64,000 nucleotides of DNA. It comes from Clostridiales bacterium (GTDB taxonomy: Bacteria > Bacillota > Clostridia > Christensenellales > Aristaeellaceae). Location: positions 28,367-92,366 of the forward strand of contig SVHC01000007.1 of NCBI GenBank assembly GCA_015056055.1. Direction: 5' to 3'. The notes beneath the pieces were generated by a model. It saw only the letters and a program-made list of their open reading frames with translations. It had not been told where the DNA came from and searched no databases. Positions 1-64,000 of the stretch are shown piece after piece; the stretch's first letter is position 1, and every line of letters starts with the position of its first letter. A program made the position numbers and the translations under genes.

Positions 1-614
1 TCGTATTCCGCGCCCGGACGCAGGCAGAAAGCTTCCCTCTGCCAGTCGAGCTCAACGCCGTCCATATCGTAGCGTTCCAGAAGTTCTTCGATCAGTTTCA
101 GTTCGCGCTCGCGGACTGCCGGCTCGGCATAGTCAAAGCAGCGGTCAAAATATCCGTCCACCGGTCTGTGGGTCACGCGGCGATATTCCGGATGCTCATG
201 GAAGAAATCCGGATGCAGAACGGATGCAGGCTTGTCATGGTCATGGCAGTCGTTCATGCGCAGGGAAATCCATCCGCGAATGCCCATCCTGCGGCACTCA
301 TTCAGCCAGATCGCAAACGGATCCAGCCCCTGATTTACGTATATATCGTACGCCACCTTTGTATATGTATCGGAATAATCGACGGCGTATCCGTTTTCCT
401 CCTTCTGGAGGTACTTGTCGATCCAGCTGGTGATGACCTTTGAAGGATATCCGGCAATGCGCCCGGCAAGGGAGAAAACCAGGTCAGTCACCTGCGTGCC
501 TTCATACTGGGCGGCAAAGCGCACAATCTCGTCGCGGTCAACTTTGATGTTCTTCCTGAAACGGCTGGCGATAAAATGCGTATCGTCGATATTTACCATG
601 ATACCCTTGCGCAT
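1..614 (-). CDS. Glycoside hydrolase-like TIM-barrel protein, N-terminal part (runs off window)
   Basis: The minus-strand frame is open from an ATG at 614 to the window edge, giving about 204 residues without a stop. An AGGAGG-like site lies 8 bases upstream of the ATG. The protein begins MRKGIMVNIDD and contains GIRGWISLRMND near residue 100 and MDGVELDWQRE near residue 190. These resemble the strand-end motifs of glycosidase-like barrels of the GHL10 type, in which an acidic residue in an E-x-D/W pattern is catalytic. It starts 12 bases after the mnmE stop and is probably co-transcribed with it. No signal peptide is seen, so a cytoplasmic enzyme is inferred. The substrate is unknown and the C-terminus lies outside the window. 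Confidence 0.7.
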   Translation of the reverse strand, partial: MRKGIMVNIDDTHFIASRFRKNIKVDRDEIVRFAAQYEGTQVTDLVFSLAGRIAGYPSKVITSWIDKYLQKEENGYAVDYSDTYTKVAYDIYVNQGLDPFAIWLNECRRMGIRGWISLRMNDCHDHDKPASVLHPDFFHEHPEYRRVTHRPVDGYFDRCFDYAEPAVRERELKLIEELLERYDMDGVELDWQREAFCLRPGAEY

Positions 615-626
615 GTTTTTCCCCTC

Positions 627-1940
627 CTATTTTCCTACACAGAACCGCTCAAATACGCGGTCAATAACATCTTCCGTAGCGTCCTCGCCGGTGATTTCGC
701 CGAGAGTTCGCAGCGCGTCCTGCAGATACACGCACAGCGCATCCAGCGGCATTCCGATTTGCGCGGAGTCCAGCGCGCATTCCAGTGCTTCCAGCGTCTT
801 TTTTGCAAGGTCGATATGACGCGCACAGGTCATCTGATTTTCGGCAATTTCCGGTGCACGGAGCGCTTCAAGAATGGCGTTCTCCAGCTCTTTTATGCCT
901 TCGCCCGTTTTGCAGGAAATCATGATCGCACCGGGCAATTCCTTTTCCACGGTGAGGTCGGTCTTATTGAGCACGAGAATCGCTCGGCTGTCAAGCTCGG
1001 AGAGCATCTCTTTCTCGCTGTCGTTCCACGGAGAGCTCGCATCGAACACGGCAATTACCGCATCCGCATTCTGAACGGCTTTTTTTGCGCGCTCCACGCC
1101 GATTTTCTCAATCGCGTCGCCGGTTTCGCGTACGCCCGCGGTATCGCTCAGTTCCACCGTAAGTCCGCCCAGAAAAACGCGCTCGGTCAGTACGTCGCGC
1201 GTGGTACCGGCGATATCGGTCACGATGGCGCGGTCGCTTCCCGCAAGCGCATTCATGATGGAGCTTTTGCCCACATTCGGCGCGCCCGCAAGCACGCAGC
1301 TTGCACCGTCGCGCACGATGCGCGCCCGGTCGCCGTCGCTTCGCTCGCGCAGACCCGCAATGATCTCTTCCAGAGATGCAATCAGTTCCTCGCGCGTCAG
1401 ATCCTCGTCCACTTCCTCCGGGAAATCCATATGCGCCTCGATCTGCGCCATCTGATCCACCAGCTGCGTGCGAATGGATTTGACATACGCGCTCACGCCG
1501 CCTTCCAGCTGCCTGAGTGCTGCGCGTCCCGCCGCCTCGCTGTTTGCCGAAATCACAGCCATTACAGCTTCTGCTTCGTCCAGCGTCACGCGTCCGTTCA
1601 GAAATGCGCGCATGGTAAATTCGCCGCTCTTCGCAGGGCGCGCGCCCAGTTCAAAAACCCTTTCCAGCACGCGCTGTGTGATATAGCTGCCGCCATGGCA
1701 GTGAATTTCCGCCACATCCTCACGCGTGTAGGTGTGCGGCGCGGGCATGAACACAGCCATTGCCTCGTCCATTTTGCCTTCTTTGCCCATCACATGACCG
1801 TAGCCCAGCCTGCGCGCCTTCGGCACAGGCGAAAAAGCGCGAGAGAGAATCTCCCGCGCGTCAGGTCCACTGATGCGGATAATCGCTACTCCGCCTTCGC
1901 CCGGGGGCGTGGCAACGGCGGCAATCGTTTCACCAATCAT
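627..1940 (-). CDS. mnmE: tRNA uridine-5-carboxymethylaminomethyl(34) synthesis GTPase MnmE
   Basis: MnmE works with MnmG to modify the wobble uridine (U34) of certain tRNAs. The 437-residue protein has the typical start MIGETIAAVATPPGEGG with the folate-binding N-domain. The G-domain carries GAPNVGKSS (about 219-227), DIAGTTRD (switch I/G2), DTAG (about 266-269) and NKTD (about 325-328). It ends in FCVGK, the conserved C-terminal Cys motif of the family. Length is close to the usual 450-460. In many Bacillota mnmE lies near the origin, and here it is about 13 kb from dnaN on the same strand. An extended -10 promoter lies upstream. Confidence 0.96.
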   Translation of the reverse strand: MIGETIAAVATPPGEGGVAIIRISGPDAREILSRAFSPVPKARRLGYGHVMGKEGKMDEAMAVFMPAPHTYTREDVAEIHCHGGSYITQRVLERVFELGARPAKSGEFTMRAFLNGRVTLDEAEAVMAVISANSEAAGRAALRQLEGGVSAYVKSIRTQLVDQMAQIEAHMDFPEEVDEDLTREELIASLEEIIAGLRERSDGDRARIVRDGASCVLAGAPNVGKSSIMNALAGSDRAIVTDIAGTTRDVLTERVFLGGLTVELSDTAGVRETGDAIEKIGVERAKKAVQNADAVIAVFDASSPWNDSEKEMLSELDSRAILVLNKTDLTVEKELPGAIMISCKTGEGIKELENAILEALRAPEIAENQMTCARHIDLAKKTLEALECALDSAQIGMPLDALCVYLQDALRTLGEITGEDATEDVIDRVFERFCVGK

Positions 1941-2002
1941 AAGAATAAAGCTGCTCCCTCGTTCATATTTTTCTAAGCGGAATCATGGATTCCAATGTGT
2001 TT

Positions 2003-2011
2003 ATTATAGCA
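2003..2011 (-). promoter_or_regulatory. Probable mnmE promoter (extended -10)
   Basis: Read on the minus strand, the sequence TGC-TATAAT lies about 65 bases upstream of the mnmE start. The -35 region is poor, which fits an extended -10 promoter. A GGAATC/GATTCC inverted repeat follows it at about 1979-1994. Confidence 0.4.
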
Positions 2012-2049
2012 TACTCTGTATTGAAAGAATAGTGAGCAGGAAAAAAATA

Positions 2050-2090
2050 CACCTCATCAGTCTCGTTTCACTCGTCAGTTCCCCTCAAGT
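2050..2090. repeat. Degenerate family A repeat
   Basis: This stretch carries the 'acctcatcagtc ... cagttcccctcaag' pattern seen in better-preserved copies at 3514, 7444, 9394 and 33034. It is the most decayed copy in the window. Confidence 0.5.
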
Positions 2091-2129
2091 AATCGATGAT
2101 TTAATGAGATGATGCAGTGGCGGAAGAAT

Positions 2130-2209
2130 TTTGCGGCAGATGCAATTGCAAAAATCGCAGGCCTAGCGGCGCTAAGTCAAGATTTTTGCAGGCAGCAGAT
2201 GCCGTAAAA
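2130..2209. other. Nested inverted repeat / possible structured RNA
   Basis: Outer arms TTTTGCGGCA (2130-2139) and TGCCGTAAAA (about 2200-2209) enclose perfect inner arms TGCAAAAATC (2147-2156) and GATTTTTGCA (2181-2190). The intergenic gap 1941-2356 otherwise holds only the mnmE promoter, a decayed repeat and the pot terminator. I cannot assign this structure to a known RNA family. Confidence 0.4.
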
Positions 2210-2315
2210 GGCAATGCCAATGTCGTCATCGAATAAATCAGTGATTACTCAAGAGGCGATGCTGTCAACTTAGCAGTTTTGCGCGAAAGCAGCAGGCCTC
2301 CCTCTTAGTTTCTAC

Positions 2316-2350
2316 AAAAAAACCGGAACGCACATGCATTCCGGTTTTCA
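2316..2350 (-). terminator. Rho-independent terminator of the potABCD operon
   Basis: On the minus strand the arms AAAACCGGAA and TTCCGGTTTT surround a 10-base loop and are followed by a T run. It lies directly downstream of the potD stop. Confidence 0.85.
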
Positions 2351-2356
2351 CAGTAA

Positions 2357-3472
2357 TTATCTTGCCAGGCGAACCTCAGACCAGATTTCCTCGTACATAT
2401 CGACGTACTCTGCAACATCCTGGAAGAATTCGCAGCGGTCGATAACTTCCTGAGAGGGATTGAGGGTAGAATTGTTCTTTTCTTCCTCGCTCATCTCATC
2501 GATAACGGTCTGAATGGGGGTGGAATACCAGATATAGTCCATATTCATGCGGGCGATATCGGTGCGGCACATGAAGTCGATGAATGCCTGAGCAGCCTCA
2601 ACATTCTTGCTTCCCTTCGGGATGCACATGGCGTCGAGCCAGATGTTGGAGCCTTCCATGGGAACAACGTAGGCGAGGTCCTCGTTTTCCTCCATGGAGT
2701 ACAGGGCGTCGCCGGAGTAAACCAGTGCGAGGGCAGCTTCGCCGGCGATCATCTTATCCTTGGTTTCGTCCAGCTGATAAGCCTTGACGATGCCGTTCTT
2801 TTTCTGCTCGATAAGCTTGTCGCGTGCGGCATTCAGAGCTTCCTGATTGCGTTCGTTCAGGGAGTAGCCCATCATCTTCATGGTGATGCCCAGGGAATCG
2901 CGGTAGGAGTCCATCATGATGACGTTTCCGGCATACTTGGTATCAAACATCTGCGCCCAGTGGGTGATTTCCTCATCCACCATGGTGGTGTTGTACAGAA
3001 TGCCGACGGTGCCCCACATATACGGCACGGAATATTCGCCGGAAGGATCATAGGAGGGATTCTTCACCCATTCGGAAAGGTTTGCCACATTGGGCATAGC
3101 GGCAAGGTCCAGCTTTTCCAGACCATTTTCCTTCACCAGACGCTCGATGATATAGTCGGAGGGCACGATTACGTCGTACACGCCGGGGTTGGCAACGAGC
3201 TTGGTGTACATTTCCTCATTGTTGGTGAAGTTGGCATACTTTACCACAATGCCGGTTTCTGCGGTGAACATATCGATCACGTTGGGATCAATATAGTCAA
3301 ACCAGTTGAAAACGACAATTTCCGTACCTGCATACGGCTTGTTCGGGTCTGCCGGGGTCTTGGTTGCAGAAGCTTCTGCATTCTTGTCCGTATCATTTGC
3401 CGGGGCAGAGGAGCATCCTGCCATCATGATGGCAAGAAACAGTACCAGTACGATGCAAAGTGCCTTTTTCAT
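2357..3472 (-). CDS. potD: Spermidine/putrescine-binding lipoprotein (PotD-like, system 1)
   Basis: This is the extracellular binding component of a polyamine ABC importer, 371 residues long. The N-terminus MKKALCIVLV is followed by a lipobox ending in MMAGC with Cys20, so it should be lipid-anchored. The mature part begins with the family-typical VFNWFDYIDPNVIDMF and keeps the PSDYIIERL and PYMWGTVGILYNT segments near the ligand pocket. It is the last gene of a minus-strand operon: XRE-cupin, potA, potB, potC, potD. About 290 bases of repeat DNA separate it from potC, and a strong terminator follows. Polyamine specificity is inferred from family; related periplasmic proteins can bind other cations or opines. 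Confidence 0.9.
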   Translation of the reverse strand: MKKALCIVLVLFLAIMMAGCSSAPANDTDKNAEASATKTPADPNKPYAGTEIVVFNWFDYIDPNVIDMFTAETGIVVKYANFTNNEEMYTKLVANPGVYDVIVPSDYIIERLVKENGLEKLDLAAMPNVANLSEWVKNPSYDPSGEYSVPYMWGTVGILYNTTMVDEEITHWAQMFDTKYAGNVIMMDSYRDSLGITMKMMGYSLNERNQEALNAARDKLIEQKKNGIVKAYQLDETKDKMIAGEAALALVYSGDALYSMEENEDLAYVVPMEGSNIWLDAMCIPKGSKNVEAAQAFIDFMCRTDIARMNMDYIWYSTPIQTVIDEMSEEEKNNSTLNPSQEVIDRCEFFQDVAEYVDMYEEIWSEVRLAR

Positions 3473-3513
3473 CTTCTTCCTAAATATCCTCCTGAAAATA
3501 AAGTTTTTTACTA

Positions 3514-3570
3514 CACCTCATCCGTCAGTCCTATGGACTGCCACCTTCCCCTCAAGGGGAAGGCTCTCGG
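3514..3570 (+). repeat. Family A repeat copy
   Basis: A clear copy of the short repeat 'acctcatccgtcagtc ... gactgccaccttcccctc'. It contains the inverted repeats AGTCC/GGACT and TTCCCCTC/AAGGGGAA. Similar copies lie at 7371-7520, 9394-9514 and 33034-33100. Confidence 0.75.
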
Positions 3571-3586
3571 GAATGCGACTTCTGAT

Positions 3587-3756
3587 TCAAATCCGCAGCG
3601 GCGGCGTGTACGCCGCGAGGAGCGTATTTTTTCGTAGGGAAGCCCGCGACCCGAAGAAAAAATCGTTTCCCTGCAGATTTCACGGCCGGAATCCAAAGGA
3701 TTCAAGTGAAATCTGGTGGGGGTGGCAGTGGCGGGGGAGTTTACTTCCCCGTCCAC
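3587..3756 (+). repeat. Family B repeat without the C insert
   Basis: This copy begins caaatccgcagcggcggc and includes the hairpin GGCGGCGTGTACGCCGC. It continues with an A-rich GAAGAAAAAATCG stretch, arms CAGATTTCAC/GTGAAATCTG, and a terminal hairpin of GTGG..GGGG and CCCC..CCAC type. It lies between potC and potD inside the operon. It lacks the roughly 110-base C module found in the 13, 42, 60 and 63.7 kb copies, so it serves as an empty-site comparison. Confidence 0.75.
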
Positions 3757-3765
3757 AATGCAAAG

Positions 3766-4542
3766 CTACATCACGTCCTCCAGCGCCGTTCTCTTATTGA
3801 TGATAATAAGCAGCACAAGCACTGCAAGGAACATAAGGGTCGACAGCGCATAGATCGTAGGCTCGATACCGCGGCGTGCGGCGGAGTAAACGATCATGGA
3901 AAGCGTCTGATCGGTATTGGATGTAAAGTACGATACCACGAAATCATCCAGCGACATGGTGAACGAGAGCAGCGCGCCGGTGACGATACCGGGCATGATC
4001 TGCGGCAGGATGACCTTGGTAAGCGCCTTACCGGGCCTGCAGCCCAGATCGAGCGCGGCCTCATAGGTGCTGGGACTCATCTGAGAAAGCTTAGGCAGCA
4101 CTGCGAACAGTACATACGGCGTATCAAACGCGATATGCGCCATGATCATGGTGCCCATACCCAGCGGAACCTTCATGAACACGAACATCAGCATCAGGGA
4201 AACACCCGTTGCGATATCCGGCGTGGTCATGGACAGGTGGGAAAGGTTCATCAGCATATTGGACGCCCAGCCCTTGCGCATGGCATGGATACCGATCGCG
4301 CCGAGTGCGCCCAGGATGGTTGCGAAGATCGTTGCGACCACAGCCACGGTAAGGGTGACCTGCAGTGCATTCATGATCTCCGGGCTGTTGAACAGCTTTG
4401 CATACCATTCCATCGAAAAGCCGCCCCAGGATGCACGCGATTTGCTCGCATTGAACGAAAGCGTGATCATCACGGCGATGGGAGCGTACAGGAACAGGAG
4501 GATCAGTGCGATATAGACTCTCTTAAATGCCTTTTTCACCAC
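3766..4542 (-). CDS. potC: Polyamine ABC transporter permease PotC (system 1)
   Basis: Inner-membrane permease of 258 residues starting MVKKAFKRVYIALILLF, with about six hydrophobic segments. The coupling-loop (EAA) motif reads EAALDLGCRPGKALTKVILP near residues 160-180, which docks on the PotA ATPase. It overlaps the 3' end of potB by 7 bases, a sign of translational coupling. Downstream, a family B repeat sits between this gene and potD. Confidence 0.93.
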   Translation of the reverse strand: MVKKAFKRVYIALILLFLYAPIAVMITLSFNASKSRASWGGFSMEWYAKLFNSPEIMNALQVTLTVAVVATIFATILGALGAIGIHAMRKGWASNMLMNLSHLSMTTPDIATGVSLMLMFVFMKVPLGMGTMIMAHIAFDTPYVLFAVLPKLSQMSPSTYEAALDLGCRPGKALTKVILPQIMPGIVTGALLSFTMSLDDFVVSYFTSNTDQTLSMIVYSAARRGIEPTIYALSTLMFLAVLVLLIIINKRTALEDVM

Positions 4543-5366
4543 TTAGTCCCCTCCTTTTTCTGACCCTTATCCTCGAACCGGCGCAGGAAGCCGACGGAAA
4601 CGATGATCAGGACCATCATGATAAGGCTCATGGCGGAACCGAAGTTCTGACCGGAAGACATGCTGATCTCGCGGAACTGATAGTCGATAAGGTCGCCCAT
4701 CAGCCAGAACATACCGTTGCCGAGCAGTCGGGAGATAGCGAATGTAGTTGCCGCGGGCATGAATACCATGGTAATACCGGAAACCACGCCCGGCATGGAC
4801 AAAGGCAGCGTTACGCGCCAGAACACGCGGATGGGATTTGCGCCCAGATCCTCGGCGGCTTCGATCACGCGGGTGTCCATCTTTTTCAGTACGGTGTAAA
4901 TCGGCAGGATCATGAACGGCAGGAAGTTGTAAACCATGCCGAGCAGTACCGCGCCCTCGGTGCCGATCATCTGAATGCGCGGAAGTCCCATGAATTCCAG
5001 AACCGTATTGACGATACCGGTATCTTCCAGAATGCCGACCCATGCGTAGGTACGCAGCAGGAAGTTCATCCACATGGGAATCAGAATCAGGATTACGAAG
5101 GATTTGTTTTTTGAAAAATCCTTGCTCGCCAGGAATTTCGCCGCCGGGTATCCGATCAGAAAACAGATCACCGTGCAGAAAAACGCCAGCTTCAGGCTCA
5201 AAAACAATGCCTCCAGATACATGGGCTTCATGAACTTCTCAAAATTATCGAAGGTGAATGCGCCCGTCTTGCTTGTGAAGGCAAAGTACACCACGAACAG
5301 CAGCGGCACGATGGTGAACATCACCATCCAGATGCCGTACGGCGCGGCATAGGAGCTTCTTTTCAT
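4536..5366 (-). CDS. potB: Polyamine ABC transporter permease PotB (system 1)
   Basis: Inner-membrane permease of 276 residues (MKRSSYAAPYGIWMVMFTIVP), with a long periplasmic loop after the first membrane segment as in PotB/PotH. The EAA motif reads EAAEDLGANPIRVFWRVTLP. It starts 2 bases after the potA stop and overlaps potC by 7 bases, so the three genes are tightly coupled. It should form the transmembrane heterodimer with PotC. Confidence 0.93.
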   Translation of the reverse strand: MKRSSYAAPYGIWMVMFTIVPLLFVVYFAFTSKTGAFTFDNFEKFMKPMYLEALFLSLKLAFFCTVICFLIGYPAAKFLASKDFSKNKSFVILILIPMWMNFLLRTYAWVGILEDTGIVNTVLEFMGLPRIQMIGTEGAVLLGMVYNFLPFMILPIYTVLKKMDTRVIEAAEDLGANPIRVFWRVTLPLSMPGVVSGITMVFMPAATTFAISRLLGNGMFWLMGDLIDYQFREISMSSGQNFGSAMSLIMMVLIIVSVGFLRRFEDKGQKKEGTKW

Positions 5367-5368
5367 TC

Positions 5369-6526
5369 TTACGCCTCCTTAGCCGCGGGCGGAACCTGCT
5401 GCATTTTTTTCATGATATGGATATTGAACGGGATAACGGAGAGGGAAACGCGGCTGCCCTCTGCCTGCATCACGGTGGAGTGAACCTTGCACTTGTCACC
5501 GGAATCCAGTTCGATGATCATTTCATAATGAACGCCCTTGAAGATAACGCTCTTGACCACGCCATCCGCCATGCCTTCGCCGGCGTTGCCGACTACCCAG
5601 TCTTCCGGACGGATAACGACGTCAACGGGATTGTTCTCGCCGAAGCCTGCATCCTCGCATTCGAATTCCGTGCCGCAGAATTCCACGCGGTAATCGCGGA
5701 TCATGCGCGCATCGTAAATATTGCTCTCACCAATGAAGTCGGCGACGAATGCGTTCTTGGGTTCATCGTAAATGCTCTTGGGATCGCCGATCTGCTGGAT
5801 GCGGCCGCTGTTCATAACGACGATCGTATCCGACATGGTCAGCGCTTCTTCCTGATCATGGGTAACATAGATAAAGGTGATGCCCAGCTTCTGCTGCATG
5901 GCCTTGAGTTCCAGCTGCATTTCGCGGCGAAGCTTGAGATCGAGCGCGCCGAGCGGCTCGTCAAGCAGCAGAACTTCGGGCTCATTGATCAGTGCGCGCG
6001 CGATGGCGATGCGCTGCTGCTGACCGCCGGAGAGGGCGTCGACGGAGCGCTTTTCATATCCGCTCATCTTAACCAGCTTGAGCATGCGGGAAACGCGCTT
6101 CTCGATCTCTTTTTTAAGAGCGCGCTTGTGCTTCATTTTCAAAATCCAGCCGTCGATGACATTCTTTGCCGGGCGGCTCTCGGGAACGAGTTCGTTTGCA
6201 TCCTTCAGCGTCAGACCGAAGGCCACATTGTCAAACACGTTCATATGCGGGAACAGCGCATATTTCTGGAATACCGTGTTTACCCTTCTGCGGTACGGGG
6301 GCACGGCGGCAATGTCCTTGCCCTCAAACAGCAGCTGGCCGGTGGTTGCATATTCAAATCCACCGATAATGCGCAGCATCGTGGTCTTTCCGCAGCCGGA
6401 AGGTCCCAGAAGCGTAATGAATTCGCACTTGCGGATGTACAGATCAATATTGGAGAGAGCCTCGGTTCCGTCATCAAACGATTTGGAAATACCCTTCAGC
6501 TCGATCAGACGCATATCCTGTACCAT
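5369..6526 (-). CDS. potA: Polyamine ABC transporter ATPase PotA (system 1)
   Basis: ATP-binding subunit of 385 residues. Walker A is GPSGCGKTT (about 41-49), the Q-loop [12 protein letters not shown], the signature LSGGQQQR (about 165-172), Walker [13 protein letters not shown], and the switch His lies in [12 protein letters not shown]-terminal TOBE-like regulatory domain follows from about residue 280. Compared with the second PotA in this window (45620-46684), about 26 extra residues rich in Lys/Arg lie between the Q-loop and the signature. The start at 6526 has an AGGGGG site at good spacing. It is downstream of the XRE-cupin gene by 32 bases. Confidence 0.95.
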
Positions 6527-6558
6527 GTCGGTTTCCCCCTGTAAAGCTTATAATCAAA

Positions 6559-7104
6559 TTAAAAACTCGGCGGTGTGGAAACCCAAAGGAAGCGGGCCAC
6601 CGTCTTGCCCGTATTTCGAATGTTGTGAATTTCATCCGACCGGAAATAGAAGCTTTCGTCCTTTCTGGCGCGGATGGTGCGCTCGCCGATGCGGATTTTG
6701 ATGCTGCCGGAAAGCACGTAGCCGAATTCCTCACCCTCATGGGGGTCATGTTCATCCGTCTCGCCGCCGGGGCCCAATTCCACCAGAATCGGCTCCATCG
6801 AATTTTTCTGCGCACTGGGCACGAGCCATTTGATCGAGCCCTTCAGACCTTCATCATCGGTCTTTTCGTAAATATCGTCCTCGCTGAAAACAACCTTCTC
6901 ATCCTTGCGCGAATCGGAAAAAAAAGCAGGAAGGTCCGTTCCCAGGCATTCCAGCATATCGGTAAGCGTTGCGATAGAAGGCGAGGTCAGATCCCTCTCC
7001 ACCAGCGAAATAAATCCCTTGGAAAGCTCGCACCGGTCAGCCAGCTCCTCCTGCGTGAGTCCGCGCTGCAAGCGGATCCGCTTGATTTTTGCTCCGATTT
7101 CCAT
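6559..7104 (-). CDS. XRE-family HTH regulator with C-terminal cupin domain
   Basis: A 181-residue regulator. Residues 1-60 form a classic helix-turn-helix (LTQEELADRCELSKGFISLVERD), and residues about 110-180 form a cupin barrel (DEHDPHEGEEFGYVLSGSIKI, then DEIHNIRNTG). This PuuR-like architecture commonly heads pot operons in Clostridia and senses a small ligand, probably a polyamine. It is the first gene of the operon. Its promoter carries a palindrome overlapping the -35 box (7196-7210), so autoregulation of the whole pot operon is inferred. Confidence 0.9.
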   Translation of the reverse strand: MEIGAKIKRIRLQRGLTQEELADRCELSKGFISLVERDLTSPSIATLTDMLECLGTDLPAFFSDSRKDEKVVFSEDDIYEKTDDEGLKGSIKWLVPSAQKNSMEPILVELGPGGETDEHDPHEGEEFGYVLSGSIKIRIGERTIRARKDESFYFRSDEIHNIRNTGKTVARFLWVSTPPSF

Positions 7105-7169
7105 GTGGCGCCTCCTTACGGTTTTTCAGCAGTCTGCGTTTACAATCACTAAACTGCAAAACCGATAAT

Positions 7170-7210
7170 ATTAAACCATACAATACCCTGCATGTCAATG
7201 TCACACATTG
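7170..7210 (-). promoter_or_regulatory. Promoter and palindromic operator of the XRE-potABCD operon
   Basis: On the minus strand TTGACA (7193-7198) and TTTAAT (7170-7175) are separated by 17 bases. The inverted repeat CAATGT-CAC-ACATTG (7196-7210) overlaps the -35 box and is the best candidate operator for the XRE-cupin protein. Confidence 0.75.
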
Positions 7211-7370
7211 TTAATTTTCCTTGAACCCCTGCATTTTCCGCATCAAATTGCACATGAAATTGTGTTTTCCTTCTATATTTCTCAAAAAAAATTTCCGGCG
7301 CTGTTTTCCTGTGTTCTTTCCCGTCATATTTTGCGCTTCGGAGTTTAGTTATAAGAAACTTTTTGCCTCC

Positions 7371-7520
7371 AAGGCTTCCCCTTGATAGGAAGCTGGCATG
7401 CGAAGCATGACTGATGAGGTGCGTTTCTCATACATAAAAATACGACCTCATCCGTCGGCTAAAGCCGACACCTTCTCCTGAAAGGAGAAGGCTTCAGGCC
7501 GCGCCATGACTGATGAAGTG
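7371..7520. repeat. Two tandem family A repeats
   Basis: Two copies face each other: 7371-7421 ends in 'gactgatgaggtg', and 7444-7520 begins 'cctcatccgtcggc' and ends 'gactgatgaagtg'. Short hairpins such as GGCTAAAGCC and TTCTCCTGAAAGGAGAA lie inside. With the promoter at 7170-7210 they account for most of the 7105-7589 gap; 7211-7370 is AT-rich and shows nothing recognisable. Confidence 0.7.
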
Positions 7521-7534
7521 CATACTCACCATAC

Positions 7535-7574
7535 AAAAAACGCCCGCAGCCATTACCGGCATGCGGACGTTTTA
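7535..7574 (-). terminator. Terminator of the DUF4234-type gene
   Basis: On the minus strand AACGTCCGCATGCC pairs with GGCTGCGGGCGTT around a short loop, followed by six T. It lies 16 bases after the stop of the gene at 7590-8120. Confidence 0.8.
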
Positions 7575-7589
7575 CGAACAAATTCTGTT

Positions 7590-8120
7590 TTATGCCTCGG
7601 CAGCATTGGCAGCCTCTGCAGCTTCCAGCTCCTTGTTGTAAGCGTCGCACAGCTTATTGACTGCCTTGAGAAGCTTATGCTGATAGATGAAGGGTCCGAC
7701 AACGATGATGGAACCCAGAAATCCCCACAGCCAGAAATCCTTTGCGCCGAAGCTGTTTTCGATGCCGCGCCATGCGAGGTCGCCTGCGATACGGGAAGAA
7801 ATGCGGGGATACCAGAAAAGCAGAGCGAGGCCTGCAGTCAGCCAGGAGAAGAACAGGCAAACCAGCCAGTAAGGCATGGTAGCCTTGCGGTCATTGCCGT
7901 AAGCGGCGGTGTGAACGTCCTTGCTGATCTTGGTCATGGCGATGATGTAATAAATACCAACCGTAACGATGGACAGAACGATGAACTTCCACGTGCACCA
8001 GTCGGTCTTGAGCATCTTCTTGGGTTCTTCCGGAATGTCCCTGTCGAGTTCATAACCGCAGTGAACGCATACGGTTACCTTGTCATCGAGCTGCTGGCCA
8101 CATTTGGTACAGAACTTCAT
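7590..8120 (-). CDS. Zinc-ribbon membrane protein (DUF4234-like)
   Basis: A 176-residue protein. The N-terminus MKFCTKCGQQLDDKVTVCVHCGYEL is a double CxxC zinc ribbon (Cys4, 7, 18, 21). After a short linker there are about three to four membrane segments (from FIVLSIVTVGIYYIIAM onward), with SKDVHTAAYG between them, matching DUF4234 proteins. The C-terminus is a charged, Ala/Glu-rich tail. Function is unknown; a membrane role with a cytosolic zinc ribbon is inferred. It is monocistronic, with its own promoter (8158-8186) and terminator. Confidence 0.85.
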   Translation of the reverse strand: MKFCTKCGQQLDDKVTVCVHCGYELDRDIPEEPKKMLKTDWCTWKFIVLSIVTVGIYYIIAMTKISKDVHTAAYGNDRKATMPYWLVCLFFSWLTAGLALLFWYPRISSRIAGDLAWRGIENSFGAKDFWLWGFLGSIIVVGPFIYQHKLLKAVNKLCDAYNKELEAAEAANAAEA

Positions 8121-8157
8121 AGTGTAAATTCCCCTTTGAAATTATAATGCGTATACT

Positions 8158-8186
8158 AATATATCATACTCAGTTCACAATTTCAA
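8158..8186 (-). promoter_or_regulatory. Promoter of the DUF4234-type gene
   Basis: On the minus strand TTGAAA (8181-8186) and TATATT (8158-8163) are spaced 17 bases apart, about 40 bases upstream of the start codon. Confidence 0.6.
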
Positions 8187-8212
8187 CGGCTTTACCACTA
8201 TAAAACAATCCC

Positions 8213-8968
8213 TTACTCCCTATGCATTGTCACTTCGCCTGCAATGAGCGCATGGAAATTTCCTTCGCTGTCTTGCACTATGAGTTCGCCGTCCCCGCCG
8301 ATATCGGTTGCGGTACCGGTCTTCCAGACTCCGCCCTCGCAGTAGTTTACGGTTTTCCCGGTCAGGATGGAAAGGGAGCGATATGTTTCAATCAGTCTTT
8401 TCTTTTCCGCATTTACGCAGGAAACGAGCTTTTCCCGGATGCAGGCTGCAAGGCTGTCCCGCGGAATATCGCCATCCAGCGCGCCTGCAATCTTCGCAAG
8501 CGAATCGGGCAGCGCATCCTTTTTCAGATTCACGCCGATTCCCACCACCGCGCCGCGCTTTCCGTCCGGGGAGATTACGCCCTCCGCCAGTATGCCGCAG
8601 ATTTTGAGCCCGTCAAGGATGAGATCATTCACCCATTTTACCCCCGCGCGCACGCCGGCTTTTTCCTCGATTGCCTGCGATACGGCAACCGCCGCCGCTA
8701 CGGTCAGAAGCGGAATCTTTTCCTCCTCCGGGAAAAGAATCACCGTCATGTATACGCCCGCGTTTTCCGGCGATTCGAACGTGCGCCCGAGTCTGCCGCG
8801 CCCGCTTATCTGCCTGGCGGCAATCACCCAGTCGCCGTGATTTGCCCCATCCCTTGCCCACTCCTTCGCACAGAGATTCGTGGAGTCAATCACGTCGTAT
8901 GCCTGAATGCTTCCGCCCGCAAGCGCCGAAAGGGATGCTTCCCATTCTGTATTTCGGATTGGTGACAT
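8213..8968 (-). CDS. birA: Biotin--[acetyl-CoA-carboxylase] ligase, catalytic-domain type
   Basis: It attaches biotin to the biotin carboxyl carrier domain via biotinyl-AMP. The 251-residue protein carries the biotin/AMP loop GRGRLGR, preceded by VIAARQIS, then VKWVNDLIL with the conserved Lys and Asn, and GVGINL-like VVGIGVNL. It lacks the N-terminal winged helix of E. coli BirA, so it is a monofunctional ligase that should not repress transcription. I chose the ATG at 8968 because GAGGAA lies 12 bases upstream. A start at 8986 would overlap the DUF559 stop but has no binding site. Confidence 0.92.
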   Translation of the reverse strand: MSPIRNTEWEASLSALAGGSIQAYDVIDSTNLCAKEWARDGANHGDWVIAARQISGRGRLGRTFESPENAGVYMTVILFPEEEKIPLLTVAAAVAVSQAIEEKAGVRAGVKWVNDLILDGLKICGILAEGVISPDGKRGAVVGIGVNLKKDALPDSLAKIAGALDGDIPRDSLAACIREKLVSCVNAEKKRLIETYRSLSILTGKTVNYCEGGVWKTGTATDIGGDGELIVQDSEGNFHALIAGEVTMHRE

Positions 8969-8975
8969 GGTGTTT

Positions 8976-9791
8976 TTATTCCTCATTTTCAGAAAAGATA
9001 TGATTCCAGATATCCGCGCATACCATCTTAAAATGCTGATTCACATCGCGGTTTGAATAACGCAGGACGGTTATTCCCTGCGATGCGAGATATGCGTCCC
9101 TTTTCAGGTCTTTTCTGTGACCTTCTTCTTCGTAATGCTGGGTTCCGTCGAGTTCTATGACGTACTTCGCACCGCACTCGCCTTTGGCGGCGCGCTGTTC
9201 CGTGATTGCGGAGAACTTCGTTCTGTCCTCATCACTCCATCCTTCGGACTTCGATTTCGCACCGCACTCGCCTTTGGCGGCGCGCTGTTCCGTGATTGCG
9301 GAGAACTTCGTTCTGTCCTCATCACTCCATCCTTCGGACTTCGATTTCGCACCGCACTCGCCTTTGGCGGCGTAAGATTCCGCAGCAAAATTACACCTCA
9401 TCCGACCGCCTGCGGCGTCCACCTTCCCCTCAAGGGGAAGGCTCTGGGTTACGACAGGACGTAAGGCTTCTCCTTGAGGAGAAGCTGTCACGGCTTGCCG
9501 TGACTGATGAGGTGTCCCTTCGGAGCCCGTAAGGGTGGAGTGCTGAGGACACGAAGTCCGCAAGCACGCAACACCAGGCGAACAAAGTTCAGCCTGGTGC
9601 GAAGACTGATGAGGTGTCCTCCCTATCACGCAATAAAAATCGACGATATAATTGCCTATGATTTTCTGCCTGTAGACAGTACAAGGCAATTGTTTCAGAA
9701 AGTCATACCAGAGATGCTTTTCTTCCTTCGTCATATTTTTGCGCAGTTGACGGGCATTTTCATTGAGCTTCGGATTTCTGGTATCATTCAT
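8976..9791 (-). CDS. DUF559 (VSR-like) endonuclease-domain protein interrupted by in-frame repeats
   Basis: The N-terminal 54 residues (MTKEEKHLWYDFLKQLP ... GNYIVDFYC) and the C-terminal 63 residues (KYVIELDGTQHYEEEG ... FSENEE) together match a normal DUF559 protein of about 115-120 residues with a PD-(D/E)XK-like core. Between them lie about 154 residues encoded by intergenic-type repeats: a family A stretch, then a 30-residue unit (AAKGECGAKSKSEGWSDEDR...) present twice plus a partial copy. The frame is open across all of it. The insert splits the catalytic Asp (DFYC) from the ELD/QH motif. Known family role is uncertain (nuclease-like). Whether the protein is made or active is unclear. 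Confidence 0.8.
   Translation of the reverse strand: MNDTRNPKLNENARQLRKNMTKEEKHLWYDFLKQLPCTVYRQKIIGNYIVDFYCVIGRTPHQSSHQAELCSPGVACLRTSCPQHSTLTGSEGTPHQSRQAVTASPQGEALRPVVTQSLPLEGKVDAAGGRMRCNFAAESYAAKGECGAKSKSEGWSDEDRTKFSAITEQRAAKGECGAKSKSEGWSDEDRTKFSAITEQRAAKGECGAKYVIELDGTQHYEEEGHRKDLKRDAYLASQGITVLRYSNRDVNQHFKMVCADIWNHIFSENEE
9168..9629. repeat. Repeat block inside the DUF559 gene (families A and D)
   Basis: About 462 bases contain two head-to-head family A repeats (9394-9514), further A-like sequence to 9629, and a 90-base family D unit ('accgcactcgcctttggc ... ccatccttcggacttcg') repeated about 2.3 times between 9168 and 9375. Because 90 is divisible by three, every copy stays in the same reading frame. 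Confidence 0.85.
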
Positions 9792-9807
9792 AGCCTTATG
9801 TACACCA

Positions 9808-9836
9808 CATCCGCCAGTCAAAATAACTGGCGGATG
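9808..9836. terminator. Perfect inverted repeat between mannosidase and DUF559 genes
   Basis: CATCCGCCAGT and ACTGGCGGATG pair perfectly around a 7-base loop. It lies 22 bases past the alpha-mannosidase stop. The T run (CAGCTTTT) is on the plus side only, so its terminator strength for minus-strand transcripts is uncertain. Confidence 0.5.
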
Positions 9837-9858
9837 CAGCTTTTCTAAATTACTTCAA

Positions 9859-12705
9859 TTACTTCGCCGGATATGCCTTCACGGCTGCGATATTGAATGC
9901 CTCCAGATCAAAGGACGCAGTATTGCCGCATACTTCGACATTCTGATCCAGCTTATTGCCCATGAGGCTTACAAGCTCAGCCTTTTCGATTTCGAAGGGG
10001 AAGGACACCTTAACAGAATCCTTTTTGCCCTCGGTTTCATAGAGGCGAACGACCATGGCATTTTCCTCGCGGAAGACAGCGCTCATGCGGCAGGAATTGC
10101 TTTCCACCTGCATGACGGATGCCTTTGCCGGGAGTTCTGCCTTATGAATCGTGGCGGATACATACTTTGCCGGACGATTGACAGAGTCAGCCAGGGCTGC
10201 GATTTCCGCCTCGCCCGCGCCGGTAGCTGCGATATAGATCGCGGTCTTCATCTGGCAGCGTTCGGGCATGGGGTCGGGGCCGGTAGAAGTATTCACAAGA
10301 GTAATTCCCAGCGTACCGTAATCAATGGTATATCCGTAGCGGCCGTCGGAAACGATGGTCAGCGCGCGGCCGTCGGACAGGATGGCGGAGGAGTGCGAAT
10401 TGGCGGAAACATCGTGATATTCGCCGGTGCGCTCAACATAACCCGCAGGTACATCCTGATGGAATTTCTTCGTATCATCCGCAAGCGGGATATCGAAATT
10501 GAGTACGGGCACGAAGTCAAACTGCTGCTTGCTTCTCTCGTTCCAGTCGATATCGAAGGAGCACTTCAGCGCACGTGCGCCCGCATCGAGGGAAACAGTG
10601 GTCTTGACGCTGGAATTGAGGATGCGGTGCTTCATGGTGACGGACTTGCGCACAGAGCCACCCGAGCGGTCCTGCATCTCGACCATATCGGTGAGCGCCT
10701 CTTTCTTCATGCGGCGGCCGATTTCCCATGCGTTGTTGGACGGGATTTCGCAGTGCGAAAGCGTAAGGCATGCAGCCTCACCGGCCTTGATACGCTCCGT
10801 ACCCGCGACCTTGTCAACGTAAGAGATGATTGCGCCGTCCGTAGGACGAATCACCGCGCGGATGAATTCGTTTTCCAGTACGATGGGCGGATGTGCGGCG
10901 GTGCAGCGGATGGGACCCTGCCAGAAGGCGGGATAGACCTTTTCTTCCTTCTCGGTAAGTGCGATGCTCGCATAGCCCAGCGCCGGAACCTTCACGCGCA
11001 CGAGCACACGGACAAATTTATGTGCCCAGTAGTCCTGCATTTCGCCGTCGACGCGCTGCATGGGCAGCTCGTTTCCGTTTTCGTCAATGGCGCACAGCTG
11101 GCGCAGATTGCCCGTCCAGTCCCACAGAGTGATTTCGACGGCTTCGTCCTTTTCCGCATTGCAGGGATTGAACACGTGATAGACACGCGTTTTGCCTGCG
11201 CCGCGCTCCGGATTGGGAATACCGGGCAACAGACCGTAGCCGACGCCCGCGCCTTCGGACTGACTGTCCTCGATATCCGAATCAAAGATGAACATGGAAC
11301 TGTCGATTTTATCCGAGAAAGCGATAAGCGCCTTGTTTTCAATGGTCTGCGTGGATGCAGCGGCCTCATAATACTGAGCCATGGCATAATCGCGGCTGTC
11401 CGGCGTACAGGAACCGGTCAGAATATCATGGAAATGCGTGAACAGTACGCGGCGCCATGCGTCGGTGTACAGTTCTTCGTTTACCTTGACCCCTGCAAGG
11501 GCGGAGAAGGTTTCCGCAGTGATCAGCGCATTTTCCGCTTCGCGGTTGCCCTGCTTGATGCGGGCCTGCGTGGTATAGCAGCCAGGGAAGGCAAAGTTGA
11601 TCTCACCCTCTACGAAGGGCAGCTTCTCGCGCACTGCTTCCGCACGGCGGAAGAATTCCCTGAACGTACCGAAGGACATCTTCGGCCAGATGGGCCATTC
11701 GCGCATTTCGAGAATGCGCTCGATATCGCGCCTGCTCGGGCCGCCGCCGTGGTTTCCCACGCCGTAAACAACAAAGCCCGTCTTCAGTCCGCAGCCCTGC
11801 TTCACGCGGTCCATAAGTCCTGCGCCGATGCGCGGCGTGATGGCGCTGTTGTACCAGTAGGGCTCACGGTAAACCAGAATTTCCTTGCCGGAAATGCTCT
11901 TCCAGCGGTAAAGCAGCTGGTCGCCGTTCAGCGCACGGCAGTGGTACATGTATTTCACATCGCCGTAAGTATCGATTTCCGGAATGTTGCCGCTGTGGCC
12001 GAAGGTATCCGGAGAGAAGTCGATTTCCATCATCTCATCCGGCACATTCCAGTTCTTTTTCAGATAATCGCGCGTCATGCGGATGTGGCGCATCAGCGAT
12101 TCGGAAGAGGGCATGTTCTTATCCGTTTCGACCCATGCGGTGGCAGTTACTTCCCAGCGTCCTTCCTGAATGCGCGCCTCGATTTCCTTTTTCATCTCAG
12201 GATCGTATTTTTCCACGATGTGGTATACGCTCGCCTGAGACTGTGAGAAGGTGAATTCCGGATACTGATTCATCAGGTTCAGCATCGTGCGGAAGGTGGA
12301 AAGCGTGGCGGCAACCGTTTCGTGCCAGGTCCACATCCAGTTCATATCGATATGCGCATGCGCCGCGCACATCAGTTCATATTCCTTGGCTTCCGCAGAA
12401 ATCGGCATCATGATTTCTTCCGCCTTCAGACCTGCGGAACGGGTGATGACGCCTTCGTTTTTCATTTCCGTTTCCAGAAGCGTCAGCGCCTCGGAAATAA
12501 GATCATCGTATTTTCCGTTTTCCTGTGCGGAAAGGCGAATCGCAAAATCCAGTTCGCTGATGATTCTGCGGTTGTCCTTGCCGGGCATGGTGATATAAAG
12601 CTGTTCCTCGCGCGGCATGCCGAACGTATCTTCAAAATACTGCTGTTCGCGGTTACCGCCGATTTTCTTTTTCAGATTTGCATAGCGGGTTACGAGGGTT
12701 TCCAT
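9859..12705 (-). CDS. Alpha-mannosidase, glycoside hydrolase family 38
   Basis: The 948-residue protein matches GH38 in length and order. The metal-binding motif is AAHAHIDMNW (about 114-123, with His118 and Asp120), and the nucleophile region is DFSPDTFGHSGN (Asp233 likely). A second His cluster FTHFHDILTGSC is followed by C-terminal beta domains. No signal peptide is present, so it probably trims mannose from imported glycans in the cytoplasm. It has its own promoter (TTGACA-17-TATTGT, 12745-12773). The start METLVTRYANLKKK has a GGAGG site. The alpha-galactosidase at 24018 and other glycosidases in the window suggest a glycan-scavenging lifestyle. Confidence 0.95.
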   Translation of the reverse strand: METLVTRYANLKKKIGGNREQQYFEDTFGMPREEQLYITMPGKDNRRIISELDFAIRLSAQENGKYDDLISEALTLLETEMKNEGVITRSAGLKAEEIMMPISAEAKEYELMCAAHAHIDMNWMWTWHETVAATLSTFRTMLNLMNQYPEFTFSQSQASVYHIVEKYDPEMKKEIEARIQEGRWEVTATAWVETDKNMPSSESLMRHIRMTRDYLKKNWNVPDEMMEIDFSPDTFGHSGNIPEIDTYGDVKYMYHCRALNGDQLLYRWKSISGKEILVYREPYWYNSAITPRIGAGLMDRVKQGCGLKTGFVVYGVGNHGGGPSRRDIERILEMREWPIWPKMSFGTFREFFRRAEAVREKLPFVEGEINFAFPGCYTTQARIKQGNREAENALITAETFSALAGVKVNEELYTDAWRRVLFTHFHDILTGSCTPDSRDYAMAQYYEAAASTQTIENKALIAFSDKIDSSMFIFDSDIEDSQSEGAGVGYGLLPGIPNPERGAGKTRVYHVFNPCNAEKDEAVEITLWDWTGNLRQLCAIDENGNELPMQRVDGEMQDYWAHKFVRVLVRVKVPALGYASIALTEKEEKVYPAFWQGPIRCTAAHPPIVLENEFIRAVIRPTDGAIISYVDKVAGTERIKAGEAACLTLSHCEIPSNNAWEIGRRMKKEALTDMVEMQDRSGGSVRKSVTMKHRILNSSVKTTVSLDAGARALKCSFDIDWNERSKQQFDFVPVLNFDIPLADDTKKFHQDVPAGYVERTGEYHDVSANSHSSAILSDGRALTIVSDGRYGYTIDYGTLGITLVNTSTGPDPMPERCQMKTAIYIAATGAGEAEIAALADSVNRPAKYVSATIHKAELPAKASVMQVESNSCRMSAVFREENAMVVRLYETEGKKDSVKVSFPFEIEKAELVSLMGNKLDQNVEVCGNTASFDLEAFNIAAVKAYPAK

Positions 12706-12744
12706 AATTCAGGAGCCTCCTTATCGCATTTTATTCCAAGGTTT

Positions 12745-12773
12745 ACAATAGCATAAAAATGGTTCCATGTCAA
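12745..12773 (-). promoter_or_regulatory. Promoter of the GH38 alpha-mannosidase gene
   Basis: On the minus strand TTGACA (12768-12773) and TATTGT (12745-12750) are separated by exactly 17 bases, about 40 bases upstream of the start codon. Confidence 0.7.
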
Positions 12774-12830
12774 TGAAAGTTGGGCTGTTTCGGTTTCAAT
12801 TGCCGGTGTTATATACAGCCGGATTTTTTC

Positions 12831-12885
12831 TCTCCCTCCGGCAAAACATTAGTTTTGCCACCTCCCTCGTCAGAGGGAGGCCTTC
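12831..12885. repeat. Divergent family A repeat
   Basis: It contains 'tctccctccggcaaaacatt' and 'gccacctccctcgtcaga' with the arms GGCAAAAC/GTTTTGCC and CTCCCTC/GAGGGAG. It is a variant of family A in the 12706-13412 gap. The rest of that gap is the mannosidase promoter and the B/C element. Confidence 0.5.
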
Positions 12886-12959
12886 CTTCTGTCACACAAA
12901 ACTACCAGGTGGTTTTCTAATAACTCATAGTTCCAAACTCATAACTCTAAACTGAAAAA

Positions 12960-12981
12960 CCCTCCGGCGAGTACCGGAGGG
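12960..12981 (-). terminator. Terminator hairpin, distal copy (flanking the 13-kb B/C element)
   Basis: CCCTCCGG and CCGGAGGG pair around CGAGTA; on the minus strand TTTTTC follows. A 21-base identical copy lies at 13336-13356 on the other side of the repeat element and has no T run. This looks like the terminator of the serine hydrolase gene, duplicated around the insertion. Confidence 0.7.
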
Positions 12982-12986
12982 CAGTC

Positions 12987-13329
12987 TGTCAAAAAAGTAT
13001 TTTTGCCAGACTTGTGGCGGGGAAGCAAGCTCCCCCGCCACTGCCGACCACAATTCGCAATGGTCGTCCGCCATCGCTTTCGCTTGGCGTACTTCCTTGC
13101 TCATTGGACTCTCGCCGCGCGGTTTCGCCCACTGGGCGCGCGCTTCGTTCGTCCCCTCACCAGATTTCACTGAAATCATAAAGATTTCGGGCGTGAAATC
13201 TGCAATGTAGCGATTTTTTCTTCAGTTCGCTGGCTCACCTTCGAAAAAATTCGCTCCTCGCGCCGTACATGCCGCCGCTGCGGATTGAATTTTTCTTTTC
13301 TAGATAAACGATATTCGCGTTTTTTGACA
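12987..13329 (-). mobile_element. Family B/C element with TGTCAAAAAA ends
   Basis: The unit is bounded by TGTCAAAAAA (12987-12996) and TTTTTTGACA (13320-13329), an exact 10-base inverted pair. Inside, on the minus strand, are the B module (cagcggcggcatgtacgg type hairpin, AGAAAAAATCG, CAGATTTCAC arms), one C module (the 'gagcaaggaagtacgccaa' region) and the terminal GTGGCGGGG/CCCCGCCAC hairpin. It encodes no protein, so it is non-autonomous if mobile. Confidence 0.6.
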
Positions 13330-13335
13330 AACCTA

Positions 13336-13356
13336 CCTCCGGCGAGTACCGGAGGG
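13336..13356 (-). repeat. Proximal copy of the duplicated terminator hairpin
   Basis: This stretch is identical over 21 bases to 12961-12981. It lies between the serine hydrolase stop and the end of the B/C element and lacks the following T run. Confidence 0.7.
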
Positions 13357-13412
13357 AAAACTAACGATATATTCATATTGTTCCGCAGGCAAGCCTGTGC
13401 GCCGGAGAAAAA

Positions 13413-14048
13413 TTACTTCGTCTGCGACAGCATCCATTTCAGCGTTTCCTCTGAAAATGCGTATTCCCACGAATTGTGACCTACACCCTCATACAGGTTG
13501 TATTTCAGGTTCGGATTCATGTCTTTCAGCTTTTCCACCATCTCGATGGTCTGGTTCGGGGAAACAACATTATCATCCAGCCCGTGGAATGCCCAGACGG
13601 GCATTTTGATTGATGCGGCATTCCATGCCATACCGCCTCCGCAGCAGGGCAGGATTGCAGCAAAAAGATCCGGATACGCCATTGCCGTGTACCACGTTCC
13701 AAAGCCGCCCATGCTCAGACCGCAAAGATATATTCTGTTTGTATCCGCCGAGTATGTTTTTACCATCTCGTCGATAAATGCTTTGATGCTTTCGATTCTT
13801 GCTACCCAGAACGTTTCGGCGGGACATTGCGGCATGATCAGAATGCAGTCTTTAAAATTGTCATCGGTTGCAACTTTTTGAAAGCCGTGTACCAATACCT
13901 TGTCAAGTTCATTTCCGCCGCAGCCCCGTTCCCCTGCGCCGTGCAGCTGAATCAACAGGGCAGGATGGTCACTTGTCTTTTCAGGCTGACAGGCAATATA
14001 AGGGAAAATACTTTCGCAATTTTCTTTCCGGATTGTTTTCACCTTCAC
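13413..14048 (-). CDS. Alpha/beta-fold serine hydrolase (esterase-like)
   Basis: A 211-residue cytoplasmic hydrolase. It has LIQLHGAGERG (oxyanion-hole strand), the nucleophile elbow GLSMGG (Ser near residue 115), an Asp in FHGLDDNVV and a His in GVGHNSWEYA, in the canonical order. This resembles the PHB-depolymerase/phospholipase-carboxylesterase-like group often annotated as prolyl oligopeptidase-type hydrolase. The start is GTG; two GTG codons six bases apart (14048 and 14042) follow an AGAGG site, and the second has better spacing. It is directly downstream of dnaN, where recF would usually be found. The substrate is unknown. Confidence 0.85.
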   Translation of the reverse strand: MKVKTIRKENCESIFPYIACQPEKTSDHPALLIQLHGAGERGCGGNELDKVLVHGFQKVATDDNFKDCILIMPQCPAETFWVARIESIKAFIDEMVKTYSADTNRIYLCGLSMGGFGTWYTAMAYPDLFAAILPCCGGGMAWNAASIKMPVWAFHGLDDNVVSPNQTIEMVEKLKDMNPNLKYNLYEGVGHNSWEYAFSEETLKWMLSQTK

Positions 14049-14137
14049 TCACCTCTGGTTTTATTATAAACTGTCGGTATAAAATGTCAATAAATATAAA
14101 ACCGGGCACGCGAAGGCGTGTCCGGTATGATGAAGTT

Positions 14138-15250
14138 CTACGCTGCCGCGCGAACCGGCAGGATAAGATACGTGAATTCGTCGCCGCCGAAGGGGACGAT
14201 GGTCATGGGCGAAACGCTGGAGGACATAAGCAGATACACATATTCATCGCGGATGGCGCGGAAGGCTTCGGACATATAGCGCACGTTGAACGCAATGCGG
14301 ATATCCTCGCCATCGGTTTCGACTTCCATTTCGTCATAGGAATCGCCGATTTCGGAATTGGAGGTAACGATCATCTTTCCGCCGGAAACTTCGATGCGGA
14401 TGAGATTGTTCTTACCCTCGCGTGCAATGAGGGAAGCGCGCTCGATGCAGCCTGCGAACTGATCGCAGTTGACCTTGACGCGGGTCTTCCAGCCGGCAGG
14501 GATGATTCGCTGATAATTGATGAATTCGCCGTCGATCAGGCGGGCATAAACGCTGAGGTTTTCGAGATTGACGGCGATATAGTTCTTGTCAACCTCGATA
14601 TTGACGTTCTGCTCCTCGTCATCGGAGAGCAGGCGTGCGATTTCAATCAGGGATTTCTTGGGAACGACTACGCTCTTTTCCCCTTCGCAGCAGCCGACTT
14701 CGCAGGGACGGCGGCGCATGCCAAGGCGGAAGCCATCGATGGCAACCATATTGAACATATTGTTCTTTACTTCCAGCAGAGCGCCGGTCAGCACCACGCG
14801 GGGATCTTCATCCGCCACGCAGAAGGAAGTTTCGCTTACCATATCGCGGAATGCCTTGTGGCTGACGGTGAAGGTATACGGATCCAGAACATAGGGCAGA
14901 TCCGGATAATCCTCGCCCAGCTGACAGCCGATGGTGATTCTTGCGCCGGAGCAGGAAAGCGTAAGTCCGCCGGTCTTGTTTTCGGCGGCCACGAGTTCAC
15001 CGTCGGGCAGCTTGCGGATGGTTTCCATAAAGAAGCGGCCGGGAGCCAGCAGGCGGCCGGGCTCGATTACGTTTACCGGAATCTGCGCATGAATGGTGAA
15101 GGTACCGTCCGATGCAGTGAGCTGAAGATTTTCACCGCGGGCTTCGATCAGGATTCCGTCCAGCACGGGAAGCGCGGGACGAACGGAAAGAGCCCTTGCA
15201 ACGATTGACAGCACGTTCCTGATATTTTCGGTTGCAGTAGTGAACTTCAT
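14138..15250 (-). CDS. dnaN: DNA polymerase III sliding clamp (beta subunit)
   Basis: The beta clamp encircles DNA and tethers the replicative polymerase. The 370-residue product begins MKFTTATENIRNVLSIVARAL. It has the three repeated clamp domains, including LLAPGRFFMETIRKLPDGE, and ends MTIVPFGGDEFTYLILPVRAAA-like, matching the family C-terminus M-P-M/V-R. The ATG at 15250 follows AAAGGTGG. A longer frame to 15382 has no support and runs through the origin's unwinding element. dnaA lies immediately upstream, 214 bases away. Confidence 0.97.
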   Translation of the reverse strand: MKFTTATENIRNVLSIVARALSVRPALPVLDGILIEARGENLQLTASDGTFTIHAQIPVNVIEPGRLLAPGRFFMETIRKLPDGELVAAENKTGGLTLSCSGARITIGCQLGEDYPDLPYVLDPYTFTVSHKAFRDMVSETSFCVADEDPRVVLTGALLEVKNNMFNMVAIDGFRLGMRRRPCEVGCCEGEKSVVVPKKSLIEIARLLSDDEEQNVNIEVDKNYIAVNLENLSVYARLIDGEFINYQRIIPAGWKTRVKVNCDQFAGCIERASLIAREGKNNLIRIEVSGGKMIVTSNSEIGDSYDEMEVETDGEDIRIAFNVRYMSEAFRAIRDEYVYLLMSSSVSPMTIVPFGGDEFTYLILPVRAAA

Positions 15251-15321
15251 GGTTTCAAACCACCTTTCTTCAAAAAAGACACCGGAGACTTTGAGCCTCC
15301 CAAAACTCACATGTATACTGT

Positions 15322-15464
15322 AACTGTATATATATATTGCAGTAGTAGTAATAGGCTTGTGGAAACTGTGGAAAAGTGGCACGAGCCCTTATGCCATAAG
15401 GGTTTTGGACTGTGAATTATTTTGGATAACTTCTGGAAAATATGGGATAACTTTTGGGAGGGTG
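15322..15464 (-). other. oriC unwinding module between dnaA and dnaN (DnaA boxes, DnaA-trio-like repeats, AT-rich tract)
   Basis: Read in the dnaA-to-dnaN direction the order is: degenerate boxes TTATCCCAT and TTATCCAAA, then TTTTCCACA and TTTCCACAA, a short GCC, then CTA-TTA-CTA-CTA-CTG, then an ATATATATATA tract. This reproduces the Bacillus basal unwinding system, where DnaA boxes and a GC-rich spacer precede DnaA-trios (3'-GAT-5' repeats) at the melting site. A perfect 8-base-arm hairpin (CCCTTATG/CATAAGGG, 15386-15402) lies within it. Confidence 0.7.
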
Positions 15465-16775
15465 CTATCTTCCCTCAATTTTCTGCTTCATGGCGGCGAT
15501 CAGGCGCTGGGTATCAACGCTGGTTTCGAGCATCTCGGAAACCTTATCGCATGCATGCATGACGGTGGAATGGTCGCGGCCGAATTCGGCGCCGATGCGC
15601 GTGGTGGAAAGGTTCGTCATCTCGCGGCAGAGATAAATGGCGTACTGGCGCGGAATGGCGATATCCTGTGTGCGCTTCTTGGTGAGCAGCTTTTCACGGG
15701 GAATATTCATATATTCACATACGACGGAGATAATTCGTTCCGGCGTGATGGAACGGGGATCCACATGATGAATCAGATCGAGCGCTTCCCTGGCAAGATC
15801 AATGGTGATGCGCTCATGCGTGAGCTGGGCGCGGGCGGAAAGGCGGTTGAGCGAGCCTTCCAGTTCGCGGATATTGGAATCGACGTGCTTTGCGATCAGC
15901 TGAAGTACATCGTTATCCACGTCAATGTGGTCGTTTTCTGCCTTGCGGGAGAGAATTGCCAGACGCGTTTCATAGTCCGGCTTCTGAATATCGGCGATCA
16001 GGCCCCATTCAAAGCGGGAACGCAGGCGCTCTTCCAGGGTGGGAATATCCTTGGGCGGACGGTCGGAGGAGATAATGATCTGCTTTCCGTTGTCCCTCAG
16101 ATGGTTGAAGGTATGGAAAAATTCTTCCTGGGTGGAATCCTTGCCTGCAATGAACTGAATATCGTCGATCAGAAGAACGTCCGCCGAGCGGAGCTTGTCG
16201 CGCAGCTGCTGATTGGTGTTCATGCGGATGGCGTTGATCAGTTCATTGGTGAAAGTTTCGCTTGTTATATATAGAAGCTTCATTCCCGGATTCTGCTGCA
16301 GAATGAAGTGGCCGGTGGCATGCATGAGGTGCGTTTTGCCAAGACCTACGCCGCCGTAGATGAAAAGCGGATTGTATGCCTCGGCCGGAACCTCGGCTAC
16401 TGCCACGCATGCCGCATGGGCGAATCGGTTCGATGCGCCCACGATGAAGGAATCGAAGGTGTATCTGGGATCCAGCGCGCAGGAGAGGCTTTCAAGCGAA
16501 CGGTTGGCCTTCTGGAATGCGATTTCCTCACGGGATTTGAAGACTACGCTGTATCTTCTCATGAATGCGGTGGAAACGGCATTCTCAATCAGCGTAAGAT
16601 ACCTCACCTTTACAATGTTGATATTGAAGTTGTTCGGCGATTCCAGAATCACGGAATCACCGTCGATATCCAGAAGGTTCATGTTCAGAATGTAAGCGTC
16701 GTACGAAGGGGCGGGCATTGCCTCCTTCAGCATTTTTTTTGCTTCTTCCCAGCGCGCAATGATTGATGGATCCAT
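15465..16775 (-). CDS. dnaA: Chromosomal replication initiator DnaA
   Basis: The 436-residue protein starts MDPSIIARWEEAKKM. Domain I is residues 1-80. The AAA+ domain has Walker A GGVGLGKTH (about 141-149), Walker B LLIDDIQF (about 201-208) and sensor motifs. The C-terminal HTH carries the DnaA-box signature GRDHSTVMHACDKV. The linker domain II is very short, which explains the slightly small size. I chose the ATG at 16775 because GAGGGG lies 9 bases upstream. Its promoter lies among DnaA boxes, so autoregulation is expected. Confidence 0.98.
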   Translation of the reverse strand: MDPSIIARWEEAKKMLKEAMPAPSYDAYILNMNLLDIDGDSVILESPNNFNINIVKVRYLTLIENAVSTAFMRRYSVVFKSREEIAFQKANRSLESLSCALDPRYTFDSFIVGASNRFAHAACVAVAEVPAEAYNPLFIYGGVGLGKTHLMHATGHFILQQNPGMKLLYITSETFTNELINAIRMNTNQQLRDKLRSADVLLIDDIQFIAGKDSTQEEFFHTFNHLRDNGKQIIISSDRPPKDIPTLEERLRSRFEWGLIADIQKPDYETRLAILSRKAENDHIDVDNDVLQLIAKHVDSNIRELEGSLNRLSARAQLTHERITIDLAREALDLIHHVDPRSITPERIISVVCEYMNIPREKLLTKKRTQDIAIPRQYAIYLCREMTNLSTTRIGAEFGRDHSTVMHACDKVSEMLETSVDTQRLIAAMKQKIEGR

Positions 16776-16963
16776 GTACAAATACCCCTCTTATCCACAA
16801 ATATCCACAACAAATACCGTTAAATACCTGGTTATCCACAACACTTATCCACAAAAATGTGGAAAACTCCTGTGGAAAACATTCTATCACAACCACTTTT
16901 GAAAAGCAATATCCACAGGCTATAATGCGTCGAAATTTGACGAAAAAAATGCGAAAAGAAAGA
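16776..16963. other. oriC, upstream DnaA-box cluster
   Basis: Perfect TTATCCACA boxes lie at 16791-16799, 16832-16840 and 16845-16853, and ATATCCACA at 16801-16809 and 16909-16917. Opposite-orientation TGTGGAAAA boxes lie at 16859-16867 and 16871-16879. Together with the module between dnaA and dnaN this makes a bipartite origin. Coding strand switches from minus (left) to mainly plus (right) around this point. Confidence 0.9.
16881..16909 (-). promoter_or_regulatory. Probable dnaA promoter inside the DnaA-box cluster
   Basis: On the minus strand TTGCTT (16904-16909) and TAGAAT (16881-16886) are 17 bases apart. A DnaA box touches the -35 side and another follows the -10, which would let DnaA repress its own gene. 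Confidence 0.6.
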
Positions 16964-18127
16964 TCAGAATCCGTCTGCAATTTCAATTGAAACGGGCAGC
17001 GGGAGCCATGCGCGGGCGAAGAAGGGCACGCGGGACATATCCGCGTACGGCATGGGAGAAAGAAGAAGGTCGCATGCCTCACTTTCGGAAAGAACGATGT
17101 CGCTTTCGTCATTGGTGAAGCGGGCGGAGGCTGCATTCCCCTCCACACGCAGGCAGAGATTGCGGACGGAAGAATCCGTACGGATGCCAAGATTGAAAAC
17201 ACCGTCCGGAAGTGTGCCTTCGATGGAAAGCTTCAGGCGCAAAAAGGCGTCTGCCACGCGATCAAAATTCAGAATGCGGTACATATTGTCCGGCTGAACG
17301 GTCATGTTTTCACAGATGCGGTTGAAAAGGGGCATGAGCGATTTCTGATGCGGCGCGAGGCGGATTTGAACCTCCGATACGCCGAACGCGGCAAAGTATG
17401 CCTTTACGATATTGGAAGCGAGGCTGTCATCCGCAAGGCGCAGCTCTTGAATGTGATCACGGTTCTGACTGGTGAGCGCATAGCCGATGAAAGCATCGTC
17501 TTTCAGAATCATAAGCGGAGCAAGATAATAGCTGCATGCGATCACGGCAAAATGCTCTTCCGGGCGGGCAACGGTGCACGGCGCGCTGTTGTGCAGCGCG
17601 CATGCGGCGGAAAGATGCTCTGTTGCTTCATCAAAAGGAACAAACCGGATACCGGATGGATCCGCATCCGAAAGCGCGTGGCGGCAGTTGGATTTATTCA
17701 CCGTGTAAGAGGCGTAAAAGCCGCCCTTTTCGAATCCGAAATAGCCGTACCGCTGCCTTTGACCGCCGAGGGCAAGAAGATCCATGCCTTCCGCGCGGGC
17801 GTGTTCTTCCGCCATGGCCATGCACTTTTTCATATAGCCGCGACCGCGTGCATACGGGTTTACACTGACGGTACCGATGAAGCCCAACTTGACAGGATCG
17901 TTCAGCACGCAAAGATCCATCGGCAGAAGTCCGACCAGCGCGCGGATGCGATCCTTCTCCCGGGCAACAAAATGCTCCGGCCACATGACGGGATTTTCAC
18001 TGTACGATTTCGGAAGCATGGTCTTGAATTCACAAGAACCGTGCGCATGGCTGAATACAAAATTGGCATGCTCGATGATGTCGTCATAATGCTCAAAATA
18101 GGCTTTTTCGAAAATGGCGTCTTGCAT
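16964..18127 (-). CDS. GNAT family N-acetyltransferase (Eis-like, paralogue 1)
   Basis: A 387-residue protein with an N-terminal GNAT fold. The motif VNPYARGRGYMKKCM (about 120-134) is the acetyl-CoA pyrophosphate loop (R-x-x-G-x-G/A type), followed by LLALGGQRQRYGYFGFEKGG. The C-terminal third looks like the sterol-carrier-like domain of Eis-type two-GNAT proteins. An AGGAG site precedes the ATG at 18127. It shares the LGGQRQRYGYFG block and overall layout with the protein at 58819-59946. It lies directly upstream of oriC, where rpmH is often found. The acyl acceptor is unknown. Confidence 0.85.
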   Translation of the reverse strand: MQDAIFEKAYFEHYDDIIEHANFVFSHAHGSCEFKTMLPKSYSENPVMWPEHFVAREKDRIRALVGLLPMDLCVLNDPVKLGFIGTVSVNPYARGRGYMKKCMAMAEEHARAEGMDLLALGGQRQRYGYFGFEKGGFYASYTVNKSNCRHALSDADPSGIRFVPFDEATEHLSAACALHNSAPCTVARPEEHFAVIACSYYLAPLMILKDDAFIGYALTSQNRDHIQELRLADDSLASNIVKAYFAAFGVSEVQIRLAPHQKSLMPLFNRICENMTVQPDNMYRILNFDRVADAFLRLKLSIEGTLPDGVFNLGIRTDSSVRNLCLRVEGNAASARFTNDESDIVLSESEACDLLLSPMPYADMSRVPFFARAWLPLPVSIEIADGF

Positions 18128-18157
18128 GGTGAACTCCTTTTAGTAGAGGAATGTTGA

Positions 18158-18367
18158 TTATTCTTGAGATAGTATATCAAAAATCATTTGGTAGCGGGTT
18201 TGAATGATTTCAAACATCTCTTGATACGCTAACTGCCTGCCTTGTTCAAAATCAGTCAGTTGAGAGGTAGTATCGAATTCAGACAAGCGTTCTATCAATG
18301 CTTTTAGCATACTTTCTATTTGTAATTCGTATTCGATTACTTTATCTTTGTCAGTCAATATTGTCAC
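18158..18367 (-). CDS. Small hypothetical protein
   Basis: A 69-residue, strongly helical, acidic protein (KVIEYELQIESMLKALIERL ... YQEMFEIIQTRYQMIFDIL) in a more AT-rich stretch than its neighbours. The start is not clear: GTG at 18367 or TTG at 18358, the latter placed better behind AGACAGG. I do not recognise a family. It lies between the GNAT gene and a plus-strand transporter. Coding status is uncertain. Confidence 0.4.
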   Translation of the reverse strand: MTILTDKDKVIEYELQIESMLKALIERLSEFDTTSQLTDFEQGRQLAYQEMFEIIQTRYQMIFDILSQE

Positions 18368-18480
18368 CTGTCTTTAGAGATCAGTTTTTGAAAGTGAGCA
18401 CATATAACTTTTTTAATTATACCACACATTCTATTTATGAAAAAGCAAGATTCTGCTCGAATGAGTGATATTGTATGGAT

Positions 18481-18509
18481 TTGACGGAAGGTATCAGGTG
18501 CGGTATAAT
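18481..18509 (+). promoter_or_regulatory. Promoter of the DMT transporter gene
   Basis: TTGACG (18481-18486) and TATAAT (18504-18509) are spaced 17 bases apart, 33 bases before the start codon. Confidence 0.8.
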
Positions 18510-18541
18510 GGTGCGGAACAGAATGATCCGGAGGGATACAT

Positions 18542-19405
18542 ATGATATTTTTACTGCTATTGTCGGTTGTGGCGGCATCGCTGAACAGCGTTGTTCTGCA
18601 CAAGGCAAAGTTTACGGACAACGGTTCCATATACCGGTACAATCTGATCAGTTCTGTGGTGTGGTGCGTATGCCTTTTCATTGCAGGCGGCGGAAAGGTG
18701 CATCTGGATGCAAATACGCTTCTGTGGGGCTGTGCCTACGGAGTCACGCAGGCGCTGTTCATTATTTTCAAGACTGCAGCCATGAATTCAGGACCTGTTT
18801 CCGTTACCACGCTGATTGGAAACTGTTCGATCATCGTTTCGGTCGCGGCGTGCTTTTTCCTGTGGGGTGAGCCTGTTTCACTTCCGGATATGGCAGGCCT
18901 TGCGATTCTGATGACAGGTCTTGTAATGACCACGTTCAAACGGGGCGGCGGAAAGTTTTCTGCCAAATGGCCGCTCTATGCGGCGTTGTTCCTTGTGATC
19001 GGTGCAGGCGTGGGACTTACGTTCAAGGCATTTTCAAAAAGCGGTACGGGCGACGCGGGAAATATGATGCTGGTGGCTTCCGGCGTGATGTTCTTTTTCA
19101 ATACCGCCGCATGCCTGTTTACCGGCGCGTTCAAATCGAAAGCGGAAAAACCTGCGAAGAAGGAAATTATGGCATTTGTTATCCCCGCGCTGGTATCCGG
19201 CCTGTTCAGCTGCGTTTATAACAGGCTGAATATTTTCCTCTCCGGCGCATTGATCGGCATGATTTTCTATCCCGGCTTCAACGGCGGCGTGGTAATCCTG
19301 TCCACGATTTTAAGCGTCGTTTTCCTCCGGGAAAAACTGAGTGCAAAGCAGATTATCGGCATCCTCATCGGCGTTGCGGGAATCTGCATTATAGGAATAT
19401 TTTAA
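18542..19405 (+). CDS. DMT-superfamily (EamA-like) membrane transporter
   Basis: A 287-residue, ten-segment membrane protein beginning MIFLLLLSVVAASLNSVVLHKAKF. It has two EamA-like halves. The first ends in LAILMTGLVMTTFKRGG and the second in IIGILIGVAGICIIGIF, the usual repeated end of each EamA domain. A GGAGGGATACAT ribosome site precedes the ATG. Substrate is unknown; family members move metabolites, amino acids or nucleotide sugars. It is monocistronic with a strong promoter. Confidence 0.88.
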   Translation: MIFLLLLSVVAASLNSVVLHKAKFTDNGSIYRYNLISSVVWCVCLFIAGGGKVHLDANTLLWGCAYGVTQALFIIFKTAAMNSGPVSVTTLIGNCSIIVSVAACFFLWGEPVSLPDMAGLAILMTGLVMTTFKRGGGKFSAKWPLYAALFLVIGAGVGLTFKAFSKSGTGDAGNMMLVASGVMFFFNTAACLFTGAFKSKAEKPAKKEIMAFVIPALVSGLFSCVYNRLNIFLSGALIGMIFYPGFNGGVVILSTILSVVFLREKLSAKQIIGILIGVAGICIIGIF

Positions 19406-19441
19406 ATATTTGCGCGTAGGCAAAGGATCTTTTTGAATGAC

Positions 19442-19471
19442 TTGACACCATATATGACACCATGATATACT
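19442..19471 (+). promoter_or_regulatory. hicAB promoter with direct-repeat operator
   Basis: TTGACA (19442-19447) and TATACT (19466-19471) are separated by 18 bases. The direct repeat TGACACCAT occurs twice (starting at about 19443 and 19454), overlapping the -35 box and spacer, and is a plausible HicB binding site. Confidence 0.65.
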
Positions 19472-19490
19472 GAGTTTGGAGGAAAAAACA

Positions 19491-19745
19491 ATGTCATCAT
19501 GGGATAAACTACTGGCGCGAATACGGTCTTTGGATAAAGATTTGCGATTTGATGAATTGAGGAAAGTTCTTGAAGAATATGGTTATACTATGAAGATGCC
19601 GCGCGGCGGCAGCAGTCATGCAACTTTCCGCAAGGCTGGTTGTGCGCCTATCACTATACCGAGGCATGAGCCGATCAAGAAGGTTTATGTAGAGATAGTC
19701 AGAACTGTTGTAGAAAGTGAGGTGGCAAGCGGTGAAAATGCTTGA
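19491..19745 (+). CDS. hicA: HicA-type toxin (YcfA-like)
   Basis: An 84-residue protein with a double-stranded-RNA-binding-like fold. The family pattern is visible in LEEYGYTMKMPRGGSSHATF, with the catalytic His in SSHATF, followed by ITIPRHEPIKKV. HicA toxins cleave mRNA and are neutralised by HicB. The ATG at 19491 follows GGAGGA. The gene overlaps hicB by a few codons, as usual for this pair. The N-terminus carries an extra 15-20 residues (MSSWDKLLARIRSLDKDL) compared with the shortest HicA proteins. Confidence 0.88.
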   Translation: MSSWDKLLARIRSLDKDLRFDELRKVLEEYGYTMKMPRGGSSHATFRKAGCAPITIPRHEPIKKVYVEIVRTVVESEVASGENA

Positions 19746-20094
19746 GGAATACATGAAGATGCCCTATCGCATGGAAATTCTTCCGGATGAAGAAGGAGGA
19801 TATGTTGTGTCCTTTCCGGAACTCAAAGGTTGCCTTACCAGCGGAGAAAACATTGAAATGGCAGTTGCAAACGCTGAGGAAGCCAAGCGCGAATGGCTGA
19901 TGGCGGCGATAGAAGATAATTATCCTATTCCTGAACCGAGCCGTGATGAGGATTATTCCGGTCAATTTAAGCTGCGAATCCCAAAGTCTCTGCACCGTCA
20001 GCTGGTGGAACAGTCGCGCAGGGAAGGTATCAGTATGAATCAGTATTGTCTGTATCTGCTCAGTCAAAATATTGCAATTGTCTCCCGTAACTGA
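19738..20094 (+). CDS. hicB: HicB-type antitoxin with ribbon-helix-helix tail
   Basis: A 118-residue antitoxin. The N-terminal partial RNase-H-like fold is recognisable from LPDEEGGYVVSFPELKGCLTSG and AVANAEEAKREW. The C-terminus KLRIPKSLHRQLVEQSRREG is an RHH DNA-binding domain, so it should bind the operator ahead of hicA. The start may be GTG 19732 or ATG 19738; both overlap the end of hicA and follow AGGTGG. A terminator follows at 20105. Confidence 0.9.
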   Translation: MLEEYMKMPYRMEILPDEEGGYVVSFPELKGCLTSGENIEMAVANAEEAKREWLMAAIEDNYPIPEPSRDEDYSGQFKLRIPKSLHRQLVEQSRREGISMNQYCLYLLSQNIAIVSRN

Positions 20095-20104
20095 ATTTAT
20101 AAAA

Positions 20105-20153
20105 AAATTGCCTCCCGAGCCGGTGTTTCAAACGGCACGAGAGGTATTTTTCA
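20105..20153 (+). terminator. hicAB terminator
   Basis: CCTCCCGAGCCG pairs imperfectly with CGGCACGAGAGG, followed by TATTTTT, 15 bases after the hicB stop. Confidence 0.7.
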
Positions 20154-20176
20154 TGCGTTCTTTTTCCAAATCCACC

Positions 20177-20205
20177 TTGAGGGAAAAGGAACAATGTGAT
20201 ATACT
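20177..20205 (+). promoter_or_regulatory. ychF promoter
   Basis: TTGAGG (20177-20182) and TATACT (20200-20205) have a 17-base spacer, about 75 bases upstream of the ychF start. Confidence 0.6.
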
Positions 20206-20281
20206 TATACTGTGATCGTGTGCGCTTTTGATGCACATGCTGATAGACTGAATTCCCGGATATAAAAGGAGAAGAGTATAT

Positions 20282-21370
20282 ATGAAGCTTGGCGTAGTGG
20301 GACTGCCGAACGTTGGCAAATCTACCCTTTTTAATGCAATCACGAATGCGGGTGCGCAGGCCGCAAACTATCCTTTCTGCACCATCGAACCGAACACGGG
20401 CGTTGTTGCCGTGCCGGACAGCCGACTGGATGTTCTGAGCGAAATGTACCATCCGGAAAAGTATACCCCCGCGACGATCGAATTCGTTGATATCGCAGGT
20501 CTGGTTCGCGGCGCAAGCAAGGGCGAAGGTCTTGGCAACAAGTTCCTTTCCCACATCCGCGAGGTAGACGCCATCGTGCATGTCGTTCGCTGCTTTGACG
20601 ATGACAACATCATCCATGTTGACGGCAGCGTAAATCCCGCCCGCGATATCGAAACCATTGAGACCGAGCTTTTGCTTGCCGATATGGAAACCGTGGAAAA
20701 GCGCCGTGAAAAGGCCGCAGGCATGCTCAAAAAGGGCGAAGCCAAGTTCCGCGTGGAAGCAGAAGCCGCAGAAAAGCTGCTCAAGCACATGGACGAAGGA
20801 CGCCTGGCCCGCAGCTGCCCCCTCACCGAGGAAGAGCGCGAAGTGACCAGCGGCTGGTTCCTGCTGACCGATAAGCCTGTTCTGTACGCCGCAAACATTT
20901 CCGAAGATGAAATCGGCGACGACAACGAAAAGGTTAAGATCGTTGAGGAAATCGCCAAGCGCGAAAATGCCCGCGTGATGGTTATCTCCGCCCGCGTTGA
21001 AGAGGAAATCGCTCAGCTGCCGTTGGATGAAAAGGCTGTGTTCCTGGAGGAACTCGGCATCGGCGAGTCCGGTCTGGACAGGCTCGTAAAGGCTTGCTAT
21101 GAACTGCTTGGCCTCATCAGCTACCTCACCGCAGGCCCCAAGGAGGTTCGCGCATGGACCATTCCCAACGGTTTCCGCGCACCCCAGGCCGCCGGTAAGA
21201 TTCACAGCGATTTCGAAAAGGGCTTCATCCGCGCTGAAATCGTTGCCTACGATGACCTCGTTCGCGAGGGCAGCATGAATGCATGCAAGGAAAAAGGCCT
21301 TGTCCGCAGTGAGGGCAAGGAATATGTCATGAAGGACGGCGACGTGACGCTGTTTAGGTTTAATGTTTAA
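20282..21370 (+). CDS. ychF: Redox-regulated ATPase YchF (OLA1 family)
   Basis: A 362-residue Obg-superfamily P-loop protein that binds ATP rather than GTP and associates with ribosomes. G1 is GLPNVGKST (7-15), G3 is DIAGLVRGASKGEGLGNKFL, with the family hallmark NYPFCTIEPN between them. G4 is the non-canonical Asn-x-x-Glu type (YAANISEDE). A helical coiled-coil insertion follows the P-loop core and a TGS domain ends the protein (VRAWTIPNGFRAPQAAGKIH). Length is that of the family. It has its own promoter and is followed by family D repeats. Confidence 0.97.
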   Translation: MKLGVVGLPNVGKSTLFNAITNAGAQAANYPFCTIEPNTGVVAVPDSRLDVLSEMYHPEKYTPATIEFVDIAGLVRGASKGEGLGNKFLSHIREVDAIVHVVRCFDDDNIIHVDGSVNPARDIETIETELLLADMETVEKRREKAAGMLKKGEAKFRVEAEAAEKLLKHMDEGRLARSCPLTEEEREVTSGWFLLTDKPVLYAANISEDEIGDDNEKVKIVEEIAKRENARVMVISARVEEEIAQLPLDEKAVFLEELGIGESGLDRLVKACYELLGLISYLTAGPKEVRAWTIPNGFRAPQAAGKIHSDFEKGFIRAEIVAYDDLVREGSMNACKEKGLVRSEGKEYVMKDGDVTLFRFNV

Positions 21371-21371
21371 T

Positions 21372-21945
21372 CCGCACTGCGCGCGCCTTTGGCGGCGCAG
21401 TGTTCCGTGACTGCGCACTGCGTGTGCTCGTCACTCCACCCGCTTCGCGGGCTCCTTAAATGCACTGCGCGCGCCTTTGGCGGCGCAGTGTTTCGAGGCT
21501 TCGTACCGTGCTATGCTAACGCATGCCCGGTATTCCGTGCTGCGGAGAGCTGCGCTCTGTCCTCGCACTACACCCTTCGGGCTCCGCATGGCACCGTCCT
21601 CGCTACGCTCGTCCGGCGCGGGGTACGCACTGCGCACGCCTTTGGCGGCGCAGTGTTTCGAGGCTTCGTACCGTGCTATGCTAACGCATGCCCGGTATTC
21701 CGTGCTGCGGAGAGCTGCGCTCTGTCCTCGCACTCTGTCCTCAATTCGCAATGGTCGCCTTCCGTCGTTCGCAGGCTCCCTTGGAATGCTTCCTTGCTCA
21801 TTGGACTCTCTTCGTTTTGTTTCGCCCACTAGGCGCGCACTTCGTTCGTCCCCTTCGGGCTCCGCATGGCACCGTCCTCGCTACGCTCGTCCGGCGCGGG
21901 GTACGCACTGCGCACGCCTTTGGCGGCGCAGTGTTAAGATAGTTC
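21372..21945. repeat. Family D repeat block with an embedded C-like module
   Basis: Several copies of 'cactgcgcacgcctttggcg' with the closing arm GCGCAGTG lie here. A unit of about 180 bases (21470-21560 and 21640-21730 share 'gaggcttcgtaccgtgct') is duplicated. The stretch 21738-21860 matches the C module seen inside the B/C elements. This fills most of the 21371-22158 gap; frames across it are not genes. Confidence 0.75.
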
Positions 21946-22057
21946 AGGTACGAAGGGTACTGCTGCAAAGAGGAATAACTTATTTTTATACGCTCGAATA
22001 ATAAGAATTATTCATGCATAAATAAGAAGTTGCTTTGTGTAAATATTTACATTAAGC

Positions 22058-22086
22058 TTGACTTTCGACCGAAAAGAAGCTACAAT
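22058..22086 (+). promoter_or_regulatory. rny promoter
   Basis: TTGACT (22058-22063) and TACAAT (22081-22086) are 17 bases apart, about 70 bases upstream of the rny start. Confidence 0.75.
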
Positions 22087-22158
22087 AATTCTGATAATCT
22101 ATGCATTTATCATCGCAAAAGCGGTGCGAAAAGCAAATTTAGGGAGGAGATATTCTTG

Positions 22159-23700
22159 ATGACTGCAATCATTGCTGTGATTGTCGGCGTGGTTGCGTTG
22201 GTTGTAGGTTTGTTGAGTGGTTATCTCTATCGCAAAAATGTGATGGAAAAGAAAATTGGCCATACCGAAGAGTATGTGCAGAATCTGCTGAATGATGCGA
22301 CGAGAAAGGCTGAGGATAAGAAAAAAGAGGCCATTCTCGAGGCTAAAGAAGAGATTATTCGTTTGAAGTCTGAACTTGACAAAGAAGTTCGCGACCGCCG
22401 CAACGAAGTTCAGCGGCAGGAACGCAGAATCAACCAGCGCGAAGAAGCGTATGACAAAAAATTCCTGAGCCTTGAATCCCGTGAAGAATCTCTGAACGAG
22501 AAATTCAAGGAAGCCCAGCGCATTGAAGACGAAGCCCGTGCCATGCACGACAGCCAGCAGGCAGAGCTTGAGCGCATTTCCAACATGACCATGGAAGAAG
22601 CGCGCCAGATGCTCATCGCCCGCATCCAGAAGGACGCTTTCCACGACGCAGCCGTTACCGTTCGCGAAATCGAACAGCGCGCCAAGGACGAAGGCGAAAA
22701 GAAGGCCCGCAACATTATCGCAGGCGCAATCCAGAGATGCGCTGCCGACCATGTTGCCGAAATGACTGTTTCCGTTGTGGCTCTGCCCAATGACGACATG
22801 AAGGGCCGCATCATCGGCCGAGAGGGCCGCAACATCCGCACCCTTGAAACTGCAACCGGCGTTGATCTCATTATTGACGATACGCCCGAAGCCGTTATCA
22901 TTTCCGGATTTGATCCGGTTCGCCGTGAAGTTGCCCGCATTGCGCTGGAAAAACTCATCACCGACGGACGTATCCATCCGGCACGCATCGAGGAAATGGT
23001 CGAAAAGGCCAAGCGCGAGGTCGACAATCAGATCCGCGAGGCCGGCGAACAGGCTGTTTTCGAGACGAATATGTACGGCGTTCATCAGGAACTGGTTCGC
23101 CTCCTGGGCCGCATGCGCTACCGTACCAGTTACGGTCAGAACGTGCTCAGGCACTCCATCGAGGTTTCCCACCTCGCAGGCATTATGGCTGCAGAGCTGG
23201 GCGCAGACGTACAGCTTGCCAAGCGTGCAGGTCTTCTGCATGACATCGGTAAGGCTATCGACCATGAGGTCGAAGGCACGCACGTTACCATCGGCGCTGA
23301 CCTGTGCAAGAAGTTCCATGAGAGCGAAGAAGTTATCCATTGCATCATGGCTCACCACAACGATGTGGAAGCTCAGACGATCGAGGCTGTGCTCGTTCAG
23401 GCTGCTGACGCGATCTCCGCTGCACGCCCCGGCGCACGCCGCGAATCTATTGAAAACTACATCAAGCGCCTTGAAAAGCTGGAAGAAATCGCTAACTCCT
23501 TCGAGGGCGTTGAGACTTCCTTCGCTATCCAGTCCGGCCGCGAGGTTCGCATCATGGTAAGACCCGAAGATGTGAACGACGCAGGTACCCTGATCCTCGC
23601 CCGCGAAATCGTAAAGCGAATCGAGCAGGAAATGGAATACCCCGGCCAGATCAAGGTCAATGTTATCCGCGAAACCCGCTCCGTCGAGTACGCGAAGTAA
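22159..23700 (+). CDS. rny: Ribonuclease Y
   Basis: The main membrane-anchored endoribonuclease for mRNA turnover in many Bacillota. The 513-residue product has an N-terminal membrane helix ([19 protein letters not shown]), a long charged coiled coil (about 30-200), a KH domain with [12 protein letters not shown], and an HD domain with the metal-binding pair in [10 protein letters not shown]. Length is normal. I chose the ATG at 22159 after AGGGAGGA rather than the longer upstream frame, which has no binding site. Monocistronic, with a strong terminator. Confidence 0.97.
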
Positions 23701-23707
23701 GAAAATG

Positions 23708-23746
23708 GCAGTCCCCCTTGCACGAATGGCGAGGGGGACTTTTTTG
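23708..23746 (+). terminator. rny terminator
   Basis: AGTCCCCCTTGC and GCGAGGGGGACT pair with a short loop and are followed by six T, directly after the rny stop. Confidence 0.92.
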
Positions 23747-23833
23747 ATTTGGATACCAAGAATAGCGGACGGACACCTCATCCGTCTCCATTTGCTTTTC
23801 AAAAAACTAATAGTAGGATTAGAAAAAAACACA

Positions 23834-24003
23834 TTCAAATCCGCAGCGGTGGCATGTACACCGCGAGGAGCGTATTTTTTCGCAGAAGAGCCTGCGAAGC
23901 GGAGAAAAAATCGCTTCCTTGCAGATTTTACGCCCGAAATCTGGAGGATTTCAGTAAAATCTGGTGGGGGTGGTAGTGGCGGGGGAGATTGCTTCCCCGC
24001 CAC
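23834..24003 (+). repeat. Family B repeat without the C insert
   Basis: Starting with caaatccgcagcggtggc and ending with the GTGGCGGGG/CCCCGCCAC hairpin, it has the same order of hairpins as 3587-3756. The C insert and clear TGTCAAAAAA ends are missing. A truncated family A fragment (23773-23790) lies just before it. Confidence 0.7.
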
Positions 24004-24017
24004 TAAGAGGCGAAGAC

Positions 24018-26156
24018 TTAGATTGCCTCGTAAATCACCAGTTCGGAGGACATGGAGGCGGGGACCTTAACGGTGAGACCGTTCATATACATATCTGCGC
24101 CGGTCTTTTCGAAGGAGCAGCCGAGATTATCGAGGGTTACCTTGTAGGTCTTCGACGGGTCGACGCCCTTGAGGGTGAAATGGAATTCGCTGTTTTTGCT
24201 TTCGGCAAGGGTGAACACACCGAAGATACCGCGATCGGAATCCTGAGAAGAAAGCTCAAGCATGCAATAGCCCTGTTTGATGCATTCCTCGGTATCGGGG
24301 GTGTGATGGAAGATTTTCGAGGTGGGCAGGAACGGACGGATGAATTCCTTATAAAGCTTGACGCTGTGCTTGATGAATTCCATCTGCACGGGGTTTGCAT
24401 ACGTGGTGGGACATGCGACGACGTTCAGGGACATATGACCGAACATGGTATTGCGCATGTGGGCGTCAAAGCTGCCATATTCATGGCATCCCATGCCGGC
24501 AAACAGACGGTCTACCCTCTCCGGCGGCAGAGCCATGGTCATGCCGTTGGTGATGAGGACGGAACGGGGATTGCGCTGCCAGTCGGCGACCCAGGTGTGA
24601 TTGAATGCCTTCATCTGGGCATAGTCGGTGCGTCCGCCGCCGCCCGCGCAGTTTTCGAAAATTACGTTCGGGAAGCGCTTTTTGAGGTTCATGTACATCT
24701 TGTTGGCTGCCATGAACTGACGAACGCCGGTATATTCGTTGATGCCGCCTGCATGGGGCTTGAAGAAGTGATAATCCTTGGCGTCGATGTTGAAGTCGAT
24801 GCGCAGAAGATCAAGCTTGTATTCCTCGATGATGCGGGCAAGTTCATCTTCCGCCCACTTGGCAGCTTCGGGATTGGTGAAATCAAAAAGCGCCGTGGAC
24901 TGCTTGCCATAGACGTTGTTCAGACGCCATTCGGGGTGCTCATTGTAAGCCGGGCAGAATTTGCCCAGACGCTCGATTTCCACCCAAAGGGCGAATTTCA
25001 TGCCGCGTTCGTGGCAGTAGTCCGAAAGCTCGGAAATGCCGTTCGGATAGCGATCCGGATTGGGAACGTTCATGCCGTTGAAGTTGTACCAGTCGATCTG
25101 GGGCGTGGGCGGAGTTTCCCAGCCGGCATCAATGATAAAGATTTCGCCGCCCATTTCCTTGAACTGGTCGATGTAGATCTTGGAGGTTTCCACGCTCATA
25201 TCGTGCTCGGCACCCATACCTGCACCGATGAGGCAGGCGGAACCATCGGCTTCGGGAACGTTGAGAACGGACTTTCTGGCATGGGCGTGCATTTCGTTGA
25301 CCGCCATGTCGATATCGCCGCAGACAATGCCCATATGTACTTCGGGCGTGGCGAAGGTTTCCTTCGCATTCAGAATCAGAAGCGGATTGTGACCGGTGAT
25401 TTCTGCCTTGAAGGAAAGCGCGGAAACGCCGCATTCCGGCTTGGCATCGAGGTCCACGGTGAAACGGCAGCCGCCGGAATGGGCAATCTGGCAGAACCAC
25501 ATATTGCCGGTGACATTGTTTCGCAGGAAAATCAGCGGATGGCGGTGCTTTGCGCGGTTGAAACGGGTGTCAATGCTGAGCGTATCCGGGCGTAGGGGCT
25601 GCCAGGAGTAATCGCCTTCCTTGCACCAGGTGTCATCGTGGCAGTAGCTGATGGAGTAGAGCTTTTCCACATCATCGGTGCGGGTTACGACCGGACGGTC
25701 CAGAATTTCAATGCCGCCTGCCATGGGATTCATGCGGCTGATATTGAGCGGCGCATCGGAAAGGTTTTCGATTTCCAGCCAGCGGGTGAACATGGCCGTG
25801 CCGTCAAGAAGCGTGTGAACGCGGATGATGACAGGGGCAATTTCACTTTCCAGAACGATGACGGAATGGATGTTTTCTTCGGTTTTTTCCGTGGTGAAGT
25901 CGGCAAGCTTCAGCGCATAATCGATGCAGGCACCGTTTACTTCCAGATTGAAGGCGAACGGCTCGGCAAATTCACGGGGATTCAGGCGGGTTGCGCAGTT
26001 CGTGAGAACGTTCAGGGGATAGCCCGCTGCGTTGTAACCCTGCGCGACAAATGCGCCGCCAATCAGGGCTTCTTCATAAACAGCCATACCCGTGCGGTAG
26101 CAGAAAACCGGGTTTTCACCCGGCTGATAGTATACGTCAAAATAATTGTGGTTCAT
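24018..26156 (-). CDS. Alpha-galactosidase, glycoside hydrolase family 36
   Basis: A 712-residue cytoplasmic enzyme that releases terminal alpha-galactose. The N-terminal beta-sandwich is followed by a TIM barrel beginning near IFIIDAGWETPP (about 340). The nucleophile Asp lies in LLRIDFNID (about Asp454). The family motif FENCAGGGGRTD follows near residue 500, and a C-terminal beta domain ends the protein. The usual K-W/x-D context is replaced by R-I-D, a mild variation. No signal peptide. A promoter lies at 26188-26216, overlapping the end of the upstream fic gene. No transporter gene is adjacent. Confidence 0.93.
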   Translation of the reverse strand: MNHNYFDVYYQPGENPVFCYRTGMAVYEEALIGGAFVAQGYNAAGYPLNVLTNCATRLNPREFAEPFAFNLEVNGACIDYALKLADFTTEKTEENIHSVIVLESEIAPVIIRVHTLLDGTAMFTRWLEIENLSDAPLNISRMNPMAGGIEILDRPVVTRTDDVEKLYSISYCHDDTWCKEGDYSWQPLRPDTLSIDTRFNRAKHRHPLIFLRNNVTGNMWFCQIAHSGGCRFTVDLDAKPECGVSALSFKAEITGHNPLLILNAKETFATPEVHMGIVCGDIDMAVNEMHAHARKSVLNVPEADGSACLIGAGMGAEHDMSVETSKIYIDQFKEMGGEIFIIDAGWETPPTPQIDWYNFNGMNVPNPDRYPNGISELSDYCHERGMKFALWVEIERLGKFCPAYNEHPEWRLNNVYGKQSTALFDFTNPEAAKWAEDELARIIEEYKLDLLRIDFNIDAKDYHFFKPHAGGINEYTGVRQFMAANKMYMNLKKRFPNVIFENCAGGGGRTDYAQMKAFNHTWVADWQRNPRSVLITNGMTMALPPERVDRLFAGMGCHEYGSFDAHMRNTMFGHMSLNVVACPTTYANPVQMEFIKHSVKLYKEFIRPFLPTSKIFHHTPDTEECIKQGYCMLELSSQDSDRGIFGVFTLAESKNSEFHFTLKGVDPSKTYKVTLDNLGCSFEKTGADMYMNGLTVKVPASMSSELVIYEAI

Positions 26157-26187
26157 TGCTAGACCTCCTTAGATGCAATATGCATAG

Positions 26188-26216
26188 TTTATATTATAAT
26201 TCTGTACCTTTTTCAA
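26188..26216 (-). promoter_or_regulatory. Promoter of the alpha-galactosidase gene
   Basis: On the minus strand TTGAAA (26211-26216) and TATAAA (26188-26193) are 17 bases apart. The -35 lies within the last codons of the fic gene. Confidence 0.5.
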
Positions 26217-27354
26217 GAATATCGAGATATTCTTGAAAATAGTATTCCTTATATCTCAATTTATCAGGGGTTACATCTGTAAGGATACCTGTCTTGCAGA
26301 ATAGATCAATGAGAGTGCCGGCTGTTGGAGAAGAGATATCAAGATACTCAGCAACTTCTTTACGATTAACAATAGGCTTTTCAAAGATATAATCCAACAA
26401 CTTTTGGCAGTGATTGTTTGTTCCTTCGATACTGTAGAGCTTTTGAGCATAAGAATCTTTTAGCGAAATAATTGCCTTTGCAGAATTAGTTGCTTCATCA
26501 GAAACAAAAGCAATACCCTTTAAGAAAAATTTGATCCAGTTTTCCCAGTCACCATGAAGGCGGACATTCATAAGCCTTTCATAGTATTCGCTTCGATTCT
26601 GTTTAAAATAGTAACTCAGATACAGAAGAGGCTTAGAAAGAATTTCCTGCTGACAAAGCCAGAATGTGATTAAGAGTCGCCCTACTCGCCCATTACCGTC
26701 AAGAAAAGGATGAATTGTCTCGAATTGCGCATGGATCATTGCGATTTTGATAAGTGCCGGAATAAAGTCATCCTTGTAAAAAAATGATTCCAAGTCGCCC
26801 ATAGCATTCAACATTTCATCTGCTGGAGGAGGTACAAATGTGGCTGTAGCCAGCGTACATCCAGGGGTACCAATCCAATTCTGAGTTTTTCTGAATTCGC
26901 CGGGATTTTTATCGAAACCGCGGACTCCTTTTAGCAGTATTTCGTGAATTTCGCGAATAAGGCGCAGGCTAAGAGGCAGATGTTCAAGACGGTCAAGTCC
27001 CCAATTCATTGCATGAACATAATTTACGACATCCTCGACCCCGTCTTTGCGAGGTTCTGACTTCCCTTTATCAGGCGTATTTAGAACATCAACAAGTGAA
27101 GCTTGTGTACCTTCAATTTGAGAACTTAGAATAGCTTCTTTTTTTACATACATAGCAAGAAATAAATCAGGATTGGGTAATACCTGAATGATTCCATCAA
27201 GCCGTCCAAGTTTTCTGTCTGCGATGGAAAGGAGACTTTGCATTTCGGCATCCATATGAATGGGTGGATCGGGAGGTAAAGTTTTAGGTAAGAACGCAGA
27301 ATAACCAGTCAGCGTTCGAACAACAGTACCGGATCTGGATGATGTTACGTTCAT
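26194..27354 (-). CDS. Fic-domain protein (AMPylase-type) with self-inhibitory motif
   Basis: A 386-residue protein. The catalytic Fic motif HPFLDGNGRVGR (about 215-226) is complete. An N-terminal Ser-x-x-x-Glu-Gly inhibitory motif (SSQIEG, about 77-82) marks a class II Fic, whose AMP transfer is switched off by the glutamate. The C-terminus (NRKEVAEYLDISSPTAGTLI) is a winged helix. Fic proteins transfer AMP or related groups to protein hydroxyls; the target here is unknown. The gene and the 350 bases upstream are clearly richer in A+T than neighbours, suggesting acquisition. Confidence 0.92.
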   Translation of the reverse strand: MNVTSSRSGTVVRTLTGYSAFLPKTLPPDPPIHMDAEMQSLLSIADRKLGRLDGIIQVLPNPDLFLAMYVKKEAILSSQIEGTQASLVDVLNTPDKGKSEPRKDGVEDVVNYVHAMNWGLDRLEHLPLSLRLIREIHEILLKGVRGFDKNPGEFRKTQNWIGTPGCTLATATFVPPPADEMLNAMGDLESFFYKDDFIPALIKIAMIHAQFETIHPFLDGNGRVGRLLITFWLCQQEILSKPLLYLSYYFKQNRSEYYERLMNVRLHGDWENWIKFFLKGIAFVSDEATNSAKAIISLKDSYAQKLYSIEGTNNHCQKLLDYIFEKPIVNRKEVAEYLDISSPTAGTLIDLFCKTGILTDVTPDKLRYKEYYFQEYLDILEKGTEL

Positions 27355-27708
27355 GGCATATCCTCCTATGATGGGATTTTAAAGAAAAATGGCAGCGAAA
27401 ATTTTTGTTAGATTCACAGTGATAGCTATAAATAAAATTTATTTATCTTAGAAACTAGGATACTACATTTAAAGAAAATAAGCAAGAAATATTTTTTCTT
27501 AAATGGAAAGTATGCGGTGGCATCTGATGTAAATTCGTTTGCTACACTAAATTGCAATATCAAACAGGACATTCTGAAAAATCTCCAGAGGAGAAGCAAA
27601 GTTAAAAAATTTTCTGAGCAAACGGTACAGAAATATGTATATCCGCTGTCTTCGTGATTTTGTGAAGCAAAAGACGACGAGAAAATGAAATTTTAGCAGA
27701 ATAAAGTA
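27355..27708. other. AT-rich intergenic stretch upstream of fic
   Basis: No convincing gene. One plus frame stays open for some 60 codons up to a stop at about 27655 (ending in ...QTVQKYVYPLSS) but has no start codon or ribosome site; it may be a decayed gene. Base composition matches the fic gene rather than the methyltransferase on the other side. Confidence 0.4.
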
Positions 27709-27742
27709 TTGAACCCCCGGCCTATTGCAGGTCGGGGGTTCA
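27709..27742. terminator. Hairpin terminator after the DNA methyltransferase gene
   Basis: TTGAACCCCCGGCCT and AGGTCGGGGGTTCAA form a near-perfect 15-base stem just beyond the methyltransferase stop. It is symmetrical enough to act in both directions; only a weak T run follows on the minus strand. Confidence 0.75.
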
Positions 27743-27747
27743 ATGTA

Positions 27748-28950
27748 TTATTCTTCCAGCCGGAAATACAGCTGACGGGCGGAAGTATCGCTGATGCGGA
27801 TGGCGGGAATGCCCATGCGGATGGGAAAATGGAGCGTGAAGGTAAGCTTTCCTTTTTTCTGAGAAGTGCGCATTTCGGAGGTCATGGACTGGAAGGCTCC
27901 GTCGATATAGTAGCCTGCAGCCCAGGAATCGATTTTATCAAGACCGCCTTCAAAATCATTGATATGGAAAACATAATCGGCGATGCCCATGACGAATTCG
28001 GCCTTGCACCAGGCGGAATCGGAAGAAGCGGCGGAGTAGAAAACGGCCGGATTGTCCGCAAGGGTGCGCATGGAGGCATGCATGGCAGTGGTGCTCTTGT
28101 CCACACCGAGATAGCGCCTGCCAAGGCGGCTGGCTGCCGCGGGCATGGATGCGCTTCCGCAGAAGAGGTCTACTACGAGGTCGCCTTCGCGGGAGGCACA
28201 CTTGACAATACGCTCCATAAGGGCGCCGGGCTTCTGACTGTCATACCCGGTGCGACGCGGGTCGCGCTGCTGAATGTGGCTGACATCGTCCCATACGTCG
28301 CTGGGCGGGACGGGTTCATCATCGTAATAGGTATAGACCTTGCCCGCCGTGCGAACGGAGCGATAGACGCGGCCATCCGAATCGACATGGCGCTTGAGAT
28401 GATTATCGCGTGCGCCGCGCGGAGCGGAAACGGATTCGGAATCGAAGAAAAGCTTCGAGGATTTGCGATAGAAGAAGATATTGTCGTGCTTGCGGCTGAA
28501 ATGGCGGCGGGAACGTCCGCCGGTCTGATACACCCAGATGATTTCATTGACGAAATTGCGTTCGCCGAAGATTTCATCCAGCAGGATGCGCAGATGCGCG
28601 CTGCGGTGCCAGTCGCAATGAACAAAGATCGAACCGGTCGGGGAAAGCAATTCATGCGCAAGCGAAATGGCAGAGCGCATCATGGCAAGATATTCGTCAA
28701 GCGGCAGGTCATCGTCATAGGCAGGGAGCGTGACGGAGGCGTTGCCGCTTTTCCAGTCCCCTTCGCCCTGCTTCATGCGCATGACAAAGTGATCGCCCGT
28801 GCCGAAGGGCGGGTCCATATAAACGAGCTGAACCTTGCCCGCGTATTCCGCAATCAGAAAATCGCGGATGGATTCCAATTCCGAGCAGTAAATGCGCCCG
28901 GGTGCGCCGTTGCCGGCCTGTTCTTCGCGCTCAGGATAAAACTGTATCAT
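27748..28950 (-). CDS. DNA adenine-N6/cytosine-N4 methyltransferase (orphan)
   Basis: A 400-residue methylase. The catalytic motif IV DPPFGT (about 46-51) precedes the AdoMet-binding motif I DLFCGSASM (about 261-269), which gives the beta-type motif order. The region between (IIWVYQTGGRSRRHFSRKHD, then SQKP) is typical of type III Mod or solitary methylases. The last 110 residues are not part of the usual catalytic fold and may read the target. No restriction gene is nearby. It starts 3 bases after the heparinase-like gene, so the two are translationally linked. Target sequence unknown. Confidence 0.88.
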   Translation of the reverse strand: MIQFYPEREEQAGNGAPGRIYCSELESIRDFLIAEYAGKVQLVYMDPPFGTGDHFVMRMKQGEGDWKSGNASVTLPAYDDDLPLDEYLAMMRSAISLAHELLSPTGSIFVHCDWHRSAHLRILLDEIFGERNFVNEIIWVYQTGGRSRRHFSRKHDNIFFYRKSSKLFFDSESVSAPRGARDNHLKRHVDSDGRVYRSVRTAGKVYTYYDDEPVPPSDVWDDVSHIQQRDPRRTGYDSQKPGALMERIVKCASREGDLVVDLFCGSASMPAAASRLGRRYLGVDKSTTAMHASMRTLADNPAVFYSAASSDSAWCKAEFVMGIADYVFHINDFEGGLDKIDSWAAGYYIDGAFQSMTSEMRTSQKKGKLTFTLHFPIRMGIPAIRISDTSARQLYFRLEE

Positions 28951-28953
28951 GCT

Positions 28954-30597
28954 TTAATTCTCCACCGGTCGAATGATAAAGGTTGCATTGCCGCTGCGGA
29001 CAGGTCTGTCAATGGAAAGATTGATGCGCCATGCGGAGCCGAGATTTTCCACCGAGGGGACAAGACCGCGCTCCCATTCCAGAACCAGCTCGCCGATGAC
29101 GGCGTAGGTTTCTTCAAGGGAAGGCATTTCGGGCGTGATGAAATGGAATTCGATATTGTGCTTTTCGCGCGCAAAGCCGAACATTTCGATAATGCGCACT
29201 TCGCACCGGTCAAAGGGAAGCATGACGGTGCGCTGCCAGGTTTCAAGACCGAGCCGATCGGGATAGGATTCCGCGATATCGGCGCTGAGATAGTGCGCGT
29301 CATGCCGGATTTGCGATTCCAGGAAAGCGATTTTTCCGCCGGGAAGCTGCCCCTGCGAATCAATCGAAGGGAGATTGTGCGCCCCGGTGGAGTGATGGCC
29401 GCTGCCCAGATCGAAAAAGACGGGACGCCCACGGAAAAACAAAGAAAGATCGCCTGCATCGCAATGGATGCTGGACGGGTCCCCGGCGTGGATGGCTGCG
29501 GTAAAGCGCTCCACCCGCGCGACGGCAAGCGACGAGCCTGCCGGCGAACCGGAAGGCAGCGAGCCGGGACGAAGGGATTCGCGATCAATATCCGCTTCGT
29601 ACATGGCGGAAAGAACGCGGCCGGTCATATTTTCAGGATGGGAAAGCGGCGCTTCCATGCGGAAAAGCTTTGCACCCAGTGCGCGGAGCTGATCATTCCC
29701 CGTGCCGCGGCCAAAGCGATAAAGAGCTGCGCCGGAAGGAGAGGACTGCATGCTGCGCTCGCCCGGATTGACCCACCAGTTGCCGGCAAGATTCGCATGC
29801 AGCGGCATGGTGGAAAAGGAACGGAGCATGCGCCTGAGATCAATTTCATTGCCGGTGGCAAAGTACAGGATGGTCAGCGCATCCATAAAATGCCCGCCGG
29901 CTTCCTGCCAGATATCAATGGACGGGGAATACAGGCGGCCTATGCCCTCCTCCATCCAGTAAGCAAGGCGGCGAACTGCGCCCCAGCGGCGCGGAGAATC
30001 CTGCTCCGAAAGCAGAACCGCTACGAGAAGCGGCGAAAGAACCGCCGGATCTGAGGTGGGAAATTCCATATTTTTGCTGACGGGATCGCTGACACGGCGC
30101 GTGATTTCGCGGCGGATGCGCCCGTCCAGAGATGAGGACATGCGCCAGATGGGCTTATACGCAAGGCAGTTTGCCCAGGAAAGCAGCGCAGCCGTTTCGG
30201 CGGCTTCGCGTGTGTAGGGATTTTCGCGGACGGGAAGCGATTCGCCGCCGAAAAGAGCCCAGGAGCTTTCCTCACAGATGGCCCAGACAAGATCGAAAAT
30301 GCGCGCGTCGTACCGGTCGGTATCGTGAACACAGGCGCACATCACAAATGCGGCGAGCATCTGGCGGCGCATTGCATAGGACTGATGATAATTCGGCGCG
30401 CCGCGGAGCATTTCCGTGGCGGTCCAGACGGGAATGGGCAGATTGAAATACCGCTCGGCTTCACGCGTGAGCGCGTCGCGGCATGACTGCGTGATGCGCG
30501 GCCAGATTTGCGAAAAAGCGCGCTTTAAGTCGCCTTCCGGTTTCAGGTGTGCGCGGATTCTATCAAGATGCTCGGTCAGCACGGTACATCCCCCCAT
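28954..30597 (-). CDS. Heparinase II/III-like protein
   Basis: A 547-residue protein with an alpha-helical toroid N-terminal half and a C-terminal beta domain. The latter contains HCDAGDLSLFFRGRPVFFDLGSG followed by HNLPSIDSQGQ. This matches the heparinase II/III C-terminal pattern (H-x-D-x-G-x-F and HN-x-x), though the first His-Asn is replaced by His-Cys-Asp. No signal peptide, so a cytoplasmic role is inferred, perhaps on imported uronic-acid oligosaccharides. The ATG at 30597 is possible; a GTG at 30582 behind GGGGGG is equally plausible. It shares an operon with the methyltransferase, an unexpected partner. Confidence 0.82.
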   Translation of the reverse strand: MGGCTVLTEHLDRIRAHLKPEGDLKRAFSQIWPRITQSCRDALTREAERYFNLPIPVWTATEMLRGAPNYHQSYAMRRQMLAAFVMCACVHDTDRYDARIFDLVWAICEESSWALFGGESLPVRENPYTREAAETAALLSWANCLAYKPIWRMSSSLDGRIRREITRRVSDPVSKNMEFPTSDPAVLSPLLVAVLLSEQDSPRRWGAVRRLAYWMEEGIGRLYSPSIDIWQEAGGHFMDALTILYFATGNEIDLRRMLRSFSTMPLHANLAGNWWVNPGERSMQSSPSGAALYRFGRGTGNDQLRALGAKLFRMEAPLSHPENMTGRVLSAMYEADIDRESLRPGSLPSGSPAGSSLAVARVERFTAAIHAGDPSSIHCDAGDLSLFFRGRPVFFDLGSGHHSTGAHNLPSIDSQGQLPGGKIAFLESQIRHDAHYLSADIAESYPDRLGLETWQRTVMLPFDRCEVRIIEMFGFAREKHNIEFHFITPEMPSLEETYAVIGELVLEWERGLVPSVENLGSAWRINLSIDRPVRSGNATFIIRPVEN

Positions 30598-30791
30598 CCT
30601 ATATCGTTAATATTACCACAATCGCGTTATTTGCGCAAGCAGGACCGTACGCGGCAGAAGAAAAGCATATCACAATTTTTGATATAGTTTGGACGTTCGG
30701 GTAGAAAAATCGGAATTGAGGGGTTTAGAATGGCCGCAGCGTGATAATCACACGCAATTCAACGGCGGATGTACCGCAGAGAGGAGAAAAA

Positions 30792-31322
30792 ATGGCAAGA
30801 AAGATTTGGGACACCGAAAGAAAGCTCCATGAGATGGAGACGGCTGAGATTTCCCCCACGCTGGAAGAAAAATTCGACGAGATGATTCGAGGCGAATTTA
30901 AGCAGGTGTATGAGAATCGCATGAGGGAAGATGTCGAAAAACAGGCAAGACAGATTCGTGCACAGAAGAGCATCGAAACGCAGCTTGACGAGGTGAAACG
31001 CCTGTATCCGGATTTTGATCTGGCAACCGAAATGAAGAATCAGCATTTTGTGGGCTTGGTCAGGGCGGGCGTCGATTTTGTGACGGCGTACGAGGTTGCA
31101 CACAAGGATGAGCTGATTACCGCCGCAATGGCCTATGCGGCCCGAAGAGCAGCAAAGGCAGCTGCAGATAATATTCAGGCACGATCCAGACGCGCTCCCG
31201 AAAACGGCGCTTCGCCCAGAACCAGCGCCATGCCGAAAAACCGTTCCGTGGCGGATATGACCAGACAGGAACGCGATGCACTGGCAAGGCGCGCAATGAA
31301 CGGCGAAAAGATTGTGCTGTAA
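30792..31322 (+). CDS. Phage scaffold-like protein (first gene of capsid cluster)
   Basis: A 176-residue, highly charged, helical protein. The central part (YPDFDLATEMKNQHFVGLVR ... AYEVAH) and the Arg/Ala-rich tail resemble assembly-scaffold proteins that precede major capsid genes. The assignment rests mainly on position, 208 bases before the capsid gene. The ATG at 30792 follows GAGGAG. The 31323-31530 gap carries no recognisable gene. Confidence 0.6.
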   Translation: MARKIWDTERKLHEMETAEISPTLEEKFDEMIRGEFKQVYENRMREDVEKQARQIRAQKSIETQLDEVKRLYPDFDLATEMKNQHFVGLVRAGVDFVTAYEVAHKDELITAAMAYAARRAAKAAADNIQARSRRAPENGASPRTSAMPKNRSVADMTRQERDALARRAMNGEKIVL

Positions 31323-31530
31323 TAGTAATCTCTGGTTGATTCGTGAGCGCCTTGGGCTTCGCCTTTTCCGCCATCTGCGGCTTGCAGGAATCTCGATTTA
31401 CCTCCAGTAAACCATCGATCCCTGCAATTGCACCTGACGAAAAATTCTTTGCCCAAGTACTCCCTCATTCAACCAGCGCTTACTAGGGCTGAAAAATAAA
31501 AAACGATATGGATAATCAAGGAGGAACATA

Positions 31531-32790
31531 ATGGCAGATTACAAGGTTCAGACCACCAATCTTTCCGCAGAGGGCAACAACCTTTCCGCGGAAATGAAAA
31601 CCTTTTACGAAAAGCAGCTGATCGACGCTGCTGAACCCGCACTGGTGCATGACCAGTTCGGCACGCACTATCCCATTCCGAAGAACGGCGGCAAGACGAT
31701 CGAATTCCGAAAGATCGATTCCCTGCCCAAGGCGCTGACTGCGCTGACCGAGGGCGTGACCCCGCAGGGCAACAAGCTCAACGTGAGCAAGGTGATTGCA
31801 GAGGTCGGTCAGTATGGCGACTTTGTGCCGATTTCGGATATGCTCGATCTGACCGCCATCGATCCCATGATGGTGGAAACCACCAAGCGACTGGCTGCGC
31901 AGGCAAGCCGCACGCTGGATACCATCACCCGAGAGGTGCTGGCAGCCGGTACGAATAAGGTTTTTGCCCCGAAGAAGGACGGTACCGAAGTGCAGCTGCG
32001 CGAGGACGTGACCGCCGATTGCGAACTGACGCCCCGCCTGATCCGCATGGTTGCAGCAAAGCTCAAAAGACAGAATACCCCGAAGATCGGCGACAGCTAT
32101 GTGGCCATCATTCATCCGGATATTGCATGCGACCTGCAGGGCAACGAGGAATGGATCGAGGCGCACAAGTACGCAAATCCCGAAAATATCTATTTCGGCG
32201 AGATCGGCAAAATGGCCGGCGTGCGCTTCGTGGAGACCACTGAGGCAAAGGTTATCGGCCCGCAGGAGATTTTTCCCGGCATGTGCCGCATGAAGCTGCG
32301 CACTGCGCTGGATTCCACCGGTTCCACGGTGATCGCGGTTGAGGAAGAAATCACGAATGCAATGGCGCAGGAGCTTGAAGCACGCGTTGCAGCCGGTGAA
32401 AAGATCATGATCTATGTAGGCGGCAAGGAGGCATCCGTCAAGAGCGCAACCGCAGGCGAAGCCGGCAGCGCAAGCATTACGGTGGAAGCTGCGGTCAAGA
32501 GCGTCGAAAAGGGCGCGGTTGTATGCGGTACCGGCGCGGGTAAGGACGGCAGCGCCATTTACATGACCATCGTGCTTGGCGCGGATGCCTACGGCGTGAC
32601 CAGCATTGCGGGCGGCGGACTGGAGCACATCGTAAAGGGTCTTGGCTCCGGCGGCACGAGCGATCCGCTCAACCAGCGCGCAACCTGCGGATGGAAGGCT
32701 ACCAAGACCGCTGAACGCCTGGTGGAGCAGTATATGGTGCGCGTGGAACACGCAAGCCCCACCTTCTCGCATGAGGCGGTTTCCAATTAA
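31531..32790 (+). CDS. Major capsid protein, N4-gp56 family
   Basis: A 419-residue protein. The N-terminus NLSAEMKTFYEKQLIDAAEP and the core segments HYPIPKNGGKTIEFRKIDSL, ALTEGVTPQGNKLNVSKVIA and QYGDFVPISDMLDLTAIDP are the well-known pattern of the N4-gp56 (P22-type coat) family. VAIIHPDIACDLQGNEEWIE follows. The reading frame is intact, and the last residues (WKATKTAERLVEQYMVRVEH) match the family end. It forms capsid shells in phages. It has a strong AAGGAGG site. Confidence 0.93.
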   Translation: MADYKVQTTNLSAEGNNLSAEMKTFYEKQLIDAAEPALVHDQFGTHYPIPKNGGKTIEFRKIDSLPKALTALTEGVTPQGNKLNVSKVIAEVGQYGDFVPISDMLDLTAIDPMMVETTKRLAAQASRTLDTITREVLAAGTNKVFAPKKDGTEVQLREDVTADCELTPRLIRMVAAKLKRQNTPKIGDSYVAIIHPDIACDLQGNEEWIEAHKYANPENIYFGEIGKMAGVRFVETTEAKVIGPQEIFPGMCRMKLRTALDSTGSTVIAVEEEITNAMAQELEARVAAGEKIMIYVGGKEASVKSATAGEAGSASITVEAAVKSVEKGAVVCGTGAGKDGSAIYMTIVLGADAYGVTSIAGGGLEHIVKGLGSGGTSDPLNQRATCGWKATKTAERLVEQYMVRVEHASPTFSHEAVSN

Positions 32791-32801
32791 GGAGGCAGAA
32801 T

Positions 32802-33032
32802 ATGAAGAAGAACGTGAAGATCCGCCTGTTTAAGGATAACGGCAGGTATAGTGCGCCCGTGTTTGTGGGGCTTAACGACTATACCGCGCTGATTCCCCGC
32901 GGCGTGGAGGTGTCCGTGCCCTACGCCGTGGCAAAAATGCTTGAGGAAAGCCAACAGCAGGACGCTGCGACTGCACTGCTCATTACCCGCATGACCGGGG
33001 AGTATGAGGTTAGAGCCGCGGAGATGGGTTAA
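32802..33032 (+). CDS. Small phage-cluster protein, function unknown
   Basis: A 76-residue protein (MKKNVKIRLFKDNGRYSAPV ... VEVSVPYAVAKMLEESQQQD) starting 11 bases after the capsid gene behind GGAGG. Similar small proteins often follow N4-gp56-type capsid genes. I do not recognise a domain. Confidence 0.75.
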   Translation: MKKNVKIRLFKDNGRYSAPVFVGLNDYTALIPRGVEVSVPYAVAKMLEESQQQDAATALLITRMTGEYEVRAAEMG

Positions 33033-33033
33033 A

Positions 33034-33100
33034 TGCCCTCATCCGTCAGTCCTGCGGACTGCCACCTTCCCCCGGAGGGGGAAGGCTTTGGGGACGAAAT
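33034..33100 (+). repeat. Family A repeat inside the phage cluster
   Basis: A well-preserved copy ('ccctcatccgtcagtcctg ... gactgccaccttcccccgg') lies between two phage-type genes, only a base or two after the stop of the 76-residue gene. Confidence 0.8.
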
Positions 33101-33124
33101 CATTGAGTAGGTGCGGAGGAAGGT

Positions 33125-33490
33125 ATGACGATAAAAGAAGCAATTGATATCTGCGACCGGATGCGGCCGAACGACTTTTCCTATTTTGAAAAGGAAATGT
33201 GGGTGCGGGAGCTGGAGGCGCGGATCGAAGAAGAAATAATTCTGACACATGAAAAGGGTATGGAAATGGTCAGGATGCATGCGGAGGACGGGATTTTGTA
33301 TGCCGGGACACCGCACGACAGCATGTATCTTTCCTTTTTGCTGGCGAACATTGACCGGGCGAACGGAGAAAGCGCAAGATACAACGAATCGGCTGCGACA
33401 TTCAATGCGCAGTATACGGCATATTCCGCATGGTACAACCGCACGCACATGCCGCTGGCTGTGCGGGTGGACGTGAGGGAAAACAGATGA
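33125..33490 (+). CDS. Phage-cluster protein, connector-like, function unknown
   Basis: A 121-residue, mostly helical protein (MTIKEAIDICDRMRPNDFSY ... WYNRTHMPLAVRVDVRENR). Size and position after the capsid gene fit a head-completion or connector protein, but no motif proves it. The ATG follows GGAGGAAGG. Its stop overlaps the next start in an ATGA arrangement. Confidence 0.75.
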   Translation: MTIKEAIDICDRMRPNDFSYFEKEMWVRELEARIEEEIILTHEKGMEMVRMHAEDGILYAGTPHDSMYLSFLLANIDRANGESARYNESAATFNAQYTAYSAWYNRTHMPLAVRVDVRENR

Positions 33491-35061
33491 AGCTGCCGTA
33501 TGTGAAAGGGGCCGGGAAAACAACCGGCGTGATGACGGCCTTCGGCGCACTGAATACAAATGAAAGCGCCGGGGAAAACGAGTTTATTTGCATGACGAAT
33601 CTTTCCGGACATGCATATCCCTATCTTGCCACGCGCAGGGGGCGCAAAAAGGAGCGCTCCCTCGCCTCGCCCGGCACACTCATCGGCTATGCGGATGAAT
33701 TGATTGTGATTGATGACGGCAAGGTGTACATGGGAAACGAAATTCTGGCGGAGATTTCGCATGGGGAAAAGAAAACCGCGCTGATGGGTGCGCTTCTTCT
33801 GATATGGCCGGACAGGATCGAGATCAACCTTAAAAACGGAGAAGTGCGCAGGCTGGAAAACAGAATTGAGGTATCCGGCAAGATAAGGGTTTCGCAGTCT
33901 TCCCTTTCCGGCGAGGACAGCGATACGGGTACCTTTATAAAGATTGCAGCCGACGGAATCGGGCACGGTTTTCGGGCATGGGACGGCGTGGAGATTGACG
34001 GGCTGGAAGAGGAAGGCTTGAACGGCGCACATATCCTCTACGCCGTGGAGGAGAATTTTCTGATCGTACCGGGTATACAGGCGGCATCCTTTGAGCAGGC
34101 GGGCGGCGTGGTCGTGGAGCGAAAATGCCCGGATATGGATTTTATCGCCGTGCAGGGAAACCGCGTATGGGGATGCTCCGGTGAAAAACATGAGATTTAT
34201 GCTTCCAAGCTGGGCGACGCATCCAACTGGAGGGCATTTGCCGGGACGGCGGCGGATTCCTATGCTGCGACGGCGGCAGCTGCGGGCGATTTTACCGGCG
34301 CTGCGGCGGTGAATGATACGGTGGTGTTTTTTCAGGAGGACGGATTTCATAAGGTGCTGGGCACAAAGCCTGCCAATTTCCAGATTGTGCACACGCCGGC
34401 AAACGGTGTGATGAAGGGATGCGAAAAATCGCTGTGCATGCTGGACGGGTGCCTGTACTATATGGGAAGAAACGGCGTGTATGCCTATGACGGGGCGCTG
34501 CCGGTGAAGGTTTCCCGCGCACTGGATATGTGGAAGCTAAAGGATGGATGCGCGGGCGCGGCGGGAAATCTGTACCGGCTTTCCTGCCGGGATGAAAACG
34601 GAAACGGGCATATGCTGGTATTCGACGTGCAGACCGGGCTTTGGCACCGGGAGGATGATATTAAGGCTCAGGCATTTGCAAGCGCCGGAGGAAAGATGTA
34701 CTTTGCGGCAGACGGTGCGCTGTATCAGGCGGACTGCGGCGAGGAAAAATTTGAATGGGAATGCGTGACGGGCCGAATGGCGCTGGATTTGCCGGGGCAT
34801 AAGTATCTTTCCCGCATCACGGTGGAGTGCGAAACGGACAGGGGCGCAAAGATTGCCGTATCCGTAAGATACGATGACAAAGGACCGTGGGAAAAGGAGA
34901 TGGTTTCCTACGGGAGACGGTCTGTGACATTGAATCTGCGGGAAAAACGGGCATCCTTTGCCAGAATTCGTCTGCGCGGTACGGGCAGCTGCCGGATTTA
35001 TTCCATTGCACGCGGACTGCAGGCGGGAAGCGAGATATTGCCGGGGAAACGATATGAATAA
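33487..35061 (+). CDS. Large propeller-like phage protein (possible DNA-stabilisation protein)
   Basis: A 524-residue protein with many short strands and repeated Gly-Asp/aromatic turns, such as IDDGKVYMGNEIL, GCSGEKHEIYASKLGD and YYMGRNGVYAYDG. This suggests a beta-propeller followed by a beta-sandwich tail. Phage P22 gp10, a packaged-DNA stabilisation protein, has this type of fold and position. Family assignment is an inference from pattern. The ATG at 33487 overlaps the previous stop (ATGA), and the end overlaps the terminase start by 8 bases, so the genes are translationally coupled. Confidence 0.65.
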   Translation: MKLPYVKGAGKTTGVMTAFGALNTNESAGENEFICMTNLSGHAYPYLATRRGRKKERSLASPGTLIGYADELIVIDDGKVYMGNEILAEISHGEKKTALMGALLLIWPDRIEINLKNGEVRRLENRIEVSGKIRVSQSSLSGEDSDTGTFIKIAADGIGHGFRAWDGVEIDGLEEEGLNGAHILYAVEENFLIVPGIQAASFEQAGGVVVERKCPDMDFIAVQGNRVWGCSGEKHEIYASKLGDASNWRAFAGTAADSYAATAAAAGDFTGAAAVNDTVVFFQEDGFHKVLGTKPANFQIVHTPANGVMKGCEKSLCMLDGCLYYMGRNGVYAYDGALPVKVSRALDMWKLKDGCAGAAGNLYRLSCRDENGNGHMLVFDVQTGLWHREDDIKAQAFASAGGKMYFAADGALYQADCGEEKFEWECVTGRMALDLPGHKYLSRITVECETDRGAKIAVSVRYDDKGPWEKEMVSYGRRSVTLNLREKRASFARIRLRGTGSCRIYSIARGLQAGSEILPGKRYE

Positions 35062-36475
35062 TGTTATTTGGAGTCCGCATCCCAGACAGGCGGAATTTTT
35101 GAAAAGGCGGGAGTATGAGGCGCTGTACGGCGGCGCGGCGGGCGGAGGAAAAAGCGACGCTGCGCTGATGCTGCCGCTTTACTGGGTGCATGTGCCCTGT
35201 TTCAAGGCGCTGATTCTGAGAAAGACATACCCGGAGCTGGCTGAACTGATTGACAGGAGCCGCAGCTGCTATCAGGCCGCATTTCCGAAGGCGAAATACC
35301 ATGTGCAGGAGCATAGATGGACATTTGCATCCGGCGCGAGTGTATTTTTCGGCAGCATGCACACGCCGGAGGACCGCGAAAAATACCGCGGACGGCAGTT
35401 TGATCTGATCGTGTTTGACGAACTGACGCATTTCACATGGGAGGAATATTCCTTCATGTTTTCGCGCAATCGTCCGAGCGGCCCCGGAACGTTTGTGGGA
35501 ATCCGCGCCACGACAAACCCGGGCGGTATCGGGCACGGCTGGGTGAAGGACAGATTTATAACCGCTGCGCCGCCGATGACAACCATCACAGAGGTGGCGG
35601 AGATTATTCTGCCCGAAGGCGGCGTGCAGAAAATTCCCAGGACGCGTATTTTTGTACCGGCTACAGTGCATGACAATCCCACGCTGCTTGCAAACGACCC
35701 GACATACATTGCAAACCTTGCCATGCTGCCGCCTGCGGAAAGGGACGCGCAGCTGTATGGTTCGTGGGATTCGTTTTCGGGACAGGTGTTCCGCGAATGG
35801 AGAAATGATCCGAAGCACTATGAAGATCAGGCCGGAACACATGTGGTTGCGCCCTTTGATACGCCGAGGCACTGGCCCGTGGTGCGCGGATTTGACTGGG
35901 GCTATGCGAGGCCGTTTTCCGTGGGATGGTGGGCGTTTGACGAGGAAGGACGCGCATGGCGCGTGGCCGAATATTACGGCGTGACCGACAGACCCAATGA
36001 GGGCGTGAAAATGACTGCCGCCGAGGTTGCAGCCGAAATCAGCCGCATGGAAAAGGAGCATCCTCTATTAAAAGGAAGAAACATCACAGGCGTGGCAGAT
36101 CCTTCCATTTTTGACGGCAGCCGGGGCGAAAGCATTGCGGATACGATGGCGAAATACCGCGTGTACTTCGATAAGGGCGAAAACGCGCGCATTCCCGGCA
36201 AAATGCAGATGCATTACCGGATGGCATTTGGCGAAGAAGGGCGGCCCATGCTCTACGTGATGAACACATGCAGGCATTTTATCCGCACGATTCCGTCGCT
36301 GGTGTACTCTGAGCGCATGGTGGAGGATGTGGACACCACGCAGGAGGATCACATTTATGACGAGGCGCGCTATGTGATGATGACGCGCCCCTTGAAAGCC
36401 CGGAAAAATCAATTCCCCGGGATGTTTCCCGGGGAAGACCCGCTCAATCAGCGGGCGACGGTGCTGCGCGTGTGA
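35054..36475 (+). CDS. terL: Phage terminase large subunit
   Basis: A 473-residue packaging motor. The ATPase domain has Walker A GGAAGGGKSD (about 25-34), Walker B LIVFDELTHF and coupling motif TTNPGG. The RNase-H-like nuclease domain has VRGFDWGYARP (first Asp), ITGVADPSIFD and a late Asp in HIYDEARYVM. All appear intact. It is the last gene of the cluster, unlike most phages, where terL precedes portal and capsid genes. It ends exactly where the convergent membrane-protein gene ends (36475/36476), with no terminator between. Confidence 0.93.
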   Translation: MNNVIWSPHPRQAEFLKRREYEALYGGAAGGGKSDAALMLPLYWVHVPCFKALILRKTYPELAELIDRSRSCYQAAFPKAKYHVQEHRWTFASGASVFFGSMHTPEDREKYRGRQFDLIVFDELTHFTWEEYSFMFSRNRPSGPGTFVGIRATTNPGGIGHGWVKDRFITAAPPMTTITEVAEIILPEGGVQKIPRTRIFVPATVHDNPTLLANDPTYIANLAMLPPAERDAQLYGSWDSFSGQVFREWRNDPKHYEDQAGTHVVAPFDTPRHWPVVRGFDWGYARPFSVGWWAFDEEGRAWRVAEYYGVTDRPNEGVKMTAAEVAAEISRMEKEHPLLKGRNITGVADPSIFDGSRGESIADTMAKYRVYFDKGENARIPGKMQMHYRMAFGEEGRPMLYVMNTCRHFIRTIPSLVYSERMVEDVDTTQEDHIYDEARYVMMTRPLKARKNQFPGMFPGEDPLNQRATVLRV

Positions 36476-37195
36476 TCAGCGGAATTCGGTGAGCGTGATT
36501 TTGACGGAGCGGATGCGATCAAGGTCCTCCGTATAGGCGGCGGAAAGCTCGATGGCGGTGTTTGTTTTTTCATCAACCCAGACGAGATTGGAGTATTCAC
36601 GGGCAGGGGCTGCGGGTGCGGAAACATCTGTTTCGGCGCCTGCGCGGGTGCGGTCATTTGCCATGGGATTGTTGTAATATTCGCGCAGAGCATTTTTGAG
36701 GGCGGTGCGCTGCTCCTGCGTGAGGGTATTTTCGGCGGAAACGTTGCCGTAGGCAGCGCACATGTCGGTGCGGAGTTTCTCATAGAAGTTTTCAAGAGAC
36801 ATGTTTTGAATGTCCTCTTCCGGCTGATTCTGCCGGTTGAAGGTGATGGTGACGGACAGAAGGGCATTGTTTTCGTACTGGAAGAATACTTCGCCCGTCA
36901 TGCCGTGTACGGTCATGGTCTGTTCGTAAGAAGAGGAAGCAGGGCTGCCCCATTCGTAGCCCGGGATGCGGAAACCGGTTTCCTGAGAGAAAAATTGATT
37001 GATGGCCCAGTTGATCACGCCTGCGGCTGCGCTGAGGGATACGAGCAGAAGAATTGCGGCGATCAGCACTGTGCGCAGATGGATTCTGCGGCGGGAGGAC
37101 GTTTTTACCGCGCTGCGGGCGGCGGTTTGTACACGGAGGGCAAATCCTTCCGGCGCGGTGACGGAAGAAAGATCGCGAATGGTTCCGGTCATCAT
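36476..37195 (-). CDS. Membrane protein, probable anti-sigma partner
   Basis: A 239-residue protein with about 40 cytoplasmic residues (APEGFALRVQTAARSAVK), one membrane helix (TVLIAAILLLVSLSAAAGVI, about 43-62) and a 175-residue extracytoplasmic domain. It directly follows the ECF sigma gene by 13 bases. The topology and position fit an anti-sigma factor, but no zinc (HxxxCxxC) motif is seen. A sensing role is an inference. Confidence 0.7.
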   Translation of the reverse strand: MMTGTIRDLSSVTAPEGFALRVQTAARSAVKTSSRRRIHLRTVLIAAILLLVSLSAAAGVINWAINQFFSQETGFRIPGYEWGSPASSSYEQTMTVHGMTGEVFFQYENNALLSVTITFNRQNQPEEDIQNMSLENFYEKLRTDMCAAYGNVSAENTLTQEQRTALKNALREYYNNPMANDRTRAGAETDVSAPAAPAREYSNLVWVDEKTNTAIELSAAYTEDLDRIRSVKITLTEFR

Positions 37196-37208
37196 GGGAA
37201 TACCTCCT

Positions 37209-37655
37209 TTATATATAGCCTTGTTTGATCAGGTTTCTGGCGGTGTGCAAGCGGCGCTTCACAGTTCCTTCCGGCAGGCGCAGGATATGCGCAATCTGGC
37301 GTACGGAATAGTTTTCGACATAGTGAAGTTCCACGGGGATGCGGTATTTTTCGTCCAGAGTATGAATGATTTCCCAGAGAGCATCTTCAGGCCGGTCAGA
37401 AACAAGATTTTCATGAAGCTCATCTGCAATCGGGCGCTTGCGGATGAGTTTTTTGCATTCGTTGATCGTGATGCGGATCATCCAGCCCTCGAAGGATTCG
37501 TTTTCGCGCAGAGTGTGAATATAGCGCCAGGCATTGAAGACGGCATTCTGCACCGCGTCCTGACAATCGGCATCGCTGCGAAGAATCGTTCTGCAGATGC
37601 GGTAGAGCCGGTTGGTCATGGTTTCGACGCGTTGAATAAAAGTATTTTCGTTCAT
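37209..37655 (-). CDS. ECF-type RNA polymerase sigma factor
   Basis: A 148-residue sigma-70 family protein with region 2 (LYRICRTILRSDADCQDAVQNAVFNAWR split over residues 17-44) and region 4 (YRIPVELHYVENYSVRQIAH, then EGTVKRRLHTARNLI). It lacks region 3, typical of ECF sigma factors. The gene upstream of the membrane protein suggests a sigma/anti-sigma operon. Its target promoters cannot be seen. Confidence 0.93.
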   Translation of the reverse strand: MNENTFIQRVETMTNRLYRICRTILRSDADCQDAVQNAVFNAWRYIHTLRENESFEGWMIRITINECKKLIRKRPIADELHENLVSDRPEDALWEIIHTLDEKYRIPVELHYVENYSVRQIAHILRLPEGTVKRRLHTARNLIKQGYI

Positions 37656-37783
37656 GCTCTCCCCTCCTTTCTGTATATAAGATACCGGATGAGAACGGTT
37701 TGGTTCGCTTTTTTATTATAAATTCGATTTGATGCGCGTGCAATGCCGTTTATCATGTGATATACTGGAAAAGAGGTGATAAT

Positions 37784-38167
37784 ATGGCATTCTGGCTGTT
37801 TATGCTGGCGGTGGATCTTTTGATACCGGGCATTATGATGCTGGCGGGACATTTCCTTTCGAAAAAAGCGCCGGATGAGATCAATTGTCTTTTCGGCTAC
37901 AGGACGACGCTTTCCATGAAAAATAAGGATACGTGGGAGTTTGCCAACACCCTCTGCGGAAGGCTTTGGAAAAAATGGGGCGTTTGGGTTTTGAATCTTT
38001 CCATGATCCCTATCCTTGCCGTGGTCGGGAAAAGCGAGGAGATTATCGGCATCACGGGTACGATTGTGTGCCTTGTGCAGCTGCTTCCCCTCATCGCCGT
38101 GATCCCTGCCGTGGAAAAATCCCTTCGCGCACACTTTGATGCGGACGGGAAAAAGAAGGATGCGTGA
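37784..38167 (+). CDS. SdpI-like membrane protein
   Basis: A 127-residue membrane protein. The core FGYRTTLSMKNKDTWEFANT is the characteristic SdpI family motif between membrane helices. B. subtilis SdpI gives immunity to the SdpC toxin and acts in signalling; many homologues are of unknown function. The start MAFWLFMLAVDLLIPG at 37784 follows AGAGGTGATAAT. No toxin gene is next to it. Confidence 0.88.
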   Translation: MAFWLFMLAVDLLIPGIMMLAGHFLSKKAPDEINCLFGYRTTLSMKNKDTWEFANTLCGRLWKKWGVWVLNLSMIPILAVVGKSEEIIGITGTIVCLVQLLPLIAVIPAVEKSLRAHFDADGKKKDA

Positions 38168-38226
38168 AACCGTCCGGAGGCCGGCAGCGATCTATAGAAA
38201 TGAAATGTTAAAAAACGTGGAAAGTG

Positions 38227-38255
38227 TTGACAGGGCGGCCTCTTTGCGCTATAAT
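38227..38255 (+). promoter_or_regulatory. Consensus promoter of the tRNA-Met pair
   Basis: TTGACA (38227-38232) and TATAAT (38250-38255) with a 17-base spacer: a perfect sigma-A consensus, 29 bases before the first tRNA. Confidence 0.92.
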
Positions 38256-38284
38256 AGTTCTTGCGTTGCGAAGCGCGAGAATAT

Positions 38285-38361
<77 letters not shown>

Positions 38362-38366
38362 AACAT

Positions 38367-38443
38367 GGCGGCGTAGCTCAGTTGGCCAGAGCATTCGGTT
38401 CATACCCGGAGTGTCAGCGGTTCGAATCCACTCGCCGCTACCA
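38367..38443 (+). tRNA. tRNA-Met (anticodon CAT, elongator type)
   Basis: Cloverleaf with acceptor GGCGGCG/CGCCGCT, anticodon loop TTCATAC and encoded CCA. Elongator Met is likely; tRNA-Ile with a lysidine-modified CAT anticodon is the alternative but usually has a different acceptor stem. The T-stem appears to contain one C-A mismatch (positions 51-63). Confidence 0.9.
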
Positions 38444-38448
38444 TGTGA

Positions 38449-38486
38449 AGTAGTCATAACGAATTTCGTTATGACTACTTTTTTTC
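38449..38486 (+). terminator. Terminator of the tRNA-Met pair
   Basis: A perfect 13-base stem (AGTAGTCATAACG / CGTTATGACTACT) with an AATTT loop, followed by seven T. Confidence 0.95.
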
Positions 38487-38622
38487 GTTTATGCGAGTAT
38501 CTTCGGAATATATTCCTTTGCGGCGCATTGACAGAGAACGAATTGGCGATGAGAATTCTGAATCTCATTTGAATGGTTCATGTCCCCCGTGTTTTTTTCT
38601 TGCCTGTTTACACACAATTATC

Positions 38623-38651
38623 TTGAGAAGGAACTTGGGGAATTGTAAAAT
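38623..38651 (+). promoter_or_regulatory. Probable promoter of the M6 protease gene
   Basis: TTGAGA (38623-38628) and TAAAAT (38646-38651) are 17 bases apart, about 40 bases before the start codon. Confidence 0.55.
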
Positions 38652-38692
38652 ATAATAACCGTATGAAATCATGCGAGAGGGAGGTCATGGTC

Positions 38693-41527
38693 ATGAAGAA
38701 AATATCGAAGAGAATACTTAGTATAGTTATTGCGGCGCTGCTGTTTATATCCGCGCCTGTCTGCGGTGAAGAAAGCATCATCACAATAGACGAAAACGGC
38801 TGCGCGAGCTGGGCGCCTGTTGATGGCGCCGTAAAATATGAATACAGCCTTGTCGATGCCGATTATACCAATAGGGGCGTGGAGTACACAACGGAAACTT
38901 CCGTTGCACTCCCTGAGGGCATTTCCGTTCATGTTCGCGCCGTATTTGAAGACGGTTCGTTGGGCAATTGGATGATATCGGATTATTTCGGCGATTCTGT
39001 GACGTGGGAGAATAGCGCTCCCGTTATGAACGAGGCCGATTTTGCTGTGAGCTATGAACATATACAGCCGGAGATGGCTGTGTCGATAGATGAAAACGGC
39101 TATGCGCACTGGGAAACTGTTTCCGATGCCGTTAAATATGAATGCTTATTTATCAATACCATGGGTGCGATTGATAGTACCAAATACACGGCTGAGACCA
39201 CGATTCGCATGCCGCTGGATTACTGTGTACGCATAGTACCGATTTTCGAAGACGGTTCAAGAGGCGCGGGCGTAGTATCTGAATATTACGGCCGCAATGC
39301 TGTTGCGATTGATATTTCGGAGCTTATCGATTGGAAATATGACTTTTTGATACAGGATGCAAAAACCTGGAATCTGATCGAGAATATCAACTACGCTTCT
39401 GTAACACAGAATGCAGACGGCGGTGTATCCTTCACAGCAAAGGGTCCCACCGGAGATGATATGCGCTTTATTACCACAGAAGGTGTTAGCGTGGAGGAGG
39501 GCTCGATTACCTTCTCTTCCGGTGCCGATCTTTATGGTCTTGATGCGATCGGACGAATTTTAGCTTATAAGCCCATTGTATCGGACCCCGGCGAGGGCGA
39601 AGTTTGGATCAATTTTTCGGGCGGATACACATTTGACGGAAGCGCGTCTGCCGCTACTCTCGAGAATCGTTTTGCAGTTTGGGACGTGTCTACGCGAGCT
39701 GTTGATGCGATGCATGAAAACTTCACCGTTTTATCCATGATGGATCATCAGCCCAACATGGTGGGAATCGGTGCAGGCAATGTGATCCATCAGGATGATT
39801 ACACGCTTTCTGAGCTTATCGTATATTACGACGAGAGCACATATTCAACTCCCATACGCAAAGCTTATCTTGAACCTACTTTCTACGGCACCTATTTTGA
39901 GGGGGATTTCTACGACCCGTCAAAAGAGAGATATGATTCCGATGAGATGGTTTTTGATTTCTATCTCATGCTTCTGCCGGATATTGCATATGAAATAAAT
40001 CCTGACAATACCGACTTCTTATTGAATCCCGAACTGTACATGTCCCGTTCAGTATTGGATATCGATGACGAACTGTACACGATCGGCAATCTTAAGGATG
40101 CAGACGGAAATATCCTTAACAAGGATACCGACCCGCTTACCGTTGGCTGCACGATCGAGGTGATTTTCCCCACGTTCACAGTAGATGCAGAACTTCCCGT
40201 TCTGGCTAAATTTGACGGTGCGGAAAATCTCCATCAGCTTGCGCCTTACAGAAACAGTTTCTCGGCAGGCAGTGTTACAACGCTGGTTGTTCCCATTCGA
40301 TGGAGAGATGCTTACGGAGAGGCAAATGACGAACTGCTCAGCCTTGCCCGTGCAAAACTCGGCAGAATAGTCGATGACAACGGCAGCGTAACCGATTACA
40401 GTCCCGATCCTTCCGAGGGCTACTCGCTCAGTGCGTATTATGACATGGCTTCTTACGGGAAATATCACATAGACAGCTACATGACGGATTGGGTGGATGC
40501 TCCTTACAGCTTTGAGGAAGTTAAGAATGTAACCCCCTTCTCTCATCCCATGCCTGACGAAATCATCGAAGCTGTCAGAAAAATGTATCCCGATATGGAT
40601 TGGAGCAAGTTTGACCGCAACGGTGACGGTATGCTTGATTCGGTCATCTTCATCAGTGCATGCGGAAATCAGGATGTTGGTATAGCTTCTTTCGGCGGTG
40701 CGGTGCACTCCGGGCGTGGCTATGACACAACTTATATGGGTACGCCTACCCTCCCCGCACTGAAAGACTTTATCACAATCGGAAGCATGATGCTGGACAG
40801 CACCAATGTTGTAATACATGAATATGCCCACAACTTCGGCATCGTCGACTATTACGACACTTCCTATTCCGGAATTGATGCTGTCGGCGGATTTGATCTG
40901 CAGTCTTCCAATGAGGGCGACTGGAATGCGTATTCCAAGTATTCCGTAGGTTGGATTGAGCCCGAGATCGTAGCGGGGCTTGGCAGCGGTGAATCTGCTG
41001 AAATAACCATCGGATCAATGACCGCGACGGGCGATGCCATCGTTATCCCTGCAGCCGGAGCGGAATTTGACGGTCCGTTTGGGGAGTATATCCTGGTTGA
41101 TCTCTACACCGGCACAGGCCTTAACGAATACGATTCAAGAAGATTTGAACTTGATGACACAACGGGTGTTAGAATTTACCACGTCAGTTCCGAGATGGAA
41201 TATCGCAAACTCACGGATGTTTACGGCGAGGAAATTGAGATAGGTACGATACACTATACAAACGCTTTCCACAAAGACGGCAAGTATCTGATCGAGCTTA
41301 TCCAGAATGGCGGCAAGAACACCTTTACCGCAGAAAGCGGCAACAGAAATGTGGTGGCACGCGATTTCTTCTATGCCGGCGATAAATTCGACATGGAGAA
41401 ATACGGCGAATTCTTCGTTGACGGTAAAATGGACGATGGCAGTGAATTCGGCTACACGATTCAGGTCGTAAGCATTACGGGAAGCGGCGAAGATGCATCT
41501 GCCGTTATCCGCATCACACGCAAATAA
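38693..41527 (+). CDS. Secreted M6-family metalloprotease with duplicated N-terminal module
   Basis: A 944-residue exported protein. The signal peptide is MKKISKRILSIVIAALLFIS...APVCG. Two related modules of about 85-100 residues follow: ITIDENGCASWAPVDGAVKY and SIDENGYAHWETVSDAVKY begin each copy. The catalytic domain carries a calcium-type loop FDRNGDGMLDSVIFI and the zinc motif HEYAHNFGIVD (His709, Glu710, His713), with Asp719 as probable third ligand of the immune-inhibitor-A type. The start at 38693 has GGGAGG 8 bases upstream; the ATG two codons earlier is too close. A duplicated terminator hairpin and B/C element follow. Substrate unknown. Confidence 0.9.
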   Translation: MKKISKRILSIVIAALLFISAPVCGEESIITIDENGCASWAPVDGAVKYEYSLVDADYTNRGVEYTTETSVALPEGISVHVRAVFEDGSLGNWMISDYFGDSVTWENSAPVMNEADFAVSYEHIQPEMAVSIDENGYAHWETVSDAVKYECLFINTMGAIDSTKYTAETTIRMPLDYCVRIVPIFEDGSRGAGVVSEYYGRNAVAIDISELIDWKYDFLIQDAKTWNLIENINYASVTQNADGGVSFTAKGPTGDDMRFITTEGVSVEEGSITFSSGADLYGLDAIGRILAYKPIVSDPGEGEVWINFSGGYTFDGSASAATLENRFAVWDVSTRAVDAMHENFTVLSMMDHQPNMVGIGAGNVIHQDDYTLSELIVYYDESTYSTPIRKAYLEPTFYGTYFEGDFYDPSKERYDSDEMVFDFYLMLLPDIAYEINPDNTDFLLNPELYMSRSVLDIDDELYTIGNLKDADGNILNKDTDPLTVGCTIEVIFPTFTVDAELPVLAKFDGAENLHQLAPYRNSFSAGSVTTLVVPIRWRDAYGEANDELLSLARAKLGRIVDDNGSVTDYSPDPSEGYSLSAYYDMASYGKYHIDSYMTDWVDAPYSFEEVKNVTPFSHPMPDEIIEAVRKMYPDMDWSKFDRNGDGMLDSVIFISACGNQDVGIASFGGAVHSGRGYDTTYMGTPTLPALKDFITIGSMMLDSTNVVIHEYAHNFGIVDYYDTSYSGIDAVGGFDLQSSNEGDWNAYSKYSVGWIEPEIVAGLGSGESAEITIGSMTATGDAIVIPAAGAEFDGPFGEYILVDLYTGTGLNEYDSRRFELDDTTGVRIYHVSSEMEYRKLTDVYGEEIEIGTIHYTNAFHKDGKYLIELIQNGGKNTFTAESGNRNVVARDFFYAGDKFDMEKYGEFFVDGKMDDGSEFGYTIQVVSITGSGEDASAVIRITRK

Positions 41528-41545
41528 CAGAAGTTGGCCGACGAA

Positions 41546-41573
41546 AAACGGGCTTGCTTGCAAGTCCGTTTTT
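41546..41573 (+). terminator. Terminator hairpin of the M6 protease gene, proximal copy
   Basis: AAACGGGCTTG and CAAGTCCGTTT pair, followed by TT. An identical 28-base copy lies at 42030-42057 beyond the repeat element. Confidence 0.8.
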
Positions 41574-41576
41574 GCT

Positions 41577-42024
41577 TGTCAAAAAAACTTAAATTGACTA
41601 AAAAGAGAAAAAAGTTCAAATCCGCAGCGGCGGCGTGTACGCCGCGAGGATCGTATTTTTTCGAAGGAGAGCCAGCGAACCGAAGAAAAAATCGTTTCCT
41701 TACAGATTTTACGACCGAAATCTGCAAGATTTCAGTAAAATCTGGTGAGGGGACGAACGAAGCGCGCGCCCAGTGGGCGAAACCGCGCGGCGAGAGTCCA
41801 ATGAGCAAGGAAGTACGTCAAGCGAATGCGATGACGGACGACCATTGCGAATTGTGGGTGGTAGTGGCGAGGGACGAACGAAGTGCGCGCCCTGTGGGCG
41901 AAACAGCACGGCGTGAGTCCAATAAGCAAAGGAGCACAGCTAGCTTAGCGACGCTGGGCGACTATTGCGCATTGAGGAATGTTTACTTCCCCGTCCACCA
42001 GACTGGCAAAATACTTTTTTGACA
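41577..42024 (+). mobile_element. Family B/C element with TGTCAAAAAA ends, two C modules
   Basis: It runs from TGTCAAAAAA (41577-41586) to TTTTTTGACA (42015-42024). The B module starts at about 41618. Two C modules follow in tandem (about 41755-41865 and 41875-41985; 'ggacgaacgaagcgcgcgcc' begins the first). No gene inside. It fills the 41528-42137 gap. Confidence 0.65.
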
Positions 42025-42029
42025 GTCTG

Positions 42030-42057
42030 AAACGGGCTTGCTTGCAAGTCCGTTTTT
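42030..42057 (+). terminator. Terminator hairpin, distal duplicated copy
   Basis: Identical over 28 bases to 41546-41573, here followed by one further T and TGTATG. It lies five bases beyond the end of the repeat element. Confidence 0.75.
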
Positions 42058-42137
42058 TGTATGTGCAAATTGGGAATATTGAAGGAAATCTGTGAGAATT
42101 TGTAGAATGTGGATTTGTTGCCAAAGGAGGTGCATCC

Positions 42138-42839
42138 ATGATTTACGTTATGAGCGACATTCACGGGGAATATGAAAAGTATCTTGCCATGCTGGAAAAG
42201 ATCCGGTTTTCACAGGAGGACACGATTTTTGTGCTCGGGGATGCAGTGGACCGGGGCAAAGAACCAATGAAGGTGCTCAAGGATATGGCCAGGCGCGAGA
42301 ATGTGTATTTCCTGAAGGGGAACCATGAAGGAATGGCGTCCTGCGTGCTTCGGCGGCTGAATGTGGAAATCACGGAGGAAAATGCCGAAGGGCATCTGGA
42401 CGGCGAAACCATGATGGCGATTATGGAATGGCTTTCCAACGGCGGCGGTACTACGATGAAGGAATTCCGTGCGCTTCCTCCGGAAGAAAAAGAGGATATT
42501 CTGGACTATATCGATGATGCGCCGCTTTATGAAATCGTGGACGTCGGGGAAAAAACATTCGTTCTGGTGCATGCGGGGCTTGGAAACTTTGCGCCCGGGA
42601 AGAAGCTTCGCGAGTATTCCTTTGACGAAATTGCCTGCATGCGCCCCGACTACGAAAGGCAGTATTTCGACGACCCGTCCATATATATCGTCTGCGGTCA
42701 TACCCCTACCCTTGCCGTGACCGGCAAGGCGGAAATCTACCATTCGCACAACAATATTTTGATCGATTGCGGCGCGGCATTTTCCGGAAGGCTGGCATGC
42801 CTGTGCCTGGATACGATGGAAGAATTTTATGTGGAATAA
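42138..42839 (+). CDS. Metallophosphoesterase, PP2A-like Ser/Thr phosphatase type
   Basis: A 233-residue cytoplasmic phosphatase. The motifs in order are SDIHG (6-10), GDAVDRG (about 34-40), GNHE (about 61-64), a His in VLVHAG and GHTPT: the complete two-metal set of bacterial diadenosine-tetraphosphatase/protein phosphatases. The start has AGGAGG. The substrate (phosphoprotein or dinucleotide) cannot be told. A perfect hairpin separates it from the convergent zinc-ribbon gene. Confidence 0.92.
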   Translation: MIYVMSDIHGEYEKYLAMLEKIRFSQEDTIFVLGDAVDRGKEPMKVLKDMARRENVYFLKGNHEGMASCVLRRLNVEITEENAEGHLDGETMMAIMEWLSNGGGTTMKEFRALPPEEKEDILDYIDDAPLYEIVDVGEKTFVLVHAGLGNFAPGKKLREYSFDEIACMRPDYERQYFDDPSIYIVCGHTPTLAVTGKAEIYHSHNNILIDCGAAFSGRLACLCLDTMEEFYVE

Positions 42840-42842
42840 ATT

Positions 42843-42872
42843 TGTGGCGGGGAAGCGTACTTCCCCGCCACA
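42843..42872. terminator. Bidirectional hairpin between convergent genes
   Basis: A perfect 13-base stem (TGTGGCGGGGAAG / CTTCCCCGCCACA) lies between two convergent stops. It is the same hairpin that closes family B repeats, here on its own. No long T run. Confidence 0.65.
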
Positions 42873-42878
42873 TGCGTA

Positions 42879-43331
42879 TTATGCCTGCTGACGGTCTTCC
42901 AGTTTTTCGAGTTTGCGCATCATGAATTCGTTCATGGAACGGTTGGCGGTGGAGTTCTGCACCATTTCGGCGAAGGAGCGCAGCGCAATGTACACGGTGA
43001 TGGTGAGGAACACGCCGGCGCACACAAGGCCGATATCGGGCAGCATGATGAGAAGCTGATCGAGGATGCCGTCGTAATTCACGCCCTTATCGGCGAAAAG
43101 CGCTTCTTTGCCGATGATCCAGCTCCATACAAGGCCGCCAAGGAGTACAAGAGTGGAAATAAAGCGGATGAATTTTGCCTTGCCGCTGGTCGGCTCGTAC
43201 CAGTATTCGCGGAAGACCGGCCGCGGGCGTTCCGGGCGGCGGTCGTTATCGGGCAGAAGCAGTTCACCGCAGCTTTCGCACCAGTTGGCGCAGGGGGAAT
43301 TTTTGTTCAGGCATTTGGGGCAGATGTTCAT
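42879..43331 (-). CDS. Zinc-ribbon membrane protein, function unknown
   Basis: A 150-residue protein. The N-terminal ribbon CPKC...CANWCESCG (Cys4, 7, 14/18, 21 region) is followed by two membrane helices (FISTLVLLGGLVWSWIIG and IGLVCAGVFLTITVYIALR) and a charged helical tail ending RKLEKLEDRQQA. I chose the start at 43331 because GGGAGG precedes it. Similar in plan, not sequence, to 7590-8120. Role unknown. Confidence 0.8.
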   Translation of the reverse strand: MNICPKCLNKNSPCANWCESCGELLLPDNDRRPERPRPVFREYWYEPTSGKAKFIRFISTLVLLGGLVWSWIIGKEALFADKGVNYDGILDQLLIMLPDIGLVCAGVFLTITVYIALRSFAEMVQNSTANRSMNEFMMRKLEKLEDRQQA

Positions 43332-43540
43332 GTGAGATACCTCCCGTTTTTCCGATTTGTGCCATAGCAGGCAACATGCTATATACTGCCCCGAATCTGG
43401 AAAATCATAACGGATCTGAAGAAATTTTGAAAACCTGAGCGGTTTTAAAAAATGTCGTTGCTTTAGTGTCACCCGAACGACAAATGTATGGAGGAAAAAC
43501 AAATCAGGTCTGAAATTCCTGTGAATTCGTGCGATATGCA

Positions 43541-43569
43541 TTGATTTTGATGCGGGAAAATGGTAGAAT
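43541..43569 (+). promoter_or_regulatory. Promoter of the solute-binding protein gene
   Basis: TTGATT (43541-43546) and TAGAAT (43564-43569) with a 17-base spacer. The rest of the 43332-43640 gap holds only a weak inverted repeat (TGTCGTT/AACGACA, about 43452-43482). Confidence 0.65.
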
Positions 43570-43640
43570 CCGATAAGCCCAAAGGAAAGGGTTTCAGGCA
43601 CGCGTGCATATGGAATAAAATTTGCAAGGAGAACAGAAAA

Positions 43641-45338
43641 ATGAAAAAGACACTTACTTTGATACTGGCTGCCGTTTTGGCATTCGGGGCTGTATCATCT
43701 GCTTGTGCGGACAGTGCAGCCATAGTGGACAACGACCCGTCTACTCTGGCGATTGCTACTGAGCCTGTTGAGTTGGATGTTCTGATCCGCGGCAATGTAC
43801 CGGACAATGAGCATGGAACAAAATGGTTCCTTGAGTTCTGCGAAAAGGAGCTGAATATCAAGCTCAATGCCGAATTCATTGATTCTTCCGTTATGACTGA
43901 AAAGCTCAACATCCTTATGGGTACCGATTCGATGCCTGATATGATCATGGCCTCCGCTACCGTTTGGGAAAACAATGTAATGGATTGGGGTTATAATGAT
44001 GGTCTGCTCCTCGCTATTGATGAATACGAGGAATACTGCCCGAATTATTGGAACGAGATCCGCAAACAGCCCGAACTGGTTGCTGCGACCACCACGCCGG
44101 ATGGTCATACCTACGGCTTTTCCAATATCCGCGTGGTAAATGAAGGTCAGTCTATGGGTATCCCTACCTATATCAACCGTCAGTGGCTGGAAAACCTTGG
44201 CCTTGAAATGCCCAACACGTTGGAAGACTTCTACAATGTACTGTGTGCATTCCGCGATCAGGATGCGAATGGCAACGGCGATCCCTCCGACGAAATCCCG
44301 TGGGCAGGCGTTAACAGCTCCGGCTATCCCGAATTTATGGTTGTTAAATGGGCGTACGGCATCAATGGCTATCGTACCGACGCGGTTGATACCTATACGC
44401 TGGAAGGTTACTGGGCTCCCTATCATCCGCGCTACAAGGAAGCTCTTGCGTTCATGAAGAAGCTGTATGACGAAGGTCTCCTCTACGAAGGTTACTTCTC
44501 TGCAACCCATGACCAGCTCCGCTCCGATATGCAGGCTTCCACCGAGTACGCGGTTGTAGGATTCTCTATCGATGACGGCCGCGGCAGCTGCACCGGCGAT
44601 AAGTCCCTGTGGTCCCAGTATGATGCCTGCAATCCGTTCGTAGTTGACGATACCATCGTACGCTCCACCTGGAAGGGCGCTCCGATCGATCTGTTCACAT
44701 GGACCATCAGCGCATCCACCGAATATCCCGAACTGTGCTGCGCGTTCTGTGATTTCTGGTATCAGCCCTATTGGGCCATCTGCTATGCTCAGGGTCCGGA
44801 ATACGGTACGGAGTATGACTACTGGGGAACCGGCTGGACGTGGGATGCTGAAACCCAGAGCTTCTCTTACCCGATCAAGGAAACCGATGAGGCCAAGGCC
44901 AATGTAGATGTTCGCGGCGTTTATAACTCCATCATGGACGGCGCATCCTTCGGCCTGGAGACCTCCACTGCATGCAAATACTACTTCGAAGGCTGGACCT
45001 ACGGCAAGGAGTGGGATGAAGAAGAACGGCGTTATCAGGCAACAGTGGCCAAAAACAACTATCCGTATGAAATGCCGCAGTACATCGGCGGCTACTGGAC
45101 GGATGAACAGCAGGAGATTTATGACACCTACGCCAATGCCTGCTCCACCTTTACACGTGCACAGGAAGCTCTGCTGATCTCCGGCGAACGTTCCTGGGAT
45201 GAATTCGACGCATATATGGAAGAGCTGACTGCGATGGGCGGCGAAGAAATGAATCAGCTGTACAAGGAGTACATGGAGATGGTTGTTGAAGTCAATGGTC
45301 TCGTATCTCCCGCTGCCGCAGCGGCTGCAGCCGAATAA
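43641..45338 (+). CDS. Orphan ABC transporter extracellular solute-binding protein (family 1)
   Basis: A 565-residue exported protein with signal peptide MKKTLTLILAAVLAFGAVSS and a mature start after ACA. It lacks a proper lipobox. The pattern SSVMTEKLNILMGTDSMPDM and the Trp/Tyr-rich core match large carbohydrate-type (LplA-like) binding proteins. No permease or ATPase gene lies beside it, so it must borrow a transporter elsewhere. The ATG follows AAGGAG, with a good promoter upstream and a terminator downstream, so it is a single-gene unit. The ligand is probably an oligosaccharide, by family only. Confidence 0.87.
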   Translation: MKKTLTLILAAVLAFGAVSSACADSAAIVDNDPSTLAIATEPVELDVLIRGNVPDNEHGTKWFLEFCEKELNIKLNAEFIDSSVMTEKLNILMGTDSMPDMIMASATVWENNVMDWGYNDGLLLAIDEYEEYCPNYWNEIRKQPELVAATTTPDGHTYGFSNIRVVNEGQSMGIPTYINRQWLENLGLEMPNTLEDFYNVLCAFRDQDANGNGDPSDEIPWAGVNSSGYPEFMVVKWAYGINGYRTDAVDTYTLEGYWAPYHPRYKEALAFMKKLYDEGLLYEGYFSATHDQLRSDMQASTEYAVVGFSIDDGRGSCTGDKSLWSQYDACNPFVVDDTIVRSTWKGAPIDLFTWTISASTEYPELCCAFCDFWYQPYWAICYAQGPEYGTEYDYWGTGWTWDAETQSFSYPIKETDEAKANVDVRGVYNSIMDGASFGLETSTACKYYFEGWTYGKEWDEEERRYQATVAKNNYPYEMPQYIGGYWTDEQQEIYDTYANACSTFTRAQEALLISGERSWDEFDAYMEELTAMGGEEMNQLYKEYMEMVVEVNGLVSPAAAAAAAE

Positions 45339-45419
45339 AAAACATACATTACCTGTATTACCGAAAAAATTCCGCCGGGCAATGCGAAACGCACCGCGCC
45401 CGACATCTAAAGGGGGTAG

Positions 45420-45462
45420 CCTCCTGCGCCGATTTCGGTCGGTGCGGGAGGTCTATTTTTTG
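45420..45462 (+). terminator. Terminator of the solute-binding protein gene
   Basis: CCTCCTGCGCCGA and TCGGTGCGGGAGG pair with a TTTCGG loop and are followed by TCTATTTTTT. Confidence 0.85.
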
Positions 45463-45536
45463 GAAACAAGAACAGCGAATGTTGCTGTGATATGCACTTG
45501 AGTAACGAAATTTTTACTTACCATTAAGGCGCAATG

Positions 45537-45545
45537 TGCTATAAT
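45537..45545 (+). promoter_or_regulatory. Probable extended -10 promoter of the second pot operon
   Basis: TGC-TATAAT lies 75 bases upstream of potA2. No good -35 is visible. The spacer contains a single CAATGT, half of the palindrome at the first pot operon. Confidence 0.45.
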
Positions 45546-45619
45546 GGAGGCAAATTCGGTGTATTATTTCCATATAAAGTAGTTTATATGCATGTGTTTT
45601 CATGGAGGAAAACGGATAA

Positions 45620-46684
45620 ATGGCACTTCTTGAAATTCAATCGCTGGTGAAGTCGTTTGACGGGCAGCCGGTTTTGCGCGATATTTCGCTGAGTGCGCAA
45701 AAAGGTGAATTTATCACGCTGCTCGGCCCTTCCGGCTGCGGAAAGACGACGACGCTGCGCATTATTGCGGGTCTTGAGCGGCCGGACAGCGGACGTGTGC
45801 TCTTGAACGGGCAGGATGTGACGGATTTGCCGCCGGACAAGCGCAACGTGAACACGGTATTCCAGAATTATGCCCTGTTTCCGCATATGAACGTGGAAAA
45901 AAACATTTCCTACGGTCTGCGCGTGCGCGGCGCGAAGAAAAAGGACTGGCAGGACTGCGTTGCCGAAATGCTGAAGCTGGTGCAGCTGGAGGGCTATGAA
46001 AAGCGCATGCCGGCAAAACTTTCCGGCGGTCAAAGGCAGCGCGTGGCGATTGCGCGCGCGGTTGTGCTGAATCCGGATGCGCTGCTGTTGGATGAGCCTC
46101 TTGGCGCATTGGATTTGCAGCTGCGCAGGCAGATGCAGCGCGAGCTGAAAATTATTCAGCAGCGAATCGGCATCACCTTTATTTACATCACGCACGACCA
46201 GGAAGAGGCGCTGAACATGTCCGACCGGATTGCCGTTATGCGCGACGGACGATTTGAACAGGTCGGAACGCCGGAAGAAATCTATGAAAAACCCCAGACG
46301 CGGTTTGTGGCCGGATTTATCGGGCAGACGAACCTGCTGGACGGCGAAGTGATTTCCGTTGACGGCAGCATGGCGAAGGTTTCCGTCGGCGGCGAATGCG
46401 TTCTTTCCGCCGTGGGCGGCTATATGCCCCGCGCGGGTGAAAAGGCGTCCGTATGTGTGCGTGCGGAGCGCGTGCATCTTTCGAAGGAAAAGACGGCTTT
46501 CTCGCTTACGGGCATTGTTACCGACAGGCGCTATGCGGGCGGCGTTATGCGAATTACGATTGAGGCCGCCGGGCAGACGATTTTTGCGCAGACGGAGAAC
46601 GCGGGCGCGTTCGCACCGGGCGACACGGCATATATTTCCTGGGATGCAAATGCATCGGCCATTGTGCCGCAGGAGGGCGCATGA
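45620..46684 (+). CDS. potA: Polyamine ABC transporter ATPase PotA (system 2)
   Basis: A 354-residue ATPase: Walker [11 protein letters not shown] (about 36-44), Q-loop [12 protein letters not shown], signature LSGGQRQR (about 134-141), Walker [13 protein letters not shown] and switch His in [15 protein letters not shown]-like C-terminal domain follows. It lacks the basic insertion of the system 1 PotA. It overlaps potB2 by 4 bases (ATGA). It is the first gene of the potABCD operon 45620-49366, which has no regulator gene attached. Confidence 0.95.
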   Translation: MALLEIQSLVKSFDGQPVLRDISLSAQKGEFITLLGPSGCGKTTTLRIIAGLERPDSGRVLLNGQDVTDLPPDKRNVNTVFQNYALFPHMNVEKNISYGLRVRGAKKKDWQDCVAEMLKLVQLEGYEKRMPAKLSGGQRQRVAIARAVVLNPDALLLDEPLGALDLQLRRQMQRELKIIQQRIGITFIYITHDQEEALNMSDRIAVMRDGRFEQVGTPEEIYEKPQTRFVAGFIGQTNLLDGEVISVDGSMAKVSVGGECVLSAVGGYMPRAGEKASVCVRAERVHLSKEKTAFSLTGIVTDRRYAGGVMRITIEAAGQTIFAQTENAGAFAPGDTAYISWDANASAIVPQEGA

Positions 46685-47538
46685 AGGCCCGCCGCTCAGG
46701 GGGCAGGCTGATGACGCTGCCGATTCTTGTATGGATGACGCTGTTTGTCGGCGCTGCGCTGATTTACGTTGTGATTCTGAGCTTCCTCACCCGCACGCCG
46801 GAGGGTTTCGGCGTGACAAATGCGTTCACATTGGACAATTACAGGAAGCTGCTTGACCCCAAATATCTGAAGGTTTTGTGGCAAAGCGTGCGGCTTGCGA
46901 TTCATACCACGCTGATCTGTGTATTAATAGGATATCCGTTCGGCTATTTCATGGCGCGGACAAAGGGCGCGTGGCGCGGCATACTGATGCTGCTTGTGAT
47001 CGTTCCTTTCTGGACAAACGCGCTGGTTCGAATCTACGGATGGCGAATTCTTTTGATGGCGAACGGCCCGATCAATGAATTCCTGAAAGCCATCGGCCTG
47101 ATCGAGCAGCCGCTGAAACTGCTCAACACCTACGGCGCGGTGCTGCTCGGCATGGTATACGCGCTGATACCGTTTATGATTCTTTCGACCTATGCGTCGG
47201 CGGAAAAGATGGACTGGTCGCTTGTGGAAGCCGGGCGCGACCTGGGCGCAGGTGCGGCGCGCGTGTTTTTCACGGTGACGGTGCCGCAGACGCTGCCGGG
47301 ACTTTTGTCCGGATGCGTGCTGGTTTTCGTGCCGTCGGTGGGACTGTTTTTCATCAGCGATCTTCTGGGCGGTGCGACGGAGGCACTTGCGGGTTCCCTG
47401 ATTCGCGATCAGCTGCTCAAAAGCCGCGATATGCCCTTTGCAGCGGCGCTTTCGGTGGTGCTGCTCGCGCTGACGTGCGTCATATTGCTTCTGTATTCCC
47501 GCGCGGGCGGAAAGAGCAGCAATCTGTCGCTGTTCTAG
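46681..47538 (+). CDS. potB: Polyamine ABC transporter permease PotB (system 2)
   Basis: A 285-residue inner-membrane permease. It starts MKARRSGGRLMTLPILVWMTL with six hydrophobic helices and the EAA-type loop EAGRDLGAGAARVFFTVTVP. The start overlaps potA2, giving translational coupling. It is expected to pair with the next gene to form the channel. Confidence 0.92.
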   Translation: MKARRSGGRLMTLPILVWMTLFVGAALIYVVILSFLTRTPEGFGVTNAFTLDNYRKLLDPKYLKVLWQSVRLAIHTTLICVLIGYPFGYFMARTKGAWRGILMLLVIVPFWTNALVRIYGWRILLMANGPINEFLKAIGLIEQPLKLLNTYGAVLLGMVYALIPFMILSTYASAEKMDWSLVEAGRDLGAGAARVFFTVTVPQTLPGLLSGCVLVFVPSVGLFFISDLLGGATEALAGSLIRDQLLKSRDMPFAAALSVVLLALTCVILLLYSRAGGKSSNLSLF

Positions 47539-47548
47539 GAGGTGCACC

Positions 47549-48325
47549 ATGCGCAAAAACCGATTTGCTCCCGTGTATCTCACGCTGGTTTTGATCCTTC
47601 TGTATCTGCCGATTCTGGTGGTTGTGCTGTACTCCTTTAATGCGAATACCAGCCGGTTTACCTTTGAATTCACCGGATTTTCGATGCAGCACTATGAAGG
47701 ACTGCTGAAAGACACGCGTGGTCTTCTGGCGGCGCTTGGAAGCAGCCTGAAGCTGGCGCTTTATTCCCTGTCGCTTTCCGTTGTGATCGGAACGCTCGGC
47801 GCGGTCGGCATGGCAAAGCGTGCCTTCCGGCTGAAGAATGCGGCGGAAACCATGATTTCGCTGCCGATTATGATTCCGGAAATCGTGCTGGGTATGGCGT
47901 TTTTGGCGGTGTTCACGTTTGCGGATCTGCCGATGGGAATGCCGACGCTGGTAATCGCGCACACGACTTTCTGCGTGCCGTACATCTTCATTCTGGTGAA
48001 GGGGCGGCTTGCGGGCATGGACCCGGCACTTCTGGAGGCTGCGCGCGACCTCGGCGCAAATGAAAGAAGAGCATTTTTCGACATTACGCTGCCTTTGATC
48101 ACGCCCGGCATTGTATCCGGCGCACTGCTCGCATTCGCAATGAGCATGGATGATTTTGTGATCAGCTTCTTTGTGACGGGCGCGACCACCACTACCCTGC
48201 CCATCAAGGTGTATTCCTCTGTGAAGATGGGCGTATCCCCTCAGGTAAACGCGCTGTGCACGCTGACGCTTGTGGCTGTGGCTGTGCTTGCGGCGTTGAG
48301 CAATATGATAAAAAGGAGGACCTGA
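47549..48325 (+). CDS. potC: Polyamine ABC transporter permease PotC (system 2)
   Basis: A 258-residue permease (MRKNRFAPVYLTLVLILLYL). It has the coupling loop EAARDLGANERRAFFDITLP and the FAMSMDDFVISFFVTG segment also seen in system 1 PotC (FTMSLDDFVVSYFTSN). An AGGAGG site precedes the ATG, 10 bases after potB2. Confidence 0.93.
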   Translation: MRKNRFAPVYLTLVLILLYLPILVVVLYSFNANTSRFTFEFTGFSMQHYEGLLKDTRGLLAALGSSLKLALYSLSLSVVIGTLGAVGMAKRAFRLKNAAETMISLPIMIPEIVLGMAFLAVFTFADLPMGMPTLVIAHTTFCVPYIFILVKGRLAGMDPALLEAARDLGANERRAFFDITLPLITPGIVSGALLAFAMSMDDFVISFFVTGATTTTLPIKVYSSVKMGVSPQVNALCTLTLVAVAVLAALSNMIKRRT

Positions 48326-48328
48326 TTT

Positions 48329-49366
48329 ATGAAACGCATTCTGTCCCTTGTACTTGTGCTGATGCTCTGCCTCCCCCTTGTTTCCGCCATGGCTGAGGAG
48401 GAAAAGGTGCTGAACATCTTCACCTGGGAATATTACATTGACGATGAAACCCTCGCCAACTTCACCGCCGAAACCGGCATTCAGATCAACTATGCCACCT
48501 TCGCCAGCAATGAGGAAATGCTGATGAAGCTGCAGGCGAACGGCGCAACGGAGTATGACATTATCCTTGCCAGCGACTATATCCTGTCCATGGCACACAA
48601 GGAAGGATTGCTCCTGCCCCTTGATCGTGAAAAGCTGACCGGTTGGGATAACCTGAATCCCTACTACCTGAATCAGTATTTCGATCCGGAAAACGTGTAC
48701 ACCATGCCCTATGCGGCAGGCGTTCCGGGCATTATCTACGACCCGAGCCGCGTATCCTTTGAGATCACCTCTTTCGCAGACCTCTGGAATGAGGAATTCA
48801 CGGATAACCTGTGCCTCCTGGACGATGCCCGCGTTATGATTGGCGCGGTGCTCAAGACGCTTGGCTATTCCTACAACACCACCGATGAAGCGCAGCTTGC
48901 CGAGGCAAAGGCAAAGCTCATGGAGCTGCGCAAGAATGTGCGCGTGCTGGATTATGACACGGCATACATGCACGTGCTGTCCGGCGAGGTTATGGCTGCA
49001 TACGTGTTCACTCCCTATGCAGTTATCGCTGAGATGGAAAATCCGGGCATCAAGTGCGTATTCCCGAAGGAAGGCATCGGATTCGGTATCGATTCCCTTG
49101 CAATTCCCGCAAATGCGCCCCATCCGGAAAATGCCCATCTGCTGCTTGACTTCCTGCTTCGTCCCGAGGTTGCGGCTCACGTTGCCGAGTGCCAGTGGTA
49201 CGCCAACCCCAACCTCGCCGCAGATGAGCTGATCAGCGATGAATTCAAGGCATACGCAGCACTCAATGTGCCGGAAGAACTGCTTGCCACCAAGGAGTTC
49301 GTTCAGGATGTCGGCGAGTTCGAAAGCGTATTCCAGGATATGTGGCTGGAGTTCAAGCTTCAGTAA
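48329..49366 (+). CDS. potD: Spermidine/putrescine-binding protein (PotD-like, system 2)
   Basis: A 345-residue binding protein. The signal peptide MKRILSLVLVLMLCLPLVSAMA has no usable lipobox at its end; the only Cys (14) is within the hydrophobic core. So, unlike the system 1 protein, it may be released or held by another means. The mature start LNIFTWEYYIDDETLANF and LASDYILSM are family-typical. It is last in the operon, 3 bases after potC2, with a strong terminator behind it. Confidence 0.9.
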   Translation: MKRILSLVLVLMLCLPLVSAMAEEEKVLNIFTWEYYIDDETLANFTAETGIQINYATFASNEEMLMKLQANGATEYDIILASDYILSMAHKEGLLLPLDREKLTGWDNLNPYYLNQYFDPENVYTMPYAAGVPGIIYDPSRVSFEITSFADLWNEEFTDNLCLLDDARVMIGAVLKTLGYSYNTTDEAQLAEAKAKLMELRKNVRVLDYDTAYMHVLSGEVMAAYVFTPYAVIAEMENPGIKCVFPKEGIGFGIDSLAIPANAPHPENAHLLLDFLLRPEVAAHVAECQWYANPNLAADELISDEFKAYAALNVPEELLATKEFVQDVGEFESVFQDMWLEFKLQ

Positions 49367-49377
49367 GAAAATGTTTT

Positions 49378-49416
49378 CAAGACCACTCCTTACATATGCG
49401 TAAGGAGTGGTCTTTT
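49378..49416 (+). terminator. Terminator of the second pot operon
   Basis: A perfect 15-base stem (AAGACCACTCCTTAC / GTAAGGAGTGGTCTT) with a 6-base loop and a short T run. Confidence 0.9.
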
Positions 49417-49553
49417 GTGGCAGAAAAAATAATGGCAAAATCTTGAAACTCCTGTAAATGTGTAGTATAATGGCTGCATGCTCGATGACAATGCAAATTT
49501 CCATCAGGCATGCAAAAAGAACGATGCAGCACGTGAAGGAGAGAGTATTCACA

Positions 49554-50081
49554 ATGGATGCGAAGAGTACAGTTAAGAAATTCATCAGCCCCAATTTCGT
49601 TTTGGCGCTCGTTTTGCTTATTCCGCCGCTGACGATCTTTGGCCTGTTTGCGTTATTGGCCTTGATAGCTCCGGCAGTCAGAGCAAAAAAAACCGTTGCC
49701 AGGCTGGAAGCGGGCGGTGAACTGATAAAGGTCGCAAACGAGATGATGTCCGCAAGTGCAAAGCATATGATCAAGGGCAACGTCATTCTGACGGATAACT
49801 ATGTGATCTGCAAGAACACCGGTTACATCTTCAGGTATGATGAAATCCGTTGGGTTTACAGGCACAGATTTACGCAGAGCGTCCTGTTTATCCCGATCAA
49901 GGTTACGGATTCCCTTTACCTGGCTACGCAGAGCATGTCCGCCCGCGGTGTTGCTTCCATGGGTAAGGACAAAAATGAAGAAATCAAGGCTGCTATCCTG
50001 GAAATCTACAGCCACAATAACAATTGCCTGGTCGGCTATACCGACGAAAATAAAGCACGGTATAGAGCATTGGCGAAGTAA
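49554..50081 (+). CDS. Small membrane protein, function unknown
   Basis: A 175-residue protein. One strong hydrophobic stretch (FVLALVLLIPPLTIFGLFAL ... LALIAPAV, about 14-40) probably forms a helical hairpin. A soluble alpha/beta domain follows (GNVILTDNYVICKNTGYIFR, YDEIRWVYRHR), resembling PH-like/YcxB-type membrane proteins. I do not recognise the exact family. The ATG at 49554 follows AAGGAG. Monocistronic with a terminator. Confidence 0.75.
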   Translation: MDAKSTVKKFISPNFVLALVLLIPPLTIFGLFALLALIAPAVRAKKTVARLEAGGELIKVANEMMSASAKHMIKGNVILTDNYVICKNTGYIFRYDEIRWVYRHRFTQSVLFIPIKVTDSLYLATQSMSARGVASMGKDKNEEIKAAILEIYSHNNNCLVGYTDENKARYRALAK

Positions 50082-50083
50082 TG

Positions 50084-50123
50084 AAAATCCCCTGCAGGAT
50101 CAAATCTTGCAGGGGATTTTTTA
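50084..50123. terminator. Bidirectional terminator
   Basis: AAAATCCCCTGCAGGAT and ATCTTGCAGGGGATTTTTT pair across a 3-base loop, between convergent genes, with A and T runs on both sides. Confidence 0.9.
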
Positions 50124-50354
50124 TACGGCAGAGGCTGTGACCAGAATTGCATCGACGGGCACGGCAAAAATGGCTGCGAGAACTACGAGATTATCTACTG
50201 TGGGCAAGGATTCGCCGTTCTGCCACTTGTAGATGGTTTGAGGCGTGGCAAATCCCATCATATTCTGCAGCTGCTTAACGGTGATGCCGCGCTGCGTGCG
50301 GAGTAATGTGATGTTCCGGCCGGTCTGCTGCATATTGATAACAGGAAAGTTCAT
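50121..50354 (-). CDS. Short XRE-family helix-turn-helix protein
   Basis: A 77-residue DNA-binding protein that is almost only an HTH: LRTQRGITVKQLQNMMGFAT followed by IYKWQNGESLPTVDNLVVLA. AAAGGAG precedes the ATG. It lies downstream of rtcB (36 bases) on the same strand, so co-transcription is possible. Target unknown. Confidence 0.88.
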   Translation of the reverse strand: MNFPVINMQQTGRNITLLRTQRGITVKQLQNMMGFATPQTIYKWQNGESLPTVDNLVVLAAIFAVPVDAILVTASAV

Positions 50355-50389
50355 GTATGTCTCCTTTCCGGCGACCGACCGGGTACTGC

Positions 50390-51589
50390 TTAGTCGGCTG
50401 CCTTGAAATTATAGATGGGCTTCATAATATCAACGATGTCTACGGAATCCTGAATGAAGCCGATGATGTCCTCAAGCGATTTATAGGCCATTGGCGCTTC
50501 ATCAAGTGTAGCGGCATTGATGGAGGTCGTGTAGATACCCTCCATGGATTGGGCATATGCTTCCATATCCAGAGTGCGGCGTGCAGTAGTTCTGGACATC
50601 AGCCGGCCTGCACCATGCGGCGCAGAGTAGTTCCAGTCGGGATTGCCGCGACCGATGGCAAGGATGGATCCATCGCGCATGTTGATGGGAATGAGTACTT
50701 TTTCGCCCTTGTGCGCGGCGATGGCACCTTTGCGCAGGATCATCTCCTGCGTGTCAATGTAGTTGTGAATCGTGTGAAAGCCTTCGCTGCCGGTCAGGCC
50801 GGAACGTGAGAGCAGAATCTCTGCGATAAGCTCGCGATTGCGGCGGGCAAATTGCTGGCATATTTCCACATCATGGAGATAGTCTTCCAGATATTCGCCG
50901 TACAAATAGCACAGATCTTCCGGGATTGTAAGAGGCTTGCCTGCCCAGTGCAGATCTTTGAGTGCCTTTTGAATTTCCTTGCGGCGACCTGCAGCTTTGT
51001 ATTCTGCAATCAAAGTATCGTGCTTTTTAAAATATTCTTCGCGTCCCTGATTCAGTTCCACTGCAAGGCGCTGATAGAGTTCTGCCACCTGCTTTCCAAG
51101 ATTGCGGCTTCCGGTGTGAATGACAAGATACAGTGTGCCATCTGCTGCGCGGTCAATTTCGATAAAGTGATTGCCACCGCCCAGTGTTCCCAAAGAGCGC
51201 TGAAGGCGGCTGGTGTTCTTCAGGGAACGGAAGCAACGAAGCGACTCCAGATCAAAGGATTCGTGCCTCACTTCCCACACATTCATACCTGACGGGACAT
51301 AATGTGCGGCTTCATCAAAGCGGGCGAAGTCGATCTCGCGCTCGCTGAGCTTGATGGTATACATGCCGCAGCCGATATCTACACCGACTATATTGGGCAC
51401 CACTTTGTCGCGCACAGTCATGGTTGTACCGATGGTGCACCCTTTTCCGGAATGGACATCGGGCATGATTCGAATCCGGCTGCCCTCGGTAAATGCATGG
51501 TCACACATGCGGCGAATCTGATCGATCGCTTCCTGCTCAATAATGTTTGCATATGCAATGGCCGAAGCAAACTTTCCTTGAATAATCAT
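50390..51589 (-). CDS. rtcB: RNA-splicing ligase RtcB
   Basis: A 399-residue RNA ligase that joins 2',3'-cyclic-phosphate (or 3'-phosphate) ends to 5'-OH ends using GTP and Mn2+. Metal and guanylate motifs are intact: DVHSGKGCTIG, GVDIGCGM (Asp and Cys ligands), GTLGGGNHFIE, HTGSRNLG and SAPHGAGR with the His that accepts GMP. It is of the shorter, roughly 400-residue bacterial type. The ATG at 51589 follows AGGAGG. No RtcA or RtcR gene is next to it; a short HTH gene follows. The leader contains a possible small ORF. Confidence 0.95.
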   Translation of the reverse strand: MIIQGKFASAIAYANIIEQEAIDQIRRMCDHAFTEGSRIRIMPDVHSGKGCTIGTTMTVRDKVVPNIVGVDIGCGMYTIKLSEREIDFARFDEAAHYVPSGMNVWEVRHESFDLESLRCFRSLKNTSRLQRSLGTLGGGNHFIEIDRAADGTLYLVIHTGSRNLGKQVAELYQRLAVELNQGREEYFKKHDTLIAEYKAAGRRKEIQKALKDLHWAGKPLTIPEDLCYLYGEYLEDYLHDVEICQQFARRNRELIAEILLSRSGLTGSEGFHTIHNYIDTQEMILRKGAIAAHKGEKVLIPINMRDGSILAIGRGNPDWNYSAPHGAGRLMSRTTARRTLDMEAYAQSMEGIYTTSINAATLDEAPMAYKSLEDIIGFIQDSVDIVDIMKPIYNFKAAD

Positions 51590-51684
51590 GGTTAACCTCC
51601 TGAATTGAGTAAAACAAAATCCACCCGCCATGCATTGACGAGTGGACAGGAATAATTGCGCCTGTTCTATATTTGGAAGAGACT

Positions 51685-51804
51685 TCACGGATTTTGCGCT
51701 TCCATCTTCGTCAAATGCGGGTACGACAAAAGGGGGTACTGCGGGTTGGACAGTACCGGACTGATATCATTGCGCATATTCGGCAGTACGGAAGCAGAAA
51801 ACAT
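51685..51804 (-). CDS. Possible 39-residue leader ORF upstream of rtcB
   Basis: An ATG at 51804 follows AAAAGGAG at good spacing and opens a 39-codon frame (MFSASVLPNMRND ... KMEAQNP). Its stop overlaps a GTG in the rtcB frame (GTGA) that would extend rtcB upstream. I do not recognise the peptide. It could be a leader peptide or chance. Confidence 0.35.
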   Translation of the reverse strand: MFSASVLPNMRNDISPVLSNPQYPLLSYPHLTKMEAQNP

Positions 51805-52008
51805 CCTGAAAACTCCTTTTTCATAAATTGCAATTATAGTATAGCATAAAATATGCCTGTTGTCATTCTACCGCTGGTATAAATTTTCGGGATAAAGGCG
51901 GGATGGCGGCAGCTTTGAAGGGATTCGACGGTATTCTTGTATATAATCTGCGTGTATGATAGAATGAATCAAACGGATATGTACCTTGAACGCAAGGAGG
52001 AAATACAG

Positions 52009-52821
52009 ATGGTCAACTATGGCTTGAAAGACCGGGTAGCGATAATCACCGGAGCAAATAACCCGCAGGGAATCGGAGCAACCACAGCATTTGCTTTTGC
52101 ACGCGAAGGTGCAAAGGTGGTTTTGATATACAGGAAAGTGTTCAGACCTTTTGATATCAATAAGACCGACCGAAACGGGCCGGATAGATATTATGCGGCA
52201 AATGCTGGAAATGCAGATGTGGTGGGAAGTAAGCTTAAGGAAATGAATGCGGATTATATGATTCTGGAAAGCGATATTTCAAGCGAGGCTGCTGTGAAGG
52301 AAATCTATGATGGCGCCATGGAACGGTATGGAAGGGTAGATATTTTGGTCAACAATGCGGCGGTGGACGACGAAAACGGCTTTGACACAATTGAAAGAAT
52401 CACTCCGAATGTGATAGATGATACATTTGCGGTGAATGTTCGCGGCAGCATTTTGATGATGCGGGAACTCATCAACCGCCGCGGCGATTACGGAAGGATT
52501 ATCAATATTTCTACCGATGCAGCGCAGGTTTTTGCGGGGCAAATTACCTATGGAGCAAGTAAGGCAACGCTGGAAGCGCTTACGCGCAGTATTGCACTTG
52601 AAGTGGGCAAGTACGGAATTACCGTGAACTGCGTTGCGCCCGGGCCAACGCAAACCGGATGGATTGACGCCGAGTTGGAGAAGGCCGTGCTTCCCCTGAT
52701 TCCGATGGAAAAATTGATTGAGCCCGAAGATATTGCCGAAACGATTTTGTTTTTAGCAAGTGAGCAGGCAAAAATGCTTACGGGGCAGGTAATAAAAGTA
52801 TCCGGCGGGCATGCGCTGTAA
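52009..52821 (+). CDS. Short-chain dehydrogenase/reductase (FabG-like)
   Basis: A 270-residue Rossmann-fold oxidoreductase. The nucleotide motif TGANNPQGIG (TGxxxxxGIG type with an insertion), NNAA, and the catalytic Tyr and Lys in YGASK are present, as is the PGPTQTG loop. An unusual segment after beta-2 (KVFRPFDINKTDRNGPDRYY) lengthens the cofactor-binding side. The ATG at 52009 follows AAGGAGG. Substrate and NAD/NADP preference are unknown. A strong terminator follows. Confidence 0.92.
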   Translation: MVNYGLKDRVAIITGANNPQGIGATTAFAFAREGAKVVLIYRKVFRPFDINKTDRNGPDRYYAANAGNADVVGSKLKEMNADYMILESDISSEAAVKEIYDGAMERYGRVDILVNNAAVDDENGFDTIERITPNVIDDTFAVNVRGSILMMRELINRRGDYGRIINISTDAAQVFAGQITYGASKATLEALTRSIALEVGKYGITVNCVAPGPTQTGWIDAELEKAVLPLIPMEKLIEPEDIAETILFLASEQAKMLTGQVIKVSGGHAL

Positions 52822-52842
52822 TATAAGATTTGCTGAACGAAA

Positions 52843-52884
52843 GAAACCCTACCTGCGACCGGGTCGCAGGTAGGGTTTCTTTAA
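52843..52884 (+). terminator. SDR gene terminator
   Basis: A perfect 17-base stem (GAAACCCTACCTGCGAC and its complement) with a CGG loop and TTTAAT after it. Confidence 0.9.
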
Positions 52885-52916
52885 TACGACTTGTGTGTTT
52901 GTGTGTGAATCGGCAC

Positions 52917-53541
52917 TTCAGCCTTCGGCCTCCGCGATGAGGCTCCGCATTGCCTTACACTTCGTGAGGCAATGTTTCACTCCTGCGGAGCGCGAGGCGC
53001 TGTCCTCGGAGTTTCAGCCTTCGGCCTCCGCGATGAGGCGTTAGAACTTCTCCATGTGAGGCTCCGCACTGCCCTCGCCCTTGGCGGCGCAGTGTTTCGT
53101 GCCTGCGCACTTCGTGTGCTCGGCACTTCAGCCTTCGGCCTCCGCGATGAGGCTCCGCACTGCCCTCGCCCTTGGCGGCGCAGTGTTTCGTGCCTGCGCA
53201 CTTCGTGTGCTCGGCACTTCAGCCTTCGGCCTCCGCGATGAGGCTCCGCACTGCCCTCGCCCTTGGCGGCGCAGTGTTTCGTGCCTGCGCACTTCGTGTG
53301 CTCGGCACTTCAGCCTTTGGCCTCCGCGATGAGGCTACGCACTGCCCTCGCCCTTGGCGGCGCAGTGTTTCGTGCCTGCGCACTTCGTGTGCTCGGCACT
53401 TCAGCCTTCGGCCTCCGCGATGAGGCGTTAGAATTTCTCCATATGAGGCTACGCACTGCCCTCGCCCTTGGCGGCGCAGTGTTTCGTGCCTGCGCACTTC
53501 GTGTGCTCGGCACTTCAGCCTTCGGCCTCCGCGATGAGGCG
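52917..53541. repeat. 91-bp tandem array (family D) carrying darA 3'-end fragments
   Basis: The unit ('cactgccctcgcccttggcg', then 'gtttcgtgcctgcgcacttc', then 'cttcagccttcggcctccgc') repeats with a 91-base period from about 53060 to 53540, with partial units before that. Two interior copies carry 'gttagaacttctccatgtg' (about 53040) and 'gttagaatttctccatatg' (about 53427), matching the last codons and stop of darA at 53541. Each unit contains the hairpins GCCTTCGGC and GCACTTCGTGTGC. It fills the gap between the SDR and darA genes. Confidence 0.85.
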
Positions 53542-53868
53542 TTAGAACTTCTCCATGTGGGCGACGTCGAGGACGAATACGGTTGCGCCGCCGACGGTGA
53601 CCTGCTGAGCGGGAGCCATATGCTGCAGACCGCGGCCGAAGGATGCGGTGGTATCCATGGCCTGCCTGCGGGTGATGCACTGCTTTTTGAGGGTGTCGAT
53701 GACTGTCTGAACGCCATTATCCTCGGTACCGATGAGGAAGGTGCTGTTGCCTGCCATCAGGAAGCCGCCGGTGGTGGAGAGCTTGGTTACGAAGAAGCCT
53801 GCCTCTACCAGAGCAGAGGAAGCACGGTTGCTGTCATCATTGTTCACGATTGCGAGGATAAGTTTCAT
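53542..53868 (-). CDS. darA: Cyclic-di-AMP receptor, PII-like (DarA/PstA)
   Basis: A 108-residue PII-like protein. MKLILAIVNNDDSNRASSAL, then FFVTKLSTTGGFLMAGNSTF, GTEDNGVQTVIDTL and GGATVFVLDVAHMEKF reproduce the DarA/PstA family over its whole length. TKLSTTGGFL and GNSTF form the c-di-AMP pocket at the trimer interface. AAAGGAG precedes the ATG. The gene's 3' end borders a tandem repeat array that contains copies of it. A DUF1854/ABC operon lies upstream on the same strand. Confidence 0.95.
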   Translation of the reverse strand: MKLILAIVNNDDSNRASSALVEAGFFVTKLSTTGGFLMAGNSTFLIGTEDNGVQTVIDTLKKQCITRRQAMDTTASFGRGLQHMAPAQQVTVGGATVFVLDVAHMEKF

Positions 53869-53946
53869 GGGTCATACTCCTTTATATTAAATTGCAGTGG
53901 GATGGTGGGAGGTCTCTAGCGGATGGAGGCTGCTTGGGGAATGGTC

Positions 53947-54255
53947 TCTCCCTCAGTCATCTTCGGCTTTGCCTCGATGCCAGCTCCCTCATCAGAGGGA
54001 GCCTAAGCAGCGCACATGCAAAATACGTACTCAATAACCTGTGCCAGACAGAGCGTAGCGCTCCGCAGTACGAAACTGCGTAACCCCGCGCCGGACGAGC
54101 GAAGCGAGGACGATACGTTCGGAGGCCGAAGGCGAGCAGGAACATCGGCAAGCGCAAGCGAAGCCGATGCGTCTACGGAGCCCGAAGGGTGAAGGAGCGA
54201 GGACACGAAGTCCGCAGCTCCGAAATACCGGGCATGCGCAGCATAGCACGGTACG
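53947..54255. repeat. Mixed repeat block (family A variant, then family D-like)
   Basis: 53947-54004 is a family A variant ('ctccctcagtcatcttcggc ... agctccctcatcagaggg'). 54030-54255 is the reverse complement of sequence like that at 21480-21600 ('accgggcatgcgcagcatag'). It occupies the 53869-54258 gap between darA and the DUF1854 gene. Confidence 0.65.
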
Positions 54256-54258
54256 ACG

Positions 54259-54747
54259 TCACAGAAACTGCTCAATCAAAGCCTTGCTCTGCTTATCGAG
54301 ACGGTTGATATCGGGGATTTCGTAGCGGTTATCGTTGCCGTCGCGAATGAGGACGCGGTATCCGGCGACAAGCTTGATGCCGTGCAGGATATTGCGGATT
54401 TCGATAGCGACGGGGCCGCGATTGGTTTCGGTTTTGAGGGTAAGAACGCCGAACTTGAAGTGGGTATCAAGAATCTTTTCCACATGCGGGATCAGGTAAT
54501 ACTCATTGAGGCAGTCCGTGATGATTGCGCGTTCGCTGTCAGGCAGGGTGCGCAGATCACGGATAATGCCCTGTTCCACGCCATCCTTATTGAGGAGGGC
54601 AATGTACTTTTCAAGGCCGGTGGTGGGAAACAGACGGCGGGGTTCAAGGTCTTCAAACTTGCGGCCGTCATACAGTTCCATATCGACGAGCGTAATATCC
54701 TTGCGGGTGAAGCGCGCCATATCATACTCGATGTACAAACGTTCCAT
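54259..54747 (-). CDS. DUF1854 protein
   Basis: A 162-residue protein. The order DMELYDGRKFEDLEPRRLFP, LRTLPDSERAIITDCLNEYY and YRVLIRDGNDNRYEIPDINR matches DUF1854, a family usually encoded next to an ABC exporter. Its ATG overlaps the stop of the ABC gene (TAATG), indicating tight coupling and probably a stable complex. Role unknown. The C-terminus is followed directly by repeats. Confidence 0.88.
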   Translation of the reverse strand: MERLYIEYDMARFTRKDITLVDMELYDGRKFEDLEPRRLFPTTGLEKYIALLNKDGVEQGIIRDLRTLPDSERAIITDCLNEYYLIPHVEKILDTHFKFGVLTLKTETNRGPVAIEIRNILHGIKLVAGYRVLIRDGNDNRYEIPDINRLDKQSKALIEQFL

Positions 54748-57095
54748 TATTCAAACCTCTCTTCCTCTTTGGTCTTGCGGATTTCATCCGACATGGTCTG
54801 AATCTGAATCAGCTTGTAATACTTGCCCTTGAGAGCCATAAGCTCTTCGGGCGTGCCCATTTCGATGATTTCGCCCTTATCGACCACGATGATCTTGTTC
54901 GCCTTGCGCAGGGTGGACAGGCGGTGAGCGATCATGAGGGTGGTGCGGCCGGAGATCAGGCGCTCGATGGCGTCCTGAATCAGGCTTTCGGTTTCGGAGT
55001 CAACGGCTGCGGTGGCTTCGTCGAAGAAGAGAATCGAGGGGTTTTTAAGAACGGCGCGGGCGATGGAAAGACGCTGACGTTCGCCGCCGGAGAGACCTAC
55101 GCCGCGCTCGCCGAGCATGGTGTCATACCCATCGGGCTGACGGACAATGAACGAGTGTGCGTTGGCAACGTCTGCCGCGTGGATAACTTCCTCAACCTGT
55201 ACGCGGTCAAGACCGTAGGCGATGTTCTGATAGATGGTATCGTGGAACATCATGGGTTCCTGCTGCACATAACCGATCTGCGAGCGGTAGAATTCCATAT
55301 CGATATCGCGGATGTTGATGCCGTCCACGAGGATTTCGCCGTCGTAGTGGTCATAGTAGCGCATGAGCAGGTTGACCAGCGTGGATTTGCCTGCGCCGGT
55401 GGTGCCGACAATGCCGACGATATCGCCGGGCTCGATTACGATGTTCACGTTGGAAAGCGTCTTCTTCGAGCGGTCGAAGGAGAAGTTCACGTTCTTGAAC
55501 TCGATCTTGCCGTGCAGACGGTCGGGGTGATTTCCCTTACCGAAATCCGGCTCGGGTTCCGCATCGATGATATCGAGAAGCTTTTCAGCGGAGTTGAGCG
55601 CGTTCTGGTAGGAATCGTTGAAGTTGGCGAAGAAGTTTACCGGGCCGTAGAACATGCTGGTGTAGGAGATAAACGATACCAGCAGACCTGCGGAGATGAA
55701 GGACGGATTGTCGATAACCATGTTGCCGCCGATGCCCCAGATGAGCAGAGAACCGCAGGTGACCACGAAACCTACGATATTGGGGAACAGCGTGGTGATT
55801 CTGGATGCGCTGATATCGGTCTTGAGCCATTCGGCGTTGTAGGATTCGAAGGTTTCAACGGAGCGCTGTTCGTTGGCGAATGCCTTGATAACGCGGATAC
55901 CGGGGATGGTATCGGTCAGCACGCTGGAAACGGCGGACCACCTTCTCCACATTCTGCGATAGAAGGGGCGAATCTTGCGGCCAAACCAGCGCGAACCCAT
56001 GACAACGAACGGAACCGGAACCAGAGAAAGCAGCGTGAGCTGCCAGTTCATGGCGAACATGATCACGATGATGCCGATGAGCAGGAACAGCTGCACGACA
56101 ACTTCCTGCGTGATTCGCATTACAAACTGCTGGATGGTGGTGGTATCGCCGCTGATGCGGTTGATAACCGAACCGGTGGAGGTTCTGTCATAGAAGCGCA
56201 TGGGCAGCTTCTGCGCCTTGGCGTAAACGTCGTTTCTGAGGTCTGCAACGATCTTGTTGCCCGCTACGCGCAGATAGTACGAACGCACGGCGCCGATACC
56301 GTACTGGACGAGGTATGTTGCAAGCAGCACCAGCACGCAGATGATGAGCATGCCCTTATTGCCGGTGGGGAAAACCTCGTCAACGAGGGTCTTGGTCATG
56401 TAAGGCGGCACGAGCGACACGGCAGTGGTGACCACGGAAAGCAGCAGGCAGCCAAACAGCATCCATTTATACGGAAGCACATATGCGCCCAGCTTTTTGA
56501 TGACCTTGTTCTTGGACTGGCAGTTCATGCACGGTGCGCCGGGACGAATCAGCGCGCGGCCGCACTTCGGGCAGAAGCAGAACTGCTTTTCGAACGAGGC
56601 GTTCAGCATGCGCCTTTCTTCTTCCTGATTCTTACCTGCGGCAACGCTCTGAATGAAGGTTGCAACGGCGTCATAGAGCGAGGCGGTCTTGTAGGAGAAG
56701 CGGATGAAGTTTACGGGCTTTGCGCCTTCCTCAGCGGTGAGCAGAAGCAAGGCGTTGCCGTAATAGCGGCGGACGGAGGCTTTTTTTGCCTTATCGTATC
56801 CGCAGGAGCGAACGCCGTTTTCGGCTGCCTTGTCAAAGGCGTAGATATTTCCGTCGGTCAGCACGAGGGCGGACGATGCATAACGGCTGTTGATATCGAG
56901 GTCGCCCACGATGGCGCAGATGATTTCTTCGCTCTGCGGGATGGCTTCTTCCATTTTGGCAAGAATTTCGTCGGGCAGCTTTTTGTTGGCGGGGAAGCGA
57001 ATGCCGCGGAAAGGTTCGTTTACGGCAAAGCTTTCATTTTCGGGAGTGTCTTGTACCGGCAAAGGGGCTTTGTTCCTCTCTGTCTGGAGATTCAT
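54747..57095 (-). CDS. ABC exporter (fused permease-ATPase) with N-terminal sensor-like domain and zinc ribbon
   Basis: A 782-residue protein. Residues 1-160 form a soluble domain (SEEIICAIVGDLDINSRYAS, LVLTDGNIYAFD). Residues 173-192 are a zinc ribbon (CPKC ... CMNC). Six membrane helices follow (about 205-490), then an ATPase domain with GTTGAGKST, LSGGERQR and ILFFDEATAAVDSE. This layout with a DUF1854 partner matches the group called cyanophycin-metabolism-associated ABC transporters; the substrate is not known. I chose the ATG at 57095 because AGGAGG lies 8 bases upstream, rather than the longer frame. A promoter lies at 57151-57179. Confidence 0.92.
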   Translation of the reverse strand: MNLQTERNKAPLPVQDTPENESFAVNEPFRGIRFPANKKLPDEILAKMEEAIPQSEEIICAIVGDLDINSRYASSALVLTDGNIYAFDKAAENGVRSCGYDKAKKASVRRYYGNALLLLTAEEGAKPVNFIRFSYKTASLYDAVATFIQSVAAGKNQEEERRMLNASFEKQFCFCPKCGRALIRPGAPCMNCQSKNKVIKKLGAYVLPYKWMLFGCLLLSVVTTAVSLVPPYMTKTLVDEVFPTGNKGMLIICVLVLLATYLVQYGIGAVRSYYLRVAGNKIVADLRNDVYAKAQKLPMRFYDRTSTGSVINRISGDTTTIQQFVMRITQEVVVQLFLLIGIIVIMFAMNWQLTLLSLVPVPFVVMGSRWFGRKIRPFYRRMWRRWSAVSSVLTDTIPGIRVIKAFANEQRSVETFESYNAEWLKTDISASRITTLFPNIVGFVVTCGSLLIWGIGGNMVIDNPSFISAGLLVSFISYTSMFYGPVNFFANFNDSYQNALNSAEKLLDIIDAEPEPDFGKGNHPDRLHGKIEFKNVNFSFDRSKKTLSNVNIVIEPGDIVGIVGTTGAGKSTLVNLLMRYYDHYDGEILVDGINIRDIDMEFYRSQIGYVQQEPMMFHDTIYQNIAYGLDRVQVEEVIHAADVANAHSFIVRQPDGYDTMLGERGVGLSGGERQRLSIARAVLKNPSILFFDEATAAVDSETESLIQDAIERLISGRTTLMIAHRLSTLRKANKIIVVDKGEIIEMGTPEELMALKGKYYKLIQIQTMSDEIRKTKEEERFE

Positions 57096-57150
57096 AATTA
57101 TATCCTCCTGATTGAGATGGTTTCGTTGATGGGATTCCGTTTTCCCGCAC

Positions 57151-57179
57151 AGTGTAACACAAACACATACCCCGAACAA
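57151..57179 (-). promoter_or_regulatory. Probable promoter of the ABC-DUF1854 operon
   Basis: On the minus strand TTGTTC (57174-57179) and TACACT (57151-57156) are 17 bases apart, about 55 bases upstream of the start. Confidence 0.5.
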
Positions 57180-57231
57180 TGACGGTTTTTGAAAGAATTC
57201 GATAATTTTTTTCGCGGCAGCCCACCGGCTA

Positions 57232-57262
57232 TTGACACTTACGCTGCGTTATGGAGTATACT
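57232..57262 (+). promoter_or_regulatory. MerR-type promoter with 19-bp spacer and palindrome
   Basis: TTGACA (57232-57237) and TATACT (57257-57262) are separated by 19 bases, the over-long spacing that MerR proteins correct. The spacer holds TTACGC-T-GCGTTA, a near-perfect palindrome. Confidence 0.85.
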
Positions 57263-57291
57263 CTATTTGTGGAAGCAAAGGAGGGAAAAGC

Positions 57292-58038
57292 ATGAAGATG
57301 ACCGTCAGCGAATTTGCGCATTTGACCGGCGTCAGCGTGCGCACGCTGCACTATTATGACGAAATCGGGCTGCTTGTCCCCTGCTTTGTGGATCGTGCGA
57401 CCGGATACCGGTTTTGCGATGAAGAATCCCTTTCACGCATGCAGCAGATCCTGTTCTACCGCGAACTGGATTTTTCGCTCGGCGCGATCGCAGGGATCCT
57501 TTCCTCGCCGGATTATGACAGACGGAATGCGCTGCGGGAGCAAAGAAGACTGCTGGAACTCAAAAAGCAGCGGCTGGAAAAGCTCATCGGCGCGATCGAC
57601 GACGCAATGAACGACAGAACAGAAGGAGATACCGCCATGACCGCATTTGTAAATAACGAATACGAAAACCACCGCGCGGAGTATGCCGCCGAGGCAAAGG
57701 CACGATGGGGACATACCGAAGCATATAAGGAAAGCGAAAAGCGAGCATCTTCCCCCGAAGCACGCAAAAACGCCATGCAGGGTATGGAGGATATTATGGA
57801 AGAATTTGCCCGCTGCATGCAGAGCGGCGCAAGCCCGGCGGATGATAAGGCGCAGGCGCTTGTGAAAAAATGGCAGGACCACATTTCCGCATCCTTTTAT
57901 ACCTGCACAACGGAGAGCCTCAAGGGACTCGGGGAAATGTACTCCTGCGACGAGCGGTTCAAAAAGAACATTGATAAGCACGCGGAAGGCACCGCCGTGT
58001 TCATGACCGAGGCTATCAGGGTATTTTGCCGGGAGTGA
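57292..58038 (+). CDS. MerR-family regulator with TipAS drug-binding domain
   Basis: A 248-residue transcription activator. Residues 1-70 form the MerR winged helix (FAHLTGVSVRTLHYYDEIGL). A coiled coil at about 75-105 follows. Residues about 120-248 match the TipAS antibiotic-recognition domain (NNEYENHRAEYAAEAKARWG, TTESLKGLGEMYSCDERFKK, AVFMTEAIRVF). TipA-type proteins trap thiopeptide-like or other drugs and then induce transcription, often of their own gene. The ATG at 57292 follows AGGAGG. The promoter geometry supports autoregulation. The divergent ABC exporter (57095, opposite strand) is a candidate target. Confidence 0.93.
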   Translation: MKMTVSEFAHLTGVSVRTLHYYDEIGLLVPCFVDRATGYRFCDEESLSRMQQILFYRELDFSLGAIAGILSSPDYDRRNALREQRRLLELKKQRLEKLIGAIDDAMNDRTEGDTAMTAFVNNEYENHRAEYAAEAKARWGHTEAYKESEKRASSPEARKNAMQGMEDIMEEFARCMQSGASPADDKAQALVKKWQDHISASFYTCTTESLKGLGEMYSCDERFKKNIDKHAEGTAVFMTEAIRVFCRE

Positions 58039-58138
58039 CGGAATTTCCGCCATGAAAATCCGAATGGACACCGATTCGCTGTTTGTGGTAAAGACGGGAA
58101 AGCACGGATCTGCTATAATTTTTTCGGAGGTGATATAA

Positions 58139-58651
58139 ATGGATCTGATCCAGACGGGGAAATTTATCGCGGAACTTAGAAAAACCAAAAAGCTTACGCA
58201 GGAACAGCTTGGGGAAATACTGGGCGTAACCAACAAAACCGTATCGCGCTGGGAAACAGGTACATATCTGCCGTCCGCCGAGGCGCTGCAGGCAATGAGC
58301 GAATTGTTTGGCGTCAGCATCAACGAAATTTTGAGCGGAAAGAAACTGACCGGAGAGGAATATAGAGCTGCGGCGGAAGAGAACCTTCGGCAGACCGTCA
58401 GGACGAGCGATTTTTCGCTGAAAGAAAAGATGGATTTTTATCAGAAAAAGTGGCTTAAAGAGCACGTTGCAGCCATGTGCTGCTGGGGCATATGCATTGC
58501 CGGAGCATGGTTGACGGGGATTGTGTGCAAAAATGTCCTGCTGACAGTAGCCGGTGTGATACTTTTTGTTCTGGGGCACGCATGGAGAAACAATGCAATG
58601 ATGACATATGTTGAGAGAAAAGCCTTTGATGAAACCGGAAATCGATCGTAG
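58139..58651 (+). CDS. XRE-family HTH protein with C-terminal membrane helices
   Basis: A 170-residue protein with an N-terminal HTH (LTQEQLGEILGVTNKTVSRW, then SAEALQAMSELFGVSINEIL). The last 60 residues hold two membrane segments (AAMCCWGICIAGAWLTGIVC and LLTVAGVILFVLGHAW). This membrane-tethered XRE plan is common in Clostridia. The ATG follows GGAGGTGATATAA. It lies 100 bases after the MerR gene. Its role is unknown. Confidence 0.88.
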   Translation: MDLIQTGKFIAELRKTKKLTQEQLGEILGVTNKTVSRWETGTYLPSAEALQAMSELFGVSINEILSGKKLTGEEYRAAAEENLRQTVRTSDFSLKEKMDFYQKKWLKEHVAAMCCWGICIAGAWLTGIVCKNVLLTVAGVILFVLGHAWRNNAMMTYVERKAFDETGNRS

Positions 58652-58710
58652 CGGCAAAAAGCTTCCACAGCGCTCCTGTTCCACGGAGCCTGAGGGAGTT
58701 TTTTAAAATA

Positions 58711-58757
58711 ATAAGAATACCGACGGATCCATAGAATTCGTCGGTATTCTTATTGCG
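58711..58757. terminator. Terminator after the XRE gene
   Basis: AATAAGAATACCGACG and CGTCGGTATTCTTATT form a perfect 16-base stem. A/T-rich flanks would let it work in both directions. Confidence 0.85.
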
Positions 58758-58818
58758 TTTCGGGCGAAAACGTGGTTTAATATAGAGGTAAATATCTGCT
58801 GTGAAAGGGGCTTTTTCC

Positions 58819-59946
58819 ATGGTGGAATATGTAAAGGCGTCCCCGTGTGACAAAGAGGAAATTATTGACTTTATCAACTATGTATTTTCCTATTCGCATT
58901 GCCCGCATAATTTCAAGGCAATAATGCCCAAATCCTACGCAGATGATGCTGTGGATATGGGTGCGATTCACTATATGACCAAAAAGGACGGCAAAATCCG
59001 CGCCGTTGTGGCAAACCGCGTGATCGATGTATCCGTAAACGGCCGCACGCTGAAATTCGGTCTGATTGGCAATGTTTCGGTGCATCCGTATTCCCGCGGC
59101 GAAGGCTATATGAAGGAGCTTATGCGCATGTCCCTTGACGATGCGCGCGAAATCGGAATTGACATTATGTGTCTGGGCGGTCAGAGGCAGCGATACGGCT
59201 ATTTCGGATACGAAAATGCGGGTATCAATCTGTGCTTCACCGTTTCGAAGGAAAACATCCGCCACTGTTTCCGCGAAGTTGATGCTTCCTCTATTTCCTT
59301 CCGCGAGTTGAAGGAAGGTTCCGAAGAGGAAATCACCCGGATCCGCGCGATGTATGAAAAGCGTCCCTTCCATGCGCTGCGCAGCCGCGAGGAATATTTC
59401 AACATCATGTCCACCTGGGGCGGAAAATGCCGCCTGATTTACAAGGATGGCACGCTTATCGGATATGTATGGGGCGGCTGCGGCGAAACCGTTCTTGAAG
59501 ACGAGGCGGATTTCCCGCTCGTACTCAAGGCACTGTTTGAGAAGGACAATCTGAAAGAGGTTACGATTTCCGCAGCACCGTTCGAAAAGGAACGCGCGGC
59601 ATTCCTTGCCTCCATCTGCGAAAACAGCCGCGTCGCCATGTGCGACATGGTCAACGTGCTGAATTGGGAACGCGCACTGGATGCGTTGCTTGGCTTTAAG
59701 GCGCAATACACGCCGCTTGCGGATGGCGAGGTTTGCCTGGATATTGCCGGTGAAAAGCTGAATATCACCGTTTCCGGCGGCGTGCCTTCCGTAAAGGCTG
59801 CGCCCGATAAAAATGCGGATATTACCCTTTCGCACAATGCCGCCGAGCAGCTGTTTTTCGGCATGAATTCGCTGATTATGCCCGATGCGAAGCTTAAAAA
59901 CTGGATTCCCCTGCCGTTTATGATTGATGGGCCGGATACGTATTAA
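58819..59946 (+). CDS. GNAT family N-acetyltransferase (Eis-like, paralogue 2)
   Basis: A 375-residue acetyltransferase. The acetyl-CoA loop is VHPYSRGEGYMKELMR, followed by IDIMCLGGQRQRYGYFGYEN, and a C-terminal sterol-carrier-like domain. It is clearly a paralogue of 16964-18127. The ATG at 58819 is in frame with a GTG at 58801; GAAAGGGG favours the ATG. Family members acetylate aminoglycosides or other amines; the target here is unknown. A hairpin-bearing 38-base repeat starts right at its stop codon. Confidence 0.85.
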   Translation: MVEYVKASPCDKEEIIDFINYVFSYSHCPHNFKAIMPKSYADDAVDMGAIHYMTKKDGKIRAVVANRVIDVSVNGRTLKFGLIGNVSVHPYSRGEGYMKELMRMSLDDAREIGIDIMCLGGQRQRYGYFGYENAGINLCFTVSKENIRHCFREVDASSISFRELKEGSEEEITRIRAMYEKRPFHALRSREEYFNIMSTWGGKCRLIYKDGTLIGYVWGGCGETVLEDEADFPLVLKALFEKDNLKEVTISAAPFEKERAAFLASICENSRVAMCDMVNVLNWERALDALLGFKAQYTPLADGEVCLDIAGEKLNITVSGGVPSVKAAPDKNADITLSHNAAEQLFFGMNSLIMPDAKLKNWIPLPFMIDGPDTY

Positions 59947-60323
59947 CGCGAAGCGTGGCTTCGCGTGTGGACGGGGAAGCAGGCTCCCCCGCCACTACCG
60001 ACCACAATTCGCAATGGTCGTCCGCCATCGCTTTCGCTTGGCGTACTTCCTTGCTCATTGGACTCTCGCCGCGCGATTTCGCCCACCGGGCGCGCACTTT
60101 GTTCGTCCCCTCACCAGATTTTACTGGAATCCTTCAGATTCCGGTCGTAAAATCTGCAATGAAGCGATTTTTTCTTCGGTGCGCAAGCTCCCTGCGAAAA
60201 AATACGCTCCTCGCGGCGTACATGCCGCCGCTGTGGATTTAAATGTATTTTTTGTTGGCGTTGCTGATAATTTTTTGACAATCGGCGCGAAGCGTGGCTT
60301 CGCGTGTGGACGGGGAAGCAGGC
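59947..60323 (-). mobile_element. Truncated family B/C element between 38-base direct repeats
   Basis: Identical 38-base copies lie at 59947-59984 and 60286-60323 and contain the hairpin CGCGAAGC-GTG-GCTTCGCG. Between them is a minus-oriented C module (59985-60110) and B module (60110-60245), ending in TTTTTTGACA (60271-60280). The opposite TGTCAAAAAA end is missing. This fills the 59947-60350 gap. Confidence 0.65.
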
Positions 60324-60350
60324 GCATAATACATTTATGGAGGGATATTC

Positions 60351-61166
60351 ATGGCTGAATTATATATGCTGACGGAGCACAGTCCGTTCATGATGTCGTT
60401 TGTATTTTTGACGGATGCCGGAAATGCCATCGTAATCGACGGCGGCAATCCCGGGGATATGCCCCACCTGCGCGAAATTGTGGGCGGCAGGAAGATTTCC
60501 GCGTGGATATTGACGCATCCGCATCACGACCATATTTCCGGCTTTGTATCGGAGATTGAAAAGGGCGAAATTACGGGCGATATTGAAAAAATCTACTACA
60601 ATTTCCCTTCGGAGGCGTTTGTTCTCGAGCATGAACCGCAGATTACCCCCTGCTCCATCGTGGATTTCAACCGGAATCTGCCTGCGATTCAGGATAAATG
60701 CGTGATTGTGCAGCCTGGATTGAACATTCAGGTGGACGAAGTAAATATCGATTTCCTCTTCTGCGGCGAGGAACGATACGACAAGCCGAATAAAAACATC
60801 TCCGTGAACGAAAGCTCCGTCGCCTTCCGCGTGACGCAGGAGGGAAAAAGGAGCGTAATGTTCCTTGGCGATATGGGTCCTTCCGCCGGACGCGACTTTC
60901 TGCGCATGTATGGCGAGAAGCTCAAAAGCGATGTCGTGCAGATGTCCCACCACGGTCACGGCGGCGTGACGGAGGAAGTTTACCGTGCGATTGCGCCCGA
61001 GGCATGCATGTGGTGCGCGCCGGACTGGCTCTGGGAGGAAGAGGACGTGGAACACGAACCCGAACTTTGGGGCACATGGCATCAGCGCAAGTGGATGTAC
61101 AATATGGGCATTGACGAGCACTATGTAACCAAAGACGGAACCCAGAAGATTCCGCTGGAGGTATAA
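60351..61166 (+). CDS. MBL-fold metallohydrolase (ComEC-like type)
   Basis: A 271-residue metallo-beta-lactamase-fold enzyme. The zinc motif HPHHDH (56-61) is complete, then MFLGDMGPSAG with the bridging Asp and MSHHGHGGV with another metal His pair. This resembles the soluble hydrolase domain of ComEC-type proteins. GGAGG precedes the ATG. It is joined to the next gene by a 3-base gap, so the pair is an operon. The substrate is unknown, perhaps a phosphoester or a lactone. Confidence 0.9.
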   Translation: MAELYMLTEHSPFMMSFVFLTDAGNAIVIDGGNPGDMPHLREIVGGRKISAWILTHPHHDHISGFVSEIEKGEITGDIEKIYYNFPSEAFVLEHEPQITPCSIVDFNRNLPAIQDKCVIVQPGLNIQVDEVNIDFLFCGEERYDKPNKNISVNESSVAFRVTQEGKRSVMFLGDMGPSAGRDFLRMYGEKLKSDVVQMSHHGHGGVTEEVYRAIAPEACMWCAPDWLWEEEDVEHEPELWGTWHQRKWMYNMGIDEHYVTKDGTQKIPLEV

Positions 61167-61169
61167 GAA

Positions 61170-63617
61170 ATGAGCATCACAAAAGTTTTCCGGAACGAGC
61201 ACATCACCGCATGGTGCGCCGATACCGAAAGCATTTTCCGTCCCCGCCCGGCAAAAGATTCCCTTCTTGCATCGGCTGCTGAAGGTGTTTTTGCTCTGCG
61301 TGCCGGCGAAACGGGACTTACGGCATTCCAGATCATCTTAAAATCCGACGCGGACACGGCCGTTTCGGCTGTAACCGCCTGCGGGCTGAGCTGCCTTTCG
61401 ACGGACGCGGTCGATGTGGCGGGACGTGAGTATAAGCGCTCCATGCCGCTTTTTGCCTGTGATCCCTGGCCTTTCTGGTGCCTGATTGATTCTCCGAAGA
61501 GCAATGCGCTGGATATCGAAGTTACCTTTGCGGATGGCAGCAAAATTGCCTTTTCCATCGCGCTGGATATTTCGCCGGAATACAACCGCACCTTCCGCGA
61601 CGGCGAAAGTCTGACCCGCATTGCCTGGCTGAACAGCCGCGCAGGCGTATCGGACAGCATTGTGCAGGGATTTGCGCCTGTTGAGCTTTCGGGCCGCACG
61701 ATTCGGATTCTGGGCCGGGATATCACCATTTCGCCCATGGGCATGATTGAGAGCATAGGCACCCATTTTATCGGAAACAACAGCACCCTTGCCGACGAGC
61801 CGCGCGAAATGCTTGCTGAGGCGATGGGATACACCGTATTCGAAGGCGGAAAGGCGCTTGATTTTATCCCTGTTTCGCTCGAATTTGATCATCGGGAAGA
61901 AACGCATGTTTTCTGGCGTGCGGTGAGTGCCTGCGGCGATATGCAGCTTGAAATCGAAGGCTGCGTGGAATTTGACGGAGCGGTTTTCCTGAATGCCTGC
62001 GTGAAAAATGCCGGCGGAAAAAATCTTTCCGTTCGTCTGGGCGGCGCGCTGAAAATAGAATTTGCGCGGTATTTCATGGGTCTGGGTCTGCAAGGACAGA
62101 AAACGCCGGAAGAGTTTTTCTGGACCTGGGATGAAAACAGGCGGCATGATTCCTTCTGGTGCGGCGGCGTGAACGGCGGCGTGTGCGTTCATCCCACGGC
62201 AAAGGGACTTTCGCGCCCGTTTGTGAATATCTATTTCCACCACAGCAAGAATTATATGCCTGCCGCATGGGTAAATGGGGATAAGGGCTGCTTCCGACTG
62301 AAGAAGGATGCAAACGTAAGCTTTGGATTTGAAAGCGGCGAATTCTGCGCCGATAACGAGGCGGCTTTCTGTGCGGATATTATGATATCGCCCTTCAAAC
62401 GCGTGGATATGAAGGCACACTGGCGCACGCATTTCTTCCATAAGAATTACAGTCTGGCTTACGGCGAATCCGATGCAATGGACGCCGCAAGCGCCGGATG
62501 CACCCATATCAACCTGCACCACGGAAACGATACGATGCCGTTTTTGAATTATCCCATGTACGATGTGGATACCATTGCCGAACTGGCAGATATAGCACAC
62601 AAACACGGACTGGGTCTGAAGACGTATTACACGGTGCGCGAGCTTACCACGCGTCTGCCGGAGCTGCCGGTGCTGCGTTCCCTGCGGGATGAAATTTTCC
62701 CCTGCCCGACGTATGCACAGGGCGGCGTACCGGGACAGAACGGCGTTGACGAGTTCCTGGATGAAATCTTTGGCGACGAAATTATTCCTGCATGGAAGCA
62801 TGTGTTTACCGGCGGCAAGTACGACGGAATCACCGATCCTTCCGTAATTACCGATCCGCAGGGACGTATAGCCAATTTCTATGCCGGCAGTCTGGAATGG
62901 CTGGTCAAGACCACGGGCATCGACGGACTTTATATTGATGATACCGGTCTTGATCGCTGGACCATGCGCCGCGTGCGCCGCATTTTTGCGGAAAATCGTC
63001 CGGATGCCAAGCTTGATTTCCACACCTGCAACCATTTTATGGATTCGCCGGGACTGGGATTCGGATTCGGCCATAATATGCTGATTTATATGGAGCTTTT
63101 GCCCTATTTGGACAGCCTGTGGGTTGGCGAGGGCTATGATTACGATGCGGCAAATCCCGAATATCTGCTGACGGAGATTTCCGGCTTGCCTTTCGGCGTG
63201 ATGAGCGAAATGCTGGAAGGCAAGTGCAATCCCTGGCGCGGCATGCTGCTGGGCATGACTTCGCGCTATCCCTATTGCATTGCGTTCGGCGGTCCTTCGC
63301 CTGTGCCGATCTGGAAGGCGCGCAGCGAATTTGAAAATGCGGAAATGATCGGTTTCTGGGAGGAAAATTCTCCCGTTGACACAGGACGCGAGGATGTCCT
63401 TTGCACCGTTTATCGCAACGGAGATTCCGGGCGGATGCTGCTGTGCATTGCAAACTTTGCGGACGGGGATGCATCGTTCACCCTGAAAGGCGACGAACTT
63501 GCAGGAAAGCGCATTTTTGCACCCGCTATCGAAGGCGTTCAGGAGGAACGTACTTTCTCGGCAAACGAAAGCATTACTCTTCCCGAAAAGGGCGGAATCA
63601 TGCTGATTGCGGAGTAA
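61170..63617 (+). CDS. Large putative glycoside hydrolase (GH123/DUF6067-like)
   Basis: An 815-residue cytoplasmic protein without signal peptide. The first 420 residues are beta-sandwich-like. A TIM-barrel-like part follows with THINLHHGNDTMPF, GLGLKTYYTVREL and TTGIDGLYIDDTGLDRWTMR, whose paired Asp residues are candidate catalytic acids, and LWVGEGYDYD near the end of the barrel. A small beta domain closes the protein. The pattern resembles GH123/DUF6067-type glycosidases; the exact family is an inference. Co-operonic with the MBL-fold gene. Confidence 0.75.
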   Translation: MSITKVFRNEHITAWCADTESIFRPRPAKDSLLASAAEGVFALRAGETGLTAFQIILKSDADTAVSAVTACGLSCLSTDAVDVAGREYKRSMPLFACDPWPFWCLIDSPKSNALDIEVTFADGSKIAFSIALDISPEYNRTFRDGESLTRIAWLNSRAGVSDSIVQGFAPVELSGRTIRILGRDITISPMGMIESIGTHFIGNNSTLADEPREMLAEAMGYTVFEGGKALDFIPVSLEFDHREETHVFWRAVSACGDMQLEIEGCVEFDGAVFLNACVKNAGGKNLSVRLGGALKIEFARYFMGLGLQGQKTPEEFFWTWDENRRHDSFWCGGVNGGVCVHPTAKGLSRPFVNIYFHHSKNYMPAAWVNGDKGCFRLKKDANVSFGFESGEFCADNEAAFCADIMISPFKRVDMKAHWRTHFFHKNYSLAYGESDAMDAASAGCTHINLHHGNDTMPFLNYPMYDVDTIAELADIAHKHGLGLKTYYTVRELTTRLPELPVLRSLRDEIFPCPTYAQGGVPGQNGVDEFLDEIFGDEIIPAWKHVFTGGKYDGITDPSVITDPQGRIANFYAGSLEWLVKTTGIDGLYIDDTGLDRWTMRRVRRIFAENRPDAKLDFHTCNHFMDSPGLGFGFGHNMLIYMELLPYLDSLWVGEGYDYDAANPEYLLTEISGLPFGVMSEMLEGKCNPWRGMLLGMTSRYPYCIAFGGPSPVPIWKARSEFENAEMIGFWEENSPVDTGREDVLCTVYRNGDSGRMLLCIANFADGDASFTLKGDELAGKRIFAPAIEGVQEERTFSANESITLPEKGGIMLIAE

Positions 63618-63661
63618 CTGGAAAAAGCCTTGACCGATAGCTTTGGTTTCTAAAGGACAGC

Positions 63662-63694
63662 AAAAAGCCGATATGGATTTTATTCCATGTCGGC
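63662..63694 (-). terminator. Hairpin 3' of the glycosidase gene
   Basis: GCCGATATGGA and TCCATGTCGGC pair, with five A before the stem, so the T run is on the minus strand. It borders the B/C element that begins at 63701. Confidence 0.6.
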
Positions 63695-63700
63695 TCAGTC

Positions 63701-64000
63701 TGTCAAAAAAGTATTTTTGCCAGACTTGTGGACGGGGAAGCAAGCATTCCTCAATGCGCAATAGTCGCCCAGCGTCGCTAAGCTAGCTGCGCTCCTTTGC
63801 TTATTGGACTCACGCCGTGCTGTTTCGCCCACAGGGCGCGCACTTCGTTCGTCCCCCGCCACTGCCACCCTCACCAGATTTCACTGAAATCATAAAGATT
63901 TCGGGCGTGAAATCTGCAATGTAGCGATTTTTTCTTCGGTTCGCTGGCTCACCTTCGAAAAAATTCGCTCCTCGCGCCGTACATGCCGCCGCTGCGGATT
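63701..64000 (-). mobile_element. Family B/C element with TGTCAAAAAA end, cut by the window edge
   Basis: It starts with TGTCAAAAAA (63701-63710) followed by the same GCCAGAC, GTCCCC-hairpin, C module and B module order as at 12987-13329. The sequence 63880-64000 is almost identical to 13150-13285. The far end is outside the window. Confidence 0.65.

Follow-up and report, generated by a model that had tools for sequence, protein, structure and literature searches.

The 64,000-nucleotide window studied here, from a member of the Aristaeellaceae, contains two short repeat units with the same inverted ends, each lying between two copies of a hairpin that differs from one site to the other. This arrangement raises the question of what kind of element the units are and how a whole hairpin comes to be duplicated around them. 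An earlier note on this DNA had placed the inverted ends and duplicated hairpins correctly at both sites, and had proposed a non-autonomous element that inserts at the 3' terminators of genes or copies itself along with them.

Elements in the window

The insertion sites and eroded copies found in the window are given in Table 1. The first unit had been delimited as 12987-13329; the inverted ends are there, but the element is about 5 bp longer on each side (12982-13334), because the bases beyond TGTC recur at sites with different hairpins. The two ends of intact copies are CAGTC-TGTCAAAAAA and TTTTTTGACA with ATCAA or AGCAA after it. The motif TGTCAAAAAA occurs six times in the window, against 0.25 expected occurrences and a maximum of two among 100 shuffles, and the left element end is itself a near-palindrome (AGTCTGTCAAAAAAGTATTTTTGCCAGACT).

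The open reading frame next to site 1 is on the minus strand (13413-14048), and therefore it is the gene-distal hairpin copy, 12961-12981, that keeps its T run, seen as an A run on the plus strand. The claim that only the distal hairpin keeps its T run holds for this site but not for site 2, where both copies have one because the right element end supplies TTGCT. The hairpin at site 2 had been described as 28 bases long; 28 bases are indeed identical, but the duplication is 26 bp once the element end is placed at TTGCT-TGTC. Site 3 is irregular, with a direct repeat that extends into TGTGGACGGGGAAGCAGGC. The preceding genes are alpha/beta-hydrolase-like at site 1 (minus strand), long with a weak peptidase M6 match at site 2, GNAT-like at site 3, and GH123-like at site 4.

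The minus-strand RNA of 12982-13334 is predicted to fold strongly (-142.4 kcal/mol, z = -6.4). A module of about 106 bp is missing from L039, occurs once in the site 1 element and twice in the site 2 element, and also stands alone in the genome (window 21738-21854; loci L022, L029, L032 and L050 are also involved). It is perhaps a second, nested repeat.

Table 1. Hairpin copies and elements in the window
Feature	Position	Strand	Remarks
Site 1, hairpin copy 1 (CCTCCGGCGAGTACCGGAGGG)	12961..12981	.	Identical to copy 2
Site 1, non-autonomous element	12982..13334	+	Left end CAGTCTGTCAAAAAA, right end TTTTTTGACAAACCT
Site 1, hairpin copy 2	13336..13356	.	Same 21 bases as copy 1
Site 2, hairpin copy 1 (AAACGGGCTTGCTTGCAAGTCCGTTT)	41546..41571	.	
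Site 2, non-autonomous element	41572..42029	-	Holds two internal modules, about 105 bp
Site 2, hairpin copy 2	42030..42055	.	
Site 3, hairpin copy 1 (CGCGAAGCGTGGCTTCGCG)	59947..59965	.	
Site 3, element	59966..60285	+	Left end lost; right end TTTTTTGACA at 60271-60280
Site 3, hairpin copy 2	60286..60304	.	
Site 4, hairpin copy 1 (AGCCGATATGGATTTTATTCCATGTCGGCT)	63666..63695	.	Copy 2 lies at the end of contig C25 (L038)
Site 4, element	63696..64000	+	Cut by the contig end
Eroded element copy	3585..3758	-	Ends lost; flanking repeat looked for, none found
Eroded element copy	23820..24003	-	Flanking repeat looked for, none found

Copies in the same genome and in related genomes

The genome containing the window (G000; 2.83 Mb in 80 contigs, assembly 95% complete) gave 62 BLAST matches to the element, corresponding to about 40 elements or pieces of about 225-460 bp, and several contigs break inside an element. 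The intact copies have similar ends, and the adjoining hairpin varies by site. We scored each left flank against its own right flank and against the right flanks of other elements. Seventeen of the 28 non-edge copies outscored the mismatched pairs at their 99% quantile (12.7); the highest score of any mismatched pair was 66, presumably from loci present twice among the rows. Most of the 11 negative copies are eroded or have lost ends. The 28 exclude elements at contig or locus edges (including the unpaired L035, L036, L046, and L052), a 31-bp piece (42842-42872), and loci that duplicate a place already covered in the window. The five rows containing the module alone were scored separately, and one of them passed the same quantile. 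Three further insertions are split between contigs (C65/C25, C33/C24, and C28/C29), with the hairpin common to both sides. A scan for duplicated hairpins that was blind to the element ends returned 20 rows from the loci it covered, one of which repeats a window place and two of which lie away from the element (L022:869 and L103:641).

Being short and multi-copy, with inverted TGTCAAAAAA ends and a flanking duplication, the window element is a MITE. The earlier note assigned the duplicated sequence to the site and the ends to the element, and the constant ends next to different hairpins at many sites bear this out. The hairpins at the ends of intact copies could instead belong to the element and travel along with it. 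We regard this as extremely improbable, given that the ends stay constant while the hairpin varies by site and that the fetched empty sites (described below) already hold the hairpin once; the proposal that the element copies itself along with terminators is likewise unsupported.

An end pattern was found in 8 of the 121 genomes of the host family, and the match in G013 is probably fortuitous. The same arrangement is present in five other genera of the family (G018, G021, G031, G053, and G095), in the genus mate G001, and in Butyricicoccus faecihominis (NZ_JANGCE010000031.1), and the flanking repeats in these genomes reach about 37 bp. A contig pattern scan returned three records (L082, L083, and L084), of which L082, from Butyricicoccus, contains a relative of the element whose hairpin repeat measures 36 bp.

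Related insertion sequences of the IS1182 family

No IS1182-type transposase was detected in G000 at E values up to 0.001 with PF13751, PF01609, NF033551, or the L141 protein. An IS4/IS1634-type transposase was also considered for the long, variable duplication and was set aside, as PF01609 is without a match in G000 and the relatives are IS1182. The transposase gene with matching ends that the earlier note had called for was thus not found in G000, but it exists in relatives, in a family with the same hairpin duplications, and the non-autonomous nature of the window element is borne out.

NF033551, which represents the IS1182 family, has matches in 72 of 151 host-family genomes at E values up to 0.001, 18 of them above its cut-off. 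The relatives L141, L239, L137, and L136 pass the cut-off of 270 bits (409.9, 465.9, 438.6, and 442.4 bits, respectively) and are members of the IS1182 family; the transposases of L141 and L239 also match PF13751 and PF05598. Searching with the L141 protein gave matches in 69 of 392 genomes of the class. The L141 insertion sequence (G024) begins and ends with CAGCCTGTCAAAAAAGG and CAGCCTGTCAAAGAAGG, the hairpin beside it is duplicated, and its terminal match to the window element is CAGCCTGTCAAAAAA. L188 matches the window element over 17 terminal bases (CAGTCTGTCAAAAAAGT), its right end corresponding to the left end of the element. As judged by eye, the IS1182-family group behind the window MITE has ends of roughly CAGNNTGTNNACAAA.

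Among fetched genomes and public plasmid and phage records we identified 32 IS copies that have this end type and in which both ends were found. Twenty-four lie between two copies of one hairpin (in L201, only part of the hairpin), and eight abut two different hairpins (L136, L198, L199, L218, L230, L231, L237, and L238). The count excludes L140, whose right end coincides with the edge of the locus; L227, L233, L241, and many partial loci, which have no usable end pair; and L207, a broken IS with a 17-bp hairpin repeat. A 44-bp direct repeat at L146 was rejected as a duplication because it consists of the element's own GGGGCTGTTGCA ends. Duplications in public records measure 35 bp in Cytobacillus firmus (NZ_CP085391.1), 30 bp in Sutcliffiella horikoshii (NZ_CP082921.1), 24 bp in Peribacillus (NZ_CP133765.1) and Acetoanaerobium noterae (NZ_CP154629.1), 22 bp in Cetobacterium somerae (NZ_CP143322.1), Enterococcus faecium (CP063606.1), and the satellite phage Javan256 (MK448386.1), and 21 bp in Staphylococcus arlettae (NZ_CP094804.1).

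The eight mixed pairs could have arisen if a single IS attacked a different hairpin with each of its ends, with deletion or inversion of the DNA between them. Each end of these copies is at a hairpin foot, and two near-identical IS of one strain (L229 and L230) comprise one duplication and one mixed pair. However, homologous recombination between IS copies would yield the same picture, and attack on two targets is a possible but rather doubtful explanation.

In a phylogenetic tree of 35 transposases, the 25 from copies that abut hairpins cluster together (support 93/93, midpoint root); they comprise 19 duplicating copies, 5 mixed copies, and 1 cut by an edge. For the 10 transposases outside this group, which include GGACCTGTTGACAAA- or GGGGCTGT-ended copies and ISCfr1, a hairpin duplication was not found; among these, the ends of L147 and L150 are incompletely defined. 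The tree leaves out L138, L185, L198, L199, L216-L218, and L235. A flanking repeat was looked for in the IS1182 subgroup with GGACCTGTTGACAAA ends (L206, L147, and L148), and none was found; these may be hairpin replacers like IS1272.

Empty and orthologous sites

When the two flanks of the E. faecium insertion were joined, they matched 101 plasmid records, 85 of them with at least 80% in one place; all 60 of the matches listed are uninterrupted stretches of about 466 bases and so lack the IS. Three E. faecium plasmids were aligned, and each has one hairpin where the filled plasmid (L239) has two. With the hairpin present twice in the filled site and once in the three empty sites, L239 does not show the stem-loop replacement of the IS1272 type. 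Hairpin copy 2 of the filled plasmid is missing 5 bp of the empty site. Together with the many hairpin sites, the single hairpin in the empty sites of this full-length relative bears out the proposed insertion at 3' terminators. The evidence from empty sites is weaker for the short element itself.

At three insertion sites in G053, the element is absent from the orthologous sites in genus mates; the gene names used here (recF-like, transketolase-like, and gyrB-like) are a reading of the sequence only. At the recF-like site, a single hairpin without the element is present in G006; in G080, G102, G061, G087, and G109 the element is absent and a clear hairpin is lacking as well; and G018 and G129 contain other DNA. 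The earlier expectation for empty sites was a single hairpin, and two orthologous sites depart from it. In the sister species G006, the transketolase-like site (L184) has two and the gyrB-like site (L166) three similar hairpins, and neither site has the window element. The extra hairpins adjoin other repeats (CTTTGTTGACAAAG-like), and we read them as belonging to other, putative IS1182-type repeats. At the transketolase-like site of G080 (L176), a GCGTGTCAAAG palindrome is next to a hairpin. The repeats with IS1182-like ends at the gyrB-like and transketolase-like terminators of the sister species suggest independent hits on the same terminators.

Geometry of the duplications

By the standard account, target duplication is invariant for a given transposase. 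We studied the duplication in 33 sites with both ends anchored (12 short elements and 21 IS), of which 24 came from an automatic scan and 9, with known ends, were added by hand. The sites were picked by end motif and direct repeat, and palindromy played no part in the selection. Some loci were beyond the limits of the scan and so are outside the 33, for example site 1, site 3, L042, L043, L045, L050, L056, L097, L101, L103, L106, L107, L123, L137, L138, and L201.

The duplications are 20-36 bp long, and their center coincides exactly with the dyad of the hairpin in 30 of the 33 sites and is no more than 1 bp from it in 32. Symmetric positions are complementary in 330 of 406 cases, whereas 2000 shuffles gave 117 on average and never more than 149. 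By an eye count, the first and last duplication bases are paired in 26 of the 33 folds. Duplication length follows the length of the longest hairpin only loosely (r = 0.55). A T-tract adjoins the hairpin on at least one strand in 27 of the 33 sites, where about 21% is expected from random positions. The target is thus a hairpin, usually with a T-tract alongside, and the whole hairpin is duplicated, with one copy at each end. One transposase does not give one length, because at three sites in G318 a single IS is flanked by duplications that measure 30, 24, and 24 bp (its fourth copy is mixed).

In three loci the two hairpin copies are related in an unusual way. The copies of L187 (G180:C44) are exact inverted versions of each other, with two mismatches in direct and none in inverted alignment, and those of L049 (G000:C70) differ less when inverted (5) than when direct (8). 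In both cases it looks as if the loop had flipped. The copies at L042:970-1300 (G000:C40) have common stems and different loops, and the loop differs in both direct and inverted alignment; in front of the upstream copy, just after a stop codon, lie 14 bases left over from the element's right end in inverted orientation, which creates a large palindrome.

Proposed mechanism of insertion

The copies described above show the choice of target, the duplication of the whole hairpin, its variable, dyad-centered length, and the shared ends. For the cleavage step, we infer a cut at a cruciform. It is likely, in our judgment, that the window unit is a MITE of the IS1182-family group whose ends attach to an extruded cruciform at its 5' feet, the structure of the DNA setting the length of the duplication. 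In this scheme a cruciform extrudes at a terminator, and DDE strand transfer would join one element end to each of its 5' feet. The gaps left behind are single-stranded hairpins, and once they are repaired the duplication would have the length of the hairpin, with a stagger that depends on DNA structure instead of a set spacing. We lean, somewhat less firmly, toward extending this to a whole clade of IS1182-family transposons and the MITEs derived from it, with ends that strike the opposed 5' feet of the cruciform at a terminator, keep the hairpin intact, and produce a duplication of structure-set length. The eight mixed IS copies of 32, the partial hairpin of L201, and the 5 bp missing from copy 2 of the filled E. 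faecium plasmid count against the cruciform explanation. So do the five sites whose palindrome extends past the duplication, the loose correlation of lengths, the A and T bias at the duplication ends, the failure to find an IS1182 transposase in G000, the extra hairpins at the two G006 sites, and the two duplicated hairpins away from the element (L022:869 and L103:641). The loop anomalies of L187, L049, and L042 would fit the repair of folded single strands, but these are few cases.

Two alternatives agree with the cruciform explanation in everything except the cleavage step, and the likelihoods given for the three are therefore not exclusive of one another. In the first, the transposase reads a palindromic B-form duplex through two symmetric contacts with variable spacing, no cruciform is extruded, and A/T at the foot sets the cuts. 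The duplications start with A in 24 of the 33 sites and end with T in 28, so a sequence preference could contribute. In addition, the palindrome extends 7-10 bp outside the duplication in 5 of the 33 sites, which means that cutting does not always occur at the base of the longest stem that could form and that in these sites it lies well within a longer palindrome. However, lengths of 20-36 bp overall and of 24-30 bp for one IS, nearly always centered on the dyad, would be hard to achieve with a single transpososome geometry, and we consider this mechanism unlikely.

In the second alternative, the hairpin is attacked in single-stranded DNA, in the lagging strand or an R-loop, during replication or transcription. 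The T-tract alongside 27 of the 33 targets is in keeping with this, and gap repair by template switching is compatible with the three loop anomalies. Duplication nevertheless requires two opposed cuts, one on each strand, and we find attack on a single-stranded hairpin slightly less plausible still than recognition of the B-form duplex.

Consequences for the host terminators

If duplication length tracks the hairpin, as the cruciform explanation holds, cruciform extrusion at bacterial terminators would become readable from genome sequences. When the element lies left end first, the first hairpin has no T run, being followed by CAGTCTGTC, and the second retains it, so termination should shift to the far side of the element. 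Transcripts that read through the first hairpin would stop at the second, and insertion would do little harm. Insertion probably leaves one working gene-ending signal, which suggests an insertion strategy that would preserve the terminator function of the host gene.

Comparison with known systems

The RUP and Correia elements are MITEs that, like the window element, are short and gene-free and have inverted ends and many copies; unlike it, they make short, fixed duplications (TA). In ISfinder, the direct repeats of the IS1182 family vary in length and reach about 60 bp, and so its curators may have seen single cases of the duplication described here. In the parts of the literature available to the search (including PMC10969869, PMC10383233, PMC3098183, and PMC7891712), we found no description of whole-hairpin duplication by an IS.

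Other elements assigned to the family differ from the present group to varying degrees. An ISEfa7-like IS1182 element (L237, NZ_CP131826.1) is in the same tree group and has CAGACTGTAGACAAA ends, each at a hairpin foot; the fetched copy abuts two different hairpins, whereas its relative L239 has a duplication. ISCfr1, annotated as IS1182, has other ends, and a duplicated hairpin was not found around its copy in L242. ISCaa15, also IS1182 as annotated, has 4-bp direct repeats in two copies according to a table in PMC3196728.

The closest comparison is with IS1272 and TnSha1 of the IS1182 family. In the available portions of PMC4923244 and PMC5678879, these elements target hairpins without a sequence consensus, some of the hairpins having been shown to be terminators, and the hairpin is deleted or replaced with no target duplication. 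In the list of matches, a record annotated as IS1272 matches the L141 protein with 27% over 31% of its length. The present group resembles IS1272 and TnSha1 in its IS1182-family transposase and its hairpin targets, but it duplicates the hairpin whole. Hairpin targeting by IS1182 members is thus known, and stem-loop duplication is known as a proposal, drawn in 2017 as hypothetical pathway b for IS1272 in the part of PMC5678879 available. The present IS group fits that pathway. If the cruciform explanation is true, the group is a natural case of the proposed stem-loop-duplicating pathway and a mirror image of IS1272. A natural experiment on strand polarity is offered by related clades, since one type of target is deleted in some (IS1272) and duplicated in others.
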